From NCBI RefSeq assembly GCF_002412335.2, contig NZ_NXIB02000004.1, forward strand, positions 1 through 53,714: 53,714 nucleotides of DNA. The letters are read 5' to 3'. The DNA comes from Tychonema bourrellyi FEM_GT703. Its GTDB lineage: Bacteria > Cyanobacteriota > Cyanobacteriia > Cyanobacteriales > Microcoleaceae. The notes below the pieces were generated by a model, which ran no database searches, was not told the origin of the DNA, and saw nothing but the letters and a program-made list of their open reading frames with translations. Below are positions 1 to 53,714 of this stretch, piece by piece (the stretch's first letter is position 1; every line of letters starts with the position of its first letter). Made by a program: the position numbers and the translations under genes.

Positions 1-25
1 ACAAATAACAAATAACAAATAATAA

Positions 26-61
26 ATGCCCAATGCCCAATGCCCAATGCCCAATGCCCAA
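26..61. repeat. STRR: heptamer ATGCCCA tandem array
   Basis: About five copies of the heptamer ATGCCCA follow an A-rich run of ATAACAA-like units. Short tandemly repeated heptamers (STRRs) are known from filamentous cyanobacteria. Related arrays recur at about 7993, 8473, 11797, 21193, 23456 and 53477 in this window. The array lies immediately downstream of the cyclase gene's stop codon. Confidence 0.85.
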
Positions 62-67
62 TAACTA

Positions 68-1924
68 TTATTTCGGGCCAGTTAGCAAATAAGTAATCAT
101 GTAGCCTTTGCCTTTAATTTGAATAGCGCCGCGCTTCTGAAAAGTGTACTTATCTTTTAATATCTCATAGGTTTCTGTGGTGACTTGAATACAGCCAGTA
201 ATCCCGTGAGATTCCATGCGTGAAGCAATATTTACAGTGTCGCCCCAAAGGTCGTAAATAAACTTTTTTAGGCCGATGACTCCGGCTACTACGGGCCCTG
301 TGTGAATGCCGATCCGAATGCTGAAAGGTTCCGAATAGTCTAAACTGAGGCGGCGAATTTCTTGTAGCATATCGATCGCCATTGCTGCGATCGCCTCGGC
401 ATGATCCGATCGGGGCGTAGGCAAACCACCGACTACCATGTAAGCATCACCAATAGTTTTAATTTTCTCTAAACCGTGGCGATCGGCTAAGTGGTCAAAA
501 GCTGAAAAAATATCATTGAGCACTTCCACCACCGCAGTCGCTGAAATTCTTGATGAAAGTTCTGTAAACCCGACAATATCCGCAAACATCACGGTTACTT
601 CCCCAAAACTTTCGGCAATATTTTTTTCGTTGCGCTTCAAACGCTGGACAATCGCGGCCGGTAACACGTTTAGTAGCAGTTGATCGGACTTGGCTTGTTC
701 GGCTTCCAACTGTTGGTAAGCATCCTGTAACTGGGAAGCTTGACGAGCTCTTTCTTGGGCTAGTTTTTCGATTTGGGCGGTGCGACTCAAAGCTGTCAGC
801 ATATAAGTCACGGGAATCAGAGTCCACAGCATCCCCATCGTGAGAGTTCCCCAAGAACGCCAATGTTTACGACTTTTGCGAATTTCTGCCGTTGCTGAGA
901 CGTAGAGTGACCACTCGCGATCGTTAATTTTGGGGAGTCTTCTGCAAGCTGTATAATCCGGGGCTGGATTTTGCAGAATCGGACAGCTTAACTTTACTTC
1001 CTGTGGTACATCGGCGGGTGCTAAAAACACTTGTTGGCTGGCGGATTTAAACAGCACTGAAAATTGGTTAATTTGCCCTTTGGCTGTCGTGTCTCTGAAA
1101 ATGGGGGGGGACGTGCGTGCTGAAAGTACGGATGCTTCTTGCTTGCCTGGAGCCTCGCTAGATAGATAAATATTCAGATAGTCGGTATTGCGTCCTTTCA
1201 AAGAGGTTTGGAAAATATCTTTGCCTCGAAATACTCCCACAACAAATCCTTGTAGCAATTCGCGACGGGATTTGATGGTAGTTGGTTTGGCGCTGTTTGT
1301 GTAAATCGGGACTATGGCTAAAAGATCCACTTCTGAGGAATTATTTTCTATTAAACCGATTTGGCCGGTGACAATCATTTCTCCAGTATCCCGCCCGCGC
1401 GAGAGTGCTGCGCGGATTTCTGGGTGGGAGGCGAAGTCGAAGCCAACAATAGTTTTGTTGTTTGTTGCGGGTTCGACGTATAAAGCGGGGAAATATTCGG
1501 AACGCTGACCGGCCTGGATTCGTTTTCTTTGGGGGCTTAGTTCTGTAATCTGGAAGTTGGGATTGTTTTGGGCTTCGTAGTTTGCCCGATCGCGATTAGG
1601 AACGCGGGGTACCCAAGCTAGAATTTGCAGACTGGGGTGGACGGATAGGGGACGGCCGACAAATCGCGCAAAAGAAGATCTATCGACTGTGCGGAAGGCT
1701 TTCATGTAGTCGCTGAGGGCGAGAACTGCGTCTAAATCGGAGTTGATTTGGCGTTCGAGGGCGATCGAGATATCGTCAATACTACGGTTCGTTTGATAGT
1801 CCCAGCGCCCGTTTTCCCAGTTCCAGACAAGGACGAATGCCAGTGCGGACAATCCTATGCCCAAAGTCAGCGTCAAACCCGCTGGAGTGTAGCGAGACCA
1901 GGGCAAAGGTAATTTTTTTAACAT
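68..1924 (-). CDS. CHASE-domain class III adenylate cyclase
   Basis: This gene encodes a membrane-bound cyclase that should make cAMP from ATP. A transmembrane helix near the N-terminus is followed by a CHASE-like extracellular domain (about residues 40-330). A second helix (about 360-380), a short coiled coil and a C-terminal class III cyclase domain follow. The cyclase domain shows FADIVGFT with metal-binding Asp residues, EKIKTIGDAY with the Lys typical of ATP selection, and DLWGDTVNIASRMES with the matching Asp, so ATP is preferred over GTP as substrate. I chose the ATG at 1924, because the longer frame opens with GTG at 1963 and adds only 13 polar residues. CHASE domains bind small extracellular ligands; the ligand here is unknown. 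The gene stands alone, with a repeat array upstream. Confidence 0.9.
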   Translation of the reverse strand: MLKKLPLPWSRYTPAGLTLTLGIGLSALAFVLVWNWENGRWDYQTNRSIDDISIALERQINSDLDAVLALSDYMKAFRTVDRSSFARFVGRPLSVHPSLQILAWVPRVPNRDRANYEAQNNPNFQITELSPQRKRIQAGQRSEYFPALYVEPATNNKTIVGFDFASHPEIRAALSRGRDTGEMIVTGQIGLIENNSSEVDLLAIVPIYTNSAKPTTIKSRRELLQGFVVGVFRGKDIFQTSLKGRNTDYLNIYLSSEAPGKQEASVLSARTSPPIFRDTTAKGQINQFSVLFKSASQQVFLAPADVPQEVKLSCPILQNPAPDYTACRRLPKINDREWSLYVSATAEIRKSRKHWRSWGTLTMGMLWTLIPVTYMLTALSRTAQIEKLAQERARQASQLQDAYQQLEAEQAKSDQLLLNVLPAAIVQRLKRNEKNIAESFGEVTVMFADIVGFTELSSRISATAVVEVLNDIFSAFDHLADRHGLEKIKTIGDAYMVVGGLPTPRSDHAEAIAAMAIDMLQEIRRLSLDYSEPFSIRIGIHTGPVVAGVIGLKKFIYDLWGDTVNIASRMESHGITGCIQVTTETYEILKDKYTFQKRGAIQIKGKGYMITYLLTGPK

Positions 1925-2192
1925 AATTGCTTCGCGAATAGGGGATTTAGGATGACGCAGCACTGATTCCGATTAATTTCAGCTAATTTCAGCGTTTTAG
2001 GCTGCGAATTCAAAGATCCCTAGCGCTCACAAACCGAGGACTATGGGGGAATTGAAAGTTAGATATTTTTGACTTGTGCCACATTCCCCACACCGGAATT
2101 TCAATCTAGAATTCTGGTCTCTGCTTTGGTGCACGGATACACCGCAGAGTTCTCCTTATATTTTTTTACCACAATCTGATAGCCGATCGACA

Positions 2193-2430
2193 GAACAGGC
2201 AAGATGCCTGTTCCACAAGAGATCAATTGTATTGTGGAACAGGCATTGACAGAACAGGCAAGATGCCTGTTCCACAAGAGATCAATTGTGTTGTGGAACA
2301 GGCATCGAACAGGCAAGATGCCTGTTCCACAAGAGATTAATTGTGTTGTGGAACAGGCATCGACAGAACAGGCAAGATGCCTGTTCCACAAGAGATCAAT
2401 TGTATTGTGGAACAGGCATCTTGCCTGTTC
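2193..2430. repeat. Palindromic GAACAGGC repeat array, four units
   Basis: Four units begin at 2193, 2252, 2307 and 2366 (spacing 55-59 bp), and a terminal half-unit ends at 2430. Each unit holds the hairpin arms GAACAGGCAAGATGCCTGTT and a CCACAAGAGATCAATTGT segment whose complement flanks the next arm, so the array can fold into serial hairpins. The rest of the 1925-2466 gap shows no gene. The same element recurs at 6437-6619 and 9519-9548. On the minus strand it lies just past the sbcC stop and could end that transcript. Confidence 0.85.
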
Positions 2431-2466
2431 ATAAAAGGCTGATTGACATTGGTACAACACCTCTAT

Positions 2467-5400
2467 CTAAACTGATAAACTGATACAAGAACCTTGGGCA
2501 GTTTTGTTCACTTCTATTCTGGCTTGAAAAGCTTCTTTGAGGTGTGGCATATGGGTGACAGTTAGAATGCAGGCGAAATCAGAGGCGATCGCATTAATTG
2601 CTGCAATCAGGCGATCGCATCCTTCCGCATCCTGAGTCCCGAATCCCTCATCAATAATCAACATTTGCAAAGCCGTCCCCGCGCGTTGAGATAAGAGTCT
2701 CGCCAGGGCTAACCGAATCGCAAAATTAATCCGAAAAGCTTCCCCGCCGGAGTAAGTTTCGTAGGGACGAGTGCCGCGGGCATCGGCGATTAAGATGTCT
2801 AAAGTGTCAATTAATTTAGTTGCTTTTTTGGAAGCAGCCGCCCGTTGAGTGATAAATTGAACGTGCAATTGATTCGCGCTCAATCTGGATAATATTTGAT
2901 TAGTTTCGGCTTCGAGTTGAGGCAAAACATTTTCAATCATTAAGGCTTGAATACCGTTTTTGCCAAAGGCTTGACCCAGCTCTTGATAAACTCGCTGCTG
3001 ACGTTTTGCAACTTGCATTTGCTCCTTTTGAGCTATTAACTGCACTTGTAATGCTTCCAGATTTTGCTGTTGTTGTTCGAGTCGTCCGAGATTTCCCAAA
3101 TGTTGGTCTAGCTGTTGGCGACGGCGGTTGATTTGTTGTTCGATCGCACTTATGCGCGTTGTGGGATCGGGATTTTCCTGCAACTGCTTACTCATGGCGG
3201 AAAGTTGAGCGCTGACAGCTTGCAAATCTCGATCGCGTACAGCAATCGAACTGGCTATTTCATTGACTCGCTGCTGTACTTGCGGGTGCTGCTGAGTTGC
3301 CGATCGCAGTTTTTCGGCCCTAGCAATCCAAAATTGCGATCGGCGCATTTCGCTACGGACGTGTTCATGCTGTTCCAAATTGTAGCCAACTTCGCCAATG
3401 TATCTATCTAAAGACAGAATTTGCTGCTGTGTTTCCGAACGTTCTTTCTGCTGTTCTAACTGCTGCTTAAATGTAATTAATTGATTTTGTAATTCGGGAC
3501 GGCGGGCGTTATTTATATTGAGTTTCTGTTGAGCATCTTTGATTTTGGATTGCTGAATTTCTACCCACCGCAAGCGCTTTTCCTCGCTGCGAGCTAGGGA
3601 GTAATTGCGATCGCTATAATTGAGTTGTTTCAGTTGCAATTCTATTTCCTGGAGTTGGGCATATTCATCGGATGCGTAATCTCCAGTACGGAGAGAACGC
3701 TCTATTTCCGCAGCATCTTTTCGCATACTTTGCAAGCGGTTTTCATCTTTTCCGAGGGCATCCAACTGAGCCTGCAAATTGGCGCGCCGTTCTCGCAATT
3801 CTTCGTAAGGGGCTAATTCTGCTTCTAGTTGGCGGAATTCGTGTCTGAGGACTTGTATTTCGCGTTCGGAGACGGCCAACTGTTCGCGCACAACCCACAG
3901 TTCGTTCCAGATTTCCTGCTGTTGGCTATGGTGTTTTTTGACTACCAAATTCCAGTAGTGTTCGTCTAAAGGTCGATCGCACAAAGGACAATTCCCAAAA
4001 TCAGCATCGCGTACAGTTAAATGGGAATTAGATTGCTCATTTTCAGCAAAATTCACAGTTTTACTTTCCACTCTCACAGATGCTTCTACACTTTTTTCGG
4101 ATTCATCCTTCCGTAGCAGTTGCAGTTTTTGGTCGATTTCAGTCAGTCTTGTTTGATAGTCGCGGCTTTTGGTTTGGAGGTTTTCCAGAAAGTTGTGTCT
4201 TTCTCGACCTTTTTCGCGGACTCGCTGCTGGTAAACTCGCTTGTTTTCCAACTGCAAAATTTGATCGGCAATTGCCGAGATTTCCCGTTGCAATTGGGGC
4301 TGTCGCTGGTGTTGCTGAACTTGTAACTGTCGATTAATTTCCTGCAATCGGGCGGTTAAACCAGCGTGGGCGCGATCGAGCTTAGTTTGCGTCTGCTGTT
4401 GCTGTTGGAGTAGGGGCGAAACTTGTAATTGCAGTTGTTCTAGTTGGTTGAGTTGCGATCGGACTGCTTGCAATTGTACCAGTCCTTTTTCCACCTCTGG
4501 CTGCTGTTTCAGAACTTGTAAAACCTCTTTCTCATCCTGTTCTAAGACATCTAATTGAGCTTGCAATTGCTGAATTTTGCCTTGCAAAAGACTCAATTCT
4601 TGGCGCTGCTGTTCTTGCAATTGCGATCGCTGATTTTGGGCTTGTTGGTGAGCCTTGAATTTACCAGCCAGAGTCTCTTCTGTGGCTTGCAAGTTATGGA
4701 AATAAGTAATTCCTGTTGTTATTTCATTTTCTTGTGTCAGCAGAGCTTGTAGCTCATTTTGTTGCTGTTTCGCTGCGGCGAGTTCTTGCTGCAAACGGCG
4801 GCATTCTTGAGAAATGTTGGTATGTTGCTGCTGGTGGCTGGCGAGGAGTGTTTGCCAAGTTTGGCGATTTTGGTGCTGGAGTTGCAATTGCTGCAAGTGT
4901 GCTGTATCAATTTGTTGTTGCTGTTGAAGCTGTGTCGTTGCTTGCTGCAATTGGGATTGCTCCGTGGCGATCGCATCTTTTTGTTGCAGTTGCTCTTGTG
5001 TTGTTTGTAAACTGTGTTTGAGCACTTCGACTTCAGCTTTAAATTCTCTAGACTGATCCTTGGCTTGTTCGGATAAAGTATCGTACTGATCCAGTTTAAG
5101 CAGATTGGCTAAAACTTGCTTACGTTCGATCGGCTTTTTGAGCATAAACTCATCAGCTCGTCCTTGTCGCAAATACGCCGAGTTGATAAAAGTATCATAA
5201 TCAAGTTTAATATGTTCGAGAATTTTTTGCTGAGTTGTTCTCAAACCCTTGTCAGTCAGCGTCCGAAAATTCACCCCCCCCAGCCCCCCCTTACTAAGGG
5301 GGGGAGAAGAATTCACTTCTTCAGGCGTTCCCTTACCAAGGGAAGAATTCACTTCTTCAGGCCCCCCCTTACCAAGGGGGGGGAAGGGGGGGTTTGTTGC

Positions 5401-5697
5401 TACTTGAAATTCCAAACTCCCCGATTGTCCCCGACGGCGATTGCGAATCACCCGGTAAATTTGGCCGCCCGTCGCAAAAGTGAAATCAACACGAACATCA
5501 ATTTCGCCCATATGGATAATCTCATCTTCCGAATCGCTGCGACAACAGCCCCAAACAGCCCAAGTTATGGCCTCTAAGAGCGAAGATTTGCCAGCACCAT
5601 TAGGCCCGCAAACGCAAGCGGTGTGCAAGCCGCGAAAGTCTAAAGCAGCTTCGCGATAGCTGAGAAAATTTTTGAGTGTCAGTTGTATAGGAATCAT
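2467..5697 (-). CDS. sbcC: SbcC/Rad50-type exonuclease ATPase subunit
   Basis: This is a large SMC-like ATPase of 1076 residues that should pair with the SbcD nuclease to open hairpins and process DNA ends. The N-terminus carries the Walker A motif GPNGAGKSS (about residues 32-40). Two long Gln/Glu-rich coiled coils flank a zinc hook CPLC near residue 568. The C-terminus has the signature SGGEAFRINF and the Walker B region LIIDEGFGTQD. Length and order fit SbcC. An insertion of about 40 residues with Pro-Pro-Leu-x-Lys-Gly-Gly units interrupts the N-terminal lobe near residues 102-144; it corresponds to a repeat element at 5272-5393. No sbcD is seen next to it in this window. The neighbouring mazF-like pair lies 70 bp upstream on the same strand. 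Confidence 0.93.
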   Translation of the reverse strand: MIPIQLTLKNFLSYREAALDFRGLHTACVCGPNGAGKSSLLEAITWAVWGCCRSDSEDEIIHMGEIDVRVDFTFATGGQIYRVIRNRRRGQSGSLEFQVATNPPFPPLGKGGPEEVNSSLGKGTPEEVNSSPPLSKGGLGGVNFRTLTDKGLRTTQQKILEHIKLDYDTFINSAYLRQGRADEFMLKKPIERKQVLANLLKLDQYDTLSEQAKDQSREFKAEVEVLKHSLQTTQEQLQQKDAIATEQSQLQQATTQLQQQQQIDTAHLQQLQLQHQNRQTWQTLLASHQQQHTNISQECRRLQQELAAAKQQQNELQALLTQENEITTGITYFHNLQATEETLAGKFKAHQQAQNQRSQLQEQQRQELSLLQGKIQQLQAQLDVLEQDEKEVLQVLKQQPEVEKGLVQLQAVRSQLNQLEQLQLQVSPLLQQQQQTQTKLDRAHAGLTARLQEINRQLQVQQHQRQPQLQREISAIADQILQLENKRVYQQRVREKGRERHNFLENLQTKSRDYQTRLTEIDQKLQLLRKDESEKSVEASVRVESKTVNFAENEQSNSHLTVRDADFGNCPLCDRPLDEHYWNLVVKKHHSQQQEIWNELWVVREQLAVSEREIQVLRHEFRQLEAELAPYEELRERRANLQAQLDALGKDENRLQSMRKDAAEIERSLRTGDYASDEYAQLQEIELQLKQLNYSDRNYSLARSEEKRLRWVEIQQSKIKDAQQKLNINNARRPELQNQLITFKQQLEQQKERSETQQQILSLDRYIGEVGYNLEQHEHVRSEMRRSQFWIARAEKLRSATQQHPQVQQRVNEIASSIAVRDRDLQAVSAQLSAMSKQLQENPDPTTRISAIEQQINRRRQQLDQHLGNLGRLEQQQQNLEALQVQLIAQKEQMQVAKRQQRVYQELGQAFGKNGIQALMIENVLPQLEAETNQILSRLSANQLHVQFITQRAAASKKATKLIDTLDILIADARGTRPYETYSGGEAFRINFAIRLALARLLSQRAGTALQMLIIDEGFGTQDAEGCDRLIAAINAIASDFACILTVTHMPHLKEAFQARIEVNKTAQGSCISLSV
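5272..5393. repeat. In-frame G/C-run palindromic element inside sbcC
   Basis: Runs such as CCCCCCCTTACTAAGGGGGG alternate with GAAGAATTCACTTCTTCAGG, a second palindromic unit. The element keeps the sbcC reading frame open and is translated as Pro-Pro-Leu-Gly-Lys-Gly-Gly and Glu-Glu-Val-Asn-Ser-Ser blocks. Similar C/G-run palindromes occur between genes near 26480 and 53635 and inside the ABC exporter at 16437-16639. Confidence 0.85.
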
Positions 5698-5766
5698 TTA
5701 AGGCCATCGCGCCATACAATCTATTTATTTATAAATAACATTATTTGTGCACTGTTGGCTAGTTAT

Positions 5767-6108
5767 TCAATCCAGATCCAGAACAATTTCCAATGCTTCG
5801 GAAATCTCTGCCATAATTGTATCGGATAGAACTCCGAGCTGTCGGACAAATCTTTGTTGGGAAACAGAACGGACTTGAAAAGTGTCGGCGGCGGAGAGTT
5901 TAGCCAAGCCGTTTTCGCGACTTGGTTCTAGTCGAACCATCCAATTTCTCTCACTGTATCGCTGTTTCCAGTCCGTGATGGGAACAATAACTTCGAGTAG
6001 CAAAATTCCAACTGTTTCATCACTGACAATTACTACCGGACGAGTTTTGCCGATTTCTGCGCCGACAGTAGGTTCAAGCGCCACCAGCCAGATTTCACCC
6101 CTACGCAT
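5767..6108 (-). CDS. MazF/PemK-like endoribonuclease toxin
   Basis: This 113-residue protein has the MazF/PemK start RRGEIWLVALEPTVGAEIGK followed by TRPVVIVSDE, the usual SH3-like barrel strands. Family members cut single-stranded mRNA at short motifs and stop translation. Its start overlaps the end of the upstream antitoxin gene by 8 bp on the same strand, as is typical of a translationally coupled toxin-antitoxin pair. The catalytic Arg in the GKTRPV loop is present, and the length is normal for the family, so the toxin looks intact. Confidence 0.88.
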   Translation of the reverse strand: MRRGEIWLVALEPTVGAEIGKTRPVVIVSDETVGILLLEVIVPITDWKQRYSERNWMVRLEPSRENGLAKLSAADTFQVRSVSQQRFVRQLGVLSDTIMAEISEALEIVLDLD

Positions 6109-6376
6109 TGGCCTTTACTCCTGCGTTAAGGTATTCTTCCTCAGATTCAAAATACGGTTCGCTATCAGGCGACCACAGATCGTATAGCGCACCTCCTGGC
6201 ATATAATCATTCACTGCTGCTTCTGCTGCGGCTCGAAGTCTCCGCTTTCTCTCAGCTTTGCGCTGAACCTTCTCTTCTATTTCTTCTCGCATCATCCGCG
6301 AGGCTGTTTCGATGATTTCCAGGCGTTCTTCTGGTGTCAGATTTTTGAGTGCTGCTAAGATTTCTGTTTTAGTCAT
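6101..6376 (-). CDS. Antitoxin partner of the MazF-like toxin
   Basis: This 91-residue protein begins TKTEILAALKNLTPEERLEI, a helix-rich opening often seen in cyanobacterial antitoxins next to MazF genes. An Arg/Lys/Glu-rich central helix follows, and an acidic tail could wrap the toxin. I chose the ATG at 6376; a longer open frame up to 6538 runs only through palindromic repeats and is unlikely to be translated. The gene precedes the toxin and overlaps it by 8 bp. Function is inferred from position and sequence style; the exact antitoxin family is uncertain. Confidence 0.78.
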   Translation of the reverse strand: MTKTEILAALKNLTPEERLEIIETASRMMREEIEEKVQRKAERKRRLRAAAEAAVNDYMPGGALYDLWSPDSEPYFESEEEYLNAGVKANA

Positions 6377-6436
6377 GGTTCTTTTTGGGTTGATTTTGTT
6401 CAAAAGTGCGATCGGGCTCACATTTTGTACTATTTT

Positions 6437-6619
6437 AGCAACAGGCAAGATGCCTGTTCCACAAGAAAACTCACTCTTTGTGGAACAGGCATCTTGCCTG
6501 TTTTGCAGAAAATCTATTCTGCTTCTATTGTGGAACAAGCATCTTGCCTGTTTTGCATAAAATCTATTCTGCTTCTATTGTGGAACAGGCATCTTGCCTG
6601 TTTTGCATAAAATCTATTC
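6437..6619. repeat. Palindromic CAGGCATCTTGCCTG repeat array
   Basis: Three to four hairpin units related to the 2193-2430 array occur here, with spacers of a different kind (TTTGCATAAAATCTATTCT repeated). It sits upstream of the antitoxin start at 6376, so it may carry or insulate the promoter of the toxin-antitoxin pair. No gene is seen in 6377-6752. Confidence 0.83.
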
Positions 6620-6703
6620 TACTAACTCAAAAAAAAGTTGGCTGCAATCCTACAGCCAACCTCCTATTTATATCAAATCCGGTTGCATCGGTATTGTTCA
6701 AAC

Positions 6704-6748
6704 AGTCAACAGTCAACAGTCAACAGTCAACAGTCAACAGTCAACAGT
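6704..6748. repeat. STRR: AACAGTC heptamer array
   Basis: About six tandem copies of the heptamer AACAGTC lie directly past the stop codon of the outer-membrane-type gene. The same heptamer, or its complement, recurs at 21424-21478, 23417-23450, 50985-51054 and 52138-52231. Confidence 0.85.
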
Positions 6749-6752
6749 AAAA

Positions 6753-7868
6753 CTATCTGACAATGTTCGGAAATGTATAACCAACACCGAGTAACAATCC
6801 CACTTCAGCACCGTCCAGAAAACCAATATTCAGGCCGGCGGTAGCTGTAAAATTGCTCGACAGTGGCACATCTACGCCGCCCGAAATCAGGAACCCAAAA
6901 CGGCTGTTATCTCCCGTAGAAAATGCCACGCCAGCACCCGCATAAGGAGCAGCAGTAATCACAAAATCATCACTGACTTCCACTGCATTTTGCGATCCAA
7001 AATCGTAGGTAACGGGAATCAAAACAGTTACGTTGTCGCGGAACAAAACAGTCGGTCTCACCGAGAAATTGCTCGTCAAACCAATTTTGCTGATAATCGC
7101 AAATGAGGTGTCGCCCAAGGCCGTATCTCCGCCAAAACCGAGATTACCGCCAATCCCGATGTAGCTGGGGCCAGAACGGGTGGAACGTCCGGGTCTGACT
7201 TTATTGTCTTGAGCCACTTTTTGAGTTGGCGCTGAGGTGGTTTCCGATTTTGCGACAGTTGTCGGTTCGTTTGTCAAGGCTGATGCCGAAGTGCTGACTG
7301 GATTGCTTAACACTTCTTTTGCTGTCTTGACTTCTTTTTCAGTATTCGCTGCTGTCAGTTCGGAGTTATCGCCATTAGCAACAGTTGATGTGGGTCGATC
7401 GCGATCGGCAGCAATTTCCACACTTGGCTGCACTTTAACGCTACCATCAGCAATAGTAGGCACTGCTTCCGAGTTTTTAGTCTCAGCACCAATTGATATA
7501 TTTTCAGTTGCAGTAATTTCCGAATTTGCGACATCAGACTTTTCTGGTGCGACAACAGATGCTTGCGAGTTGGCGGCTGGTTGCGAAGCCACTGGTTCTG
7601 CTGCTAACCCAGATTGGACTGCGGGATCTAGTTCTAGCGCACTTATAGAATCAATTTGTGTATTAGCAGTTGCTTCTACATTGGCTTCAGGGGATTTTGT
7701 TGCAGCAGTATCGGAAAGTCTAGCCAGGTTTTGAGATTGCAAACTGGCTGTTGTAGCCACATCTGACAAGTTGCCAGTTTCAGCTTTCACAGACAGGGCG
7801 GTGCAACAAACAGCCAAGGCGACAAGATTCACTAAAGCGAAAGTAGACTTGGAAAATAGATTATTCAC
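6753..7868 (-). CDS. Secreted, probable outer-membrane beta-barrel protein
   Basis: The 371-residue product starts with a clear Sec signal peptide (hydrophobic FALVNLVALAVCCTALS, then VKAET). A long Ala/Ser/Thr/Glu-rich region of low complexity runs to about residue 220. The C-terminal 150 residues hold alternating Gly-rich and aromatic strands such as SYIGIGGNLGFGGD and AAPYAGAGVAFSTGD, ending VGYTFPNIVR. This pattern suggests a small outer-membrane barrel tethered by a flexible N-terminal linker. I do not recognise a named family. The stop codon lies just past an AACAGTC array. Confidence 0.75.
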   Translation of the reverse strand: MNNLFSKSTFALVNLVALAVCCTALSVKAETGNLSDVATTASLQSQNLARLSDTAATKSPEANVEATANTQIDSISALELDPAVQSGLAAEPVASQPAANSQASVVAPEKSDVANSEITATENISIGAETKNSEAVPTIADGSVKVQPSVEIAADRDRPTSTVANGDNSELTAANTEKEVKTAKEVLSNPVSTSASALTNEPTTVAKSETTSAPTQKVAQDNKVRPGRSTRSGPSYIGIGGNLGFGGDTALGDTSFAIISKIGLTSNFSVRPTVLFRDNVTVLIPVTYDFGSQNAVEVSDDFVITAAPYAGAGVAFSTGDNSRFGFLISGGVDVPLSSNFTATAGLNIGFLDGAEVGLLLGVGYTFPNIVR

Positions 7869-7992
7869 AAATTCTCCTTAATCAATGGTTTGTTAAAAGT
7901 GTATCAGAGCTACTGTCGAGAGCTTTGTTTAAACTGGACAAAAATTTGAGTAGTGTTGTTCCTACCTTGTCACTTAAGCGTTCAACAGTCAA

Positions 7993-8051
7993 TAATGCCC
8001 TATGCCCGATGCCCTATGCCCCATGCCCGATGCCCCATGCCCCATGCCCAA
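7993..8051. repeat. STRR: ATGCCC(C/G/T) heptamer array
   Basis: About eight heptamers of the ATGCCCN type occur in imperfect tandem order between the outer-membrane-type gene and the photolyase-like gene. No gene is seen here. Confidence 0.83.
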
Positions 8052-8058
8052 TTTCCCA

Positions 8059-8472
8059 TTAAAAAACGTATTTTTCTGCAACACGCCAGTAGCGGGAAAA
8101 ACGCTTTAAATCAATGTAACCATTGTAGCGCACAAAGGGTTCTGGGGGCAAAATTTCTACTGGGAGCGATCGCGTAATTTCCAGACAAATATCCTGAAAC
8201 CGAGGACTCGGACTTTCTGCTGTCACTACTTGATTTGCCCCGGATTCTTTAGCAAAAGCCAGAACTTCCGCAGCCACATCGCCACGCCGAATCACGACTG
8301 GTAATTCCAGCAAACATTCGTAAATAAACACCATTCGTTTGAGACTCAACTGCCATTCATCTATTAGGGCATCATCCCAAACCCAAATCGCCTTAGCTTC
8401 CGGGTGCAGTTGGAAAGCAGGGCTTTCAGGACTCAGACAGTCTCCGTGTAGCCAAATAATTGGATTGTTCAT
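8059..8472 (-). CDS. Photolyase N-terminal (antenna) domain-like protein
   Basis: This 137-residue protein resembles only the N-terminal alpha/beta domain of the photolyase/cryptochrome family. It contains [19 protein letters not shown], then [19 protein letters not shown] and [14 protein letters not shown], in the order expected for the Rossmann-like antenna domain. It has no FAD-binding helical domain. The gene directly upstream on the same strand (8611-9465) encodes just that missing half, so the two probably form one split enzyme. I chose the ATG at 8472. The open frame continues upstream to 8571, but only through a heptamer array that reads as repeated Met-Pro-Asn-Ala-Gln-Cys-Pro. Function as an antenna subunit is inference. 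Confidence 0.75.
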
Positions 8473-8567
8473 AATGGGCATTGGGCATTGGGCATTGGGC
8501 ATTGGGAATTGGGCATTGGGCATTGGGCATTGGGCATTGGGCATTGGGCATTGGGCATTGGGCATTG
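8473..8567. repeat. STRR: GGGCATT heptamer array
   Basis: Around thirteen tandem GGGCATT units directly abut the chosen start codon of the antenna-domain gene. On the minus strand each unit contains an ATG. All three frames of the array stay open, so copy-number change would alter which upstream ATG is in frame. Confidence 0.88.
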
Positions 8568-8610
8568 TCAACCAATAACAAATAACTAATAACCACTAAC
8601 TAATAACTAA

Positions 8611-9465
8611 TTAACGACCTTTTTTAGGACGATTCCAACTCTTGGAACCGCCAGTGCGATCGACCTTTTCTCCTAAAGGAAACAACTTCGCTTCCAAATA
8701 TTCGTAACTTCCCTCAAAATCGCATTGTCCGTATAGAGGACAATCGCGACAATAAACTGCCTTAGTATAACGTTCTAAATTCTCCCGATTAAAAAAGTAA
8801 GCCTTGTGACTAAAAGTGCTCGCTACCCATTGCCAAGAAAGATTATTACTCGCCGGATCTCCATCTAGCAAATGTGCTAAAAACCAGCGAGCTCCGGCTT
8901 GCCAACGCACCTTGCGCCAGTGTACGAGATAAGCAGCCATCCACATCCGCTGATGATTGTGCAAATAACCCGTTTCCTGCAACTCGCGACTGAAACTGTC
9001 GATGCAAACTAAACCAGTCATGCCCTCAATGATATCTTCGGGCATAGTTTCGCTGTATTGTGAAGCAGTGTAGCCAGTTTTGTAGGGTTCCTGGTCTTGC
9101 CAAATCCCGTTTCCCAATTCTGCATAAAGTCGTTGCCAATAATCTCGCCAACCCAACTCGTTGATAAGTTTCACTACGTCTTCTTGGTGTAGCACCTTGG
9201 CGAGGACAATATCGCGCACTTCTGCAAGGCTCAAAACGCCGTAACGTAAATAGGGCGACAAGCGAGTTACCGCGCCGTTGAGGAAGTTGCGAGTTGAGGT
9301 GTACTTGGCGGGATCGACTTGTTTTAGCGCTGTTTCGGCTGCTTTGCGCCCGCCTAGGGTGGGGGATACGTGACTGTCTCTAGCCTCGGCTTCGGGGAAC
9401 TGTTGGCGCACGTAGGCTATTAATTCTTGGCGATCGGCAAATTCCCGCTTCATGTCCTGAGTCAT
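8611..9465 (-). CDS. FAD-binding photolyase/cryptochrome catalytic domain protein
   Basis: This 284-residue protein corresponds to the FAD-binding helical domain of DNA photolyases and cryptochromes, without the N-terminal antenna domain. Family landmarks are TRLSPYLRYGVLSLAEV, NELGWRDYWQRLYAEL, TGYLHNHQRMWMAAYLVHW, DGDPASNNLSWQWVAS and a Tyr/Phe-rich end. A C-terminal Cys cluster (CRDCPLYGQC) could hold a metal or an Fe-S cluster; this is inference. The missing N-terminal half is encoded by the next gene downstream (8059-8472). Likely role: blue-light-dependent DNA repair or light sensing. Confidence 0.85.
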   Translation of the reverse strand: MTQDMKREFADRQELIAYVRQQFPEAEARDSHVSPTLGGRKAAETALKQVDPAKYTSTRNFLNGAVTRLSPYLRYGVLSLAEVRDIVLAKVLHQEDVVKLINELGWRDYWQRLYAELGNGIWQDQEPYKTGYTASQYSETMPEDIIEGMTGLVCIDSFSRELQETGYLHNHQRMWMAAYLVHWRKVRWQAGARWFLAHLLDGDPASNNLSWQWVASTFSHKAYFFNRENLERYTKAVYCRDCPLYGQCDFEGSYEYLEAKLFPLGEKVDRTGGSKSWNRPKKGR

Positions 9466-9496
9466 TTTTTCTTAAGCGCCTGTTCTTGTTCCTTAA

Positions 9497-9567
9497 TAGA
9501 CATCTCCCAAAAAGCTTGTCAAGAACAGGCAGGATGCCTGTTCCACAATAATTATGGGAGATGTCTA
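9497..9567. repeat. Small MITE-like element with 13-bp inverted ends
   Basis: TAGACATCTCCCA at 9497 is matched by the exact complement TGGGAGATGTCTA at 9555-9567. One GAACAGGC hairpin (9519-9548) lies inside. The element is in the divergent promoter region between the photolyase pair and ribD. Nested repeats suggest one element inserted into another. Confidence 0.8.
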
Positions 9568-9612
9568 ATGTTAAAGCTATACACTCAAGATCAAATATCA
9601 TAGCAAAATCTC

Positions 9613-10770
9613 ATGGCAACTTTTCCGACGGACGCTAGTGCGATCGCCAACTCAACTAAACAATTGGAAAATAGCGCAGAAATTCAAGAGTTCGATCGAG
9701 CCATGATGCGCCGCTGCATAGAATTAGCCCGCCGCGCCCTCGGCCAAACCGCTCCCAATCCCCTCGTGGGTGCTGTAATTGTCCGCGACGGCAAAATTGT
9801 TGGCGAAGGCTTTCACCCAGGTGCGGGCAAACCTCACGCCGAAGTTTTTGCACTCCGGGAAGCGGGGGAACTCGCCGCCGGAGCGACGGTTTACGTCAAC
9901 CTGGAACCCTGCAACCACTATGGACGGACTCCTCCCTGTTCTGAAGCTCTGATTCAGGCTAAGGTGGCAAAAGTAGTGGCTGGCATGGTCGATCCGAATC
10001 CTTTGGTAGCTGGAACAGGACTTGCTCGGTTACGAGAAGCTGGGATTGAAGTTGTGGCGGGGGTAGAAGAGGAAGCTTGTCAGAAACTGAATGAGGCTTT
10101 TGTACACCGGATTTTGTACCGCCGCCCTTTGGGAATTTTGAAATATGCGATGACTTTAGACGGTAAAATTGCTACCAGTACCGGTCATAGCGCTTGGGTA
10201 ACAGGCGAGGAGGCGAGGAGCGAAGTACACAGCGTGCGCGTCGGCTGCGATGCGGTGATTGTGGGAGGAAATACGGTGCGTCTGGATAATCCTCAACTGA
10301 CGAGCCATCAACCCGATCGCCATAATCCCCTGCGAGTGGTGATGAGTCGCTCTCTGGATTTGCCGAAATCGGCTCGTTTGTGGGAAACATCCTCTGCACC
10401 TACTTTGGTGTTGACTGAGCCTGGGGTTAATCGCGAGTTTCAAGCATTTTTGATTGCAAAAGGGGTGGAAGTTGTGGAGTTATTGCCGCTGACACCGGCT
10501 AATGTTATGACTTATTTGTACGATCGATCTTTTCTGTCTGTACTCTGGGAATGTGGCGGCACTCTGGCGGCAAAAGCAATTGCTGATGGTGCGGTACAGA
10601 AAATTATGGCTTTTATTGCTCCTAAAATTGTCGGTGGCTCGGAGGCTCCAACTCCCGTGGGAGATTTGGGGTTTGCTGAAATGACTGATGCTTTAACTTT
10701 AGAGCGAGTTTCTTGGCGCACGGTGGGTGCAGATTGTTTGGTGGAAGGCTATTTGAAAAGTAAAGATTGA
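9613..10770 (+). CDS. ribD: Bifunctional riboflavin biosynthesis deaminase/reductase RibD
   Basis: RibD catalyses the deamination of the pyrimidine ring and the NADPH-dependent reduction of the ribosyl side chain in riboflavin synthesis. The N-terminal cytidine-deaminase-like domain shows zinc ligands in HAEVFAL (H75, with E77) and PCNHYGRTPPC (C100 and C109). The C-terminal reductase domain begins near RPLGILKYAMTLDGKIAT and contains SEVHSVRVGCDAVIVGGNT. The 385-residue length fits. A roughly 25-residue N-terminal extension precedes the conserved start of the deaminase domain, so translation could begin later (for example Met31). The gene is transcribed away from the photolyase pair, which uses the flavin cofactor; this may be coincidence. 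Confidence 0.95.
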   Translation: MATFPTDASAIANSTKQLENSAEIQEFDRAMMRRCIELARRALGQTAPNPLVGAVIVRDGKIVGEGFHPGAGKPHAEVFALREAGELAAGATVYVNLEPCNHYGRTPPCSEALIQAKVAKVVAGMVDPNPLVAGTGLARLREAGIEVVAGVEEEACQKLNEAFVHRILYRRPLGILKYAMTLDGKIATSTGHSAWVTGEEARSEVHSVRVGCDAVIVGGNTVRLDNPQLTSHQPDRHNPLRVVMSRSLDLPKSARLWETSSAPTLVLTEPGVNREFQAFLIAKGVEVVELLPLTPANVMTYLYDRSFLSVLWECGGTLAAKAIADGAVQKIMAFIAPKIVGGSEAPTPVGDLGFAEMTDALTLERVSWRTVGADCLVEGYLKSKD

Positions 10771-10833
10771 AAGTTGCAAAAATCAAGCAAATCTATCTTC
10801 TTAGTTTTGAATTTTTAACTTCTAAGTGTTTCT

Positions 10834-11430
10834 ATGGTTGAAATTTTGATTTGGAGTTTGATGGTTGGTAGTCTTGGTTTAGAGTCTGTCATCGCGGGGA
10901 AGTTTGTGAACCGCGAGCAATTGGCTAGAAGGCAAAAAAGCGATGAGGAGGAGGAAGTTTTGACTCGGTACGAATCTCAAGAGGAACATTTGGCTGGGCG
11001 AGATCATTCGCTATCAAACGGCAATTCTATAGCTGATGGTACGGTTTTGGAGTATAAAATTGTGCGTGCTAGCAGCGATTTATTTCGTAATCCTGCTATT
11101 TTTCAAAGGCTGTGTCGAGAAGAGGCGGAATTTGGCTGGATTTTGCTAGAAAAGCTGGATGATAGGCGGGTGAGGTTCAAACGTGCGATCGCGCTTCGGG
11201 ATACTCAGAGGCCAGATTTACCACCGTTTGACCCTTACCGCACCCATTATGGTCCGATGTTGAATGGGACAAATCTGGCTGGCGCGATCGTATTTCTGAG
11301 TGCGATGCTACTTCCTGCTGTTTTGGGCTATACTTTGGTGTCTACTACTTTAATCAAAAGTCGCTCTAATTTAGCTCCGGCTCCTATTCAATCGATGCCT
11401 TCTCCCGGAACACCAGATAATACTAATTAG
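10834..11430 (+). CDS. Conserved membrane protein of unknown function
   Basis: This 198-residue protein has a hydrophobic N-terminal segment (ILIWSLMVGSLGLESVIAG), an acidic charged stretch, and a compact central domain (about residues 70-130, TVLEYKIVRASSDLFRNPAI). A C-terminal transmembrane helix (GAIVFLSAMLLPAVLGYTLV) is followed by a Pro/Ser tail. I do not recognise the family; similar proteins appear to be common in cyanobacteria. It follows ribD by 63 bp and could be co-transcribed with it. Confidence 0.7.
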   Translation: MVEILIWSLMVGSLGLESVIAGKFVNREQLARRQKSDEEEEVLTRYESQEEHLAGRDHSLSNGNSIADGTVLEYKIVRASSDLFRNPAIFQRLCREEAEFGWILLEKLDDRRVRFKRAIALRDTQRPDLPPFDPYRTHYGPMLNGTNLAGAIVFLSAMLLPAVLGYTLVSTTLIKSRSNLAPAPIQSMPSPGTPDNTN

Positions 11431-11494
11431 TCATGGGAATCGGGCATTGGGCATTGGGAATCGGGCATCTGTAATCGGTAATTAGTAGTAATTA

Positions 11495-11740
11495 GTAGGT
11501 TGGGTTGAGGCTTTGCGAAACCCAACTCTTTTAAAACAATGTGTTGGGTTTCGCTGACGCGGTTCCTGAGCGGAGTCGAAGGGCTACCCAACCTACGAAA
11601 TCTATGCGAGAAACACGGCGAGTGCTGGTTTCAAAGTAATTAGAAACCCAACTCTTTTAAAACAATGTGTTGGGTTTCGCTGACGCTCTACCCAACCTAC
11701 GAAATCTATGCGAAAAACACGGCGAGTGCTGGTTTCAAAG
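11495..11740. repeat. AGGTTGGG palindromic elements with tandem duplication
   Basis: A palindromic element (GTAGGTTGGGTTGAGG ... CTACCCAACCTAC) spans 11495-11596. A unit from GAAACCCAACTC to GGTTTCAAAG occurs twice in tandem, at 11517-11636 and 11643-11740. The first copy carries 22 extra bases containing CTGAGCGGAGTCGAAGGG. No gene is seen between 11431 and 11932. Confidence 0.85.
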
Positions 11741-11796
11741 GTGAGGGGTGAAACCCTATGTGAATTCGCCAACACTCTCTTGGTAATTACCAATTC

Positions 11797-11929
11797 CCGA
11801 TGCCCAATGCCCAATTCCCAATTCCCCATTCCCGATGCCCAATTCCCGATGCCCCATGCCCAATTCCCAATTCCCGATGCCCAATTCCCAATGCCCAATT
11901 CCCAATTCCCCATGCCCAATTCCCAATAA
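11797..11929. repeat. STRR: mixed TGCCCAA / TTCCCAA heptamer array
   Basis: About nineteen heptamers of the types ATGCCCA, ATTCCCA and ATTCCCG alternate irregularly next to the 3' end of the following minus-strand gene. The mixed order suggests repeated slippage and recombination of two variants. Confidence 0.87.
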
Positions 11930-11932
11930 CCA

Positions 11933-12829
11933 CTAACTAGGAGCCGATGTCAATCTCAAGTTATAATTTGTATCACCTTCAAATTGAGAAACGCGCACAA
12001 AATAAGTGCCAGCAGGCAAAACGCCATTACTCACAATCTGTTCCGAAGCCGTACCTAAATTATTAGACGAAGCAATAATCTCGCTGACTCCGACTGCGCC
12101 GTTGCCGTTAATATCCTGAATCAATTCTAGATCAATATCTGCACTAAAACCATCGAGAGTTGCACTAAAAAGGCTCGGAGTATTTAAAATGAAACTGTAA
12201 ATATCAGTTGGTTCAGCAGCACTTACAGAGTTATCTACATTTTGAGTCCCTGTGAGAACATCCAGGTTTGTGGCACCAGTTAAATCATCAGCAATGTCTG
12301 GTAATGTACCTAACAGCCCTTCTGCTTGACCAAATTGAATATAGTGCTCGATCGCACTTTTGACAACACCATTTCTGACTGCTGCTGCTACCAACGGATA
12401 CTTGTTTAAGTAAAATTCAGGATCGAAGAAAGGACTGGGCTTGCGAATTTCAGTTTGACCGATTCTCAGAAAGTGTTCAAAGGCTGTAACTTGATTGGTT
12501 TGAACGACTCTTTGAACGTCTGGGTTACTGCTTAGGTAAAAATTCACATCGAATAAAGGGTTAGGGCTGCGACGTTCAAATTGACCATAGGCAATAAAGT
12601 GCTCGGCACCAGCAAATTTATTTTTTTGCGCTGATACTGCTACATCTGTGTTTGTTTCTAAATAATAGCTGGCATCGAACAGGGAATTGGGGTCACGATT
12701 TTCAAATTGCCCAATCTTTTGGTAGTGATCGAATGGGCTCGATACAGTACCCCTAGCCACTGCTACGGCAACATCGGGGTTGTTTTCGAGATAAAATTTG
12801 CGGTCGAAAAGTGTTCTAAGAGTTAGCAT
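11933..12829 (-). CDS. Repeat protein with C-terminal PPC-like domain
   Basis: The 298-residue protein begins with four repeats of about 42 residues, each with a core like LFDxxFYLxxNPDV followed by AxEHFxxxGQxExRxP. Such repeats occur in secreted cyanobacterial proteins, often with calcium-binding or protease-associated modules. The C-terminal part (about residues 190-295) looks like a bacterial pre-peptidase C-terminal (PPC) domain: [23 protein letters not shown]-like segments, and [20 protein letters not shown]. No classical signal peptide is present, so any export would be by a non-Sec route such as type I; this is inference. It diverges from the amine oxidase gene. Confidence 0.78.
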
Positions 12830-12926
12830 TTTTACAACAATCTATGTAGACTTAACCTGGAAAGTGGATAATCAAATTTAATCAATAATCCAGTTCATAT
12901 CAAATTTTTGTGAGGGTGTCTAGATT

Positions 12927-14546
12927 ATGGCTAAATCTGCACTGATGGCAATGCTGCGCCGCGCTTCGATAATTGCCCAGAAATCAATGGCAACGGGTAT
13001 TCCGGCTGACGAACTGCTGGAGATGCTGAACGATCGCACTTCCAATTTTCCCATATCTCGGCGCGGATTGCTACAAGGGGGGTTGGCGACGGGGGCTGCG
13101 GTGGCTGCTGCGACTTTGACGCGGGAGGGAGAGGGGGCTTTTGCTCAACAGCAAGGTCGATCGCCCATTTTGGTTGTGGGCGCGGGAATTGCGGGTTTGA
13201 CGGCGGCCTATCGCTTGCGTCAGCGGGGTGTACGTGCCGATATAATCGAGGCAACTAACCGTGTGGGGGGGCGGATACGGACTATGCCCAAGGTGGCTGG
13301 AACGCTGATTTCGGCGGATGTGGGAGGAGAATTTATTGATAGTGGCCATACTACTTTGATTTCCCTAGCGACGGAATTGGGTTTGCGGGCGATCGACTTA
13401 GTTGAAGCGCAACGGGGATTGGTGAAGGATACTTTCTTTTTGGGGGGACGGCGATATTCTCTGCAACAATTAATCACAGATTTTGCGCCGCTAGCTACTA
13501 AGATTAGGGCGGATTTGCGGGCAATTGGAAAGAACATTGACTATCAAGATTTTACGGAAACTGCCGAAAAATTGGACAATCTTTCGATCGCTGAATATGT
13601 AGAAGGTGCCGAGACTAGCGTAATTGTCAAGCAGTTGCTCCGTATTGCTTACACTACGGAATATGGTAGAGATGCAGACGAACAATCGGCGTTAAATTTG
13701 CTGTTTTTAATTGGTGCGAAGGCTGAAAGTTTTGAGTTGTATGGTGACAGTGATGAGCGCTATCAAATTGAGGGCGGTAACAGTCAAATTGTCAATAGTT
13801 TAGCGGGTCAATTGTCTGGTTCCATCGAAGCGGGGACGGCTTTGGAAGCGATTAGCATTTTGCCGGATGGCCGCTATCGAGTAAGTTTGCGATCGGGCCA
13901 AAGTACCTTCGATCGCACTTATGAGCGAGTTTTGCTAACTTTGCCTTTCAGCACTCTGCGAGACGTTAAGATCAATGTGCCTTTGTCCCAATCGAAACGG
14001 CGCGCGATCGAGCAATTGGGTTATGGTACTAATTCTAAGTTAGTGACGGGCTACCGCAGTCGCATTTGGCGGGATCTTTATCGATCGACTGCTTCTGTTT
14101 ATACCGACTTAGGATTCCAAAATAGTTGGGAAGCTACGCCTTTTACTCCTGCTATTAATGGTTTAGTTACTAATTTTACAGGAGGTAGACAGGGTTTGGC
14201 GATCGGTAGTGGAATTCCTGAAGATCAAGCCCAAAAATTCTTGGGACAATTTGAAAAAGTTTTCCCTGGAGTTAAAGATTTGCGATCGGGTAAAGCTGTG
14301 CGAGCTTTTTGGTCTGGAGAACGTTATTTTAAAGGTTCCTATTCCTGCTATTTAGTCGGACAATGGACGCAAATGCACGGCGTTGAAGGCGAACAAGTTG
14401 GTAATTTATATTTTGCGGGAGAGCACACTTCTCTGGAAAATCAACGCTCTATGGAAGGCGGTTGTGAGACTGGACAAAGGGCGGCTGGAGAAATTTTGAA
14501 AGATTTGGGTTTGACAGCTTCTGCTAATGCTTTGAACACTCGTTAA
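12927..14546 (+). CDS. Tat-exported flavin monoamine/L-amino-acid oxidase
   Basis: This 539-residue FAD enzyme of the amine oxidase family oxidises amines or L-amino acids to imines and produces hydrogen peroxide. A twin-arginine signal (SRRGLLQGG, arginines 45-46, then an Ala-rich hydrophobic stretch) predicts export folded with FAD. The dinucleotide fold is ILVVGAGIAGLTAAYRLRQRG (about 81-101), with GGRIRT shortly after. The C-terminal flavin contact region is LYFAGEHTSLENQRSMEGG. The 44 residues before the Tat motif are unusually long. Substrate cannot be told from the sequence; tryptophan or other L-amino acids are plausible. Confidence 0.88.
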   Translation: MAKSALMAMLRRASIIAQKSMATGIPADELLEMLNDRTSNFPISRRGLLQGGLATGAAVAAATLTREGEGAFAQQQGRSPILVVGAGIAGLTAAYRLRQRGVRADIIEATNRVGGRIRTMPKVAGTLISADVGGEFIDSGHTTLISLATELGLRAIDLVEAQRGLVKDTFFLGGRRYSLQQLITDFAPLATKIRADLRAIGKNIDYQDFTETAEKLDNLSIAEYVEGAETSVIVKQLLRIAYTTEYGRDADEQSALNLLFLIGAKAESFELYGDSDERYQIEGGNSQIVNSLAGQLSGSIEAGTALEAISILPDGRYRVSLRSGQSTFDRTYERVLLTLPFSTLRDVKINVPLSQSKRRAIEQLGYGTNSKLVTGYRSRIWRDLYRSTASVYTDLGFQNSWEATPFTPAINGLVTNFTGGRQGLAIGSGIPEDQAQKFLGQFEKVFPGVKDLRSGKAVRAFWSGERYFKGSYSCYLVGQWTQMHGVEGEQVGNLYFAGEHTSLENQRSMEGGCETGQRAAGEILKDLGLTASANALNTR

Positions 14547-14629
14547 GCTAGTAGGGGCGAATGGCAAGAGAGCCCGTACAATGTTTTCCGTTTCAGCGTA
14601 AGGGTTCTAGCTGACGCACCCTACTAGCT
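14547..14629. repeat. MITE-like element with GCTAGTAGGG ends
   Basis: An element of about 83 bp is bounded by AGCTAGTAGGG and CCCTACTAGCT. A related copy in the opposite orientation lies at 24418-24497, sharing GTTCTAGCTGACGCACCCTA. It sits just downstream of the amine oxidase stop. Confidence 0.8.
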
Positions 14630-14635
14630 TACGGA

Positions 14636-14656
14636 GGACACGGCAGTGCCGTGTCC
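14636..14656. repeat. Perfect 21-bp palindrome, minimal GGACACGGCA element
   Basis: GGACACGGCA and its complement TGCCGTGTCC are separated by a single G. These are the outer ends of the larger element at 26404-26630, joined with nothing between them. It may be an internally deleted copy, or a site left after loss of the core. Confidence 0.75.
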
Positions 14657-14690
14657 TAATTTCTTAATCCCAATCTTTCTGGAAAAAGAA

Positions 14691-15173
14691 ATGAAAATTT
14701 TACATTTCATACTAACTTTATCAATTCTGCTAACATCGCTGATATCAGCTAAATCTTTGCTGGCGAATACTGCAAATCCTTTAGCTCAAAATTCAGAAAT
14801 TGACGAACCATTTTGCTACATGAGAACTACCGATGGCAAAACAGTGGATTTAGGCAAATTGTGCGAAAATAAAACACCATCAAGAACTTCCCAATCTTGT
14901 ATTGCCGGTTCCAATATTGCCGCCAAAGTTTCAATAAATAACGTAAATTATGATGGTAAATTTTTAAGCGGTCAAATCATCAATCAAGGTTGTAAACTTG
15001 TCAAGAATATCAAAGTCAACTATGAGGTTTTGGATGAGTTAGGTAATTCCATAGATAATGGATTCATTGCTACTCAACCAGTTACGGTTGAACCGGGAAA
15101 GTCGGCTACCTTTCGGGGAGAAGTTGTGGCTGGGGCTAAAGTATTGGCGACTCATGCAGACGGTGAGGATTGA
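14691..15173 (+). CDS. Small secreted protein, FxLYD-like domain
   Basis: The 160-residue product starts with a Sec signal peptide (KILHFILTLSILLTSLISA, then KSLLANT). A short Cys-containing stretch follows. The C-terminal half (YDGKFLSGQIINQGCK, VKVNYEVLD-like strands, VEPGKSATFRGEV) resembles the immunoglobulin-like FxLYD fold of exported proteins. I chose the ATG at 14691, since the open frame upstream from 14646 runs through a repeat and would hide the signal peptide. Role unknown. Next comes an ABC exporter about 200 bp downstream. Confidence 0.72.
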   Translation: MKILHFILTLSILLTSLISAKSLLANTANPLAQNSEIDEPFCYMRTTDGKTVDLGKLCENKTPSRTSQSCIAGSNIAAKVSINNVNYDGKFLSGQIINQGCKLVKNIKVNYEVLDELGNSIDNGFIATQPVTVEPGKSATFRGEVVAGAKVLATHADGED

Positions 15174-15241
15174 TTTTTGATTTTTGCCCGATCGCTGCTA
15201 TCATATTTTGACTCAGATATAGCGTTGATCAAATAGATGAA

Positions 15242-15322
15242 GTAGGTTGGGTTGAGCGGTAGTGAAACCCAACACTCGATTTAAAATCAAGAGTTGGGTT
15301 TCGTTACCTCAACCCAACCTAC
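15242..15322. repeat. AGGTTGGG palindromic element
   Basis: GTAGGTTGGGTTGAG at the left and CTCAACCCAACCTAC at the right enclose inner arms GAAACCCAACAC and GAGTTGGGTTTC, making a long hairpin of 81 bp. Related copies lie at 11495, 43602, 48058 and 49487. Confidence 0.88.
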
Positions 15323-15380
15323 CTATTTTTAACTTCACTCTTATTGAGAACCGCTATATGTCTCAACCCAAAACTTGCAG

Positions 15381-17315
15381 ATGCAAAATAGTTTGAAAAC
15401 GCGATCGACTTACTGGCAAATCTTACCTTACATCCAGCAGCAAAAAGGAACCATCGCCAAAGCATTAGTTTGCACCCTCGGATTTACTATATTTTGGCCG
15501 ATAATGGCGTGGCTGATTGGCGAAACAGCATCAAAATTTGTAGGTACTGGAGATTTTAAAGGATTCACTAAACTTGCCGCAGCCAGTGCAATTATATTTC
15601 TGATTCGTAGCATCATTCAGTACGGCCAAGATACGCTAATGGCAAAAGCAGCTTTAACTATTGCTTTAGAAATTCGCAAAAAAGTTTATACGCACTTACA
15701 AAAGCTCAATATCGGCTACTTTGAAACTGCCCAAACGGGAGATTTATCCTACCGATTAACTGAAGATATTGACCGCATTGGCGAAGTTATAAATAAATTT
15801 TTCCATCAATTTATTCCTTCTATTTTACAGCTAATTGTGATCATGGGATATATGATTTATCTCAACTGGCAATTAACTTTAGGTGCATTAATCATTATAC
15901 CGCTGATGGCATTACTAATTAGCTGGTTTGGCGAGAAATTGCTCAGATACTCGCGGGAAAGTCAAGATCGGATCTCTGATTTATCTTCTTTGCTGACAGA
16001 AGTATTTAGTGGAATTCGTTTAATTAAAGCATTTGTGGCTGAAGATTATGAAATTGCTCGTTTTGCGGAAGAAGCAGAAAAAAATCGTCGCGCTAAGTAT
16101 TTATCAGAACGCATCAAGGCGCTTCAATTTATTGTAGTTGGCTTTCCAGAAGCTGTTAGTATAATTTTGCTATTTTTGCTGGGAGGTTGGCAAATTGAGC
16201 AGGGTAATTTGACTGGTTCTCAGTTTATTAGTTATATCGCAGGAGCGGCTCTTTTGATCGATCCGATCGCAACTACTACTGCTAATTACGGTGATTTCAA
16301 GCAGGGAGAGGCTTCTAGCGATCGCATTTTTGAACTATTGGCAATTCTACCAACCGTAGTTGAAAAGCCGGGGGCGCTTGAACTTCCCCACGTTACCGGA
16401 AAAGTCGAATACCGCAATATTAATTTTGCTTACCCCCCTCAATCCCCCCTTGATAAGGGGGGAAAAGAGCCTCAATCCCCCCTTTATAAAGGGGGAAAAG
16501 AGCCTCAATCCCCCATTGATAAGGGGGGAAAAGAGCCTCAATCCCCCATTGATAAGGGGGGAAAAGAGCCTCAACCCCCCCTTTATAAGGGGGGAAAAGA
16601 GCCTCAACCCCCCCTTGATAAGGGGGGGCAAGGGGGGGTTCCCATTTTGCAAAATATGAGTTTACTGGCACTTCCCGGAGAAATGATTGCCCTTGTGGGT
16701 GCATCCGGTGCCGGGAAAACTACTTTAGTAAACTTGTTACCAAGATTTTATGATCCGCAAGCTGGACAAGTTTTAATTGATGGGATTGATGTTCAAGATG
16801 TGACATTAAATACGCTGCGGCGACAAATCGGGATTGTGCCGCAGGAAACTATTTTATTTTCGGGGACAATTGCTCAAAATATTGCTTTTGGGCGATCGTA
16901 TTATGAACTGAAAGATGTTGAAAAAGCGGCGGAAATTGCTAACGCTCATCAATTTATTAGTGAGTTTCCCGACGGTTATCAAACTTGGGTTGGGGAAAGG
17001 GGTGTCAACTTATCTGGTGGTCAAAAACAAAGAATTGCGATCGCCCGTGCGGTGTTGTTGAATCCGCGAATTTTGATTCTCGATGAAGCGACATCGGCTC
17101 TAGATTCGGAATCGGAAGCTTTGGTACAGGAAGCATTGGAAAGATTGATGCAAGACAGGACTGTGTTTATTATCGCTCACCGTTTGGCGACTGTGCGGAA
17201 GGCTGACAGAATTTTAGTTTTGGAAAAAGGGAGAGTTGTGGAGTCGGGTACCCATGAGGAATTGCTCGAAAAAGGCGATCGTTATGCTCGTTATTATGCT
17301 CAGCAATTCAGTTAG
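15381..17315 (+). CDS. MsbA-type ABC exporter (fused permease and ATPase)
   Basis: This half-size exporter has a six-helix membrane domain (about residues 20-320) and a nucleotide-binding domain. Motifs are the A-loop region NINFAYPP, Walker A GASGAGKTT, Q-loop GIVPQETILF, signature NLSGGQKQR, Walker B ILILDEATSALD and the H-loop IIAHRLAT. Dimers of this family flip lipids, glycolipids or peptides; no clue here gives the substrate. An insertion of about 65 residues made of six Pro-Gln-Ser-Pro-Leu-type 11-residue units falls directly after the A-loop, where normal proteins have only a few residues. I chose the ATG at 15381; a TTG lies two codons upstream. The gene lacks an obvious operon partner. 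Confidence 0.92.
   Translation: MQNSLKTRSTYWQILPYIQQQKGTIAKALVCTLGFTIFWPIMAWLIGETASKFVGTGDFKGFTKLAAASAIIFLIRSIIQYGQDTLMAKAALTIALEIRKKVYTHLQKLNIGYFETAQTGDLSYRLTEDIDRIGEVINKFFHQFIPSILQLIVIMGYMIYLNWQLTLGALIIIPLMALLISWFGEKLLRYSRESQDRISDLSSLLTEVFSGIRLIKAFVAEDYEIARFAEEAEKNRRAKYLSERIKALQFIVVGFPEAVSIILLFLLGGWQIEQGNLTGSQFISYIAGAALLIDPIATTTANYGDFKQGEASSDRIFELLAILPTVVEKPGALELPHVTGKVEYRNINFAYPPQSPLDKGGKEPQSPLYKGGKEPQSPIDKGGKEPQSPIDKGGKEPQPPLYKGGKEPQPPLDKGGQGGVPILQNMSLLALPGEMIALVGASGAGKTTLVNLLPRFYDPQAGQVLIDGIDVQDVTLNTLRRQIGIVPQETILFSGTIAQNIAFGRSYYELKDVEKAAEIANAHQFISEFPDGYQTWVGERGVNLSGGQKQRIAIARAVLLNPRILILDEATSALDSESEALVQEALERLMQDRTVFIIAHRLATVRKADRILVLEKGRVVESGTHEELLEKGDRYARYYAQQFS
16437..16639. repeat. 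Six in-frame 33-bp repeats inside the ABC exporter gene
   Basis: Each 33-bp unit has the form CCTCAATCCCCCCTTGATAA followed by GGGGGGAAAAGAG. It encodes Pro-Gln-Ser-Pro-Leu-Asp-Lys-Gly-Gly-Lys-Glu with small variations. Because 33 is a multiple of three, copy number can change without a frameshift. The array is related to the intergenic C/G-run palindromes of this genome. Confidence 0.92.
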
Positions 17316-17562
17316 TTAAAGTAAATAGGACCGATCGACTCCGCCCAAGAAACCGGGTTTTATCTAAACAGAGTGTCATAAGTTATTACTGATTAGTAAT
17401 TAGTAATTAGTAATTCTCACTCTGCTCTTCCTCTGTGTTCTCTGTGCTCTCTGCGGTAAAAAAATCCGATCCAACCTTAAAGGAGATGACTCAGAACCCA
17501 CTGTTCATTCTTTACAGCAAGGCTTAAAAAACAAATTAGGATGCTTGCTAGTGTCCCATTTT
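17316..17562. other. Convergent intergenic region with minor repeats
   Basis: No gene is seen between the two convergent stop codons. It holds a GAAACCGGGTTTT half-element (near 17350), AGTAATT repeats (near 17395), and a CTCTGTGTTCTCTGTGCTCT stretch of the kind scattered in cyanobacterial genomes. Confidence 0.6.
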
Positions 17563-20049
17563 TCAGTGAATAACTTGTTGGCGTAGGGGAATCTGAATCA
17601 CGAACTCCGTTCCTTTCCCGATCGTAGAAAAACACTTGAGCTTACCACCATGTTTTTCCGTGATGATTTGATAACTGATAGACATCCCCATACCAGTCCC
17701 TTTTCCTACAGGCTTGGTGGTAAAAAACGGATCGAAAATGCGTTGCTGAATCTGTTCGGACATACCAACACCGTTGTCAGCGATCGCAATTTCTATCCAC
17801 TCAGCATCGATCGGTGACGTGCGAATCCTAATCTCCCCCGGATTAGCTTCCAGTTGCTCATAGGTTTTCTCACTACCGCTTTCTTCGAGGGCATCGATCG
17901 CATTTGCCAGAATATTCATCAGCACCTGGTTGAGTGGTCCAGGGTAGCACTCAGCGTAAGGTAGGAGCAGGTTGTAATCCTTAATTACCTTAATCTCTGG
18001 GAAATCGCCTTTGGCTTTGAGGCGATGTCCCAAAATCAGGAGAGTGCTGTCAATCCCTTCGTGAATATCGACGGTTTTCAAGTCAGCTTCCTCAAGGCGG
18101 GAGAAGTTGCGTAATGAGAGTACAATCTGACGAATGCGATCGGTCCCCATCTTCATCGAATCCAGTATTTTCGGTAAGTCTGTCTGCAAAAATTCTAAAT
18201 CGATGTCATCCACCATAGCTTGAATATCAGGGGACGTATTTGGGTTCTGCTGCTGATAAAGTTCAATGAGAGCCATCAGATTCTGGGTATACTCCCGCAA
18301 AGGCCTCAGATTGCCATGAATGAAATTAACGGGGTTATTGATTTCATGGGCGACCCCAGCCACTAACTGCCCTAAACTCGACATTTTTTCTGCCTGAACC
18401 AGTTGCATTTGGGCCTGTTGCAACTCCAGCAGAGTGCGTTCCACCTGCTCTCGCGCTTCATTAATAGCAGCAATTTGGGGCAGACTGGTCCAACAGGCGA
18501 TCGCCACTCCCACATAAGCCACCGTCACTAACAAAATGCTAAACAACGCCACATATTGCCCCACACCCACCCGATCTAAACCCGCTCTCACCCACCACCC
18601 AATGCTCAGCGCACTGCACACTAAACCAATTAAGATTGTTACCTGAAATGCCAACCAATCTGTTGTGCCAGTATGAGATTGCCGATGATACCTTTGATAC
18701 CGTTGCATCCACCCATCGGGATGGAATAAGGAGAAATTCAGGCGAGGTAATCGAGTGCCCGCCATGCCAATCAGCCAAGGTAAGAGTAAGCCAATGGCTA
18801 AGTCCTGGTAGCCCCATGCCAAGCCGCCCACCACCAACACAGTCGCTTCCATGCCAAAGAAACCCAGGGACCACCAGGGCCATCGAGCTTCTGGTCGTCG
18901 CCGACCGACCCACTCACCTAAATGAATTGCCATCATCGAACTCAGGTAGCCTGTACCAGTCACCATCACCACCCGTGCGACATCGCCCCATCCCAGGCAA
19001 ATGAGACTCAGCCCAAGGGTAAAAATCAAACTGGGTTCGAGCACTCCTCGGGGAGACAGCACGGCAAACACCGGTGGTAAGTAACGATCTTTTGCCAACT
19101 GATATAAAATCCGGGGACTGACAGAAACAGCAGTCGCAGAGCTCAGCAGACACCCTGACGCAATCAGAAAAGTGACAAGGGCGGGGGCGAAGGTGCCCCA
19201 GAAGGGTTGGGTAGCTGCCACTAGATGAAGATAGGCGCTATCCCCTAAGCCAGGATCTGTCGCTAACCGCATTAAAACCCACGATCCACCGAGATAGACG
19301 ATCGGAATCAATCCAGTCATTACCTGCAAGCACCGGAGGGTAACGCGGGGTTGGTAGCTATCGGCCACAAAGGCAGAAGCACTCTCGCCACCATAAACCG
19401 CATAGACGGCGATAAAGAACCATTTCATCCAATCCATCGCAGAAATGCCTACTCCCAGATCCGGCAGTAGCCCTGGGCTAGCGGGAGTCAAACTTAACCA
19501 AGCTATGCCTTGAAGACAAAAGGTGAGGAGAAACCCGATCGCCGGAAATACAAAGAAAGAGTGTAAAATGCCTAGTGTGCGAGTTCCACTAAAAGCAACG
19601 ATAAAGGGTAGCACGGTAAACCCAATTCTGAGTAGGGTTTCTGGACAAGTAATGCCCAGTGGAGCCAGATTCACCTTAATTAAATCGGTCAGAATAATCG
19701 CATTCATGGGTGGAACAGATATCCAGCCGAGCAAGTAGCCGATCGCCCCATAGCGAGCCAAGTTTGGGAAATGGTGGAGCAAGCGGGTAGTATAGTTTGG
19801 GGTGCCCCCAGCGACATCTGGGAAATAGGTTCCTAACCGCTTAACTTGCAGGTTGAGCATCATGCCAATGATTGTTCCCGGCAACCAAACCCAAATCGCC
19901 TGGGGACCTAGCGCAGCATTCATCCCAGGCGCAGTCCCTAACCATAAAAGCAACCCACTAAAGCCAAACCCCCAGGTTTCTGGTGAAGAAAGACTCCGAG
20001 GTAAGGCTGGTATGGAAACCGGATCGCGATTCATGGTTAATTCTCTCAT
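17563..20049 (-). CDS. Histidine kinase fused to an APC permease-like membrane domain
   Basis: This 828-residue protein joins two modules. Residues about 20-430 look like an amino acid/polyamine/organocation permease with about 12 membrane helices (for example LLLWLGTAPGMNAALGPQAI, FFIAVYAVYGGESASAFVAD). Two more helices follow (about 465-520). A helix with QQAQMQLVQAEKMSSLG leads to an H-box GVAHEINNPVNF with His568, N-box LMNILANAIDAL, G1 ADNGVGM, F-box FDPFFTTK and G2 GKGTGMGMS. So it should autophosphorylate and probably senses a transported or bound solute. The ATG overlaps the TGA of the upstream DppB-like permease gene (ATGA), which indicates translational coupling. No response regulator is adjacent. 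Domain fusions of this type are known for SSS-family kinases such as CbrA; an APC version is unusual. Confidence 0.88.
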   Translation of the reverse strand: MRELTMNRDPVSIPALPRSLSSPETWGFGFSGLLLWLGTAPGMNAALGPQAIWVWLPGTIIGMMLNLQVKRLGTYFPDVAGGTPNYTTRLLHHFPNLARYGAIGYLLGWISVPPMNAIILTDLIKVNLAPLGITCPETLLRIGFTVLPFIVAFSGTRTLGILHSFFVFPAIGFLLTFCLQGIAWLSLTPASPGLLPDLGVGISAMDWMKWFFIAVYAVYGGESASAFVADSYQPRVTLRCLQVMTGLIPIVYLGGSWVLMRLATDPGLGDSAYLHLVAATQPFWGTFAPALVTFLIASGCLLSSATAVSVSPRILYQLAKDRYLPPVFAVLSPRGVLEPSLIFTLGLSLICLGWGDVARVVMVTGTGYLSSMMAIHLGEWVGRRRPEARWPWWSLGFFGMEATVLVVGGLAWGYQDLAIGLLLPWLIGMAGTRLPRLNFSLFHPDGWMQRYQRYHRQSHTGTTDWLAFQVTILIGLVCSALSIGWWVRAGLDRVGVGQYVALFSILLVTVAYVGVAIACWTSLPQIAAINEAREQVERTLLELQQAQMQLVQAEKMSSLGQLVAGVAHEINNPVNFIHGNLRPLREYTQNLMALIELYQQQNPNTSPDIQAMVDDIDLEFLQTDLPKILDSMKMGTDRIRQIVLSLRNFSRLEEADLKTVDIHEGIDSTLLILGHRLKAKGDFPEIKVIKDYNLLLPYAECYPGPLNQVLMNILANAIDALEESGSEKTYEQLEANPGEIRIRTSPIDAEWIEIAIADNGVGMSEQIQQRIFDPFFTTKPVGKGTGMGMSISYQIITEKHGGKLKCFSTIGKGTEFVIQIPLRQQVIH

Positions 20050-21083
20050 TTCAAATCTTCCAATTTAATCCTCGGATCGATCGCCTTCAGCAACAAATCC
20101 GCCAACAAATTACCAATAATCAACATCGCAGAACCCATCATCAAAGTCGCCATGACTAAATACAAATCTTGATTATTCACAGCATCCAGAGTCAGTTTCC
20201 CCAAACCAGGCCAATTAAAGAACAGTTCAGCAATAAATGCACCACTCAACAAACTAGCAAACTCAAAACCTAATAGCGTAATCAATGGATTAACCGCATT
20301 CCGTAAAGCGTGAATATAAATTACTCGATTTTCCGGCAAACCTTTCGCCCGCGCTGTCCTGATGTAATCTTGACGCAGTACATCCAATAATTGTCCCCGC
20401 ATCAATCTTTGTAAACCTGCAAAACCAGTTAGACTCAAGGCGACTGTGGGCAAAATTAAGTGCCAGCCGTAATCCATGATTTGACCCCACCAAGGTAAGT
20501 CTGCATGGTCAATACTGGTCATTCCTCCTACTGGAAATAGAGGCGATGTATTCTGGGCGAAAAATAGCAGCAGCAAGGCCATGATAAAGCTGGGAAATCC
20601 TTGTCCTGTGTAGCTGACTACTTGCAAAATGCGATCGGCTGTTCGGTTTTGATTGACAGCGGCAATAATTCCCAAAGGAATCGCGATCGCCCAAGTTACA
20701 ATCAAAGAGGCGATCGCCATTAATAGCGTAGCCGGCACCCGTTCCCACAGCAGAGAAGCCACCGATCGCTGATACACAAAACTCGTACCAAAATTCCCCC
20801 GCGTTACAATTTGTTGCAACCACAGCCAATACTGCACAAAAGCAGGTTTATCTAAGCCGAATTGTTGTTCTAGTTGTTTAAGTGTTTCTGGCGAAATCTT
20901 CGGATTTTGGCTCAAAGTATCCAAGTAATTTCCCGGTGCAAGTTCAATAATTGCAAAGCAAAGAATTGATGCTAAAAATAGCGTTAACAGAGCCTGCAAG
21001 AGTCTCTTGAAAACATAGATAAATGTCTCGCCTCCAAATATAAAACTAAATATTCGTAAATTTTGGTTCAATTTAATAGTCAT
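20046..21083 (-). CDS. DppB/OppB-like ABC peptide transporter permease
   Basis: The 345-residue protein has six predicted helices and the inner-membrane permease signature region RQDYIRTARAKGLPENRVI, followed by HALRNAVNPLITLLG, typical of the DppB subunit. Such permeases import di- or oligopeptides, or nickel, with a DppC partner, two ATPases and a binding protein. None of these partners is next to it, so it is an orphan here or works with subunits encoded elsewhere. Its stop codon overlaps the start of the permease-kinase fusion gene by 4 bp. The two are therefore likely co-transcribed. Confidence 0.9.
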   Translation of the reverse strand: MTIKLNQNLRIFSFIFGGETFIYVFKRLLQALLTLFLASILCFAIIELAPGNYLDTLSQNPKISPETLKQLEQQFGLDKPAFVQYWLWLQQIVTRGNFGTSFVYQRSVASLLWERVPATLLMAIASLIVTWAIAIPLGIIAAVNQNRTADRILQVVSYTGQGFPSFIMALLLLFFAQNTSPLFPVGGMTSIDHADLPWWGQIMDYGWHLILPTVALSLTGFAGLQRLMRGQLLDVLRQDYIRTARAKGLPENRVIYIHALRNAVNPLITLLGFEFASLLSGAFIAELFFNWPGLGKLTLDAVNNQDLYLVMATLMMGSAMLIIGNLLADLLLKAIDPRIKLEDLK

Positions 21084-21110
21084 TTGTGATTGGTTAGTTG
21101 TGATTAGTTA

Positions 21111-21427
21111 GTTGCCGTACCCTGAGCGTAGTCGAAGGGTTATTAGTTGGTTGTTATTATAGCCTTTCTCAGTTAGGTGAGGTACAGGGTAATGGGGCAT
21201 CGGGCATCGGGCATCGGGCATCGGGCATCGGGCATCGGGCATTACCAATTACTAATTACCTATTACCAATTCTCGATCGTACCTCATCTTTCTGAGAAAG
21301 GCTATAGTTGGTTGTTATTGGTTAGTTGTTATTGGTTAGTTGTTATTGGTTAGTTGTTATTGGTTATTGGTTAGTTATTATTGGTTACTGACAACTGACC
21401 CTTCGACTACGCTCAGGGTACGGCAAC
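21111..21427. repeat. Nested palindromic element with STRR core
   Basis: The outer 30-bp arms (GTTGCCGTACCCTGAGCGTA at 21111-21140, and its complement at 21398-21427) enclose a second inverted pair (ATAGCCTTTCTCAG...GAGGTAC at 21159-21185, complement 21279-21305). Inside that pair lies a GGGCATC heptamer array (21193-21241). TTAGTTGTTATTGG repeats fill 21306-21380, and an AACAGTC array follows to 21478. No gene is seen in 21084-21479. Confidence 0.85.
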
Positions 21428-21479
21428 AGTCAACAGTCAACAGTCAACCGTCACCCGTCACCCGTCAACTGACAACTGA

Positions 21480-21992
21480 CTAATACTCAACCAATGTCAC
21501 GATCGGCACATCCGGCAATTTATGCCTACCACCCAAGGCTAGCAATTCGATCGCAAAGGCAAAACCGACCAGTTCGCAGCCAGCTTGTTCTAACAACTCA
21601 ACTGTTGCTGCGGCCGTTCCGCCAGTGGCAATTAGATCGTCTACAATGAGGACTCGACTCCCCGGTGTCATCGCATCTTGGTGCATTTCCAGGCGATCGA
21701 CACCATACTCCAACTCGTACTCAGCGAAATAAACTGCTCCAGGCAATTTCCCCGGCTTGCGGACTGGAACAAAGCCCACTCCCATTTTATAAGCCAAAGG
21801 CGTGCCAAAGATAAAGCCCCGCGATTCCATGCCAACTATATAGTCAGGAGACATTTCAGAACACTTTTCGGCTAAACTGTCAATGGTGTAGCTCAGCCCT
21901 TGGGGGTTTCGCAGCAAAGTTGTAATATCTCGAAACATGATTCCCGGCTTCGGGAAATCAGGAATGTCGCGAATCAGAGATTTGAGATCCAT
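21480..21992 (-). CDS. apt: Adenine phosphoribosyltransferase
   Basis: Apt converts adenine and PRPP to AMP in purine salvage. The 170-residue protein matches the family along its whole length. The start [18 protein letters not shown] is followed by [10 protein letters not shown], and the PRPP-binding loop is [14 protein letters not shown]. No neighbour is functionally linked except, loosely, purB at 42.1 kb. Confidence 0.97.
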
Positions 21993-22226
21993 ATTGTAGA
22001 GCAGGGTTGAGAGTAAAGAGGCATCAAAAATCCTACACCAATAATGTCAAAAATTAGAAAGTGAATCATAAAAATTAAAACCAATAGCTTTTTCAATTTT
22101 TATTTTTTAATTACTTAAACTTTTGCGTACTGCCGAAGGAAATGTCATAATTTCCTAACAACAGGGTTGAATATTAAGATTTTTCGCCCTAAGATCTAAA
22201 GTCAAAAATCTAATATCTAAAATCCA

Positions 22227-23393
22227 ATGATCAAATTGGCAGCACGAGTGGGCGAAGTTCCTCCTTCCATCACCTTAGCGATCGCAGCTAAGGCGAAAGC
22301 CATGAAAGCCGAGGGGATTGATGTCTGTAGTTTGAGTACGGGAGAACCTGATTTTGATACCCCAGAACACATTAAAGCAGCGGCTAAGCAAGCTTTAGAC
22401 AGCGGCAAGACTAAATACGGCCCGGCGGCTGGGGAACCGGAGTTAAAAGCTGCGATCGCGCGCAAACTCCGCAATGACAACAATCTCCACTATCAACCTG
22501 AGAATATCATCGTCAGCAACGGCGGCAAGCATTCCCTCTACAATCTGATGATGGCTCTGATTGAGGCGGGAGACGAGGTAATTATCCCTGCTCCCTATTG
22601 GGTAAGCTATCCAGAAATGGTAAAACTCGCCAGCGGTAAGCCAGTCATTGTCCAGACTGATGCTTCTACGGGATATAAAATCACCCCGGAACAACTGAGT
22701 CAAGCCATTACTCCCCAAACCAAGTTATTTGTGCTGAATTCGCCATCTAACCCGACGGGAATGGTGTATAGTCCAGCGGAAATCAAAGCCCTAGCAGAGG
22801 TGATAGTCGATCGAGATATCTTGGTCGTTTCTGACGAAATTTACGAAAAAATTATATACGACGGTGCTCAACACGTCAGCATCGGTTCCCTGGGCCAAGA
22901 AATATTCGATCGCACAATTATCAGTAGCGGTTTCGCCAAAGCTTACGCCATGACAGGCTGGCGAGTTGGCTATTTGGCCGGACCGATCGAATTAATCAAA
23001 GCTACCAGCATCGTTCAAGGACACAGTACCTCTAATGTATGTACCTTTGCACAGTACGGTGCGATCGCAGCCTTGGAAAGCAGCCAAGAATCTGTCGAAA
23101 AAATGCGTCTCGCTTTTGCCGATCGGCGTGAAGTAATATTTCAATTACTCGATGCTATCCCCCGAATTAGCTGCATCAAACCCGACGGCGCTTTCTATAT
23201 GTTTGTCAATATCAGCAAAACAGGAATGAATTCTCTACAATTTTGTGACGCTTTATTAGAACAGCAACAAGTAGCAGTTATTCCCGGCATTGCTTTTGGT
23301 GCAGACGACCACATTCGCTTATCTTACGCCACCGATTTAGGCACAATCAAAAAAGCTCTCGAAAGGCTAGATAAGTTTGTTCGTCACATCTAA
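22227..23393 (+). CDS. aspC: Aspartate aminotransferase, class I
   Basis: This 388-residue PLP enzyme transfers the amino group between aspartate and 2-oxoglutarate, and related members may act on prephenate. Family landmarks are [45 protein letters not shown] and the PLP-lysine segment [18 protein letters not shown]-terminal Arg region ([11 protein letters not shown]) binds the substrate carboxylate. The length and start (ATG at 22227) fit the common cyanobacterial subfamily. It is a monocistronic gene, with a 230-bp AT-rich leader upstream in which I see no other gene. Confidence 0.94.
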
Positions 23394-23455
23394 AAATTAG
23401 TTAGTAGTCCGTGGTTAGTTGACTGTTGACTGTTGACTGTTGACTGTTGACTAAC

Positions 23456-23531
23456 CAATGCCCAATGCCCAATGCCCCATGCCCAATGCCCCATGCCCAA
23501 TGCCCCATGCCCAATGCCCAATGCCCAATGC
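23456..23531. repeat. STRR: ATGCCCA/ATGCCCC heptamer array
   Basis: Eleven tandem heptamers follow a short run of GTTGACT heptamers (23417-23450). The array sits between the 3' ends of the convergent aspC and sigma factor genes. Confidence 0.88.
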
Positions 23532-23538
23532 CCACTGA

Positions 23539-24312
23539 CTAAAGTTGTTTGGTCATAATCTCTTTGAGCAAATCCAGCCCTTTCTTAACACGCCGAGAAA
23601 CAGTCACCGCACTAATACCCAAGCGTTCAGCCGTTTCCTTCTGCGTCAAATCATAAAGAAAAACAAACTCCAATATCTCACGAGTCCTTTTTTCTAACAG
23701 AGACAAAGCTTGCTGTACACGAATTTGGTCTTCTTGGGCTAACTGAAAACTGCGATATTTAGTATCTGGAACCAATTCTCCCAGACAAGTAGCCCCATCA
23801 TCTTCATCTTGAACCGGCGCGTCTAAACTCAAAGGTTCACGATTGAGACGGGCGAGCTTAATTTCTCGCCATTCTTCTACAGAAATCTCCAGCACTGCGG
23901 CTACTTCAGAATCTTGAGGATTGCGGTTAAACTGCATTTGTAAATCCTTGATGACTGATACAGATTTGCGCTCCAAGGACAACCAATGTCTTGGAAATCG
24001 TACCGAAGGGCTTTTATCTCGGAGGTAGTGCTGAATTTCGCCCCGGATGTAGGGAATTGCAAAGGAACTAAATGCGTGTCCCTTCGACAAATCAAACCGC
24101 TCAATCGCTCTGATTAAGCCAATACACCCAACTTGTAGCAAGTCGTCGTAGGTTTCATCGCACTGATTGAGCCAGTGGTGAACTTCCTTTCTCGCCAGTC
24201 CAATATTCAGTTTCACTAACTGATTGCGGACTTCATTGGACCCAGAATTTTGGTACTCGCGCAACAATTTCGAGTTTTCGCTCTTTAGTTCGTTTGTGGC
24301 TGTGGTAGGCAT
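23539..24312 (-). CDS. sigF: Group 3 RNA polymerase sigma factor, SigF type
   Basis: The 257-residue protein is an alternative sigma factor of the SigF/SigB-like group 3. Region 2 contains YDDLLQVGCIGLIRAIERFD and FSSFAIPYIRGEIQHYLRD. Region 3 is present, and region 4 ends TQKETAERLGISAVTVSRRV, the promoter -35 recognition helix-turn-helix. In other cyanobacteria SigF controls type IV pili, motility and cell-surface genes. No anti-sigma factor is adjacent. Confidence 0.92.
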   Translation of the reverse strand: MPTTATNELKSENSKLLREYQNSGSNEVRNQLVKLNIGLARKEVHHWLNQCDETYDDLLQVGCIGLIRAIERFDLSKGHAFSSFAIPYIRGEIQHYLRDKSPSVRFPRHWLSLERKSVSVIKDLQMQFNRNPQDSEVAAVLEISVEEWREIKLARLNREPLSLDAPVQDEDDGATCLGELVPDTKYRSFQLAQEDQIRVQQALSLLEKRTREILEFVFLYDLTQKETAERLGISAVTVSRRVKKGLDLLKEIMTKQL

Positions 24313-24417
24313 AGTGGCGTAAGGGTTGATAGAACACAGGACTGATTTTGCCTTATATCTAGTTCCAAGTTAGTCTAAAAAATTTATTTTTAATTGATGT
24401 AATCCTAGCACTGGATA

Positions 24418-24497
24418 AGCTAGTAGGGTGCGTCAGCTAGAACCATTACGCTGAAAGGGAAAACCTTGTACGGGCGAATGGCCATTCGCCCCTACGC
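24418..24497. repeat. MITE-like element, second copy in reverse orientation
   Basis: This region shares GCGTCAGCTAGAACC and TTACGCTGAAAGG with the reverse complement of 14547-14629. The GCTAGTAGGG end is intact, and the other end is altered (GGGCGAATGGCCATTCGCCC hairpin). The remaining part of the 24313-24822 gap holds only the hairpin at 24715. Confidence 0.78.
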
Positions 24498-24714
24498 ACC
24501 GACAGCGTTTGAGTTTAAATGCCGAACAGCTTAGCTGTGACAGCCGACACACCTGTTAAGATTCCAGAATGTGTTGTGATTGGGTCTGGTCATCGGAAGC
24601 TAGAATTTTACAGATAGAGTTTTACTAATAGGATTTTATGCTTTGAATCTTTTACCAGTTATTATAATTCAAAAATTGTTTTAATGCAATAGTTTAATCA
24701 ATTTAAAATTCATT

Positions 24715-24754
24715 AGCCAACAGTCTTCAGCTACATTACTCAAGACCGTTGGCT
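24715..24754 (-). terminator. Long hairpin after psbO
   Basis: AGCCAACAGTCTTCAG pairs with CTCAAGACCGTTGGCT (14 of 16 positions), leaving a short loop. It lies about 70 bp past the psbO stop, with a TA-rich tail on the minus strand (no long T run). It may be a terminator or a 3'-end stabiliser of this abundant mRNA. Confidence 0.6.
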
Positions 24755-24822
24755 GATGAATAACAAGTAGTATCTTTAGGGTAAGAAACTACTAAAAGTG
24801 CGATCGACCGTTCAATCCAATC

Positions 24823-25662
24823 TTAGGACACAGAAGGCTCAATACGAGCGTAGAAGATACCACGAATTTTCACATCCAAAGCAGGTCTAGCTCCCAAATC
24901 AGTATCAGAAGGCTGAGTGCTCTCAAAAATACCGGCAACTTCCCCCGTGCTGTTGTCTACCTTCGCAACTTGGAGAGAAATTTTACCAGCCTTGGTGCGG
25001 GTGTCAGCCAGCTTAACATTAGACCGTTTGAGTTTGGAATTGTCAGTAGCTGGAAGCGCTACAGCATTGTCGTAGCCAGTAGCAACACCGCGACCTTTAG
25101 GGTCTAAGAAGCCAGCGCTACGGTAAGAAGGAACGTTGAAATTTCCTTTCAAATCGGTGGAAGTATTGATCGCAACCACTCCTGGATCGGAACTAGCAAC
25201 TAGCTCTTTAATGGTAAACAAGAAAGGTACTTGTTCTCCACCAGGTAACTGAATCGTAATTGCTTGAAAGTCCAAGCCATCTTCTTCTGTAAAAGTCAGA
25301 GTTCCGTCAGTACCGACCTTGAGCGTACCTTGAACTTGGTCAATGCTCGACGTGAACCGCGTCAGCAATTTTCCAGGCACAAATTCTGCTTCTTGGCGTC
25401 TATTTGTTGGTTCTTCCTTAACAAAATAAGTGGTGGGCTGTAAGCACAAACCAGTCAGTTTATAGGTGCCACCTGCTTCGACGGCGATCGAGCCACGAGA
25501 AGTTTCTGCCAAACTTGGGCAGTTATTTGCCAATCCAGTACCTCTAATCTGGTCATAGGTGAGTAACTCCGTAGTCGCCACCGTATCAGAAGCAGAAGAA
25601 CAAGCAACCAGCACACTCATGCAAAATGCTAAAAGTGTCACAATTAAAGCACGATATTTCAT
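24823..25662 (-). CDS. psbO: Photosystem II manganese-stabilising protein PsbO
   Basis: PsbO is the extrinsic 33-kDa lumenal subunit that stabilises the Mn4CaO5 water-oxidising cluster. The precursor has a signal with a lipobox-like end (LLAFCMSVLVAC). The mature part carries LTYDQIRGTGLANNCP, SLAETSRGSI, GTLTFTEEDGLDFQAITIQ and the C-terminal IRGIFYARIE. The two mature Cys residues that form the conserved disulphide are present (NNCPSL and TGLCLQ). I chose ATG 25662 because GAGG lies 6 bases upstream; an in-frame TTG at 25674 is less likely. A clear terminator-like hairpin lies downstream. Confidence 0.97.
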   Translation of the reverse strand: MKYRALIVTLLAFCMSVLVACSSASDTVATTELLTYDQIRGTGLANNCPSLAETSRGSIAVEAGGTYKLTGLCLQPTTYFVKEEPTNRRQEAEFVPGKLLTRFTSSIDQVQGTLKVGTDGTLTFTEEDGLDFQAITIQLPGGEQVPFLFTIKELVASSDPGVVAINTSTDLKGNFNVPSYRSAGFLDPKGRGVATGYDNAVALPATDNSKLKRSNVKLADTRTKAGKISLQVAKVDNSTGEVAGIFESTQPSDTDLGARPALDVKIRGIFYARIEPSVS

Positions 25663-25687
25663 GGCAAACCTCAATATCCAACATCGG

Positions 25688-25693
25688 ATTATA
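25688..25693 (-). promoter_or_regulatory. Possible -10 box of psbO
   Basis: On the minus strand TATAAT occurs about 26 bases before the psbO ATG. The best upstream -35 candidate (TTGCTC) is spaced about 19 bases away, longer than ideal, so this site is tentative. Confidence 0.4.
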
Positions 25694-26034
25694 TTAAGAA
25701 AAACCCTACTTAGAGCAAAATATAATTGCTCACGGGCAGGCCAGGCCCCAACCGTCCGAAAGCCACTACCGACTTTGACTCAAAAAGTCGAGCTAGTGCA
25801 GTGAAATCAACCAATAACTTAGAATTTCTCAAAACCTTCGGATCGTAGCCCAATACACATCCTACGACGGGTTGTGCTCTTTTCCTGACTTGGACTGCAA
25901 ATTAATATTGCTGAAGTCAACCTACTTAAGTTACGTTGCTATATGCCCCGAATGACGATCGCGACTAGCTCGATTAGTCTGGCGAGACTCAAGCTGGGTA
26001 CAAAAGCCTTGTAGATTTCAAAGGAAGCAGCGGT

Positions 26035-26397
26035 ATGGACAACGGGAAAGATTTAGAGTCAGGAAAGTTGCAGTCTCAACTGCAATCCCTGACAGAGGCG
26101 ATTCGGACTTTAGCCGAAAGTTGTCAGGGAGACAGTGTGCTGCTTTTGGCTTTGCTGCGGGCGCTGGAAAGTTCGCACCGAGAAATTCGGGACGGTTTGT
26201 TTCAAGCGTCTTTTCCCGACAACCGCCAAGCACTTTATAAACTGCTCAGGAGTATTGAGGCGAATGGCGGCTGGCCTTATATCCACCGCATGAAGCTGCG
26301 CGAGATTTTGGGCTACACGGAAAAACTATCTATCCTAGAAGATTCTCCCGCCAAGTCTGATTGCGACTCGGCTGACAATCGGCAAGATGTTACATAG
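26035..26397 (+). CDS. Conserved hypothetical protein, about 120 residues
   Basis: A mostly helical, soluble protein with a charged N-terminus and a central segment LLLALLRALESSHREIRDGLF. It then reads QALYKLLRSIEANGGWPYIHRMKLREIL, followed by a Ser/Asp-rich tail. I do not recognise a named family. It is transcribed away from psbO, and the intergenic region of about 370 bp between them holds no other gene. The ATG at 26035 is the first in frame. Confidence 0.65.
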   Translation: MDNGKDLESGKLQSQLQSLTEAIRTLAESCQGDSVLLLALLRALESSHREIRDGLFQASFPDNRQALYKLLRSIEANGGWPYIHRMKLREILGYTEKLSILEDSPAKSDCDSADNRQDVT

Positions 26398-26403
26398 CTT
26401 TAG

Positions 26404-26630
26404 GGACACGGCATTGCCCATTGGTGTCAACTTAACGTCAAACCCAGTCACAGACTGCTGTTTGACTATTAACCCTAGATCCCCCCTAGCCCCCCTTAAG
26501 AAGGGGGGGACAAGAGTCTTCTCAAAGTCCCCCTTCTTAAGGGGGATTTAGGGGGATCTAGACTTAGGTAAAAGCAAGAGATACCAAGGGTTTCAAGCTT
26601 AAGTTGACACTAATGGGCATTGCCGTGTCC
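26404..26630. repeat. MITE with GGACACGGCA-TGCCCATT inverted ends
   Basis: A 227-bp element with about 31-bp inverted ends (left 26404-26434, right 26599-26630). The ends begin GGACACGGCA and continue to GTGTCAACTTAA. The core contains the CTAGATCCCCCC ... GGGGGG palindromes. Related pieces are at 52777-52840 and 53557-53655, and a bare end-to-end form is at 14636-14656. No coding capacity is seen, so it would need a transposase from elsewhere. Confidence 0.82.
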
Positions 26631-26712
26631 TGGCTGTGGGTAATTAATTTCGATGCTACGGGATTTGATATGAGTTGCAAAAGCTCAAAACTCGTAATTA
26701 CTCCGCGCTCAT

Positions 26713-28287
26713 CTAAAATCCGAAAGGTGTAGGAGGAGTCGGCCACGCCGAGGGAAAAATCGGTGTGGGGCTGGACATTCCCAAGAGTCCGGGAGTTGGT
26801 GTTGGGGCGATCGACTTAATGCTCAGCAGAGGCGAATCGGGCAGGCTAATTGTCGGCGGAGAAGGAATTCTCGAAGCCGTCGGAGTCGGAGTTGTCGCCG
26901 GAGTCGGAGTTGTCGCCGGAGTCGGAGTTGTCGCCGGAGTTGGAGTTGTCGCTGGAGTTGGAGTTGTCGCCGGAGTCGGAGTTGTCGCCGGAGTCGGAGT
27001 TGGTGTCGGAGTCGGAGTTGGTGTCGGAGTCGGAGTCGGAGTTGGTGTCGGAGTTGGTGTCGGAGTCGGAGTTGTAGCTACAGTTGGATCTGAGATTGTG
27101 GTTGTAACTGTAGTTGTAACTGTAGTTGTAGTTGGTCTGACGGGAACCGTCCCAGTCACAGATACAAAATCAGTAGCCTCAATTAAGCCCGCCGGAGTGT
27201 CAATCAAAATTGCTAAAAGCTTCCCATCTTTCTTCGTCGTAATGACTGTATCTCTCCGGTTTGCACCGTTACCTTGGGTAATTACCAAGTCAGTAAAAGA
27301 TAAATTGGTCGGCAGTCCAAAGAAATCCTCAGCCTCATTGTAATCAGTAATCAAGGCCAAACTGCCAGGCCCAGCTCCCAACACAAAAATATCACTGCCA
27401 CTACCACCAGTCAGAGTATCCGAGCCCTCACCTCCGCTCAAACAGTCATTACCCTCCGCCCCAAATAAATTGTCATTACCAAAACTGCCCAAAAGTGTGT
27501 CGTCACCGAGGCCACCAGCCAAGGAATCGTCCCCAAAGCCACCGTCGAGAACATCGCTACCTTTGCCACCAAACAGGAAATCATTATCTTCGCCTCCCTG
27601 TAGCAAATCTTGGCCTTCATCGCCCCGAATCGTATCGGAACCTGTGCCACCTATGGCTGTATCGTTAGCTTTGCCGCCGAATATCTGGTCATTGCCGCCG
27701 TCTCCGTAGAGCGAATCAGTACCCGCACCACCGTACAAAGTGTCGCTGCCGTCTTCGCCTCTGAAGTAGTCCTTGCCGTCACCGCCAAACAATTGATCGC
27801 TGCCACTACCGCCGTTGAGAGAGTCATCGCCGATTTCCCCGTAGAGAAAGTCGTCATCAGCATTTCCAAATACCGAATCGTCGCCATCACCGCCTGTGAG
27901 GGTGTCGTTACCAGTACCGCCAGCGATGACATCAAAACCTGCGTTGCCACGAACTAAGTCGTCGCCAGCGTCTCCGAACACGGTATCGCTACCGTCGTTG
28001 CCATTGAGGATATCGTTGCCCAAACCGCCACGAATGGAGTCATCGCCGTTCCCGCCCGAAGCAGTATCGCGGCCTTGGTTGCCAATAATTTCGTCGTTTC
28101 CTTCGCCACCAAAAAGCGAATCGGCTCCATCGCCTCCAATTATTTGGTCGTTGCCATTGTCGCCCTCTAGGGTGTCATCTCCTGCAACACCCAAGAGCGT
28201 GTCATCCCCATCTAAGGCACGAATGCGATCGCCTTGCGGAGTTCCGAGCAGAAAATCATTGCTGTCTGTGCCGATTAGGTTTGCCAT
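26713..28287 (-). CDS. RTX-repeat calcium-binding protein with Thr-Pro tail
   Basis: The N-terminal 320 residues consist of roughly thirty nonapeptide repeats of GGxGxDxLx type, as in [19 protein letters not shown]. These fold into a calcium-binding beta-roll and mark many type I secreted proteins. A short globular part follows (about 310-385, [13 protein letters not shown]). A low-complexity tail follows with long runs of Thr-Pro, then six Ala-Thr-Thr-Pro-Thr-Pro units, ending TPPTPFGF. I chose ATG 28287, which is preceded by GAGGAG 13 bases upstream; a start at 28308 adds seven residues. No signal peptide and no adjacent type I exporter genes are seen. Confidence 0.85.
26878..27072. repeat. 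Hexanucleotide/18-bp repeats encoding Thr-Pro tail
   Basis: On the minus strand 6-bp ACTCCG/ACACCA units and then 18-bp units (ACTCCGACTCCGGCGACA) make the Thr-Pro and Ala-Thr-Thr-Pro-Thr-Pro repeats. All unit lengths are multiples of three, so copy-number change keeps the frame. Confidence 0.88.
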
Positions 28288-28575
28288 AAGGGATACATTG
28301 CTCCTCAATAAAATAAATTAGTTTTAAATTATGTCGATCGCCTTTAACACCAGCATTATCGCTTGCCTACGCTAGCATAGTTGAGATATTGGCAAACTAG
28401 CATTGGATTGGGGAATTTTTGTGTTTGTCGAGAAGTGCGATCGGGCAAATACCCACATCCCGACAACTTCTGCGAAGTCAGCGATCTAAAAATAGATACT
28501 TTTACTAGACAACTCAAGCCTTCTTCCTTCTTTTTTCTTTTTTCTTCCTTCTTCCTTCTTCCTTCTGCTGTATAT
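28288..28575. other. Intergenic region with polypyrimidine tract
   Basis: I see no gene here. A T/C-rich tract (CTTCCTTCTT-type, about 28518-28566) lies just past the exonuclease stop codon. Related tracts occur near 52862 and, as the complement, near 46381. Confidence 0.55.
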
Positions 28576-29868
28576 TCAAAACGGAATTTCCTCATCTTCA
28601 TCTTCCACAGTCTTAGCTTTCATCCGCCAACTGGTAATATACTCAACTTGCACATCAATTTGATTGATAGCTTCGCCTAACCGTTTTTGAATATATTGAG
28701 TCAGAGTCACCATAAAATCCAACTCAATTCCCACAGATTGTACAAGTCTTGCCAAGCTAGCAAAATCTACCTTCATCATAGAAGAACTAGATAGTTTAAA
28801 ATGGGGAGTATTCGCCTTATTTTGTACCACCATCGCTTTTTTGACACGCTCTTTCAGATGGTCAACTTCTGAATCCAAAAACTTCCATTCAGGCAAAATT
28901 TCTTTGTACCTTTCCCCCAATATGATTAAATCCTCACTGACTGGTAGCGGTACAATTTTATTAGTAGATTTTCGCCGTTGCTGTGTGTTAAAAATCAACC
29001 GCAAACTCTGATTTTCTTCAATTTGCAAAGATGGATGATCTATAAGTTCCCCTAACTGTCTTTGAATCTCTTTAGTCAGCGTTACCGGAAGATTTAAGTC
29101 AATCTTCTCAGCTTGCGTCAGATTTGCCAGGGTCATAAAATCTACTTTCATTGTGATCGAACTGGATAGCTCAAAATAAGCACTGTCCTTGAGCTTTTTT
29201 GCCAGCATCCCAGTTTTGATTCGTTCTTTTATCTCAGCAATTTCTGAATCTAGTGGTTTCCACTGAGATTCTATTTTCTGATATTTTTCCCCCAATGCAG
29301 TCAAGTTTTCGCTGGCGGGTTCTGGATAACATTTGTCAATAATTTCTAGCAGATGGCGATGCACTTTCGCCAAATAAACCGCATCCATCGTGGCGTATTG
29401 TAGCTGGTTTTCGGTGAGGGGACGTTTTGCCCAATCGCCGCTTTGTTCTGTTTTGTCTACATAACCAATATTGCAAATCTTTTCTATTAAAGTTTTCAAT
29501 TTGCGATCGGGCAATGGTAGAATATAATAAGGAATTTGTCTCGCCATATTTAAGGTGCAAGTGATATTTTGGGCATCATCATTTCCCAAAAATCTAATGT
29601 CATAGTTGGCATTGTGCATCACTTTTTCAATATTGGGATTGACCATGATTTTGTCTATGAATTCTTTGACTAATTCTGGTCTATCCAAGAGGTCGAGTAG
29701 AAAAGTGGCATCGCCGGTCAAGTCTTTGGGGTCAGCTAATACCTGAATCAGAGACAATTTGGGGTTAGATATATAATCTGCTATTTCTGTATCAATCCAC
29801 AGGATTCTAGATTGGGAAAATTTAGCGATGAGCGCTTTGATGTCGTTCGCTGCTGTTAAATAAGGCAT
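28576..29868 (-). CDS. RNase D-like 3'-5' exonuclease (DEDDy) with C-terminal extension
   Basis: The N-terminal 210 residues form a DEDDy exonuclease domain. Motif I is ILWIDTEIADY, motif II HNANYDIRFLG, and motif III QLQYATMDAVYL with its Tyr and Asp four residues apart. Such proteins trim RNA 3' ends or degrade DNA. The C-terminal 220 residues hold two related blocks, ILGERYKEILPEWKFLDSEV (in the first, ALGEKYQKIESQWKPLDSEI) and SSSxxMKVDFxxLA, so the region arose by internal duplication. No HRDC domain is evident. Role is inferred from the motifs. Confidence 0.83.
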   Translation of the reverse strand: MPYLTAANDIKALIAKFSQSRILWIDTEIADYISNPKLSLIQVLADPKDLTGDATFLLDLLDRPELVKEFIDKIMVNPNIEKVMHNANYDIRFLGNDDAQNITCTLNMARQIPYYILPLPDRKLKTLIEKICNIGYVDKTEQSGDWAKRPLTENQLQYATMDAVYLAKVHRHLLEIIDKCYPEPASENLTALGEKYQKIESQWKPLDSEIAEIKERIKTGMLAKKLKDSAYFELSSSITMKVDFMTLANLTQAEKIDLNLPVTLTKEIQRQLGELIDHPSLQIEENQSLRLIFNTQQRRKSTNKIVPLPVSEDLIILGERYKEILPEWKFLDSEVDHLKERVKKAMVVQNKANTPHFKLSSSSMMKVDFASLARLVQSVGIELDFMVTLTQYIQKRLGEAINQIDVQVEYITSWRMKAKTVEDEDEEIPF

Positions 29869-29946
29869 TTTTAGAGATTTTAGCTATTAATTTGATGATA
29901 TGATTATAATATCAAAAAGAGATCTAATTATTTAGGAGGTGCGATC

Positions 29947-30561
29947 GTGGTGATTGCTTCAACCAAACCGCCAACTCTGACCGATCCGACTAAGGCTCGC
30001 TTCACTCTTGATGAATACCGGGCGATCGAGGAAACTGCTGAAGAACGTCACGAATACTGCAACGGAGAGATTATCGCTATGTCAGGAGGTTCCCCCGCTC
30101 ACAGCCGCATTACCGTAGATGTTACGACTTTTCTGAACGTGGCTCTCCGAGACACTAATTTTCAAACCTATAACGGCGACTTGCGAATTTGGATTCCTGG
30201 CTTCAATCACGGAACTTATCCTGATATTACAGTAATTGATGGCGAACCGGAATTCAATGCCGATCGCACGGATGAAATTCTCAACCCTTTACTGATTGTC
30301 GAAGTCCTTTCACCCTCTACGGAAGCCTACGATCGAACTGAAAAGTTCAGAAAGTATCGCTCTATTCCCAGTTTTTGTGAATATCTGCTGGTTAGTCAGA
30401 CTGAACCATATATTGAGCAGTATTACAATTGCGATCGCCCAAATAGCGATCGCTGGCAATGGCAAGTCTATGATGGGCTCGATCGCGCGATCGTCCTGCA
30501 CAGCTTAAATATAGAACTTCCGATGTCTGAAGTCTACCGCCGCATTAACTTTTCAGGGTGA
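29947..30561 (+). CDS. Uma2 family (DUF820) PD-(D/E)XK endonuclease-like protein
   Basis: A 204-residue Uma2 protein. Motifs include FTLDEYRAIEETAEERHEYC, NGEIIAMSGGSPAHSRI, YPDITVIDG, and IVEVLSPSTEAYDRTEKFRKY with the nuclease-like Asp, Glu and Lys. Uma2 proteins are extremely abundant in filamentous cyanobacteria and resemble restriction-endonuclease folds; their roles are mostly unproven. The start follows an AGGAGGT-like ribosome site. It is followed by a second Uma2 gene 58 bp downstream. Confidence 0.88.
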   Translation: MVIASTKPPTLTDPTKARFTLDEYRAIEETAEERHEYCNGEIIAMSGGSPAHSRITVDVTTFLNVALRDTNFQTYNGDLRIWIPGFNHGTYPDITVIDGEPEFNADRTDEILNPLLIVEVLSPSTEAYDRTEKFRKYRSIPSFCEYLLVSQTEPYIEQYYNCDRPNSDRWQWQVYDGLDRAIVLHSLNIELPMSEVYRRINFSG

Positions 30562-30619
30562 TTTGTTGAAATTTGAAATGAATGATGTTTAACTAGAAAT
30601 AGAAGTTTAGGAGAAAGCT

Positions 30620-31225
30620 ATGGTTACTCTAATTCAACACCCAGCGCCAACTCAACTTGAAACACCAGCAGAGGAAAAAGTCTGGACTGATGCCGAATTC
30701 ATGGCACTCAATCGAGATGGACACCGCTACGAAATTGTAAATGGAGAACTAATTGACATGGGAAACTCTGGTGCAAAACACGGTTATGTTTGTAGCGTCT
30801 TGATGATTTTACTCGGTGGTTATGTCCACATTCAGAAGCTAGGTGCAATGTTCGATTCCAGCACCGCCTTCAAGATGAAATCAGGAAATAAGCGATCGCC
30901 TGATCTTTCATTCATGGCAAAAGAACGCCTGCAAGGGCTAGATGAACTCCCCGATGGCTTCCTCGAAGGTGCGCCGGATCTTGCCGTAGAAATCCTTTCT
31001 CCTAGCAATACAGTCGAAGAAATTCACAATAAACTCGTAGAATATTTCGACAATGGATCGCGTTTAGTTTGGGTAATCAACCCTAAAGAAAAGTATGTGT
31101 TGGTGTATCGATCGTCCCAAGAGCCCGATCGCCTGCTCAAGTCCATTGACTCCCTAGATGGCGAAGAAATCGTCCCCGGCTTTACTCTCCCGATTGGGGA
31201 TTTATTTCAGAAATTGGGTTTTTAA
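30620..31225 (+). CDS. Second Uma2 family endonuclease-like protein
   Basis: The 201-residue protein has WTDAEFMALNRDGHRYEIVN, SPDLSFMAKERL and LAVEILSPSNTVEEIHNKLVEY. These contain the expected Asp, Glu and Lys of the Uma2 nuclease core. It differs clearly from the first Uma2 in sequence, so it is probably an independent acquisition rather than a recent duplicate. Its start (ATG 30620) has AGGAGA upstream. Confidence 0.88.
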   Translation: MVTLIQHPAPTQLETPAEEKVWTDAEFMALNRDGHRYEIVNGELIDMGNSGAKHGYVCSVLMILLGGYVHIQKLGAMFDSSTAFKMKSGNKRSPDLSFMAKERLQGLDELPDGFLEGAPDLAVEILSPSNTVEEIHNKLVEYFDNGSRLVWVINPKEKYVLVYRSSQEPDRLLKSIDSLDGEEIVPGFTLPIGDLFQKLGF

Positions 31226-31270
31226 GCAAATATGATATAAGCTTGTTATAAAAACTTATAGGAATATTGT

Positions 31271-32407
31271 ATGCTAGAGTCATTTCAGATACACAACTTT
31301 AGGCTATTTAAACACCTTGAAGTTAGAAAACTGGGTCGTGTCAACCTGATAGTTGGCAAGAATAATTCTGGAAAGAGTACGTTTCTTGAAGCATTAGAAC
31401 TCTATACCAGCAATGCTTCCGCTATAGTCCTGCTTGACCTTCTCAAGTCAAGGCAAGAGACTTGGTTTAGTGAAGCTCAGCCACATTCCCAAAATTTTAT
31501 CAGTAATTCTGTGCGACATCTTTTCCACGGTCATAAATTACCTCCTATTGGAGAACAGGGTATTTCTCTTGGAGAAGTCGCTTCAAACATAAAGCTTCAT
31601 ATCAGTGCCGCTGCATATCAGGATAAAAATGATGATGAAGGCACGCTCAGGAAAATTCGTATTTCTGACAGGGAACTTGATGGGAATCTATCTAATGTTG
31701 AAGTTTTTCTCGTCGCAGAGGAAGGTGAAAGAACTAGAAGGATTTTTAGTTTAGATAACAAAGATATGAGAGATAATCGCAATAGAATGATTTCTGTTTC
31801 TGAAAGGCAGCAGTCAGAGTTCAAATACACATGGCAGATTGTTTCGACAGAAAATATGCCAAATCGAAAATTAGCTGCTCTTTGGGATTTAACGAGCTTG
31901 ACCGATTTAGAGTCTGAGGTTATTTCTGCTCTTGGTCTAATCGACGATCGAGTTACTGGAGTGGCTTTTGTAGAGAATAGTGGCAATGACTTTAGAACTC
32001 GTGAAAACGGTCAGCGTATTGCTTTAGTAAAAATTAAAGGCATAGATGAGCCATTACCTCTCAAGAGCATGGGAGATGGTATGACTCGTTTATTTCATAT
32101 AATTGTTGCACTTGTCAATGCTCGAAATGGACTTCTCTTAATTGATGAATTTGAAAATGGATTGCACTGGAGCGTACAACCTAAAGTTTGGGATATTGTT
32201 TTTCAGCTATCGGACAGACTTAATGTTCAAGTTTTTGCAACTACTCACAGCCGCGATTGTATAAAAGGTTTCTACCAAGCCTGGAATAATTATCCTACAC
32301 TTGGTGCTTTCTTCAGACTTGATGAAAAAAATGGGTTAATCAAAGCTACAGAATATACATCGGAGACACTAAATGATTCGATTGATATGGATGTTGAAGT
32401 AAGATGA
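31271..32407 (+). CDS. AAA ATPase of OLD/ABC-like type, first gene of coupled pair
   Basis: A 378-residue ABC-like ATPase with Walker A GKNNSGKST (about residues 29-37). A signature-like KSMGDGMTRLFHIIVAL, Walker B LLLIDEFENGLH and an H-loop FATTHSRDC follow. The layout (short coiled middle, no long coiled coil) fits AAA15/AAA21-type ATPases found in OLD-like systems and phage defence. Its stop overlaps the start of a TOPRIM-like gene by 4 bp (ATGA). In the PARIS system an AAA15 ATPase pairs with a TOPRIM-type toxin; this pair has the same logic but a different partner family. Codon and base use seem AT-richer than the flanking core genes. Confidence 0.87.
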   Translation: MLESFQIHNFRLFKHLEVRKLGRVNLIVGKNNSGKSTFLEALELYTSNASAIVLLDLLKSRQETWFSEAQPHSQNFISNSVRHLFHGHKLPPIGEQGISLGEVASNIKLHISAAAYQDKNDDEGTLRKIRISDRELDGNLSNVEVFLVAEEGERTRRIFSLDNKDMRDNRNRMISVSERQQSEFKYTWQIVSTENMPNRKLAALWDLTSLTDLESEVISALGLIDDRVTGVAFVENSGNDFRTRENGQRIALVKIKGIDEPLPLKSMGDGMTRLFHIIVALVNARNGLLLIDEFENGLHWSVQPKVWDIVFQLSDRLNVQVFATTHSRDCIKGFYQAWNNYPTLGAFFRLDEKNGLIKATEYTSETLNDSIDMDVEVR

Positions 32408-33072
32408 GTAATATGAGCGAGGTGTCTAAGAAGGATAGTGTTTGCAAGCAAGATACAGATAAAGTTTTACTTGTTGAAGGAGATAATGATTGCCATGTGG
32501 TTATGGCTTTATGTAAAGCTCATAATGTTCCTGAGACTTTCGGTATCTATCAATGCGGTTCAGATGTGGGGGTTTTGAAACGATTAAATGCGCTGATTAT
32601 ACGTCCTAATCCTCCTCAAGTAATAGGAGTTATGCTTGATGCTGACAACCCTTCTGTTGAAGGCAGATGGCAAAGTATAAGAGGCAAGTTGCAACATTAC
32701 AGCTATAGGTTTCCGAGCAAACCTGATGCTGATGGCACGGTTGTCGAGACTTCTTCAGATGAACCTAAACTGGGATTTTGGCTGATGCCTAATAATCAAA
32801 CTTCTGGTATGTTAGAAGACTTCTGCGCGGAACTTGCAGAACCAGAATCTCTGGCATTTGCGCGAGAATGTGTTGAACAAGCAGAGGATAATCAAGTAAC
32901 AACTTTCAAAGAAGTGCATCGCAGTAAAGCAGTGATTCATACATATCTTGCTTGGCATGATGAACCAGGTTATCCTTTGGGAAAGGCAATTACAAGTCAA
33001 GCTCTGCGTCCTCATACAGATGTCGCAGTAAAATTCACTAATTGGTTAATACGTTTATTTGTCGAAAAATAG
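32404..33072 (+). CDS. TOPRIM-like (DUF3226-type) protein, partner of ATPase
   Basis: This 222-residue protein has the TOPRIM-like elements KVLLVEGDNDCHVV (Glu and Asp) near residue 20. GVMLDADN (Asp-x-Asp) follows near residue 80, where metal ions would bind. It also has PKLGFWLMPNNQTSGMLEDF and HTYLAWHDEPGYPLGKAI, typical of DUF3226-type proteins often paired with ATPases. TOPRIM domains of the OLD group cut DNA or tRNA. Its ATG overlaps the ATPase stop, so the two are co-translated. Name of the family is from memory and should be confirmed. Confidence 0.82.
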   Translation: MSNMSEVSKKDSVCKQDTDKVLLVEGDNDCHVVMALCKAHNVPETFGIYQCGSDVGVLKRLNALIIRPNPPQVIGVMLDADNPSVEGRWQSIRGKLQHYSYRFPSKPDADGTVVETSSDEPKLGFWLMPNNQTSGMLEDFCAELAEPESLAFARECVEQAEDNQVTTFKEVHRSKAVIHTYLAWHDEPGYPLGKAITSQALRPHTDVAVKFTNWLIRLFVEK

Positions 33073-33123
33073 CCTGCTGAAGTCCATATTTGAAAATTGT
33101 GGCTAATTAGGTACTAATATAGA

Positions 33124-33227
33124 TATAGCAATCCTTGCAGGAGTCGTAAAGTTTTTTACCCCACCCCAACCCTCCCCTTATTAAGGGGAGGGAGTCAGAA
33201 ATTCACAAATGATTTAGGATTGCTATA
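33124..33227. repeat. Palindromic element with TATAGCAATCCT ends
   Basis: TATAGCAATCCT at 33124 has its exact complement at 33216-33227. A strong inner hairpin CCCTCCCCTT ... AAGGGGAGGG (about 33169-33191) could terminate transcription from the ATPase/TOPRIM pair. Confidence 0.83.
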
Positions 33228-33249
33228 GTAATCTCAAAGGTAAAAACCT

Positions 33250-33594
33250 ATGGATAGACCACCACTACCACAACCTAAACTCGATCCGACACCAATTACC
33301 TTCGATCAGTACGATGCCTACACTCCCGAAAAGCTAGAACTATGGGATGGTTTCTATAACTATGGGGGACAAAACTTAACAGGTTTTCATCTCGCAGTAT
33401 TGGCAAATATGGGCTTACGGAAAGCTGTTCGCAATGTACCGCTGTCACTATGGCTAGAGGCAATTCAAGAGTTAGCTTTGCAAAATTCTAAACTTAACTT
33501 TGATACTGAAATGGGGGAAGCTATGCTTAACCGATTGAACCGAGGATTGGAAGATTTGCAAAGTGTTGCAGAGTATTTGGAAGAAGAGAATTAG
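33250..33594 (+). CDS. Small hypothetical protein, possibly Uma2-associated
   Basis: A 114-residue soluble protein starting DRPPLPQPKLDPTPITFDQYDAYTPEKLELWDGFYNYGGQ. The 'EKLELWDGFY' style resembles N-termini found next to Uma2 proteins in cyanobacteria, but I cannot name the family. The C-terminal half (AMLNRLNRGLEDLQSVAEYL) is helical and could mediate a protein contact. Confidence 0.6.
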   Translation: MDRPPLPQPKLDPTPITFDQYDAYTPEKLELWDGFYNYGGQNLTGFHLAVLANMGLRKAVRNVPLSLWLEAIQELALQNSKLNFDTEMGEAMLNRLNRGLEDLQSVAEYLEEEN

Positions 33595-33634
33595 TTTGCA
33601 GTATTGAATTGCCAATCATATTTTGAGTCTTGTT

Positions 33635-33982
33635 TTAACCAGGGGGCCATTTCATGTGTCGTCCACCCAAAATGTGAAGGTGCAGGTGGTCTACAGTCTG
33701 ACCACCATCATTCCCATTATTAATTACAACTCGATAGCCATTACTAAGTCCGAGTTGTTCTGCTATCAGTTTCACAGTTAGCAGCAAGTGTCCCATGAGA
33801 TCACGATCTCCATACTCAGCATCGGCTAATTTGGCAATAGGCTGTTTGGGAATGACGAGGATATGAACTGGTGCTTGGGGATTCACATCTCGGAAGGCTA
33901 GGGCTAAGTCGTCTTCATAAACGATGTCGGCGGGAATTTCGCGGCTAATGATTTTGCTGAAAATGGTTTCTTGATTGGTCAT
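33635..33982 (-). CDS. HIT family nucleotide-binding hydrolase
   Basis: A 115-residue HIT protein with the family motif HLHLHILGG near the C-terminus. The start is TIFSKIISREIPADIVYEDD, and VHILVIPKQPI is present. HINT-type members hydrolyse AMP-lysine or nucleoside phosphoramidates. I chose ATG 33982, because the longer frame to 34078 passes through an intergenic GTTGACAG repeat and would add an unrelated 32 residues. It is divergent from comM. Confidence 0.9.
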   Translation of the reverse strand: MTNQETIFSKIISREIPADIVYEDDLALAFRDVNPQAPVHILVIPKQPIAKLADAEYGDRDLMGHLLLTVKLIAEQLGLSNGYRVVINNGNDGGQTVDHLHLHILGGRHMKWPPG

Positions 33983-34131
33983 GGTTTGAAGGTGGTTGGT
34001 AGTGGACAGTTGACAGTTGGCAGTTGTTAGGAGTAAGAGAGAAAAGTTTTTTCTACTATTTCGAGTTTCTTGTTCCATGATTAATGATAATAGAGAGTGG
34101 GGACAAGATAGCCGAACAAGGATAAAAAATA

Positions 34132-35661
34132 ATGCTTGCTAGGGTTTGGAGTGCATCGATTGTTGGAGTTGACGCGGTAAAGGTGGGTGTTGAGGCTGAT
34201 GTGTCGGGAGGGCTACCCAAAATTGTGGTTGTGGGATTGCCCGATTCTGCGGTACAAGAAGCTAAGGAAAGGGTTAGGGCGACGCTGAAAAATTCAGGAT
34301 ATGCTTTTCCGATGCGGAGTATTGTGATTAATTTGACTCCGGCGGATTTGCGAAAGGAAGGGCCGAGTTTTGATTTGCCGATCGCCATTGGCATTTTAGC
34401 AGCATCGGAACAAGTCAGCGCTGAACTTTTGGGAGATCATTTGTTTCTGGGGGAACTTTCCTTAGATGGGACTTTGCGGGCTGTAGCTGGGGTTTTGCCG
34501 ATCGCCGCTGCTGCTGCCAAAATGGGTATTTCAGGATTGATTGTACCGGCTGGTAACGCGCAAGAAGCGGCTTTGGTACACGGAATATCTGTTTATGGTT
34601 TTGAAAATATTTTTGCAGTTACTGATTTTTTAAACAATCCTCATGTGTATTCGCCTGTAAAAGTAGACGGTCGAGAAGAGTTAGCAAAAAGGCGCATTCC
34701 GGGTCTAGATTTAAAGGATGTGAAGGGGCAAATTCACGCGCGGCGGGCTTTGGAAATTGCGGCGGCGGGGGGACACAATTTAATTTTTGTGGGGCCTCCA
34801 GGGAGCGGTAAGACGATGCTGGCGAGACGTTTACCGGGTATTTTGCCGCCGCTGACTTTTGAGGAAGCTTTGGATGTGACTCAAATTCATTCGGTGGCGG
34901 GGTTGTTGAAGGATAAAGGTAGCTTGGTGGGCGATCGACCTTTTCGCAGTCCTCACCATTCAGCATCGGGGCCTTCTTTGGTAGGTGGCGGCAGTTTTCC
35001 GCGTCCGGGGGAAATTTCTTTAGCACATCGTGGCATACTTTTTTTGGATGAATTAACTGAGTTTAAAAGAGATGTTTTGGAGTTTTTGCGGCAACCGTTG
35101 GAAGATGGTTATGTGACGATTTCTCGGACTAGACAATCGGTGATGTTTCCGGCGCAATTCACTTTAGTTGCTAGTACAAATCCTTGTGCTTGCGGTTACT
35201 ATGGCGATTCAATTCAACAGTGTACTTGTTCGCCGCAAAAAAGGGAGCAATATTGGGCAAAACTTTCGGGGCCTTTGATGGATCGGATCGATTTGCAAGT
35301 GGCGGTGAATCGTTTGAAGCCGGAGGAGATTACGCGACAGCCGACGGGGGAGGAGTCGGAACCGGTGCGGGTGAGGGTTCAGCGGGCACGGGCGATCGCA
35401 ACTCACCGTTTTAGGTCAGAATCTAGTTTGCGGTGTAATGCGGAGATGCAAAGCAGCCATATTAACCAATGGTGTCAGTTGGATGATGCTTCTCGGAATT
35501 TATTGGAGATGGCGATTCGGAAGTTGGGGCTTTCGGCTAGGGCTAGCGATCGCATTTTGAAGGTTGCGAGAACTATTGCTGATTTGTCGGGGGATGAAAG
35601 TTTGAAAACCAATCATGTGGGGGAGGCGGTGCAGTATCGGACGATCGATCGGATGCAGTAA
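34132..35661 (+). CDS. comM: ComM/YifB family Mg-chelatase-like AAA+ ATPase
   Basis: The 509-residue protein has the N-terminal Lon-like region (VGLPDSAVQEAKERVRATL), AAA+ Walker A GPPGSGKTMLARRLPGI, and Walker B LFLDELTEF. A zinc-binding Cys stretch (NPCACGYYGDSIQQCTCSP) and the C-terminal SARASDRILKVARTIADL segment follow. ComM helicases drive branch migration during natural transformation. Length and all key motifs are intact. It is a core gene, flanked on both sides by accessory genes. Confidence 0.95.
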   Translation: MLARVWSASIVGVDAVKVGVEADVSGGLPKIVVVGLPDSAVQEAKERVRATLKNSGYAFPMRSIVINLTPADLRKEGPSFDLPIAIGILAASEQVSAELLGDHLFLGELSLDGTLRAVAGVLPIAAAAAKMGISGLIVPAGNAQEAALVHGISVYGFENIFAVTDFLNNPHVYSPVKVDGREELAKRRIPGLDLKDVKGQIHARRALEIAAAGGHNLIFVGPPGSGKTMLARRLPGILPPLTFEEALDVTQIHSVAGLLKDKGSLVGDRPFRSPHHSASGPSLVGGGSFPRPGEISLAHRGILFLDELTEFKRDVLEFLRQPLEDGYVTISRTRQSVMFPAQFTLVASTNPCACGYYGDSIQQCTCSPQKREQYWAKLSGPLMDRIDLQVAVNRLKPEEITRQPTGEESEPVRVRVQRARAIATHRFRSESSLRCNAEMQSSHINQWCQLDDASRNLLEMAIRKLGLSARASDRILKVARTIADLSGDESLKTNHVGEAVQYRTIDRMQ

Positions 35662-35674
35662 GTGAGCTTATTAC

Positions 35675-36517
35675 TCAACACAATTTGTTGCTAACTCTTG
35701 TTCTAATTGTTGCCAACTCTTGTTCTAAACATTTAGCAAATATTTGGAATAATGTAACATCTTCTGATGATATATTACCCTCGATTTCCATATTTTGAAC
35801 TCGCAGAATTTCGCCACGGCTATCTTTAGCAGTAATTGTTAGAGTTTGCCCTTTCATCCAGAGTCGATATCGATCTCCTTCATAAGATCGACCCCCTTCT
35901 ACTACTGGAGTTCCCAAGACAGTTAATGCTTGTTTCGCAGTGTCGATTACCAAATCGCAGTATTCGTATAAACGAACCCTACTAACAAATTCTGGAACTC
36001 TATTATTTTTTTCTAAGTTGTCAATAAGTTCGGCAACAGTAATAGGCGGTTTTTTTAGATCCTCAGCCTGTTGCCGAATTACCTCAACTATTGATTCTGG
36101 GTCATTATCAAAAAGCTGATTCAGAAATACATCCGGGTGTTGTACTTCAATCCCGTAGGGTTCTAAAGCCTCTGTTGGGAAGTGTTTAAGATTATCAGTG
36201 ACAATGATTTTAGCATTTGCTATTATGGCAGCAGCTACAACATGGCGATCGCCATGATGATTTGTCATTGCTTCCACCAAACTTGGAGGCACTTCGACCA
36301 TTGCTTCAGGAAAGGTGTTTTTGATCATTGTCTGAAAACGTGCAGCTTTGGCATCTGTCATTTTTCCATTTTTTACAAGATTGCGGGTAGCACCATCTAG
36401 AATTTCTTGTGAAAAATGAACGATATACAACTCTGTCTCAGCAGCACGCAGCAGCGTATCGCATAGAGGCATAGGGAAAATAACACAGGAGTCTACAATG
36501 ACAGATACAGCTTCCAT
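35675..36517 (-). CDS. PIN-domain toxin (VapC-like)
   Basis: A 280-residue protein whose N-terminal 135 residues form a PIN domain. VIVDSCVIFP holds the first Asp, GATRNLVKNG-type segments lie in the middle, and HHGDRHVVAAAI, then AKIIVTDN, bring the other acidic residues. PIN proteins are Mg-dependent RNases. The C-terminal half is unlike simple VapC and may be a regulatory domain. Its start lies 1 bp from the stop of an upstream excisionase-type antitoxin gene on the same strand. Confidence 0.83.
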   Translation of the reverse strand: MEAVSVIVDSCVIFPMPLCDTLLRAAETELYIVHFSQEILDGATRNLVKNGKMTDAKAARFQTMIKNTFPEAMVEVPPSLVEAMTNHHGDRHVVAAAIIANAKIIVTDNLKHFPTEALEPYGIEVQHPDVFLNQLFDNDPESIVEVIRQQAEDLKKPPITVAELIDNLEKNNRVPEFVSRVRLYEYCDLVIDTAKQALTVLGTPVVEGGRSYEGDRYRLWMKGQTLTITAKDSRGEILRVQNMEIEGNISSEDVTLFQIFAKCLEQELATIRTRVSNKLC

Positions 36518-36518
36518 T

Positions 36519-36989
36519 CTACTCCTGAGCTATTTCGCATACCCCTTCGCCGTAAAACCCCTCCTCCTGAAGAAATTGGCTTAATTCCTTCATTCCTTGG
36601 CGACGTTTTACTTGACGCTGTTCCTTGTAAGTAATTACATCTTGAAAAAGGACGCGCCGATGTTTTCCTACTTCGATATAAGGAATTGCTCCCTCCTTTA
36701 ATAACTTGACTAAAAAGGGTCGCGATACCTTCAGTATCTCAGCAGCCTCCTGCGTTGTCATTTGAGGATTATGAAGTTCTACCGAGACAGATTGACCTGA
36801 TGCCATTCCATGCACAATTTGACGCAGAAAGCTGTAGACACGTTCGGGAATCAGTATCTCTTCTCCGTTACTTCCGACTAATTTGGGCTGTGCAGATTCT
36901 CTGCTAAGTATTTGCTCTAATTTGTCTATTGATGCTTTTTCTGGTTCTTTAACTAAAACTGACTCTGGCGACGCTTTTTGCCTCGACAT
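36519..36989 (-). CDS. Excisionase-type HTH antitoxin for PIN toxin
   Basis: A 156-residue DNA-binding protein. The C-terminal third has TTQEAAEILKVSRPFLVKLL, then EVGKHRRVLFQDVITYKEQR, the typical excisionase-family winged helix. The N-terminal region contains charged segments that could bind the toxin. It precedes the PIN gene by 1 bp, as expected of a cotranscribed antitoxin. A nested hairpin at 37038-37092 lies upstream and could be its operator region. Confidence 0.82.
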   Translation of the reverse strand: MSRQKASPESVLVKEPEKASIDKLEQILSRESAQPKLVGSNGEEILIPERVYSFLRQIVHGMASGQSVSVELHNPQMTTQEAAEILKVSRPFLVKLLKEGAIPYIEVGKHRRVLFQDVITYKEQRQVKRRQGMKELSQFLQEEGFYGEGVCEIAQE

Positions 36990-37037
36990 AATAAATCTCT
37001 CTTTTGATGTGTTTTTTTTCGAGCTAGAAAGCCAATA

Positions 37038-37092
37038 TGCTACAATCAGAGGCTCAAATCCCTATCAGGGATTGAAACCCCTGATTGTAGCA
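37038..37092. repeat. Nested hairpin with CRISPR-repeat-like core
   Basis: Outer arms TGCTACAATCAGAGG (37038-37052) and CCCCTGATTGTAGCA (37078-37092) pair at 14 of 15 positions. The core ATCCCTATCAGGGATTGAAA resembles the 3' part of 37-nt CRISPR repeats common in filamentous cyanobacteria, and its own arms AATCCCT/AGGGATT pair as well. Only one copy occurs, so there is no array. The rest of 36990-37456 holds the purB-like segment at 37327 and no other supported gene. Confidence 0.7.
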
Positions 37093-37326
37093 GAGCCAGT
37101 CACTCTCATGCTCAACACGTTGGGGCTGCAATCAAGCAAAACCTGTACAGCATTACTGGCAAAGGTTTGTAAGTATTTGTCCGACATGATACTTGGCTTT
37201 TCAATTCAATATAACACTACACGTGCTGTAAGTGCAATATCCGCAATAAACGAAATATTCAAAATCCGAAGGTGCATAAGCGTTGCGTAACCGTTGGTAT
37301 CGCCTCCTTCATCTCAAGTTGCTTAG

Positions 37327-37433
37327 CCCGACTCAAGACGGATGCCGCAAAGATGTACAATTAGGGCGATCGCACTTCCCGACCTCAACCGCAATAGAGC
37401 GCTACACTGTGCCCCCAATGGGTAACATCAGAT
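37327..37433 (+). promoter_or_regulatory. Degenerate copy of the purB promoter and start (copy A)
   Basis: The segment 37351-37433 aligns with the purB 5' region at 42034-42116. Both share AGATGTACAAT, then a GATCGCA stretch, ATAGAGCGCTACACT, and TGCCC..AATGGG.AACATC. The purB GTG start is altered to GCA here (37391-37393). The TACAAT at 37356-37361 could still act as a -10 box for the methyltransferase gene starting at 37457. See also copy B at 39789. Confidence 0.72.
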
Positions 37434-37456
37434 AAAAAGCAGTAAAAAAATATTAA

Positions 37457-38632
37457 ATGGAAGCAATACAACTGTCTTTGTTCTCAAACGAGTTAGAATT
37501 AATTCCTGCCAAAAAGCAGAAAAAAGCAAAATTAGGGCGTTACGAACGCATCCAACGCGAACTAGAATCAAATGACTGCGACCCCTACAAGATATTCATT
37601 GATATTCAATCTCAGTCACTGCCAAAATCAGACTATACATTTGTCGATCTTTTTTGCGGTGCGGGCGGCATGACACAAGGTTTATTGCAAGCAGGTTTTC
37701 GACCAGTAGCAAGCGTTGAAATTAATCCCATCGCCTCGGCAACTCATACAAAAAACTTCCCTGATTGCCATCACTTGTGCGACGATATCAAAAACTTAAA
37801 TCCCCAAAAGTTGCTCGCTGAAATTGGTTCGCCACAAGTTCATGTTGTTGTAGGTGGGCCGCCGTGTCAAGGCTTCTCAGTGGCTGGAAAACGCGACCCC
37901 AACGACCCTCGAAATCGCCTATTTAGAGAGTTTGTGCGCGTTGTTTCTGAAATACGTCCTTGGTATGTTGTCATGGAAAACGTACCCGGAATATTGACTA
38001 TCCAAAAAGGATCTGTTAAGCAAGCCATTTGCGAAGCTTTTCAGGAAATTGGCTATCCCCATATGTCCGTTGCTGTTCTGGAATCAGCAACCTATGGAGT
38101 CCCACAAATCCGCCCGCGAGCTATTTTTATTGCCAACAGATTCGGGATGGAAAATCCCTATCCCAAGTCGCAATTGTTGCCAGAACAATACAAAGCAATC
38201 GAGTCAGCAATTGATGATTTACCAGAGTATACTCCCATACCAGAAATTAACCACGAATGGACTCGTCATTCTGCTGAGTACATGGAAAGACTTGCTAAAG
38301 TTCCACCAGGCGGTTCCTTGTATGAAAGCTATGCAGATGCTTTCAAGCGACAGTATCCGGGCAAACCCAGTATGACTGTTAAAGAAAATCATGGTGGGAC
38401 TCATATTCATCCTCATCTTAATCGTGTTATTTCTGCTCGTGAAATGGCTAGATTGCAAACTTTCCCGGATTCATTTATTTTTGAAGGTTCGATGAAAAAG
38501 GCAATGTGGCAAATCGGAAATGCTGTGCCGCCTCGTTTAGCAGAGTGTATCGGATTTGCACTTATTCCATACTTGATTGATATTGCTTTCAACAAATTTA
38601 AGCAGCCTGAAATAACCGTTCTAGCTTCTTAG
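37457..38632 (+). CDS. Orphan cytosine-5 DNA methyltransferase
   Basis: The 391-residue protein has the C5-methyltransferase motifs: I FVDLFCGAGGMTQGLLQAGF, IV GGPPCQGFSVAGKRD with catalytic Cys137, VI VMENVPGIL, VIII GVPQIRPRAIFIANR, IX REMARLQTFPDSFIFEG, X QIGNAVPPR. The target domain between VIII and IX is short. No restriction enzyme gene is adjacent. HIP1-core (CGATCG) C5-methyltransferases are known in cyanobacteria, so CGATCG is one candidate target, but the specificity is not visible. The start ATG 37457 is about 96 bp after the purB-like promoter copy. The 3' end overlaps the convergent hicB gene by 35 bp. Confidence 0.9.
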   Translation: MEAIQLSLFSNELELIPAKKQKKAKLGRYERIQRELESNDCDPYKIFIDIQSQSLPKSDYTFVDLFCGAGGMTQGLLQAGFRPVASVEINPIASATHTKNFPDCHHLCDDIKNLNPQKLLAEIGSPQVHVVVGGPPCQGFSVAGKRDPNDPRNRLFREFVRVVSEIRPWYVVMENVPGILTIQKGSVKQAICEAFQEIGYPHMSVAVLESATYGVPQIRPRAIFIANRFGMENPYPKSQLLPEQYKAIESAIDDLPEYTPIPEINHEWTRHSAEYMERLAKVPPGGSLYESYADAFKRQYPGKPSMTVKENHGGTHIHPHLNRVISAREMARLQTFPDSFIFEGSMKKAMWQIGNAVPPRLAECIGFALIPYLIDIAFNKFKQPEITVLAS

Positions 38633-38822
38633 TTGCTGGCAATGGTTTACCTTCAGCCTGACAACTCTCGATTAGTAACTCCAGTACCTCTCGCGCATTG
38701 TAGATAGCTTCTTCATAAGAATCTCCGTGAGTTACTGGTTGCATTACATCCTCAAATTCCGGCAAAAACACGACAAAGCACCGATCGTCTTCAGACCATT
38801 GGATAACAATTGTATATTTCAT
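38598..38822 (-). CDS. hicB: HicB-like antitoxin
   Basis: The 74-residue protein begins MKYTIVIQWSEDDRCFVVFL and contains PEFEDVMQPVTHGDSYEEAI, the usual HicB fold with no DNA-binding domain visible. It should neutralise the HicA-like toxin encoded just upstream, whose TGA overlaps its ATG by 4 bp. Its 3' end overlaps the methyltransferase gene by 35 bp in convergent orientation. Confidence 0.85.
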   Translation of the reverse strand: MKYTIVIQWSEDDRCFVVFLPEFEDVMQPVTHGDSYEEAIYNAREVLELLIESCQAEGKPLPATKKLERLFQAA

Positions 38823-39040
38823 GGTTCTGTCTCCTCTGCTTCGATTTGCCTTAGTGCCTCAAGTGTTTCGTTGACTGACTTCTCTAAATATAGTTTAGCA
38901 TCATTTCCGTCTTTACCAGCTATGATAATAGCCTTGGCTAATTTGGGATGCTTCCACTTACTATGACTGCCTTTTGCTGGCTGACAAACGAATCCTGCTT
39001 TTAGCAATAGGCTTTTCAATTCTCTAATCTTCTTAGGCAT
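38819..39040 (-). CDS. hicA: HicA-like mRNA interferase toxin
   Basis: A 73-residue HicA-type toxin with a double-stranded-RNA-binding-like fold. KKIRELKSLLLKAGFVCQPA is followed by KGSHSKWKHP, which contains the catalytic His. I chose ATG 39040; a longer open frame up to 39118 begins in unrelated sequence. It is followed by the overlapping hicB gene. Confidence 0.85.
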   Translation of the reverse strand: MPKKIRELKSLLLKAGFVCQPAKGSHSKWKHPKLAKAIIIAGKDGNDAKLYLEKSVNETLEALRQIEAEETEP

Positions 39041-39166
39041 AAGTGAATTGCAGCAGATATCGTTATCCTGAGACTGGATATTGCTATAGTTGTGGGGATG
39101 GTAGTCTTTTGTGTGCATGAGGGTTTTTCAAGAATTAATTACTTGTTTATACCCCCGCAGCTTGCA

Positions 39167-39415
39167 TTATCTAAATATTACTTCTCGCACTTCTTTGTCA
39201 GAATTTAGAAGTAAAACTTTAGACCCTTGTTTGATCTCTTTGTGAAGGTAAGCTTCAGTTGCGATAGCTTTCCGAAGCGCTTCAATCTGAGTTATCCCTT
39301 GGGTTGTAGCAAGCCATTCCAATAGTTCAGCAGCATCCGCAGATAAACTGACGGACATCCGCTTAACATCTGGGGGACGGGGGGCTTGTGTATTTTGAAA
39401 TTGTTGTTTTTTCAT
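39167..39415 (-). CDS. Ribbon-helix-helix-type small DNA-binding protein
   Basis: The 82-residue protein has APRPPDVKRMSVSLSADAAE, then a helix with ELLEWLATTQGITQIEALRKAIA, characteristic of small RHH repressors or antitoxins without a neighbouring toxin. A degenerate duplicate of its 5' end is at 39562-39607. It may be a solitary antitoxin or a transcription regulator. Confidence 0.72.
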   Translation of the reverse strand: MKKQQFQNTQAPRPPDVKRMSVSLSADAAELLEWLATTQGITQIEALRKAIATEAYLHKEIKQGSKVLLLNSDKEVREVIFR

Positions 39416-39561
39416 TGCAGTCGTATTTGATTAGTTATTGCATCCGTGTGAAGCAGCCATACTACTTCACTTACAAAGAGCTTGCTCACCAAGCCTTACA
39501 AAGCACTTACGCAAAAAATAGTTTGGTTTGCACACTACTGGTAGCGGTGGGTAGCGGTGAA

Positions 39562-39607
39562 GTGCGCTTGACATTTGGGGGGCGGGGGGGCTTGTGCCTT
39601 CTTGAAT
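39562..39607 (-). pseudogene. Remnant copy of the RHH gene's N-terminal segment
   Basis: The minus strand here translates as Phe-Lys-Lys-Ala-Gln-Ala-Pro-Pro-Pro-Pro-Lys-Cys, a broken match to QFQNTQAPRPPDVK of the intact gene at 39167-39415. About 75% of the bases match over 44 positions. Nothing else of the gene remains. The sequence between (39416-39561) and on to 39699 shows no other gene. Confidence 0.55.
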
Positions 39608-39699
39608 CGCTGTGTGTTAATTTTCATGTGTTTTGTGTTTGTCTGAGAACCTTATACACCCATTATATACCTGAATTTATGTTTTGAGGTGTTTTTTTT

Positions 39700-39714
39700 A
39701 CACCAATTTGGTGT
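39700..39714. promoter_or_regulatory. Perfect palindrome ACACCAATTTGGTGT, operator candidate
   Basis: Seven-base arms around a central T overlap a promoter-like TATATT and TATATA-rich stretch immediately downstream. Placed upstream of the small ORF at 39898 and divergent from the RHH gene, it could be a repressor site; the regulator is unknown. Confidence 0.5.
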
Positions 39715-39788
39715 TATATTCTATATATAAAAATTAGTCATCGCCTTTACCAAACACAGCCATATGCCGATCGCCCGAAATTCCCCAT

Positions 39789-39835
39789 CCCGACTCAAGA
39801 CCGATACCTCGCAGATGTACAATTAGGACGATCGC
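39789..39835 (+). promoter_or_regulatory. Second degenerate purB-like promoter segment (copy B)
   Basis: CCCGACTCAAGAC, AGATGTACAATTAGG and CGATCGC are shared with copy A at 37327-37373. The AGATGTACAAT portion is shared with the true purB promoter at 42034. The TACAAT (39818-39823) lies about 75 bp before the small ORF at 39898. The purB coding similarity is absent in this copy. Confidence 0.65.
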
Positions 39836-39897
39836 TCAGTTAAAATAAAACAGTAAGCGCTCTGATAAAATGAGACTATCGCCAACATTGAGGGAAG

Positions 39898-40059
39898 ATG
39901 ACTTCTCAAACGATCGAACTTTTGGAAGATTTGCTAGGCAAATTACAGCACTTACTCCCGGAAAATCAGCAGCTTTTGTTAACTTTTGCAGAGTTTTTAC
40001 TGGAAAGACAGATGCGATCGATCCCCGAAAACACTTCAGTCTACTTTAAGCAGATTTGA
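39898..40059 (+). CDS. 53-residue antitoxin-like small ORF
   Basis: This short ORF encodes SQTIELLEDLLGKLQHLLPE, then NQQLLLTFAEFLLERQ, a helical pattern typical of DUF2281/VapB-like antitoxin N-termini. A good ribosome site GAGGGAAG precedes the ATG. Its last 14 bp overlap the 3' end of the convergent HIRAN-like gene. It has no adjacent toxin, so it is probably a solitary or remnant antitoxin. Confidence 0.58.
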   Translation: MTSQTIELLEDLLGKLQHLLPENQQLLLTFAEFLLERQMRSIPENTSVYFKQI

Positions 40060-40810
40060 CCGCAATCTCTGCGATCGCGGGTTGATATTGAAAACTGGAG
40101 AAGAGACGAAAATCATCTCTACAATGGACACTCATTTTACATAACAGGCGAAACTGGAGTGGAGTAGGAGGTTTATTGACACGCTCTACCCGCACTTCTA
40201 AGTTAGAATTTTGTCGCAGCAACTCAAAAACTTCTGCTAGCAAATATCGCGGAAAATAGCCGACAATGGAGCGATCGCTAGTGTTTGAAATTAGAACCAG
40301 ATCGACGTAGGGATTTTGCACTTCACGATCGAACTCTAACGTTTCTCCCGCCTCCAGCCGCTCGCTCCGATCGATCGCACTTCTGGGCAAATGTCGCAAA
40401 CCCTGCGAAAAAAAGTAAAGATTGTACCGTCCTTTTTCGTCAACTTCCGGATCGGGAAAAACGGCAAACGTATCTGTGACTCGTTCCCCACCACTGCGAG
40501 CTAAAATTGCCATTGGGCTAGGGTCGTCGTTGAGGAGGTCGAGCTGTTCGATAAAACTGGAATAATCGGGACGCGATCGCGACATAACCCGATTCGCAAA
40601 TACGGGAAATAAATAAGTTGACGTATAAACTTCATCTAAGCGTGGAAACGAAAGCAAAGGTGTAAAAGCACATTTCTCTTCGGCTTCTTTTACACCTTGG
40701 GTATAAACAAATTGATAGATATTCCTATCAAAGGTTAATCGACCGATCGTAAACCAATTAGGACTGATGGGGTCTTTCCAAGCTAAGAATAGCGTTTTTG
40801 GTGTTTTCAA
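40046..40810 (-). CDS. HIRAN-like domain protein (second gene of coupled pair)
   Basis: The 254-residue protein begins LFLAWKDPISPNWFTIGRLT and continues TYLFPVFANRVMSRSRPDY. Its last third has VQNPYVDLVLISNTSDRSIV, then GYFPRYLLAEVFELL, which resembles a HIRAN domain (binds ssDNA ends). The start is TTG and overlaps the TGA of the upstream gene (TTGA), indicating coupling. The protein is complete compared with others of this kind that I recall. Its function is unknown; a DNA-binding or toxin role is inference. Confidence 0.68.
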   Translation of the reverse strand: MKTPKTLFLAWKDPISPNWFTIGRLTFDRNIYQFVYTQGVKEAEEKCAFTPLLSFPRLDEVYTSTYLFPVFANRVMSRSRPDYSSFIEQLDLLNDDPSPMAILARSGGERVTDTFAVFPDPEVDEKGRYNLYFFSQGLRHLPRSAIDRSERLEAGETLEFDREVQNPYVDLVLISNTSDRSIVGYFPRYLLAEVFELLRQNSNLEVRVERVNKPPTPLQFRLLCKMSVHCRDDFRLFSSFQYQPAIAEIAVKSA

Positions 40811-41037
40811 AGTAGTGCTTCTCTCAAAGTAAGTAACCGATGTTTGTTGATTTCAAGAATTGCCAGAGCAAAATTGCTAGCTTCGGGGGAGATGCGCGAG
40901 GGATTGATGCGATTAAAAATATTTAAAATATCGGCTGGTGAGATATTTTCAAGCGACCGCTTTATGGGAAACAATGGCAATCGCTCTTTTGATACGTTTA
41001 CTATTCCCGATCGGTCAAACGCCTTTTCATCACACAA
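40807..41037 (-). CDS. Small partner of the HIRAN-like protein
   Basis: A 76-residue ORF with no ATG: the only upstream starts are TTG at 41037 and a TTG near 40990. The conserved-looking part is ENISPADILNIFNRINPSRISPEASNFALAILEINKHRLL. It overlaps the end of the gene above it by 37 bp if TTG 41037 is used, and ends in the TTGA junction with the HIRAN-like gene. A partner or antitoxin role is inferred from the coupling. The start is uncertain. Confidence 0.55.
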   Translation of the reverse strand: MCDEKAFDRSGIVNVSKERLPLFPIKRSLENISPADILNIFNRINPSRISPEASNFALAILEINKHRLLTLREALL

Positions 41038-41474
41038 GCAACGTAACCGTATATACTACCTTCTAAACCCTCTAAAGTATTATGTTCTATATCCTCGTAC
41101 TGACCTAATTTGCTAGTCCACATCCCATTAGGAAGTTGTCTCGCTGAGTGTTGAGGTTTTTCATCTAAAACATAAATCGCTATCTTTTCAAAACCAGCTT
41201 CCAGCGAAGCGTTATCGCCGACTTCATACCCTAAAGTTTGATAAGCCATAATAAAAGCAGTCAGAGATTCCTCTCGCAGTATATTCGGTGGCCAGTAGTC
41301 TTGACCTTTGGCATCTGGCCACCACCATTCTTCCGTACTTCCAGCAGCCCAAGCTATACAGTTATAATCAGTTGTGTCGGGGCTGGTAATTTTATATCCC
41401 GTTATCACTAAATTAGGATGATTTTGTTCAATCCATTCTTTAATATTTTGCGTCCAAGCATTATTTCCTACCAT
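41001..41474 (-). CDS. Hypothetical protein with Cys and His motifs, enzyme-like
   Basis: The 157-residue protein has the strong blocks TDYNCIAWAAG, WWWPDAKGQDYWPPN and ESLTAFIMAYQTLGYEVGDN. GFEKIAIYV, then QHSARQLPNGMWTSKLGQYED, and EHNTLEGLEGSIYGYVACVM complete it. An N-terminal Cys (NCIAW) and a later His (HSARQL) recall papain-like or NlpC-type folds, but this is inference. I chose ATG 41474, giving a short overlap with the end of the preceding gene; an upstream in-frame start at 41507 is also possible. I believe similar proteins occur in cyanobacteria with an adjacent Phd-like partner. Confidence 0.66.
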   Translation of the reverse strand: MVGNNAWTQNIKEWIEQNHPNLVITGYKITSPDTTDYNCIAWAAGSTEEWWWPDAKGQDYWPPNILREESLTAFIMAYQTLGYEVGDNASLEAGFEKIAIYVLDEKPQHSARQLPNGMWTSKLGQYEDIEHNTLEGLEGSIYGYVACVMKRRLTDRE

Positions 41475-41890
41475 TTGTAACCTTTTGCTCCTCCCCACTC
41501 CAGCCAAATCTGAGTCATCTCTTTAGTTTTACCCCGTTTTTCCAAAGGTACTGGATCTTCTCCACTAATTTCACACAAAGCCCAAAACCAACGCCCCGAC
41601 TTTCTTGCCACTTCCCTTAATAACAGAGGAATTACTACTGGACCCATCTTAATAATTTGTTGGTAAGCTGGGTGCATAACTAAATCTGTAGTGGAGGAAA
41701 TACCTATAGTTTCATTGCGCCATTGTTGTACTAAATTTGTAAAAACGCGATCGATTTCTTCCATCGCACTTGGCATTGCACTAACTGGGTAAAAATACCC
41801 AACTAAGCGTCCGTTATACTCTATTGCTACAGGTTCTGTTTCCTCTAACAAAATTTGTTCCTTTAATTGCAGCAAGTTTGTTTGTTTCAT
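41468..41890 (-). CDS. Phd-like N-terminus fused to a conserved C-terminal domain
   Basis: Residues 1-40 (KQTNLLQLKEQILLEETEP, VAIEYNGRLVGYFYPV) look like prevent-host-death antitoxins. The rest (HPAYQQIIKMGPVVIPLLL, WFWALCEISGEDPVPLEKRG, KEMTQIWLEWG) is a conserved cyanobacterial domain of unknown function. The downstream gene overlaps by 7 bp if it starts at 41474, so the two form an operon that resembles an antitoxin-effector pair. Confidence 0.66.
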   Translation of the reverse strand: MKQTNLLQLKEQILLEETEPVAIEYNGRLVGYFYPVSAMPSAMEEIDRVFTNLVQQWRNETIGISSTTDLVMHPAYQQIIKMGPVVIPLLLREVARKSGRWFWALCEISGEDPVPLEKRGKTKEMTQIWLEWGGAKGYKW

Positions 41891-41942
41891 TTGGCATCAA
41901 TTAAAATATTATTATATCAAGCAATTTAAGCACGCAGACTCA

Positions 41943-42006
41943 GAAATCAGGTTTTTACCAAATCTGCGGGCTGAAACAAAGTATTTTCGTAAAAAACCCG
42001 GTTTCT
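41943..42006. repeat. GGTTTTTAC inverted-repeat element
   Basis: GAAATCAGGTTTTTACCAAA and TTCGTAAAAAACCCGGTTTC form an imperfect hairpin around TCTGCGGGCTGAAAC. A related copy lies at 45469-45531, and a half-copy near 17350. Confidence 0.75.
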
Positions 42007-42039
42007 GGGCTATTTGGCTCTTGCATCCCCTCACAGATG

Positions 42040-42045
42040 TACAAT
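42040..42045 (+). promoter_or_regulatory. Candidate -10 box of purB
   Basis: TACAAT in the AGATGTACAATGGTGAG context (extended TG-N style) lies 30 bp before the GTG start. The stretch is duplicated at 37356 and 39818, which supports a functional promoter. No good -35 is evident. Confidence 0.5.
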
Positions 42046-42074
42046 GGTGAGATCGCATTCCCTAATTCCCAACC

Positions 42075-43370
42075 GTGATAGAGCGCTACACTTTGCCCGA
42101 AATGGGCAACATCTGGACTGAAACCGCCAAGCTCAAAAGCTGGCTGCAAGTAGAAATCGCTGTCTGCGAAGCACAAGCCGAACTCGGCTACATCCCCGCC
42201 GCCGCCGTCGAAGAAATTAAAGCTAAGGCTAATTTTGACCCCAAACGAGTCCTCGAAATTGAAGCCGAAGTCCGCCACGACATGATTGCCTTCTTGACAA
42301 ATGTCAACGAATATGTAGGCGATGCCGGCCGCTACATTCACCTCGGTTTAACCAGTTCCGATGTGCTCGATACCGCTTTGGCGCTGCAATTAGTCGCCAG
42401 CGTCAATATTTTGCTAGAACGTGTTGAAGATTTGAGCCAAGCTATTCGCTATCAGGCCCAACAACACCGCAATACCGTCATGGTTGGCCGATCGCACGGA
42501 ATACACGCCGAACCCATCACCTTTGGCTTTAAACTAGCAGGATGGCTGGCCGAAGTCTTTCGCAACCGCGCCCGATTAGTCAATTTGCGATCGTCCATAG
42601 CAGTCGGCAAAATCTCCGGCGCAGTCGGCACCTATGCTAATATCGATCCGCGAATAGAAGCGATCGCCTGTCAAAACCTCGGACTCGAACCCGATACCGC
42701 ATCAACTCAAGTCATTTCGCGCGATCGACACGCCGAATACGTCCAAACCTTAGCACTGTTAGCAGCATCGATCGAGCGTTTTGCAGTAGAAATTCGCAAC
42801 CTGCAACGCACCGACGTTCTCGAAGTCGAAGAGTTCTTTTCCAAAGGGCAAAAAGGCTCCTCCGCCATGCCCCACAAACGCAACCCGATTCGATCGGAAA
42901 GACTGACAGGAATGGCAAGAATTGTCCGCGCCAACGCCGTCGCAGCCTTAGAAAACGTGGCGCTTTGGCACGAAAGAGACATCTCTCACAGTTCCGTAGA
43001 ACGGATGATTTTGCCCGACAGTTCCACTGTCACCCACTTCATGTTAGTCGAAACCACAGACTTAGTAAAAAACCTGCTAGTCTATCCCGAAAACATGAAA
43101 CGAAACATGAACCTTTACGGCGGAGTTATCTTCAGTCAGCGCGTGATGTTAGCCTTAGTAGAAAAAGGCACGAGTCGCGAAGATGCCTATAAAATTGTAC
43201 AATCTTGTGCTCACGAAGCTTGGAACAAAACGGGCGGTAATTTCTACAATTTGATTGCCAAGGACGAGCGAGTTACTGCTAAGATGACGAGCAAAGAAAT
43301 TGATGATTGTTTCGATCCGCAGTATCAATTGAGGCACTTAGATTTAGTGTATCAGCGCTTGGGAATTTGA
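42075..43370 (+). CDS. purB: Adenylosuccinate lyase
   Basis: PurB cleaves SAICAR and adenylosuccinate in purine synthesis. The 431-residue protein contains GLTSSDVLDTALALQL, VGRSHGIHAEPITFGFK and the family loop GQKGSSAMPHKRNPIRSERL. The start codon is GTG (IERYTLPEMGNIW follows); no better ATG exists upstream. Sequence motifs are intact, so it is functional. It lies at the edge of the accessory block, and its upstream region is duplicated twice within that block. Confidence 0.97.
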   Translation: MIERYTLPEMGNIWTETAKLKSWLQVEIAVCEAQAELGYIPAAAVEEIKAKANFDPKRVLEIEAEVRHDMIAFLTNVNEYVGDAGRYIHLGLTSSDVLDTALALQLVASVNILLERVEDLSQAIRYQAQQHRNTVMVGRSHGIHAEPITFGFKLAGWLAEVFRNRARLVNLRSSIAVGKISGAVGTYANIDPRIEAIACQNLGLEPDTASTQVISRDRHAEYVQTLALLAASIERFAVEIRNLQRTDVLEVEEFFSKGQKGSSAMPHKRNPIRSERLTGMARIVRANAVAALENVALWHERDISHSSVERMILPDSSTVTHFMLVETTDLVKNLLVYPENMKRNMNLYGGVIFSQRVMLALVEKGTSREDAYKIVQSCAHEAWNKTGGNFYNLIAKDERVTAKMTSKEIDDCFDPQYQLRHLDLVYQRLGI

Positions 43371-43424
43371 AGATAATTTAAAATTACAAGAGAGCGAGCG
43401 AAAGTTCTCGCGCCGAGCCGAAAG

Positions 43425-43574
43425 TCCGCCGGGGTTCAAACCCCCGTCTCATAGCTAAAGTCGGTTGAAACCGACTGAAAGACTCATAAAAACAAAATTT
43501 TCAAGAAATGAGAAATATCTTAGTCCTCTTTAGAGGAATTTAGCTATGAGACAGGGGTTTAAACCCCTGTCGGA
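43425..43574. repeat. MITE-like element with 36-bp inverted ends
   Basis: The left end TCCGCCGGGGTTCAAACCCC continues CGTCTCATAGCTAAA, and the right end is its complement (TTTAGCTATGAGACAGGGGT, then TTAAACCCCTGTCGGA). An inner hairpin GTCGGTTGAAACCGAC also lies there. The GGGGTTCAAACCCC part resembles a tRNA T arm but has no acceptor stem. No coding capacity is seen. 43602-43633 also carries a half AGGTTGGG element; the rest of 43371-43766 has no gene. Confidence 0.83.
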
Positions 43575-43766
43575 CTGTCGGGCTTGCAGACAAGATAGTG
43601 TAGGTTGGGCTGAGGAACGAAACCCAACCTAAATTGCATCTTTGCCAAGACTGGATCTAGTTCGGATGACTCTTCAGAATAGACTTGATATCGACACAAT
43701 TGCAACAGCAATAGCTATGCTGTAACAGAGCATCAGTCCCGATCGCCAATCGATCGCGTACCCGTC

Positions 43767-44711
43767 ATGACCCAAAGCCTTAGTCCTATAACCTCAGTCC
43801 GCGCCTTCCCCGATCATACGCAACTTCCCGAATCCGACGGCACGTTTGTGAAAAACTTCCAAGAACATCCTCAGTGTATCCTGCTCACCGATTCCCTGGA
43901 AACCACGCTGCAAACCCTACACCCGGACGGAATGTATGCGATCGGGCAAGATAGTGGCATCTACTGGCGTGAAACCGACCCACCAGAACGTGGAGCCGAA
44001 GCCCCCGACTGGTTCTACGTGCCCAACGTCCCACCCCTGGTGGATGGAGAAATTCGTCGCTCTTACGTGTTGTGGCGCGAGTATATGGTCCCACTAATTG
44101 CGATCGAGCTTGCTAGTGGGAATGGTTCGGAAGAACGCGATAATACTCCTCTATCTCGTACCTCAGAAGGTGTCACTCAGAAACCCGGAAAGTTTTGGGT
44201 ATATGAGCAGATTATCCGCATTCCCTACTACGCTATCTACATTATCAAAACCGGTGAACTGGAAGTCTACAACTGGGTGAATACTCGTTATATTCGCTTG
44301 GAACCAAACGATCGCGGACACTACTCGATCGAACTAATGGGAGTGGAGTTGGGCCTATGGGAAGGTAGTTATCAAAATCAGACACAGCGATGGTTGCGCT
44401 GGTGGGATAACCAAGGTAATTTGTTGCTAATCGGGAGCGAACAAGCCCGACTAGAACGCCTTCATACCGAACAGGAACGCCAACGGGCTGAAGCTGAGAG
44501 TCAAAGGGCTGAAGCTGAGAGTCAACGGGCTGAAGCTGAGAGTCAACGGGCCGAAGCTGAGAGTCAAAGGGCCGAAGCTGAGAGTCAAAGGGCTGAAGCT
44601 GAGAGTCAAAGGGCCGAAGCTGAGAGTCAAAGGGCCGATCGGGAACAGCAACAGAAAGAACGATTGGCGGCTTATTTGCGATCGCAAGGTATTGATCCCG
44701 ATCTTATATAA
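43767..44711 (+). CDS. Uma2-type protein with heptad coiled-coil tail
   Basis: The 314-residue protein belongs to the Uma2 (DUF820) group with a long N-terminal part. EAPDWFYVPNVPP and LIAIELASGNGSEERDN carry the acidic core, and GKFWVYEQIIRIPYYAIY follows. The C-terminal tail has seven copies of Gln-Arg-Ala-Glu-Ala-Glu-Ser (44481-44627), a heptad pattern that should form an amphipathic coil, then a short end RSQGIDPDLI. It ends 5 bp before the VanX-like gene, so the two may be co-transcribed. Confidence 0.83.
   Translation: MTQSLSPITSVRAFPDHTQLPESDGTFVKNFQEHPQCILLTDSLETTLQTLHPDGMYAIGQDSGIYWRETDPPERGAEAPDWFYVPNVPPLVDGEIRRSYVLWREYMVPLIAIELASGNGSEERDNTPLSRTSEGVTQKPGKFWVYEQIIRIPYYAIYIIKTGELEVYNWVNTRYIRLEPNDRGHYSIELMGVELGLWEGSYQNQTQRWLRWWDNQGNLLLIGSEQARLERLHTEQERQRAEAESQRAEAESQRAEAESQRAEAESQRAEAESQRAEAESQRAEAESQRADREQQQKERLAAYLRSQGIDPDLI
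44481..44627. repeat. Seven in-frame 21-bp repeats in Uma2 gene
   Basis: Each 21-bp unit (CAACGGGCTGAAGCTGAGAG plus T, with G/A and T/C third-position changes) encodes QRAEAES. Unit length is a multiple of three, so copy-number change keeps the frame and lengthens the predicted coil by one heptad. Confidence 0.93.
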
Positions 44712-44716
44712 CAGCT

Positions 44717-45442
44717 ATGAAATTTAATTGTTTTGGAAAATACCCGATCGCATTTATGTTAGTTTTACTATTTGCGATCGGTCTACACCATCCCATATTT
44801 GTCCGCGCAACGGAGCCGCCACAAGTGCAAATTACCCAACCAGAATCCAACCCAGTAGTACCTGAAAGCATTTTCATGAGTCAACTCCCGAATTGGGCGC
44901 GACTTGTTGACATCCGCACCGTAAATCGCAACATTCGCCTCGATATTCGCTACGCCACAACTAACAATTTCTTGAAACGAAAACTTTACTCCACAGCGAA
45001 ATGCGCTTTGAGAAGTTCTGTTGCTCAAAAGTTAGCCCTAGTTCAAACTGATTTGGAAAAAATCGGCTTAGGTTTGAAAGTTTACGATTGCTACAGGCCC
45101 TTATCTGTTACAAAACAAATGTGGGAAGTTTTGCCAGATCCGAACTATGTTGCTAATCCTGCGAGGGGTTCGCGGCACAATCGCGGTGCTGCTGTAGATT
45201 TGACTTTGGTCGATCGCACTGGCAAAGAATTAGAAATGCCCACGCCCTTTGATGATTTTACCACAAAAGCACACAGAGATTACCAAGGAGGCAGTGCCCA
45301 ATCTCGGAAAAATCGTCAAATCCTGGAAGATGCAATGAAAAAACATGGCTTTATTGGTATCACAACAGAATGGTGGCACTTTGATTCCGAAGATTGGCAG
45401 AAATTTACGATTCTTGATGTGTCGCTGGGTGCAATTCCTTAA
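44717..45442 (+). CDS. D-alanyl-D-alanine dipeptidase, VanX/DdpX-like
   Basis: The 241-residue protein has a signal-like N-terminus, then RLDIRYATTNNFLKRKLY. The zinc-site motif SRHNRGAAVDLTLVDR (His and Asp) and the later EWWHFD with Glu and His complete the M15D metallopeptidase pattern. VanX-type enzymes split D-Ala-D-Ala; in vancomycin-sensitive organisms they may recycle wall peptides. The upstream Uma2 gene is 5 bp away. The signal peptide suggests an exported enzyme. Confidence 0.88.
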   Translation: MKFNCFGKYPIAFMLVLLFAIGLHHPIFVRATEPPQVQITQPESNPVVPESIFMSQLPNWARLVDIRTVNRNIRLDIRYATTNNFLKRKLYSTAKCALRSSVAQKLALVQTDLEKIGLGLKVYDCYRPLSVTKQMWEVLPDPNYVANPARGSRHNRGAAVDLTLVDRTGKELEMPTPFDDFTTKAHRDYQGGSAQSRKNRQILEDAMKKHGFIGITTEWWHFDSEDWQKFTILDVSLGAIP

Positions 45443-45468
45443 TTTTAGGACTTACGCACTCCGACAAA

Positions 45469-45531
45469 GAAACCGTGTTTTTTAGCGAATCTGCGCGCCA
45501 CAACGAACTATTCTCGTAAAAACCCGGTTTC
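45469..45531. repeat. GGTTTTTAC inverted-repeat element, second copy
   Basis: GAAACCGTGTTTTTTAGCGA and TCTCGTAAAAACCCGGTTTC are imperfect complements around TCTGCGCGCC. It is the same family as the copy at 41943. Confidence 0.75.
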
Positions 45532-45572
45532 TAACCACCCATGCGTAATTCCTATGTTACAAACCTGCACAC

Positions 45573-46373
45573 TTATCGCACTTTTACCGAAAATTCGTAT
45601 TCATATCCCCGGAAATTTGAGTCTAATTGAAATGTATAATTTCCCGTTACTGGCATTTTTCCCGTCCACTCAGTTTGATTGTCTTTATAAGGGTTTCCAG
45701 TTAAAAGTTTACCGTCGGGAGTCAAAATTTGTGGAAAAACTTGTTTCCTATTCCTAACAGTCATTGTTTGACCCTTAGCGGCGCGAATTATGTAAGAGTG
45801 ACTGCCACCACCAATAATTCGACCTTTAACAATTGCTTCATCTCCTCCCGGTCGAAAATTAATCTGCTGTCTGACATTGGGACAACTGCTTTCGGTGCGG
45901 TTTTTAGCAATCCAACCGGGCACTGGATCGGTAATTCGCAACCAACCGTTTTGTGTTTCGGCGACGGAAACAAAGGTATTATTTTTGAGTGTTCCTACTA
46001 TTTTGCTGTCGGTGACTTGTGGGTGCGATCGCACATTCAACGGTGGATTAGGATCATTGATTACAGCCATATTGATTTTGCAGCCCGAATCAGGAGGTGT
46101 GATGAACACCGGCTCAACTTTTTGATCGGAGATGTTTGGGATGAGGGAAGATTCAACTGGGGAATTTTTGGCAGGTTGGGGTTGAAATTTCTGAGATTGC
46201 GGGCTGGTTGTGGGAACTGCTGAAATCGTTTTTTTGTCGGATACAGCCGATTCTGTCAGGGGAGGATTTGAGAGTTTCATGGAACCAGACTGTATGGTGG
46301 CCCAGGCTACTCCGATCGCAGTTGATAGCCCTACTAAGCTGATGATGATGATTTGGCTAGTTTTTAATGACAT
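45573..46373 (-). CDS. Membrane-anchored SH3-domain protein
   Basis: The 266-residue protein has an N-terminal membrane anchor (IIIISLVGLSTAIGVAWATI), a Pro/Ser/Gln-rich linker and an SH3-like domain. The SH3 domain includes PLNVRSHPQVTDSKIVGTL and QNGWLRITDPVPGWIAKN. The C-terminal part (AIVKGRIIGGGSHSYIIRAA, TGNYTFQLDSNFRGYEYEFS) resembles a PPC-like beta sandwich. It may bind cell-wall or peptide ligands outside the membrane. I chose ATG 46373; the open frame above it is unlikely as coding. Confidence 0.78.
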   Translation of the reverse strand: MSLKTSQIIIISLVGLSTAIGVAWATIQSGSMKLSNPPLTESAVSDKKTISAVPTTSPQSQKFQPQPAKNSPVESSLIPNISDQKVEPVFITPPDSGCKINMAVINDPNPPLNVRSHPQVTDSKIVGTLKNNTFVSVAETQNGWLRITDPVPGWIAKNRTESSCPNVRQQINFRPGGDEAIVKGRIIGGGSHSYIIRAAKGQTMTVRNRKQVFPQILTPDGKLLTGNPYKDNQTEWTGKMPVTGNYTFQLDSNFRGYEYEFSVKVR

Positions 46374-46562
46374 AATCAGAAGGAAGAAGGAAGAAGGAAA
46401 TGCAATAAAATCAATAATTTTAGCAATTGAAAACCTCCTAATCACCTATTTGTGTTGTTATTTTTATACTTCTTGATCTATCTTAATAATTTTTGCTCGA
46501 CAATGGGCGTGCCAGACTGTTAATTTTATGCAAAAATAGTGATTAGGGACTGATTGTTCAGA

Positions 46563-46592
46563 CTGACAAGATTATGGTAATCTTGCTGTCAG
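46563..46592. promoter_or_regulatory. Hairpin before the NACHT gene
   Basis: CTGACAAGATTATGG pairs with TAATCTTGCTGTCAG, with a small bulge. It lies 60 bp upstream of the NACHT start and could be a terminator of nothing obvious or a leader structure. No other gene is seen between 46374 and 46653. Confidence 0.45.
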
Positions 46593-46653
46593 ACAGTTGT
46601 GCATAAATTTGCCAAGGTCAGCATCCAGGGTGAGGTTGAGTTGAATAACTAAA

Positions 46654-48030
46654 ATGCTAAGATTTATTTCTCACAGATTACAACCGCCTCGCGATCGATT
46701 ACTCAAAGATGTGAAGCGGGAAGTCCAAGCATCTCGATCGCACTCTTTACACAATGCCGTATTGTCCAACCTCCGTCAAGAGACTGCGCCCCCTGGTGTC
46801 AGCCGCTGTTGGGATGTGGATGTGAAGGTGGGAAACCGCCCCAGTTTTCGGCTACCTCCCAAAGCCAGCATTGCTAAAGTGTTCGATCGCACCGGTGGTA
46901 AATTGGTCATTTTGGGAGCAACGGGTGCAGGAAAAACTACTACACTGCTGGAATTGGCGATGGTGCTAATTTCCCGCGCTCAAAAAGATCCTAGTTTACC
47001 AGTACCAGTGCTGTTTGAACTCGGTGCTTGGAAAACGGAATCCGGGGCGATCGCAGATTGGTTAATTGCTCAACTTCAGTTCAAATACGACATCCCCGCC
47101 GCTGTGGGTAAACAGTGGCTTACTGAACAAAAGTTACTCCCTCTATTAGACGGTTTGGATGAAGTGAAACCACACCGTCAAAATTTTTGCATTCAAGCAA
47201 TCAATCAGTTTGTTGAAAGCGATTTTAAACCCAAGCATTTAGTTGTTTGTAGTAGTTTTGAAGTCTACAAAGATTGCCCAAATAGATTTCGCCTACAAGC
47301 AGCAATTTTGTTGAAACCTCTGACAGAAACTCAAATTCAAAATTATCTTTTAGAAGCCAGAAGTCGCGAACTTTGGTATAGTATTGAGAAAGAGCCAGAG
47401 TTATTAAAATTGGCAAAAGCACCGCTATTTATAAGCATGATGGCATTAGCCTATGAGGATATTTTAATCGAAGCTTGGAAGCGGATACCTTCACCAGAAG
47501 AACAGCGCAAATATCTGTTGACTGCCTACATTCGTCGCCAAATGACTGGGGAAGTTAAGCAGTATCCCAGAAGTACAGGTAAGGAATTGCGATCGGAACA
47601 AATTCGGAACTGGCTGGGATGGTTGGCGAGAAAAATGGAACAGCAAGGAATTCAAGAAGTTTTGCTGGATAAAATGCCTTCTAGCTGGCTGGAAACTGTC
47701 GAACAGCAACGGGTATATCAGTTTGGGACCAAGCTGCTGGGTGGGCTGATTTGGGTGATCTTGGGATTGGTGCTAACTCTGGTTAGCGGGTCTATTTGGG
47801 GATTGATTGCGGGGGCGATCGCAGCGATAATTAGTGCTTTGTTGCCGAGTATTCCGATGATCCACAATTTTGTCTTGCACCTAGTGTTGTGGTCTAATGG
47901 CTACATACCTTGGAATTATAGCCGTTTTCTGGATGCTGCTGCTGATCGCCTGCTGATGCACAAAACAGGCGATCGGCGTTATCGATTTGTTCACAATTTA
48001 TTACAAAAGCATTTTGCTGAAATTAGTTAG
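46654..48030 (+). CDS. NACHT-type NTPase with C-terminal membrane segments
   Basis: The 458-residue protein has Walker A LGATGAGKTTTLLELA (about residues 92-107) and Walker B LLPLLDGLDEVKPH. Sensor-like HLVVCSSFEVY and LAKAPLFISMMALAYED lie downstream, typical of NACHT/STAND NTPases. Two hydrophobic helices (about 355-405, LLGGLIWVILGLVLTLVSG) and a short end FVHNLLQKHF follow. No repeats for ligand sensing are seen. NACHT proteins include bacterial antiphage effectors, but a signalling role is equally possible. Confidence 0.83.
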   Translation: MLRFISHRLQPPRDRLLKDVKREVQASRSHSLHNAVLSNLRQETAPPGVSRCWDVDVKVGNRPSFRLPPKASIAKVFDRTGGKLVILGATGAGKTTTLLELAMVLISRAQKDPSLPVPVLFELGAWKTESGAIADWLIAQLQFKYDIPAAVGKQWLTEQKLLPLLDGLDEVKPHRQNFCIQAINQFVESDFKPKHLVVCSSFEVYKDCPNRFRLQAAILLKPLTETQIQNYLLEARSRELWYSIEKEPELLKLAKAPLFISMMALAYEDILIEAWKRIPSPEEQRKYLLTAYIRRQMTGEVKQYPRSTGKELRSEQIRNWLGWLARKMEQQGIQEVLLDKMPSSWLETVEQQRVYQFGTKLLGGLIWVILGLVLTLVSGSIWGLIAGAIAAIISALLPSIPMIHNFVLHLVLWSNGYIPWNYSRFLDAAADRLLMHKTGDRRYRFVHNLLQKHFAEIS

Positions 48031-48057
48031 TTGTTATTTGTTAATTGTTATTTGTTA

Positions 48058-48138
48058 GTAGGTTGGGTAGAGCGATAGCGAAACCCAACACCAGGTGTCA
48101 AATTTAAAGTTGGGTTTCGTGACCTCAACCCAACCTAC
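48058..48138. repeat. AGGTTGGG palindromic element interrupting a Uma2 remnant
   Basis: GTAGGTTGGGTAGAGC and CTCAACCCAACCTAC bound this 81-bp hairpin element. It starts 27 bp past the NACHT stop and ends 2 bp before the stop of the truncated Uma2 gene. Confidence 0.88.
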
Positions 48139-48140
48139 TT

Positions 48141-48302
48141 CTACTTCTGTATTTCCATTATTCCTTTGAGTCGAGAATGAAATTTATTTGGTGACATTTT
48201 TGGTAATGCTTGACCGTCAATAAGTTCGTAGGTAATATCGCCTTCTCCTTCGGGGAGAACGAGAAACTCTTCCAGAGTTAGTTGAGTTTTTGTCTGGAGC
48301 AT
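48141..48302 (-). pseudogene. Truncated Uma2 gene remnant, 53 residues
   Basis: From ATG 48302 the minus strand encodes LQTKTQLTLEEFLVLPEGEG, then DITYELIDGQALPKMSPNKF and HSRLKGIMEIQK. This is the N-terminal part of a Uma2 protein without its nuclease core. The frame stops two bases from the AGGTTGGG element (48058-48138), so that element or a deletion probably broke the gene. Confidence 0.72.
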
Positions 48303-48491
48303 GGTATTCCTCTGCTATGGGCTGACAAGTTAGTATTATTTTAGCTGAAACATTCATTGACATAATACAAATGTTATGATAGGTGTTGGCAAAATCTCAA
48401 GTCTTAACTGCCAAATGTGCGATCGCATTCAAATCAAGACCCCCAAAAGGTTAAGATTCTAATCTAACCCTCCTGCAATCATTCACCTCCT

Positions 48492-49475
48492 ATGGCAGAA
48501 ACCTTATTGTTCAACGCCCTCCGCGAGGCGTTAGACGAAGAAATGGCCCGCGACTCCGCCGTATTCGTACTTGGCGAAGACGTAGGTCAATACGGCGGTT
48601 CCTACAAAGTCACCAAAGACCTCTACAACAAGTACGGCGAACTGAGAGTGCTCGATACCCCGATCGCCGAAAATAGCTTCACAGGCATGGCAGTCGGCGC
48701 AGCAATGACCGGATTACGCCCGATCATCGAAGGCATGAACATGGGCTTTTTGCTCCTAGCCTTCAACCAAATTTCCAACAACGCTGGAATGTTGCGCTAC
48801 ACCTCCGGCGGCAACTTCAAAATGCCAATGGTAATTCGCGGCCCCGGCGGCGTGGGGCGACAACTCGGCGCCGAACACTCCCAGCGGTTAGAAGCATATT
48901 TCCAAGCAGTACCAGGTTTGAAAATAGTCGCCTGTTCCACTCCCTACAACGCCAAAGGACTCTTAAAATCAGCTATCCGTGACGACAACCCCGTCCTATT
49001 TTTCGAGCACGTACTTCTCTATAACCTGAAAGAAGATTTGCCAGAAACAGAATATTTGGTGCCATTGGACAAAGCGGAAATAGTGCGATCGGGCAAAGAC
49101 GTCACAATTTTGACCTATTCTCGGATGCGGCATCATGTCATGCAAGGCGTACCCGCCCTCGTAAAAGAAGGTTACGATCCAGAAGTAATCGACCTGATTT
49201 CTCTCAAACCCCTTGACATGGAGACCATTGGCGAATCCATTCGCAAAACCCACAAAGTAATTATTGTGGAAGAGTGCATGAAAACAGGAGGTATTGGTGC
49301 TGAACTAATTGCTTCGATTAGCGATCGCTACTTTGATGAACTCGACGCACCAGTTTTGCGGCTTTCTTCCCAAGATATCCCCACACCATACAACGGCAAT
49401 TTGGAAAAACTGACAATTGTACAGACACCTCAAATTATCGAAGCCGTCCAAAAAATGGTAAATGGGGGAATATAA
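48492..49475 (+). CDS. pdhB: Pyruvate dehydrogenase E1 component, beta subunit
   Basis: The 327-residue protein pairs with PdhA to decarboxylate pyruvate using thiamine diphosphate. It contains [37 protein letters not shown] and [18 protein letters not shown]. The C-terminal transketolase-like part is [20 protein letters not shown]. The length and start fit other cyanobacteria. It begins the conserved pdhB-secD-secF arrangement. Confidence 0.96.
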
Positions 49476-49486
49476 ATAGCTAGTCT

Positions 49487-49559
49487 GTAGGTTGGGTTGA
49501 GGAACGAAACCCAACATCCAATTAATGAGTGTTGGGTTTCGTGGCTCAACCCAACCTAC
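49487..49559. repeat. AGGTTGGG palindromic element
   Basis: GTAGGTTGGGTTGAGG and CTCAACCCAACCTAC enclose inner arms CGAAACCCAACA and TGTTGGGTTTCG. It lies just past the pdhB stop codon, so it could affect transcription into secD. Confidence 0.87.
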
Positions 49560-49595
49560 CACTAATCATTAATCACTAATCACTAATAATTAAAT

Positions 49596-50987
49596 ATGCA
49601 AAAACAACGTTCAGTATTAGCCCTAATTTTCGTTTTAGTCATCGCCGCCATTACTGTCATAGCAACAATTCCCACACGGCTAGGATTAGACTTACAAGGA
49701 GGATCGCAACTCACAATTCAAGTAAAAACTACCGCCACAATTCCCAAAATTGATCCAGGAATGTTAGAAGCGGTGCGCCGGATTGTCGAAAACCGCGTTA
49801 ACGGTTTAGGCGTTTCCGAAGCCCTAGTCCAAACAGTAGGAGAAGACCAAATTCTCGTGCAGTTACCGGGAGTAAATGACCCCCAGCAAGCAGAACGAGT
49901 TTTGGGTGGCACCGCCAAACTAGAATTCCGGGAACAACTGCCGGGAACAGAAGCGCAATTAGCCATTGAGAGGCAATTACAGCAGGAATTAGTGGCAAAA
50001 CAAGCACAATTGAAAATCAGCCCGGACGAGGCAGCATTTAAAGCAAATCAGGGTGCTTTGAAAAGGAGTAATGAGGCGATCGCCAAACTCTACAAAACCA
50101 GCGCACTCGGCGGCGACAACCTAAAAGATGCTCAAGCTCAACCAACAGGTAACGAATGGAATGTCGCCCTCCGTTTCGACACCAAAGGAGGCGAACTATT
50201 TGGCGAACTTACTAAAAATTTAGCAGGTACGGGACGGACTCTCGGCATTTTTCTAGACGAAAAAATGATTAGTTCTCCTGTCGTTGGCGTAGAATTTGCC
50301 CAAGCAGGAATTACTGGCGGCAATGCCGTAATTCAAGGTCGTTTTACAACCCAAGAAGCTAACGATTTAGCCGTGCAATTGCGTGGTGGTGCTTTGCCGG
50401 TTCCAGTAGAAATTATTGAAAACCGTACCATCGGCGCTAGTTTGGGTAGAGACAGCATTCAAAGCAGTATCGTCGCGGGTATTGGGGGTTTAACTTTAGT
50501 GTTGATTTTCATGATCGCCTACTATCGACTCCCCGGCGTAATTGCAGATATTGCTCTGTTAATTTATGCTTTGCTAACTTGGGCTGCTTTTGTGCTATTG
50601 GGAGTAACTTTAACCTTGCCGGGAATTGCTGGTTTTGTGCTCAGCATCGGCATGGCTGTTGATGCCAATGTCCTGATTTTTGAGCGCACACGGGAAGAGT
50701 TGCGATCGGGCAAAACGCTTTATCGTTCCGTAGAATCAGGTTTTTACCGAGCTTTTTCTAGCATTCTAGACGGCAACGTCACCACAGTAATTGCTTGTGC
50801 CGCCTTGTTCTGGCTGGGTGCTGGTTTAGTTAAAGGATTTGCTGTAACGCTAGCCTTGGGCGTAGCAGTGAGTATGTTTACCGCTATTACTTGTAGTCGC
50901 ACTCTGATGTTAGTAGTTTTGGGCTTTCCAGGATTGCGGAAACCCGAATGGTTTTGTCCCAATTTGTCAAAAACTACTAATAGCTAA
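49596..50987 (+). CDS. secD: Protein translocase subunit SecD
   Basis: SecD works with SecF to pull proteins across the membrane after SecA. The 463-residue protein has TRLGLDLQGGSQLTIQV, VENRVNGLGVSEALVQ, the C-terminal membrane part GASLGRDSIQSSIVAGIGGL and SIGMAVDANVLIFERTREEL. Six helices fit SecD. It is followed by secF, with repeats between. Confidence 0.97.
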   Translation: MQKQRSVLALIFVLVIAAITVIATIPTRLGLDLQGGSQLTIQVKTTATIPKIDPGMLEAVRRIVENRVNGLGVSEALVQTVGEDQILVQLPGVNDPQQAERVLGGTAKLEFREQLPGTEAQLAIERQLQQELVAKQAQLKISPDEAAFKANQGALKRSNEAIAKLYKTSALGGDNLKDAQAQPTGNEWNVALRFDTKGGELFGELTKNLAGTGRTLGIFLDEKMISSPVVGVEFAQAGITGGNAVIQGRFTTQEANDLAVQLRGGALPVPVEIIENRTIGASLGRDSIQSSIVAGIGGLTLVLIFMIAYYRLPGVIADIALLIYALLTWAAFVLLGVTLTLPGIAGFVLSIGMAVDANVLIFERTREELRSGKTLYRSVESGFYRAFSSILDGNVTTVIACAALFWLGAGLVKGFAVTLALGVAVSMFTAITCSRTLMLVVLGFPGLRKPEWFCPNLSKTTNS

Positions 50988-51054
50988 CTGTTGATTGTTC
51001 ACTGTTGATTGTTCACTGTTGACTGTTGACTGTTGACTGTTCACTGTTCACTGT
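50985..51054. repeat. STRR: ACTGTTG/TTGACTG heptamer array
   Basis: About nine heptamers of the AACTGTT/CACTGTT/GACTGTT kind follow the secD stop, then short ATAACTA runs. It separates secD from secF. Confidence 0.84.
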
Positions 51055-51165
51055 TATTAGTTATTTGTTAACTGCTACCAATAACTAATAACTAATAACT
51101 TCTTCCATCCATCCGTTACATCCGTTACAGAATCCGTTGCCGAACTTCCTTCTTCCTTCAAAATT

Positions 51166-52134
51166 ATGCAATTCAGTGTTATCAAACAGCGATCGATCTG
51201 GTGGAGTATTTCCGCCGCTATTATCCTAGCCGGCATAGTGTCAATGGCTATCTCTTGGACTCGTCCCGACATCCGCGCACCACTGCGGCCGAGTTTGGAC
51301 TTTATCGGCGGCACTAGGCTACAATTTGAACTCGACTGCACGAAACCAGAAAACTGTAAACCCATCGATCTTGCTGCTGTCCGCGAAGTGCTGGACACCC
51401 AAGGTTTAGCTGGTAGCAGCATTCAAGTTATCGGCAAAGAACAGCGGGGTATATCGCTACGCACGAAAACTTTGGATGTGGAAAAGCGGACTAAGTTGCA
51501 AACAGGTTTGAGCGAAAAAATAGGCGCTTTTTCTCCTCAATCCACTCAAATTGATACAGTTGGGCCTACCCTCGGCAAACAATTATTTACTTCTGGATTG
51601 TTGGCTTTATTGCTTTCCTTTGCTGGAATTACTACTTATCTGACATTCCGATTTCAGTTGGATTATGCCTTTTTTGCTTTCGTGGCTTTGTTTCACGATG
51701 TGTTAATTACCGTTGGTGTTTTCTCATTTTTGGGTCTAGTTCAAGGTGTAGAAGTTGACAGTTTATTTGTAGTAGCCCTCTTGACAATCATCGGTTTTTC
51801 TGTTAACGATACAGTGGTAATTTACGATCGCGTGCGAGAAGTAATAAAGCTAAATCCGGGACAGTCGATCGATCAAGTTGTCGATGATGCCGTGATGCAG
51901 ACCCTGGGAAGGTCAATTAACACGACGATGACAACGCTGCTGACATTGTTTTCCATATTTTTGTTTGGCGGTGAAACCCTCAAATACTTTGCTTTAGCTT
52001 TAATTGTCGGTTTTATTGCTGGTGCGTATTCAAGTATTTTCATTGCTAGTACGCTACTCGCTTGGTGGCGCAGTCGCACGGGTAACTCTATCCCAGTTCC
52101 TGTAGAAGCAATCAATCTATCTGATGAAGTTTAG
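51166..52134 (+). CDS. secF: Protein translocase subunit SecF
   Basis: The 322-residue protein shows [18 protein letters not shown] and [21 protein letters not shown]. The membrane signature is [28 protein letters not shown], split here at DTVV, and the last helices follow. It forms the SecDF complex with the upstream SecD. Confidence 0.97.
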
Positions 52135-52137
52135 TTA

Positions 52138-52348
52138 ACTGTTGACTGTTGACAGTTAACTGTTGACTGTTGACTGTTAACTGTTGACTGTTAACTGTTG
52201 ACTGTTGACTGTTAACTGTTGACTGTTAACTGACTAATAACAAATAACCAATAACAAATAACCAATAACAAATAACCAATCACCAATCACCAATAACCAA
52301 TAACAAATAACAAATAACCAATCACCAATCACCAATCACCAATAACTC
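52138..52348. repeat. STRR: TGTTGACTG heptamers then ATAACAA units
   Basis: A run of TGTTGACT/TGTTAACT heptamers (52138-52231) changes into AATAACAAATAACC and CACCAATCACCAAT repeats that run up to the next start codon. The array fills nearly the whole gap after secF. The GTG start of the following gene lies at its edge. Confidence 0.86.
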
Positions 52349-52729
52349 GTGACTAATGACAGCGATCCAAATTTTCAAATTGAAGTCCAAAGGCTCCACA
52401 AACTCACAGTATATGGCCGCTGGTTAACTGTAATCTTTTTGTGGATTAGCATCGGTTCTTTTAGTATTTGGGGTTTGCGAGATGAAATTGCTTTGTGGAT
52501 AGAAAATTTTACTTGGGCCGCGGTGCGTTATGGTTTATACTTTCACCGCTGGCCTACTCTCGGTTTGGGTTTGTGTTTGGGAATGACTTTAGCAGTGCTA
52601 ACTTGGCAAGGTCGCAATATTGTGCGAGGATTACCACTGCGGGAAAAACGGCGTTTGGAAGAACAAGTCCGCCGCATTCGCCAACAAGGATCAAGTCATC
52701 CCCTGTGGAAGTGGGTTTGCCGATTTTGA
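52349..52729 (+). CDS. Small two-helix membrane protein
   Basis: The 126-residue protein starts with GTG. Two transmembrane helices (LTVIFLWISIGSFSIWGL, and PTLGLGLCLGMTLAVLTW) are followed by an Arg/Lys-rich cytosolic end (LREKRRLEEQVRRIRQQG). I know of no characterised function. The start next to a repeat array makes the N-terminus less certain. Confidence 0.7.
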   Translation: MTNDSDPNFQIEVQRLHKLTVYGRWLTVIFLWISIGSFSIWGLRDEIALWIENFTWAAVRYGLYFHRWPTLGLGLCLGMTLAVLTWQGRNIVRGLPLREKRRLEEQVRRIRQQGSSHPLWKWVCRF

Positions 52730-52776
52730 ATCAGAAATCAGGATTGAATAGCTCTTGTAGGGACACTCCAAAAGCC

Positions 52777-52840
52777 CATTAGTGTCAACTTAAGCCTGAA
52801 AGCCCTGAGAAATCTGGTTTTTACCTGAGTCTAGATGGCA
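52777..52840. repeat. Partial MITE (GTGTCAACTTAAG type)
   Basis: CCCATTAGTGTCAACTTAAG is followed by TTTTTACCTGAGTCTAGATGG. Both match the reverse complement of 26566-26625, the right half of the MITE at 26404-26630. Then a T/C-rich tract follows to about 52887. No gene is seen in 52730-53018. Confidence 0.75.
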
Positions 52841-53018
52841 ATAAAGCTTGCTATATAAGCACTCTTCCTTCTTCCTTCTTCCTTCTACTTATGATATGAT
52901 TGCTTCCCATCACCAGGAGCAATATCACCCAAAAGAAAGATGTCTTCAAAGGAAATTGGGTGTTATCTTGCTAAAGCATTCCATACAAAAATACTTTTAC
53001 CGAAAAGGAGAGCAAAAA

Positions 53019-53417
53019 ATGGAAATACCCACAGAGCGCGAAGAAGGAAGAGTCGGCGAAAGAGAACTCGAATCCATACCTGTAGGTGCAAAAGTTTCTG
53101 CCGAAAAAGTGAGTGGGGTTGAACTAGAATCTAATCCTTTAGAGACCCCTATTTATACTCAGGAAAAAGTTAGCGTTGAGGAGTTAAAGATTAACGGCGA
53201 CGATTTGGTTGCTAAAGTTAAAGAGCTGATTCACGAAGGCAGTATCCGTCGCATAATTATCAAAAATGAAGAGGGACAAATCTTGATTGAAGTTCCTCTG
53301 ACGGTGGGAGTAGTTGGCGGAGTTATCGGTGCGACATTGTTTCCAGTGATTGCAGCAGTAGGGGCGATCGGTGCATTAGTTGCTCACATGACTATAATCA
53401 TCGAGAAATCAACGTAA
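53019..53417 (+). CDS. DUF4342-type small membrane-associated protein
   Basis: The 132-residue protein has an acidic N-terminal part (EIPTEREEGRVGERELESIP). The domain starts VSVEELKINGDDLVAKVKEL, then IHEGSIRRIIIKNEEGQILI. It ends in a membrane-like Gly/Val/Ala-rich segment (TVGVVGGVIGATLFPVIAAV). This agrees with DUF4342 proteins. The ATG at 53019 has AAAGGAGAG ahead; the open frame upstream from 52848 runs through repeats and is less likely. Confidence 0.8.
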   Translation: MEIPTEREEGRVGERELESIPVGAKVSAEKVSGVELESNPLETPIYTQEKVSVEELKINGDDLVAKVKELIHEGSIRRIIIKNEEGQILIEVPLTVGVVGGVIGATLFPVIAAVGAIGALVAHMTIIIEKST

Positions 53418-53446
53418 TATCAATTCCCGTTGTATTCAGAGATGAT

Positions 53447-53552
53447 ATAGCCTTTCTCAGAAAGATGAGGTACGCTTCGGGCATAGGGCATAGGGCATAG
53501 GGCATAGGGCATAGGGCATAGGGCATACCTCACTTTTTCGAGAACCGCTATA
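53447..53552. repeat. Nested element with GGGCATA STRR core
   Basis: ATAGCCTTTCTCAGAAAGAT (left, 53447) and an imperfect complement ending CGAGAACCGCTATAG (right, about 53525-53552) bracket a seven-copy GGGCATA array. This is the same frame as the inner element at 21159-21305. Confidence 0.8.
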
Positions 53553-53556
53553 GTAA

Positions 53557-53655
53557 CGGAGGACACGGCAGTGCCCATTGGTGTCAACTTAACGTCAAAT
53601 GTAGTCAGAGACTGCTGTTTGACGATTAGGCCTAGATCCCCCCTAACCCCCCTTA
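53557..53655. repeat. Left half of GGACACGGCA MITE
   Basis: GGAGGACACGGCAGTGCCCA and GTGTCAACTTAACGTCAAA, then GACTGCTGTTTGAC and CTAGATCCCCCC, match the left and core parts of 26404-26500. The match fades after CCCTTAAGAAG at about 53660; the right half is not present in the window. Confidence 0.8.
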
Positions 53656-53714
53656 AGAAGCAGGGTGGATTAATTGTCAGAAAATAAATTATCATCATAG
53701 TCGATCGGGTGCGT

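Follow-up and report, generated by a model that had tools for sequence, protein, structure and literature searches.

Few prokaryotic transporter-receptors appear in the literature searched, in the portions of the papers available: the SLC5-STAC kinases, an Amt kinase and an S-component fold. The SLC5-STAC kinases described there come from Pseudomonas, Vibrio and Sinorhizobium and have kinase outputs only, and for one of them, CbrA, a LeuT-type fold is reported in the available part of PMC13022988. KsAmt5 is the ammonium sensor kinase of Kuenenia (PMC5764959 and PMC8534201, available in part), and LysP interacts with the regulator CadC (accessible part of PMC12764776). Within the accessible portions of this literature, which includes PMC11109136, PMC13022988, PMC8534201, PMC13075795, PMC1183210, PMC12764776, PMC5764959, PMC5715377 and PMC9100948, we found neither an APC-domain kinase nor an APC-domain GGDEF protein described.

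We analyzed a gene for a protein of this type in a window of 53,714 nucleotides (the whole stretch of DNA that was studied) from Tychonema bourrellyi FEM_GT703. The ORF list and translation place the gene and its parts as follows.

17563..20049, minus strand: APC-domain histidine kinase, 828 aa (ORF, Pfam and homologue starts; alternative start Met6 at 20034)
18478..20049, minus strand: candidate APC/LeuT-fold sensor domain, residues ~1-524 (AA_permease_2 at 42-403, structure model, Foldseek, hydropathy)
18376..18477, minus strand: junction past the WTSLPQ motif, residues ~525-558 (DSSP of the full-length model; invariant A518, T521 and Q525 near the motif)
18088..18375, minus strand: HisKA/DHp domain, residues 559-654, with phosphoacceptor His568 (Pfam; H568 invariant)
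17581..17937, minus strand: HATPase_c domain, residues 705-823 (Pfam)

The first-pass annotation had described an 828-residue protein with an APC-like membrane part and an intact kinase core, and our searches agree with it. In Pfam, AA_permease_2 (PF13520) matched residues 42-403 with 65.8 bits (cut-off 27), and AA_permease (PF00324) matched the protein with 27.9 bits (cut-off 24.6); HisKA scored 33.1 bits (cut-off 26.9) and HATPase_c 86.1 bits (cut-off 26.4). A 43-row alignment (A3) showed H568, E569, N571, N712, N716, F776, T777, G786 and G788 to be invariant and D758, N759, G760 and G784 to be kept in at least 90% of rows; thus, the H, N, G1, F and G2 boxes are intact. Pfam gave no PAS match in the window kinase. 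No response regulator adjoins the gene, the next one being a convergent msbA-like exporter, and there was no match indicating plasmid carriage. Because the genome encodes 19 paralogues of the kinase half, which align over most of its length at 46-66% identity, the partner of the kinase cannot be read from its sequence.

The AlphaFold model of the membrane domain reached a pTM of 0.86 and a mean pLDDT of 86.3. Among the best 50 of 548 Foldseek rows obtained with this predicted model, AdiC, LAT1 and y+LAT1 led, KimA, NKCC1 and ApcT were also present, the TMt reached 0.75, and the matches to AdiC, LAT1, y+LAT1 and ApcT had E values of 8.6e-9 to 4.2e-6. As modelled, the domain thus matches the LeuT-type fold of solved APC transporters and, with the Pfam APC matches above cut-off, the membrane part belongs to a transporter family. 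A single domain searched against the PDB with phmmer returned nothing useful; only a profile built from 44 family members (see below) reached a solved protein, LysP (9eyd, E 5.6e-6). That the APC match arose by chance or through an annotation artefact was rejected on two grounds, the matching fold and the existence of a family of 44 members. From the model and hydropathy, we count a 12-helix core and probably two further helices. Residues 451-530 were modelled with lower confidence (block pLDDT 49-75). In the full-length model, DSSP gave one predicted helix, residues 500-601, that runs from the membrane part into the kinase, with pLDDT below 50 at positions 554-560.

We consider it likely that an APC-family LeuT-fold domain has been reused here as a ligand sensor and joined to a HisKA kinase to form a membrane receptor kinase. 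The N-terminal half, an APC-family transporter fold of the LeuT type, would be the ligand-sensing domain, and the C-terminal half is an ordinary HisKA kinase. We infer that the domain binds a ligand and signals rather than (or besides) transporting it: the old transport pocket would be occupied by a small molecule, for which an amino acid, an amine or a nutrient like these is the likeliest candidate, and the resulting conformational change would move the last membrane helix, which appears continuous through the conserved WTSLPQ junction into the kinase bundle. This movement would alter autophosphorylation at His568. In other cyanobacteria, the same input domain may control hybrid kinase, GGDEF-EAL and SpoIIE outputs. 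The window kinase itself may sense amino acids or peptides, as first suggested.

The first-pass annotation had proposed to search cyanobacteria for APC-permease plus HisKA/HATPase architectures. The domain was found in 35 of 386 genomes of the same phylum (46 matches, 44 of them full length). At most three candidates were scored per genome, so that copies, including free-standing ones, could be missed; one genome (G099) holds a fourth copy beyond the three scored. Within that limit, all 44 full-length copies seen lie inside open frames of 822-1194 aa. The outputs that follow the domain are kinases of the HisKA or HisKA_2 type, hybrid kinases, GGDEF-EAL enzymes and SpoIIE phosphatases. HisKA and HATPase_c are present in 38 of the 44 members, GGDEF and EAL in 6, and a receiver domain in 7; a SpoIIE output was seen in L111 and L126, and HisKA_2 in L107. 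At an E value of 0.001, AA_permease_2 matches 3/44 members and AA_permease 28/44, and the NCBIfam TMAO permease model NF053774 matches 39/44 domains at that value or better, although the window domain, at 21.7 bits, falls far under its cut-off of 690. Since most members have at best a weak match to Pfam transporter models, their annotation may well be simply that of a kinase.

The APC domain is a modular input, with no fewer than four changes of output class across the domain tree. With output labels derived partly from regular expressions, the 65-row tree gives 4 changes with HisKA kinases merged, 8 with hybrids kept apart and 12 when kinase subclasses are counted separately. The protein closest to the HisKA_2 fusion on the tree has a HisKA domain instead. 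The GGDEF-EAL fusions group together in one clade, with a single origin on the tree; because they arose once, and SpoIIE and HisKA_2 fusions are three proteins, modularity beyond kinases amounts to few events. We also collected a wider set of relatives with two peptide motifs, of which the best 80 out of 228 were kept, every one with a cyanobacterial title; by this procedure, divergent or noncyanobacterial members could be missed. Some of these records duplicate survey genomes, which leaves 118 distinct domains among 124 proteins; the neighborhood set comprises 121 loci, or 115 once identical domains are removed, and L088 and L186 are apparently one record (equal length, 24,780). A same-strand gene matching a receiver domain lies within 400 bases downstream in 13 of 114 loci. 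We note that a gene family lies convergent to 25 APC-GGDEF-EAL loci, its one scored member being a histidine decarboxylase (NF002748, 532.9 bits, cut-off 305), and that a caprolactamase/HyuA-like gene, under its model's cut-off, lies downstream in 10 APC-kinase loci. As clues to the ligand, such conserved metabolic neighbors were given little weight; the histidine decarboxylase link counts for about one event, because the GGDEF-EAL fusions form one clade.

If the pocket no longer bound anything, a membrane anchor would be left, and the APC part might then be a degenerate domain without sensing, with specificity supplied by PAS domains or partner proteins. PAS matches (PF00989) in 34 of the 44 members are in keeping with this reading, but the window protein, L060 and L074 have none, and purifying selection acts on the APC domain about as strongly as on the kinase (dN/dS against L088 of ~0.23 and ~0.26, respectively). 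Many polar and aromatic residues of the domain are also invariant across members of 46-75% identity. W109 and R313 occur in all 65 domains, E222 is kept in 62 and replaced by D in 3, and GGTPNY is exact in 56. We therefore regard a degenerate anchor as unlikely.

A second alternative, which overlaps with the receptor kinase that we favor, is that the APC domain still transports its substrate, in which case the kinase would be governed by transport or by occupancy in the way reported for CbrA. The fold is complete and the loop motifs are conserved, and the SLC5 domain of CbrA is reported to mediate histidine uptake (available part of PMC13022988). On the other hand, no free-standing transporter was seen among the full-length copies, with at most three candidates scored per genome. 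In our weak alignment with LysP, moreover, all 65 domains carry Ala, Ser or Thr in place of the proton-coupling lysine (LysP K162), though APC proteins do not all have this lysine and, judged by eye, a permease of the same genome (in L165) apparently lacks it. By our own reading of the same alignment, LysP contact positions are only partly kept in the APC domains, Phe215, Ser216 and Gln218 corresponding to Tyr, mostly Ala, and Tyr; these differences from LysP also tell against the favored ligand-sensing reading. We judge such a dual function unlikely, though less so than a bare anchor.

Tentatively, the favored ligand-sensing reading can be taken further, to a cyanobacterial family of LeuT-fold receptors without transport, in which the TM1 and TM6 hinges would be remodelled, paralogous pockets would serve different nutrients, and the module would feed phosphorelay, c-di-GMP and PP2C-type signalling. 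We hold this extension to be plausible but somewhat short of an even chance. APC transporters carry the substrate motif G-S/T-G-hydrophobic in TM1; no such string occurs in the first 65 residues of any of the 65 domains, the equivalent position not being fixed by alignment. Helices 22-75 and 204-227 are unbroken in both models according to a simplified DSSP run without a control transporter, and in LysP, TM1 and TM6 are broken mid-helix (accessible part of PMC12764776), a contrast that we do not press. Were the extension true, a transporter fold would have been turned into a general-purpose bacterial receptor.

The first-pass annotation had gone beyond the kinase and coupled it to the adjacent peptide permease. 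The features that bear on this are as follows.

20046..21083, minus strand: DppB-type ABC permease, 345 aa (Pfam); a neighbor judged to lie outside the system
21480..21992, minus strand: apt, adenine phosphoribosyltransferase (NCBIfam, 240.1 bits); conserved upstream neighbor of dppB
17495..20045, no strand: stretch for which blastn gave no counterpart in G392, a relative (locus L173) whose DNA matches the flanks 15356-17494 and 20046-21079

The permease is genuine (BPD_transp_1, 145.5 bits; N-terminal domain, 49.2 bits in Pfam). The reported overlap of the kinase ATG with the dppB stop is real as well: the four shared bases are present in the DNA and recur in the relative L088, so that an assembly artefact is unlikely. 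This overlap, together with a Limnothrix genome that carries the two genes on opposite strands with ~8.6 kb between them (L114, L171), is what speaks for a single unit in which the kinase, translationally coupled to dppB, would sense peptides or permease activity. We consider this very improbable, because the expected conservation of dppB beside the kinase fails. A dppB orthologue adjoins 0/41 sampled APC-fusion loci, and among the 80 named loci (best 80 of 228 relatives) dppB adjoins the kinase only in the close relative L088. Conversely, dppB was found in 28 of 29 genomes searched, its own included, and in 20 contexts (19 of the 27 non-own matches plus G404) apt lies upstream of it in 19, and the kinase adjoins it in 1 and is absent from beside it in the other 19. 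G392 has the flanks without the kinase, and in the second genome with the kinase-dppB pair, dppB has lost 47 codons. The homologues L039 and L040, among the nearest outside the window/L088 pair, align only from window residue 6; thus, the true start of the kinase may be Met6, 11 bases past the dppB stop.

The view that this DppB lacks its usual partners holds by position, since none lies in the window or elsewhere on its contig (C216), but not genome-wide: two SBP_bac_5 binding proteins are encoded on C99 and C224, an OppC-type permease (OppC_N) on C4 and oligo_HPY ATPases on C205 and C14, with a second DppB-like permease on C220. Because the other importer parts are scattered in the genome, dppB need not be a functional orphan. 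On the evidence of neighborhoods, relatives, kinase-free flanks and importer parts elsewhere, we rejected DppB coupling; the neighboring dppB is probably a bystander and its link to the kinase incidental. Of the proposed transceptor kinase coupled to a peptide permease, the kinase half therefore stands, as a widespread family, but the coupling half does not survive the synteny.

A second LeuT-fold family serving as a sensor, with several unrelated outputs in many cyanobacteria, would offer a natural experiment in how an alternating-access fold drives signalling, and the APC-domain fusions are candidate nutrient receptors of these bacteria. Other membrane inputs precede signalling enzymes such as GGDEF-EAL, among them the MASE-type integral membrane sensor domains, but these are smaller than the APC domain and are not known to have a LeuT fold. 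AdiC, ApcT, LAT1 and the NF053774 TMAO permease have a fold in common with the APC domain; they are transporters, whereas each full-length copy of the APC domain that we saw is joined to a signalling output. LysP, which the sequence profile picks out as the nearest solved APC protein, transports lysine and is separate from its regulator CadC, whereas the window protein is a fusion. KsAmt5, as described in the accessible literature, is like the window protein a transporter domain turned receptor and fused to a histidine kinase, but it belongs to the ammonium transporter family and binds ammonium, and Pfam gave no ammonium transporter match in the window protein, which has an APC domain. The ammonium transporter fold of KsAmt5 also differs from the LeuT-type fold. 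CbrA, CrbS and RpuS likewise combine an N-terminal transporter domain and a histidine kinase in one chain, but theirs is an SLC5 (SSS) domain. The window membrane part matched only APC models in Pfam at E values up to 1, with no SSS match, and no SSS protein was among the best 50 of 548 Foldseek rows. The CbrA type also has a STAC four-helix domain, for which, judged by length, the ~33 residues of predicted helix from WTSLPQ (525) to HisKA (559) leave no room. The best reading of the window protein, by analogy, is that its APC domain corresponds to the SLC5 part of CbrA, drawn from another transporter family and joined to the kinase without STAC.

The open reading frame for the APC-domain histidine kinase carries the following Pfam domains.

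Window kinase and its domains
17563-20049, minus strand: open reading frame of the APC-domain histidine kinase, 828 residues
Residues 42-403: AA_permease_2 (Pfam, 65.8 bits against a cut-off of 27)
Residues 31-357: AA_permease (Pfam)
Residues 559-654: HisKA (Pfam)
Residues 705-823: HATPase_c (Pfam)

The first-pass annotation had described an APC-like membrane part ahead of an intact kinase core, and both halves were recovered; the membrane part does match a transporter family, through both permease models. In a 43-row alignment, H568, N712, N716, F776, G786, and G788 were invariant and D758, N759, G760, and G784 were at least 90% conserved, so all the kinase boxes are intact. The upstream neighbor is a genuine DppB-type permease by Pfam (dppB, 20046-21083, minus strand), and the DNA confirms that the first ATG of the kinase overlaps its stop codon. 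The biological start may instead be Met6, 11 bases past the dppB stop, because two homologues (L039 and L040) align to the protein only from residue 6 on.

With the APC part alone as query, matches were found in 35 of 386 genomes of the same phylum, at most three candidates being scored per genome. Forty-four of the 46 matches were full length, all within open frames of 822-1194 residues. The other two were fragments: L170 is a short piece of the domain, and in L169 (2904-4367) a kinase is preceded by only the C-terminal part, either a truncation or a remnant. The full-length copies were joined to HisKA and HATPase_c (38/44) or GGDEF and EAL (6/44), with PAS in 34/44 and a receiver in 7/44. 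In a scan of public genomes, the best 80 of 228 relatives all had cyanobacterial titles. The combined sets (124 proteins, 118 distinct domains) comprised 92 with a kinase motif, 27 with GGDEF/EAL, and 5 others, namely two SpoIIE fusions (L111 and L126), a HisKA_2 fusion (L107), a frameshifted kinase (L095), and a protein cut by a contig end (L115); none of the 124 was a complete free-standing transporter. On a 65-domain tree, the output class changed at least 4 times with all HisKA kinases merged, 8 times with hybrid kinases kept apart, and 12 times with kinase subclasses kept apart. The GGDEF-EAL fusions had a single origin, whereas SpoIIE appeared at two positions. The best example of a recent swap is L107 (HisKA_2), which neighbors L048_5485 (HisKA) with end branches of 0.13 and 0.17 and an SH-aLRT of 100. 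We read the family as a modular APC-fold sensor domain, a wider find than the first-pass annotation had proposed.

In this tree, L080 was the window protein's nearest neighbor (85% identical; L088, the close relative's locus, was left out as a near-copy); its open frame (9998-11827) stops early within the kinase while kinase similarity goes on in the same frame. At L048 (5485-14745), a locus from another genome in the genus, three APC-kinase genes stand in tandem on one strand, with a receiver-like gene after them.

Searched against the PDB, a sequence profile built from 44 APC domains matched a single transporter, LysP (9eyd, E 5.6e-6); COX7a (E 0.65), in the remaining row, was set aside as chance. 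AlphaFold modeled the APC domain alone with a mean pLDDT of 86.3 and pTM of 0.86, and the full-length protein with 82.1 and 0.64. AdiC, LAT1, y+LAT1, KimA, NKCC1, ApcT, and a bacterial CAT homologue were among the Foldseek matches listed for the domain model (50 of 548); with the full-length model, kinases came first, then y+LAT1 and LAT1. DSSP and hydropathy suggest that the residues beyond 436 probably add two helices to the 12-helix core. In the full-length model (one chain), residues 500-601 form a single helix that continues the last membrane helix past the WTSLPQ motif and on into the kinase, modeled with low confidence (pLDDT below 50 at 554-560).

R313 and Q317 were present in 65/65 domains and D321 in 64/65; TM6 position 222 was acidic throughout (E in 62, D in 3), and GGTPNY (81-86) was exact in 56. 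We take these positions to be APC loop motifs. The G-S/T-G motif in TM1 was found in 0/65 domains; TM1 positions 38, 39, and 42 vary, as would be predicted for paralogues that differ in what they sense. Comparison with L088 gave dN/dS values of 0.031/0.135 (APC part) and 0.052/0.200 (kinase), and hence both halves are under purifying selection. Counterparts in LysP, using an alignment to LysP, the contact residues reported in PMC12764776, and an assumed 12-residue offset of the PDB chain, serve as leads since the alignment is weak: invariant W109 for Trp105, Y216 (Tyr in 60/65) for Phe215, Y219 (60/65) for Gln218, and A170 (Ala/Ser/Thr in 65/65) for the proton-coupling Lys162.

The kinase had also been proposed to be coupled to the DppB permease. 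However, a dppB orthologue adjoined an APC fusion in 0/41 loci; a distant paralogue (33%) lies ∼6.9 kb away in L078. Conservation of the adjacent dppB likewise failed to appear among 80 named loci, some of them short owing to contig ends: only L088 shares the arrangement, and in L114 (Limnothrix) dppB lies ∼8.6 kb off on the opposite strand. The dppB gene was found in 28/29 genomes searched (own included) and an APC-domain match in 12/29 genomes of the genus, with a window-type orthologue only in our genome and a relative's, G404. In 20 dppB contexts (19 of the 27 non-own matches plus G404), apt, the adenine phosphoribosyltransferase gene, lay upstream in 19, the remaining one (L177) being a contig end, and the kinase was adjacent in one, G404. 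Another relative (G392, locus L173) aligns to window 15356-17494 and 20046-21079 with 226 unaligned bases between them in place of the kinase stretch. It follows that the kinase either arrived at this position or disappeared from it in relatives. The G404 dppB (L186:5068-5958, from the nearest relative; L186 seems to be the L088 record again) has lost 47 codons in frame, which may reflect a broken gene or an assembly error. Taken together, dppB is probably a bystander and the ATG/stop overlap probably a by-product. As for dppB lacking its usual partners, the importer's other parts do exist in the genome, scattered on other contigs.

Peptide-importer parts in the own genome
Contigs C99 and C224: binding proteins
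Contig C4: OppC_N
Contigs C205 and C14: oligo_HPY
Contig C220: second DppB-like permease

The first-pass annotation was right in its observation and half right in its interpretation.

We propose that a ligand in the central pocket would shift the transporter fold, that the last membrane helix would pass this shift to the DHp bundle, and that His568 autophosphorylation would then change, the phosphate going to an unlinked response regulator. A same-strand gene lies at most 400 bases downstream in 39/114 loci, and 13 of these 39 match a receiver, nine of them 3-46 bases away (L048, L066, L074, L092, L099, L124, L127, L142, and L158; six are 120-126 residues long). These close receiver genes support an ordinary phosphorelay in some relatives; beside the window kinase, no same-strand downstream receiver gene was found. 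Separately, a gene family with a single scored member, a histidine decarboxylase, is convergent to 25 APC-GGDEF-EAL loci (L056, L059-L061, L063, L064, L105, L113, and others), a possible ligand clue.

Elsewhere in the window, an msbA-like ABC exporter (15375-17315) contains, just ahead of its ATPase domain, an in-frame array of ∼5.8 copies of a 33-base unit (16437-16627), across which the opposite strand is likewise open. The copy number probably differs in L186, since the alignment of that locus is interrupted over 16472-16601. There are also many seven-base tandem-repeat arrays, apparently mostly intergenic.

Seven-base tandem-repeat arrays in the window
25-62, 6701-6748, 8475-8567, 11785-11927, 21195-21242
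21314-21387, 23455-23534, 52134-52346, 53479-53527

We found no published account of an APC-domain sensor family in the open-licence literature searched. In CbrA, CrbS, and RpuS, an SLC5 transporter domain is connected via STAC, the linker domain, to a kinase (PMC13022988, PMC5715377, PMC9100948), KsAmt5 uses an Amt domain as sensor (PMC5764959, PMC8534201), and transceptors are called rare, with CbrA left out owing to STAC (PMC11109136). The APC-sensor family would resemble CbrA in outline of action but is not a CbrA-type member, because the membrane part of the window protein matches APC rather than SLC5 models (Pfam) and, whereas CbrA has STAC, leaves no room for it ahead of the kinase.
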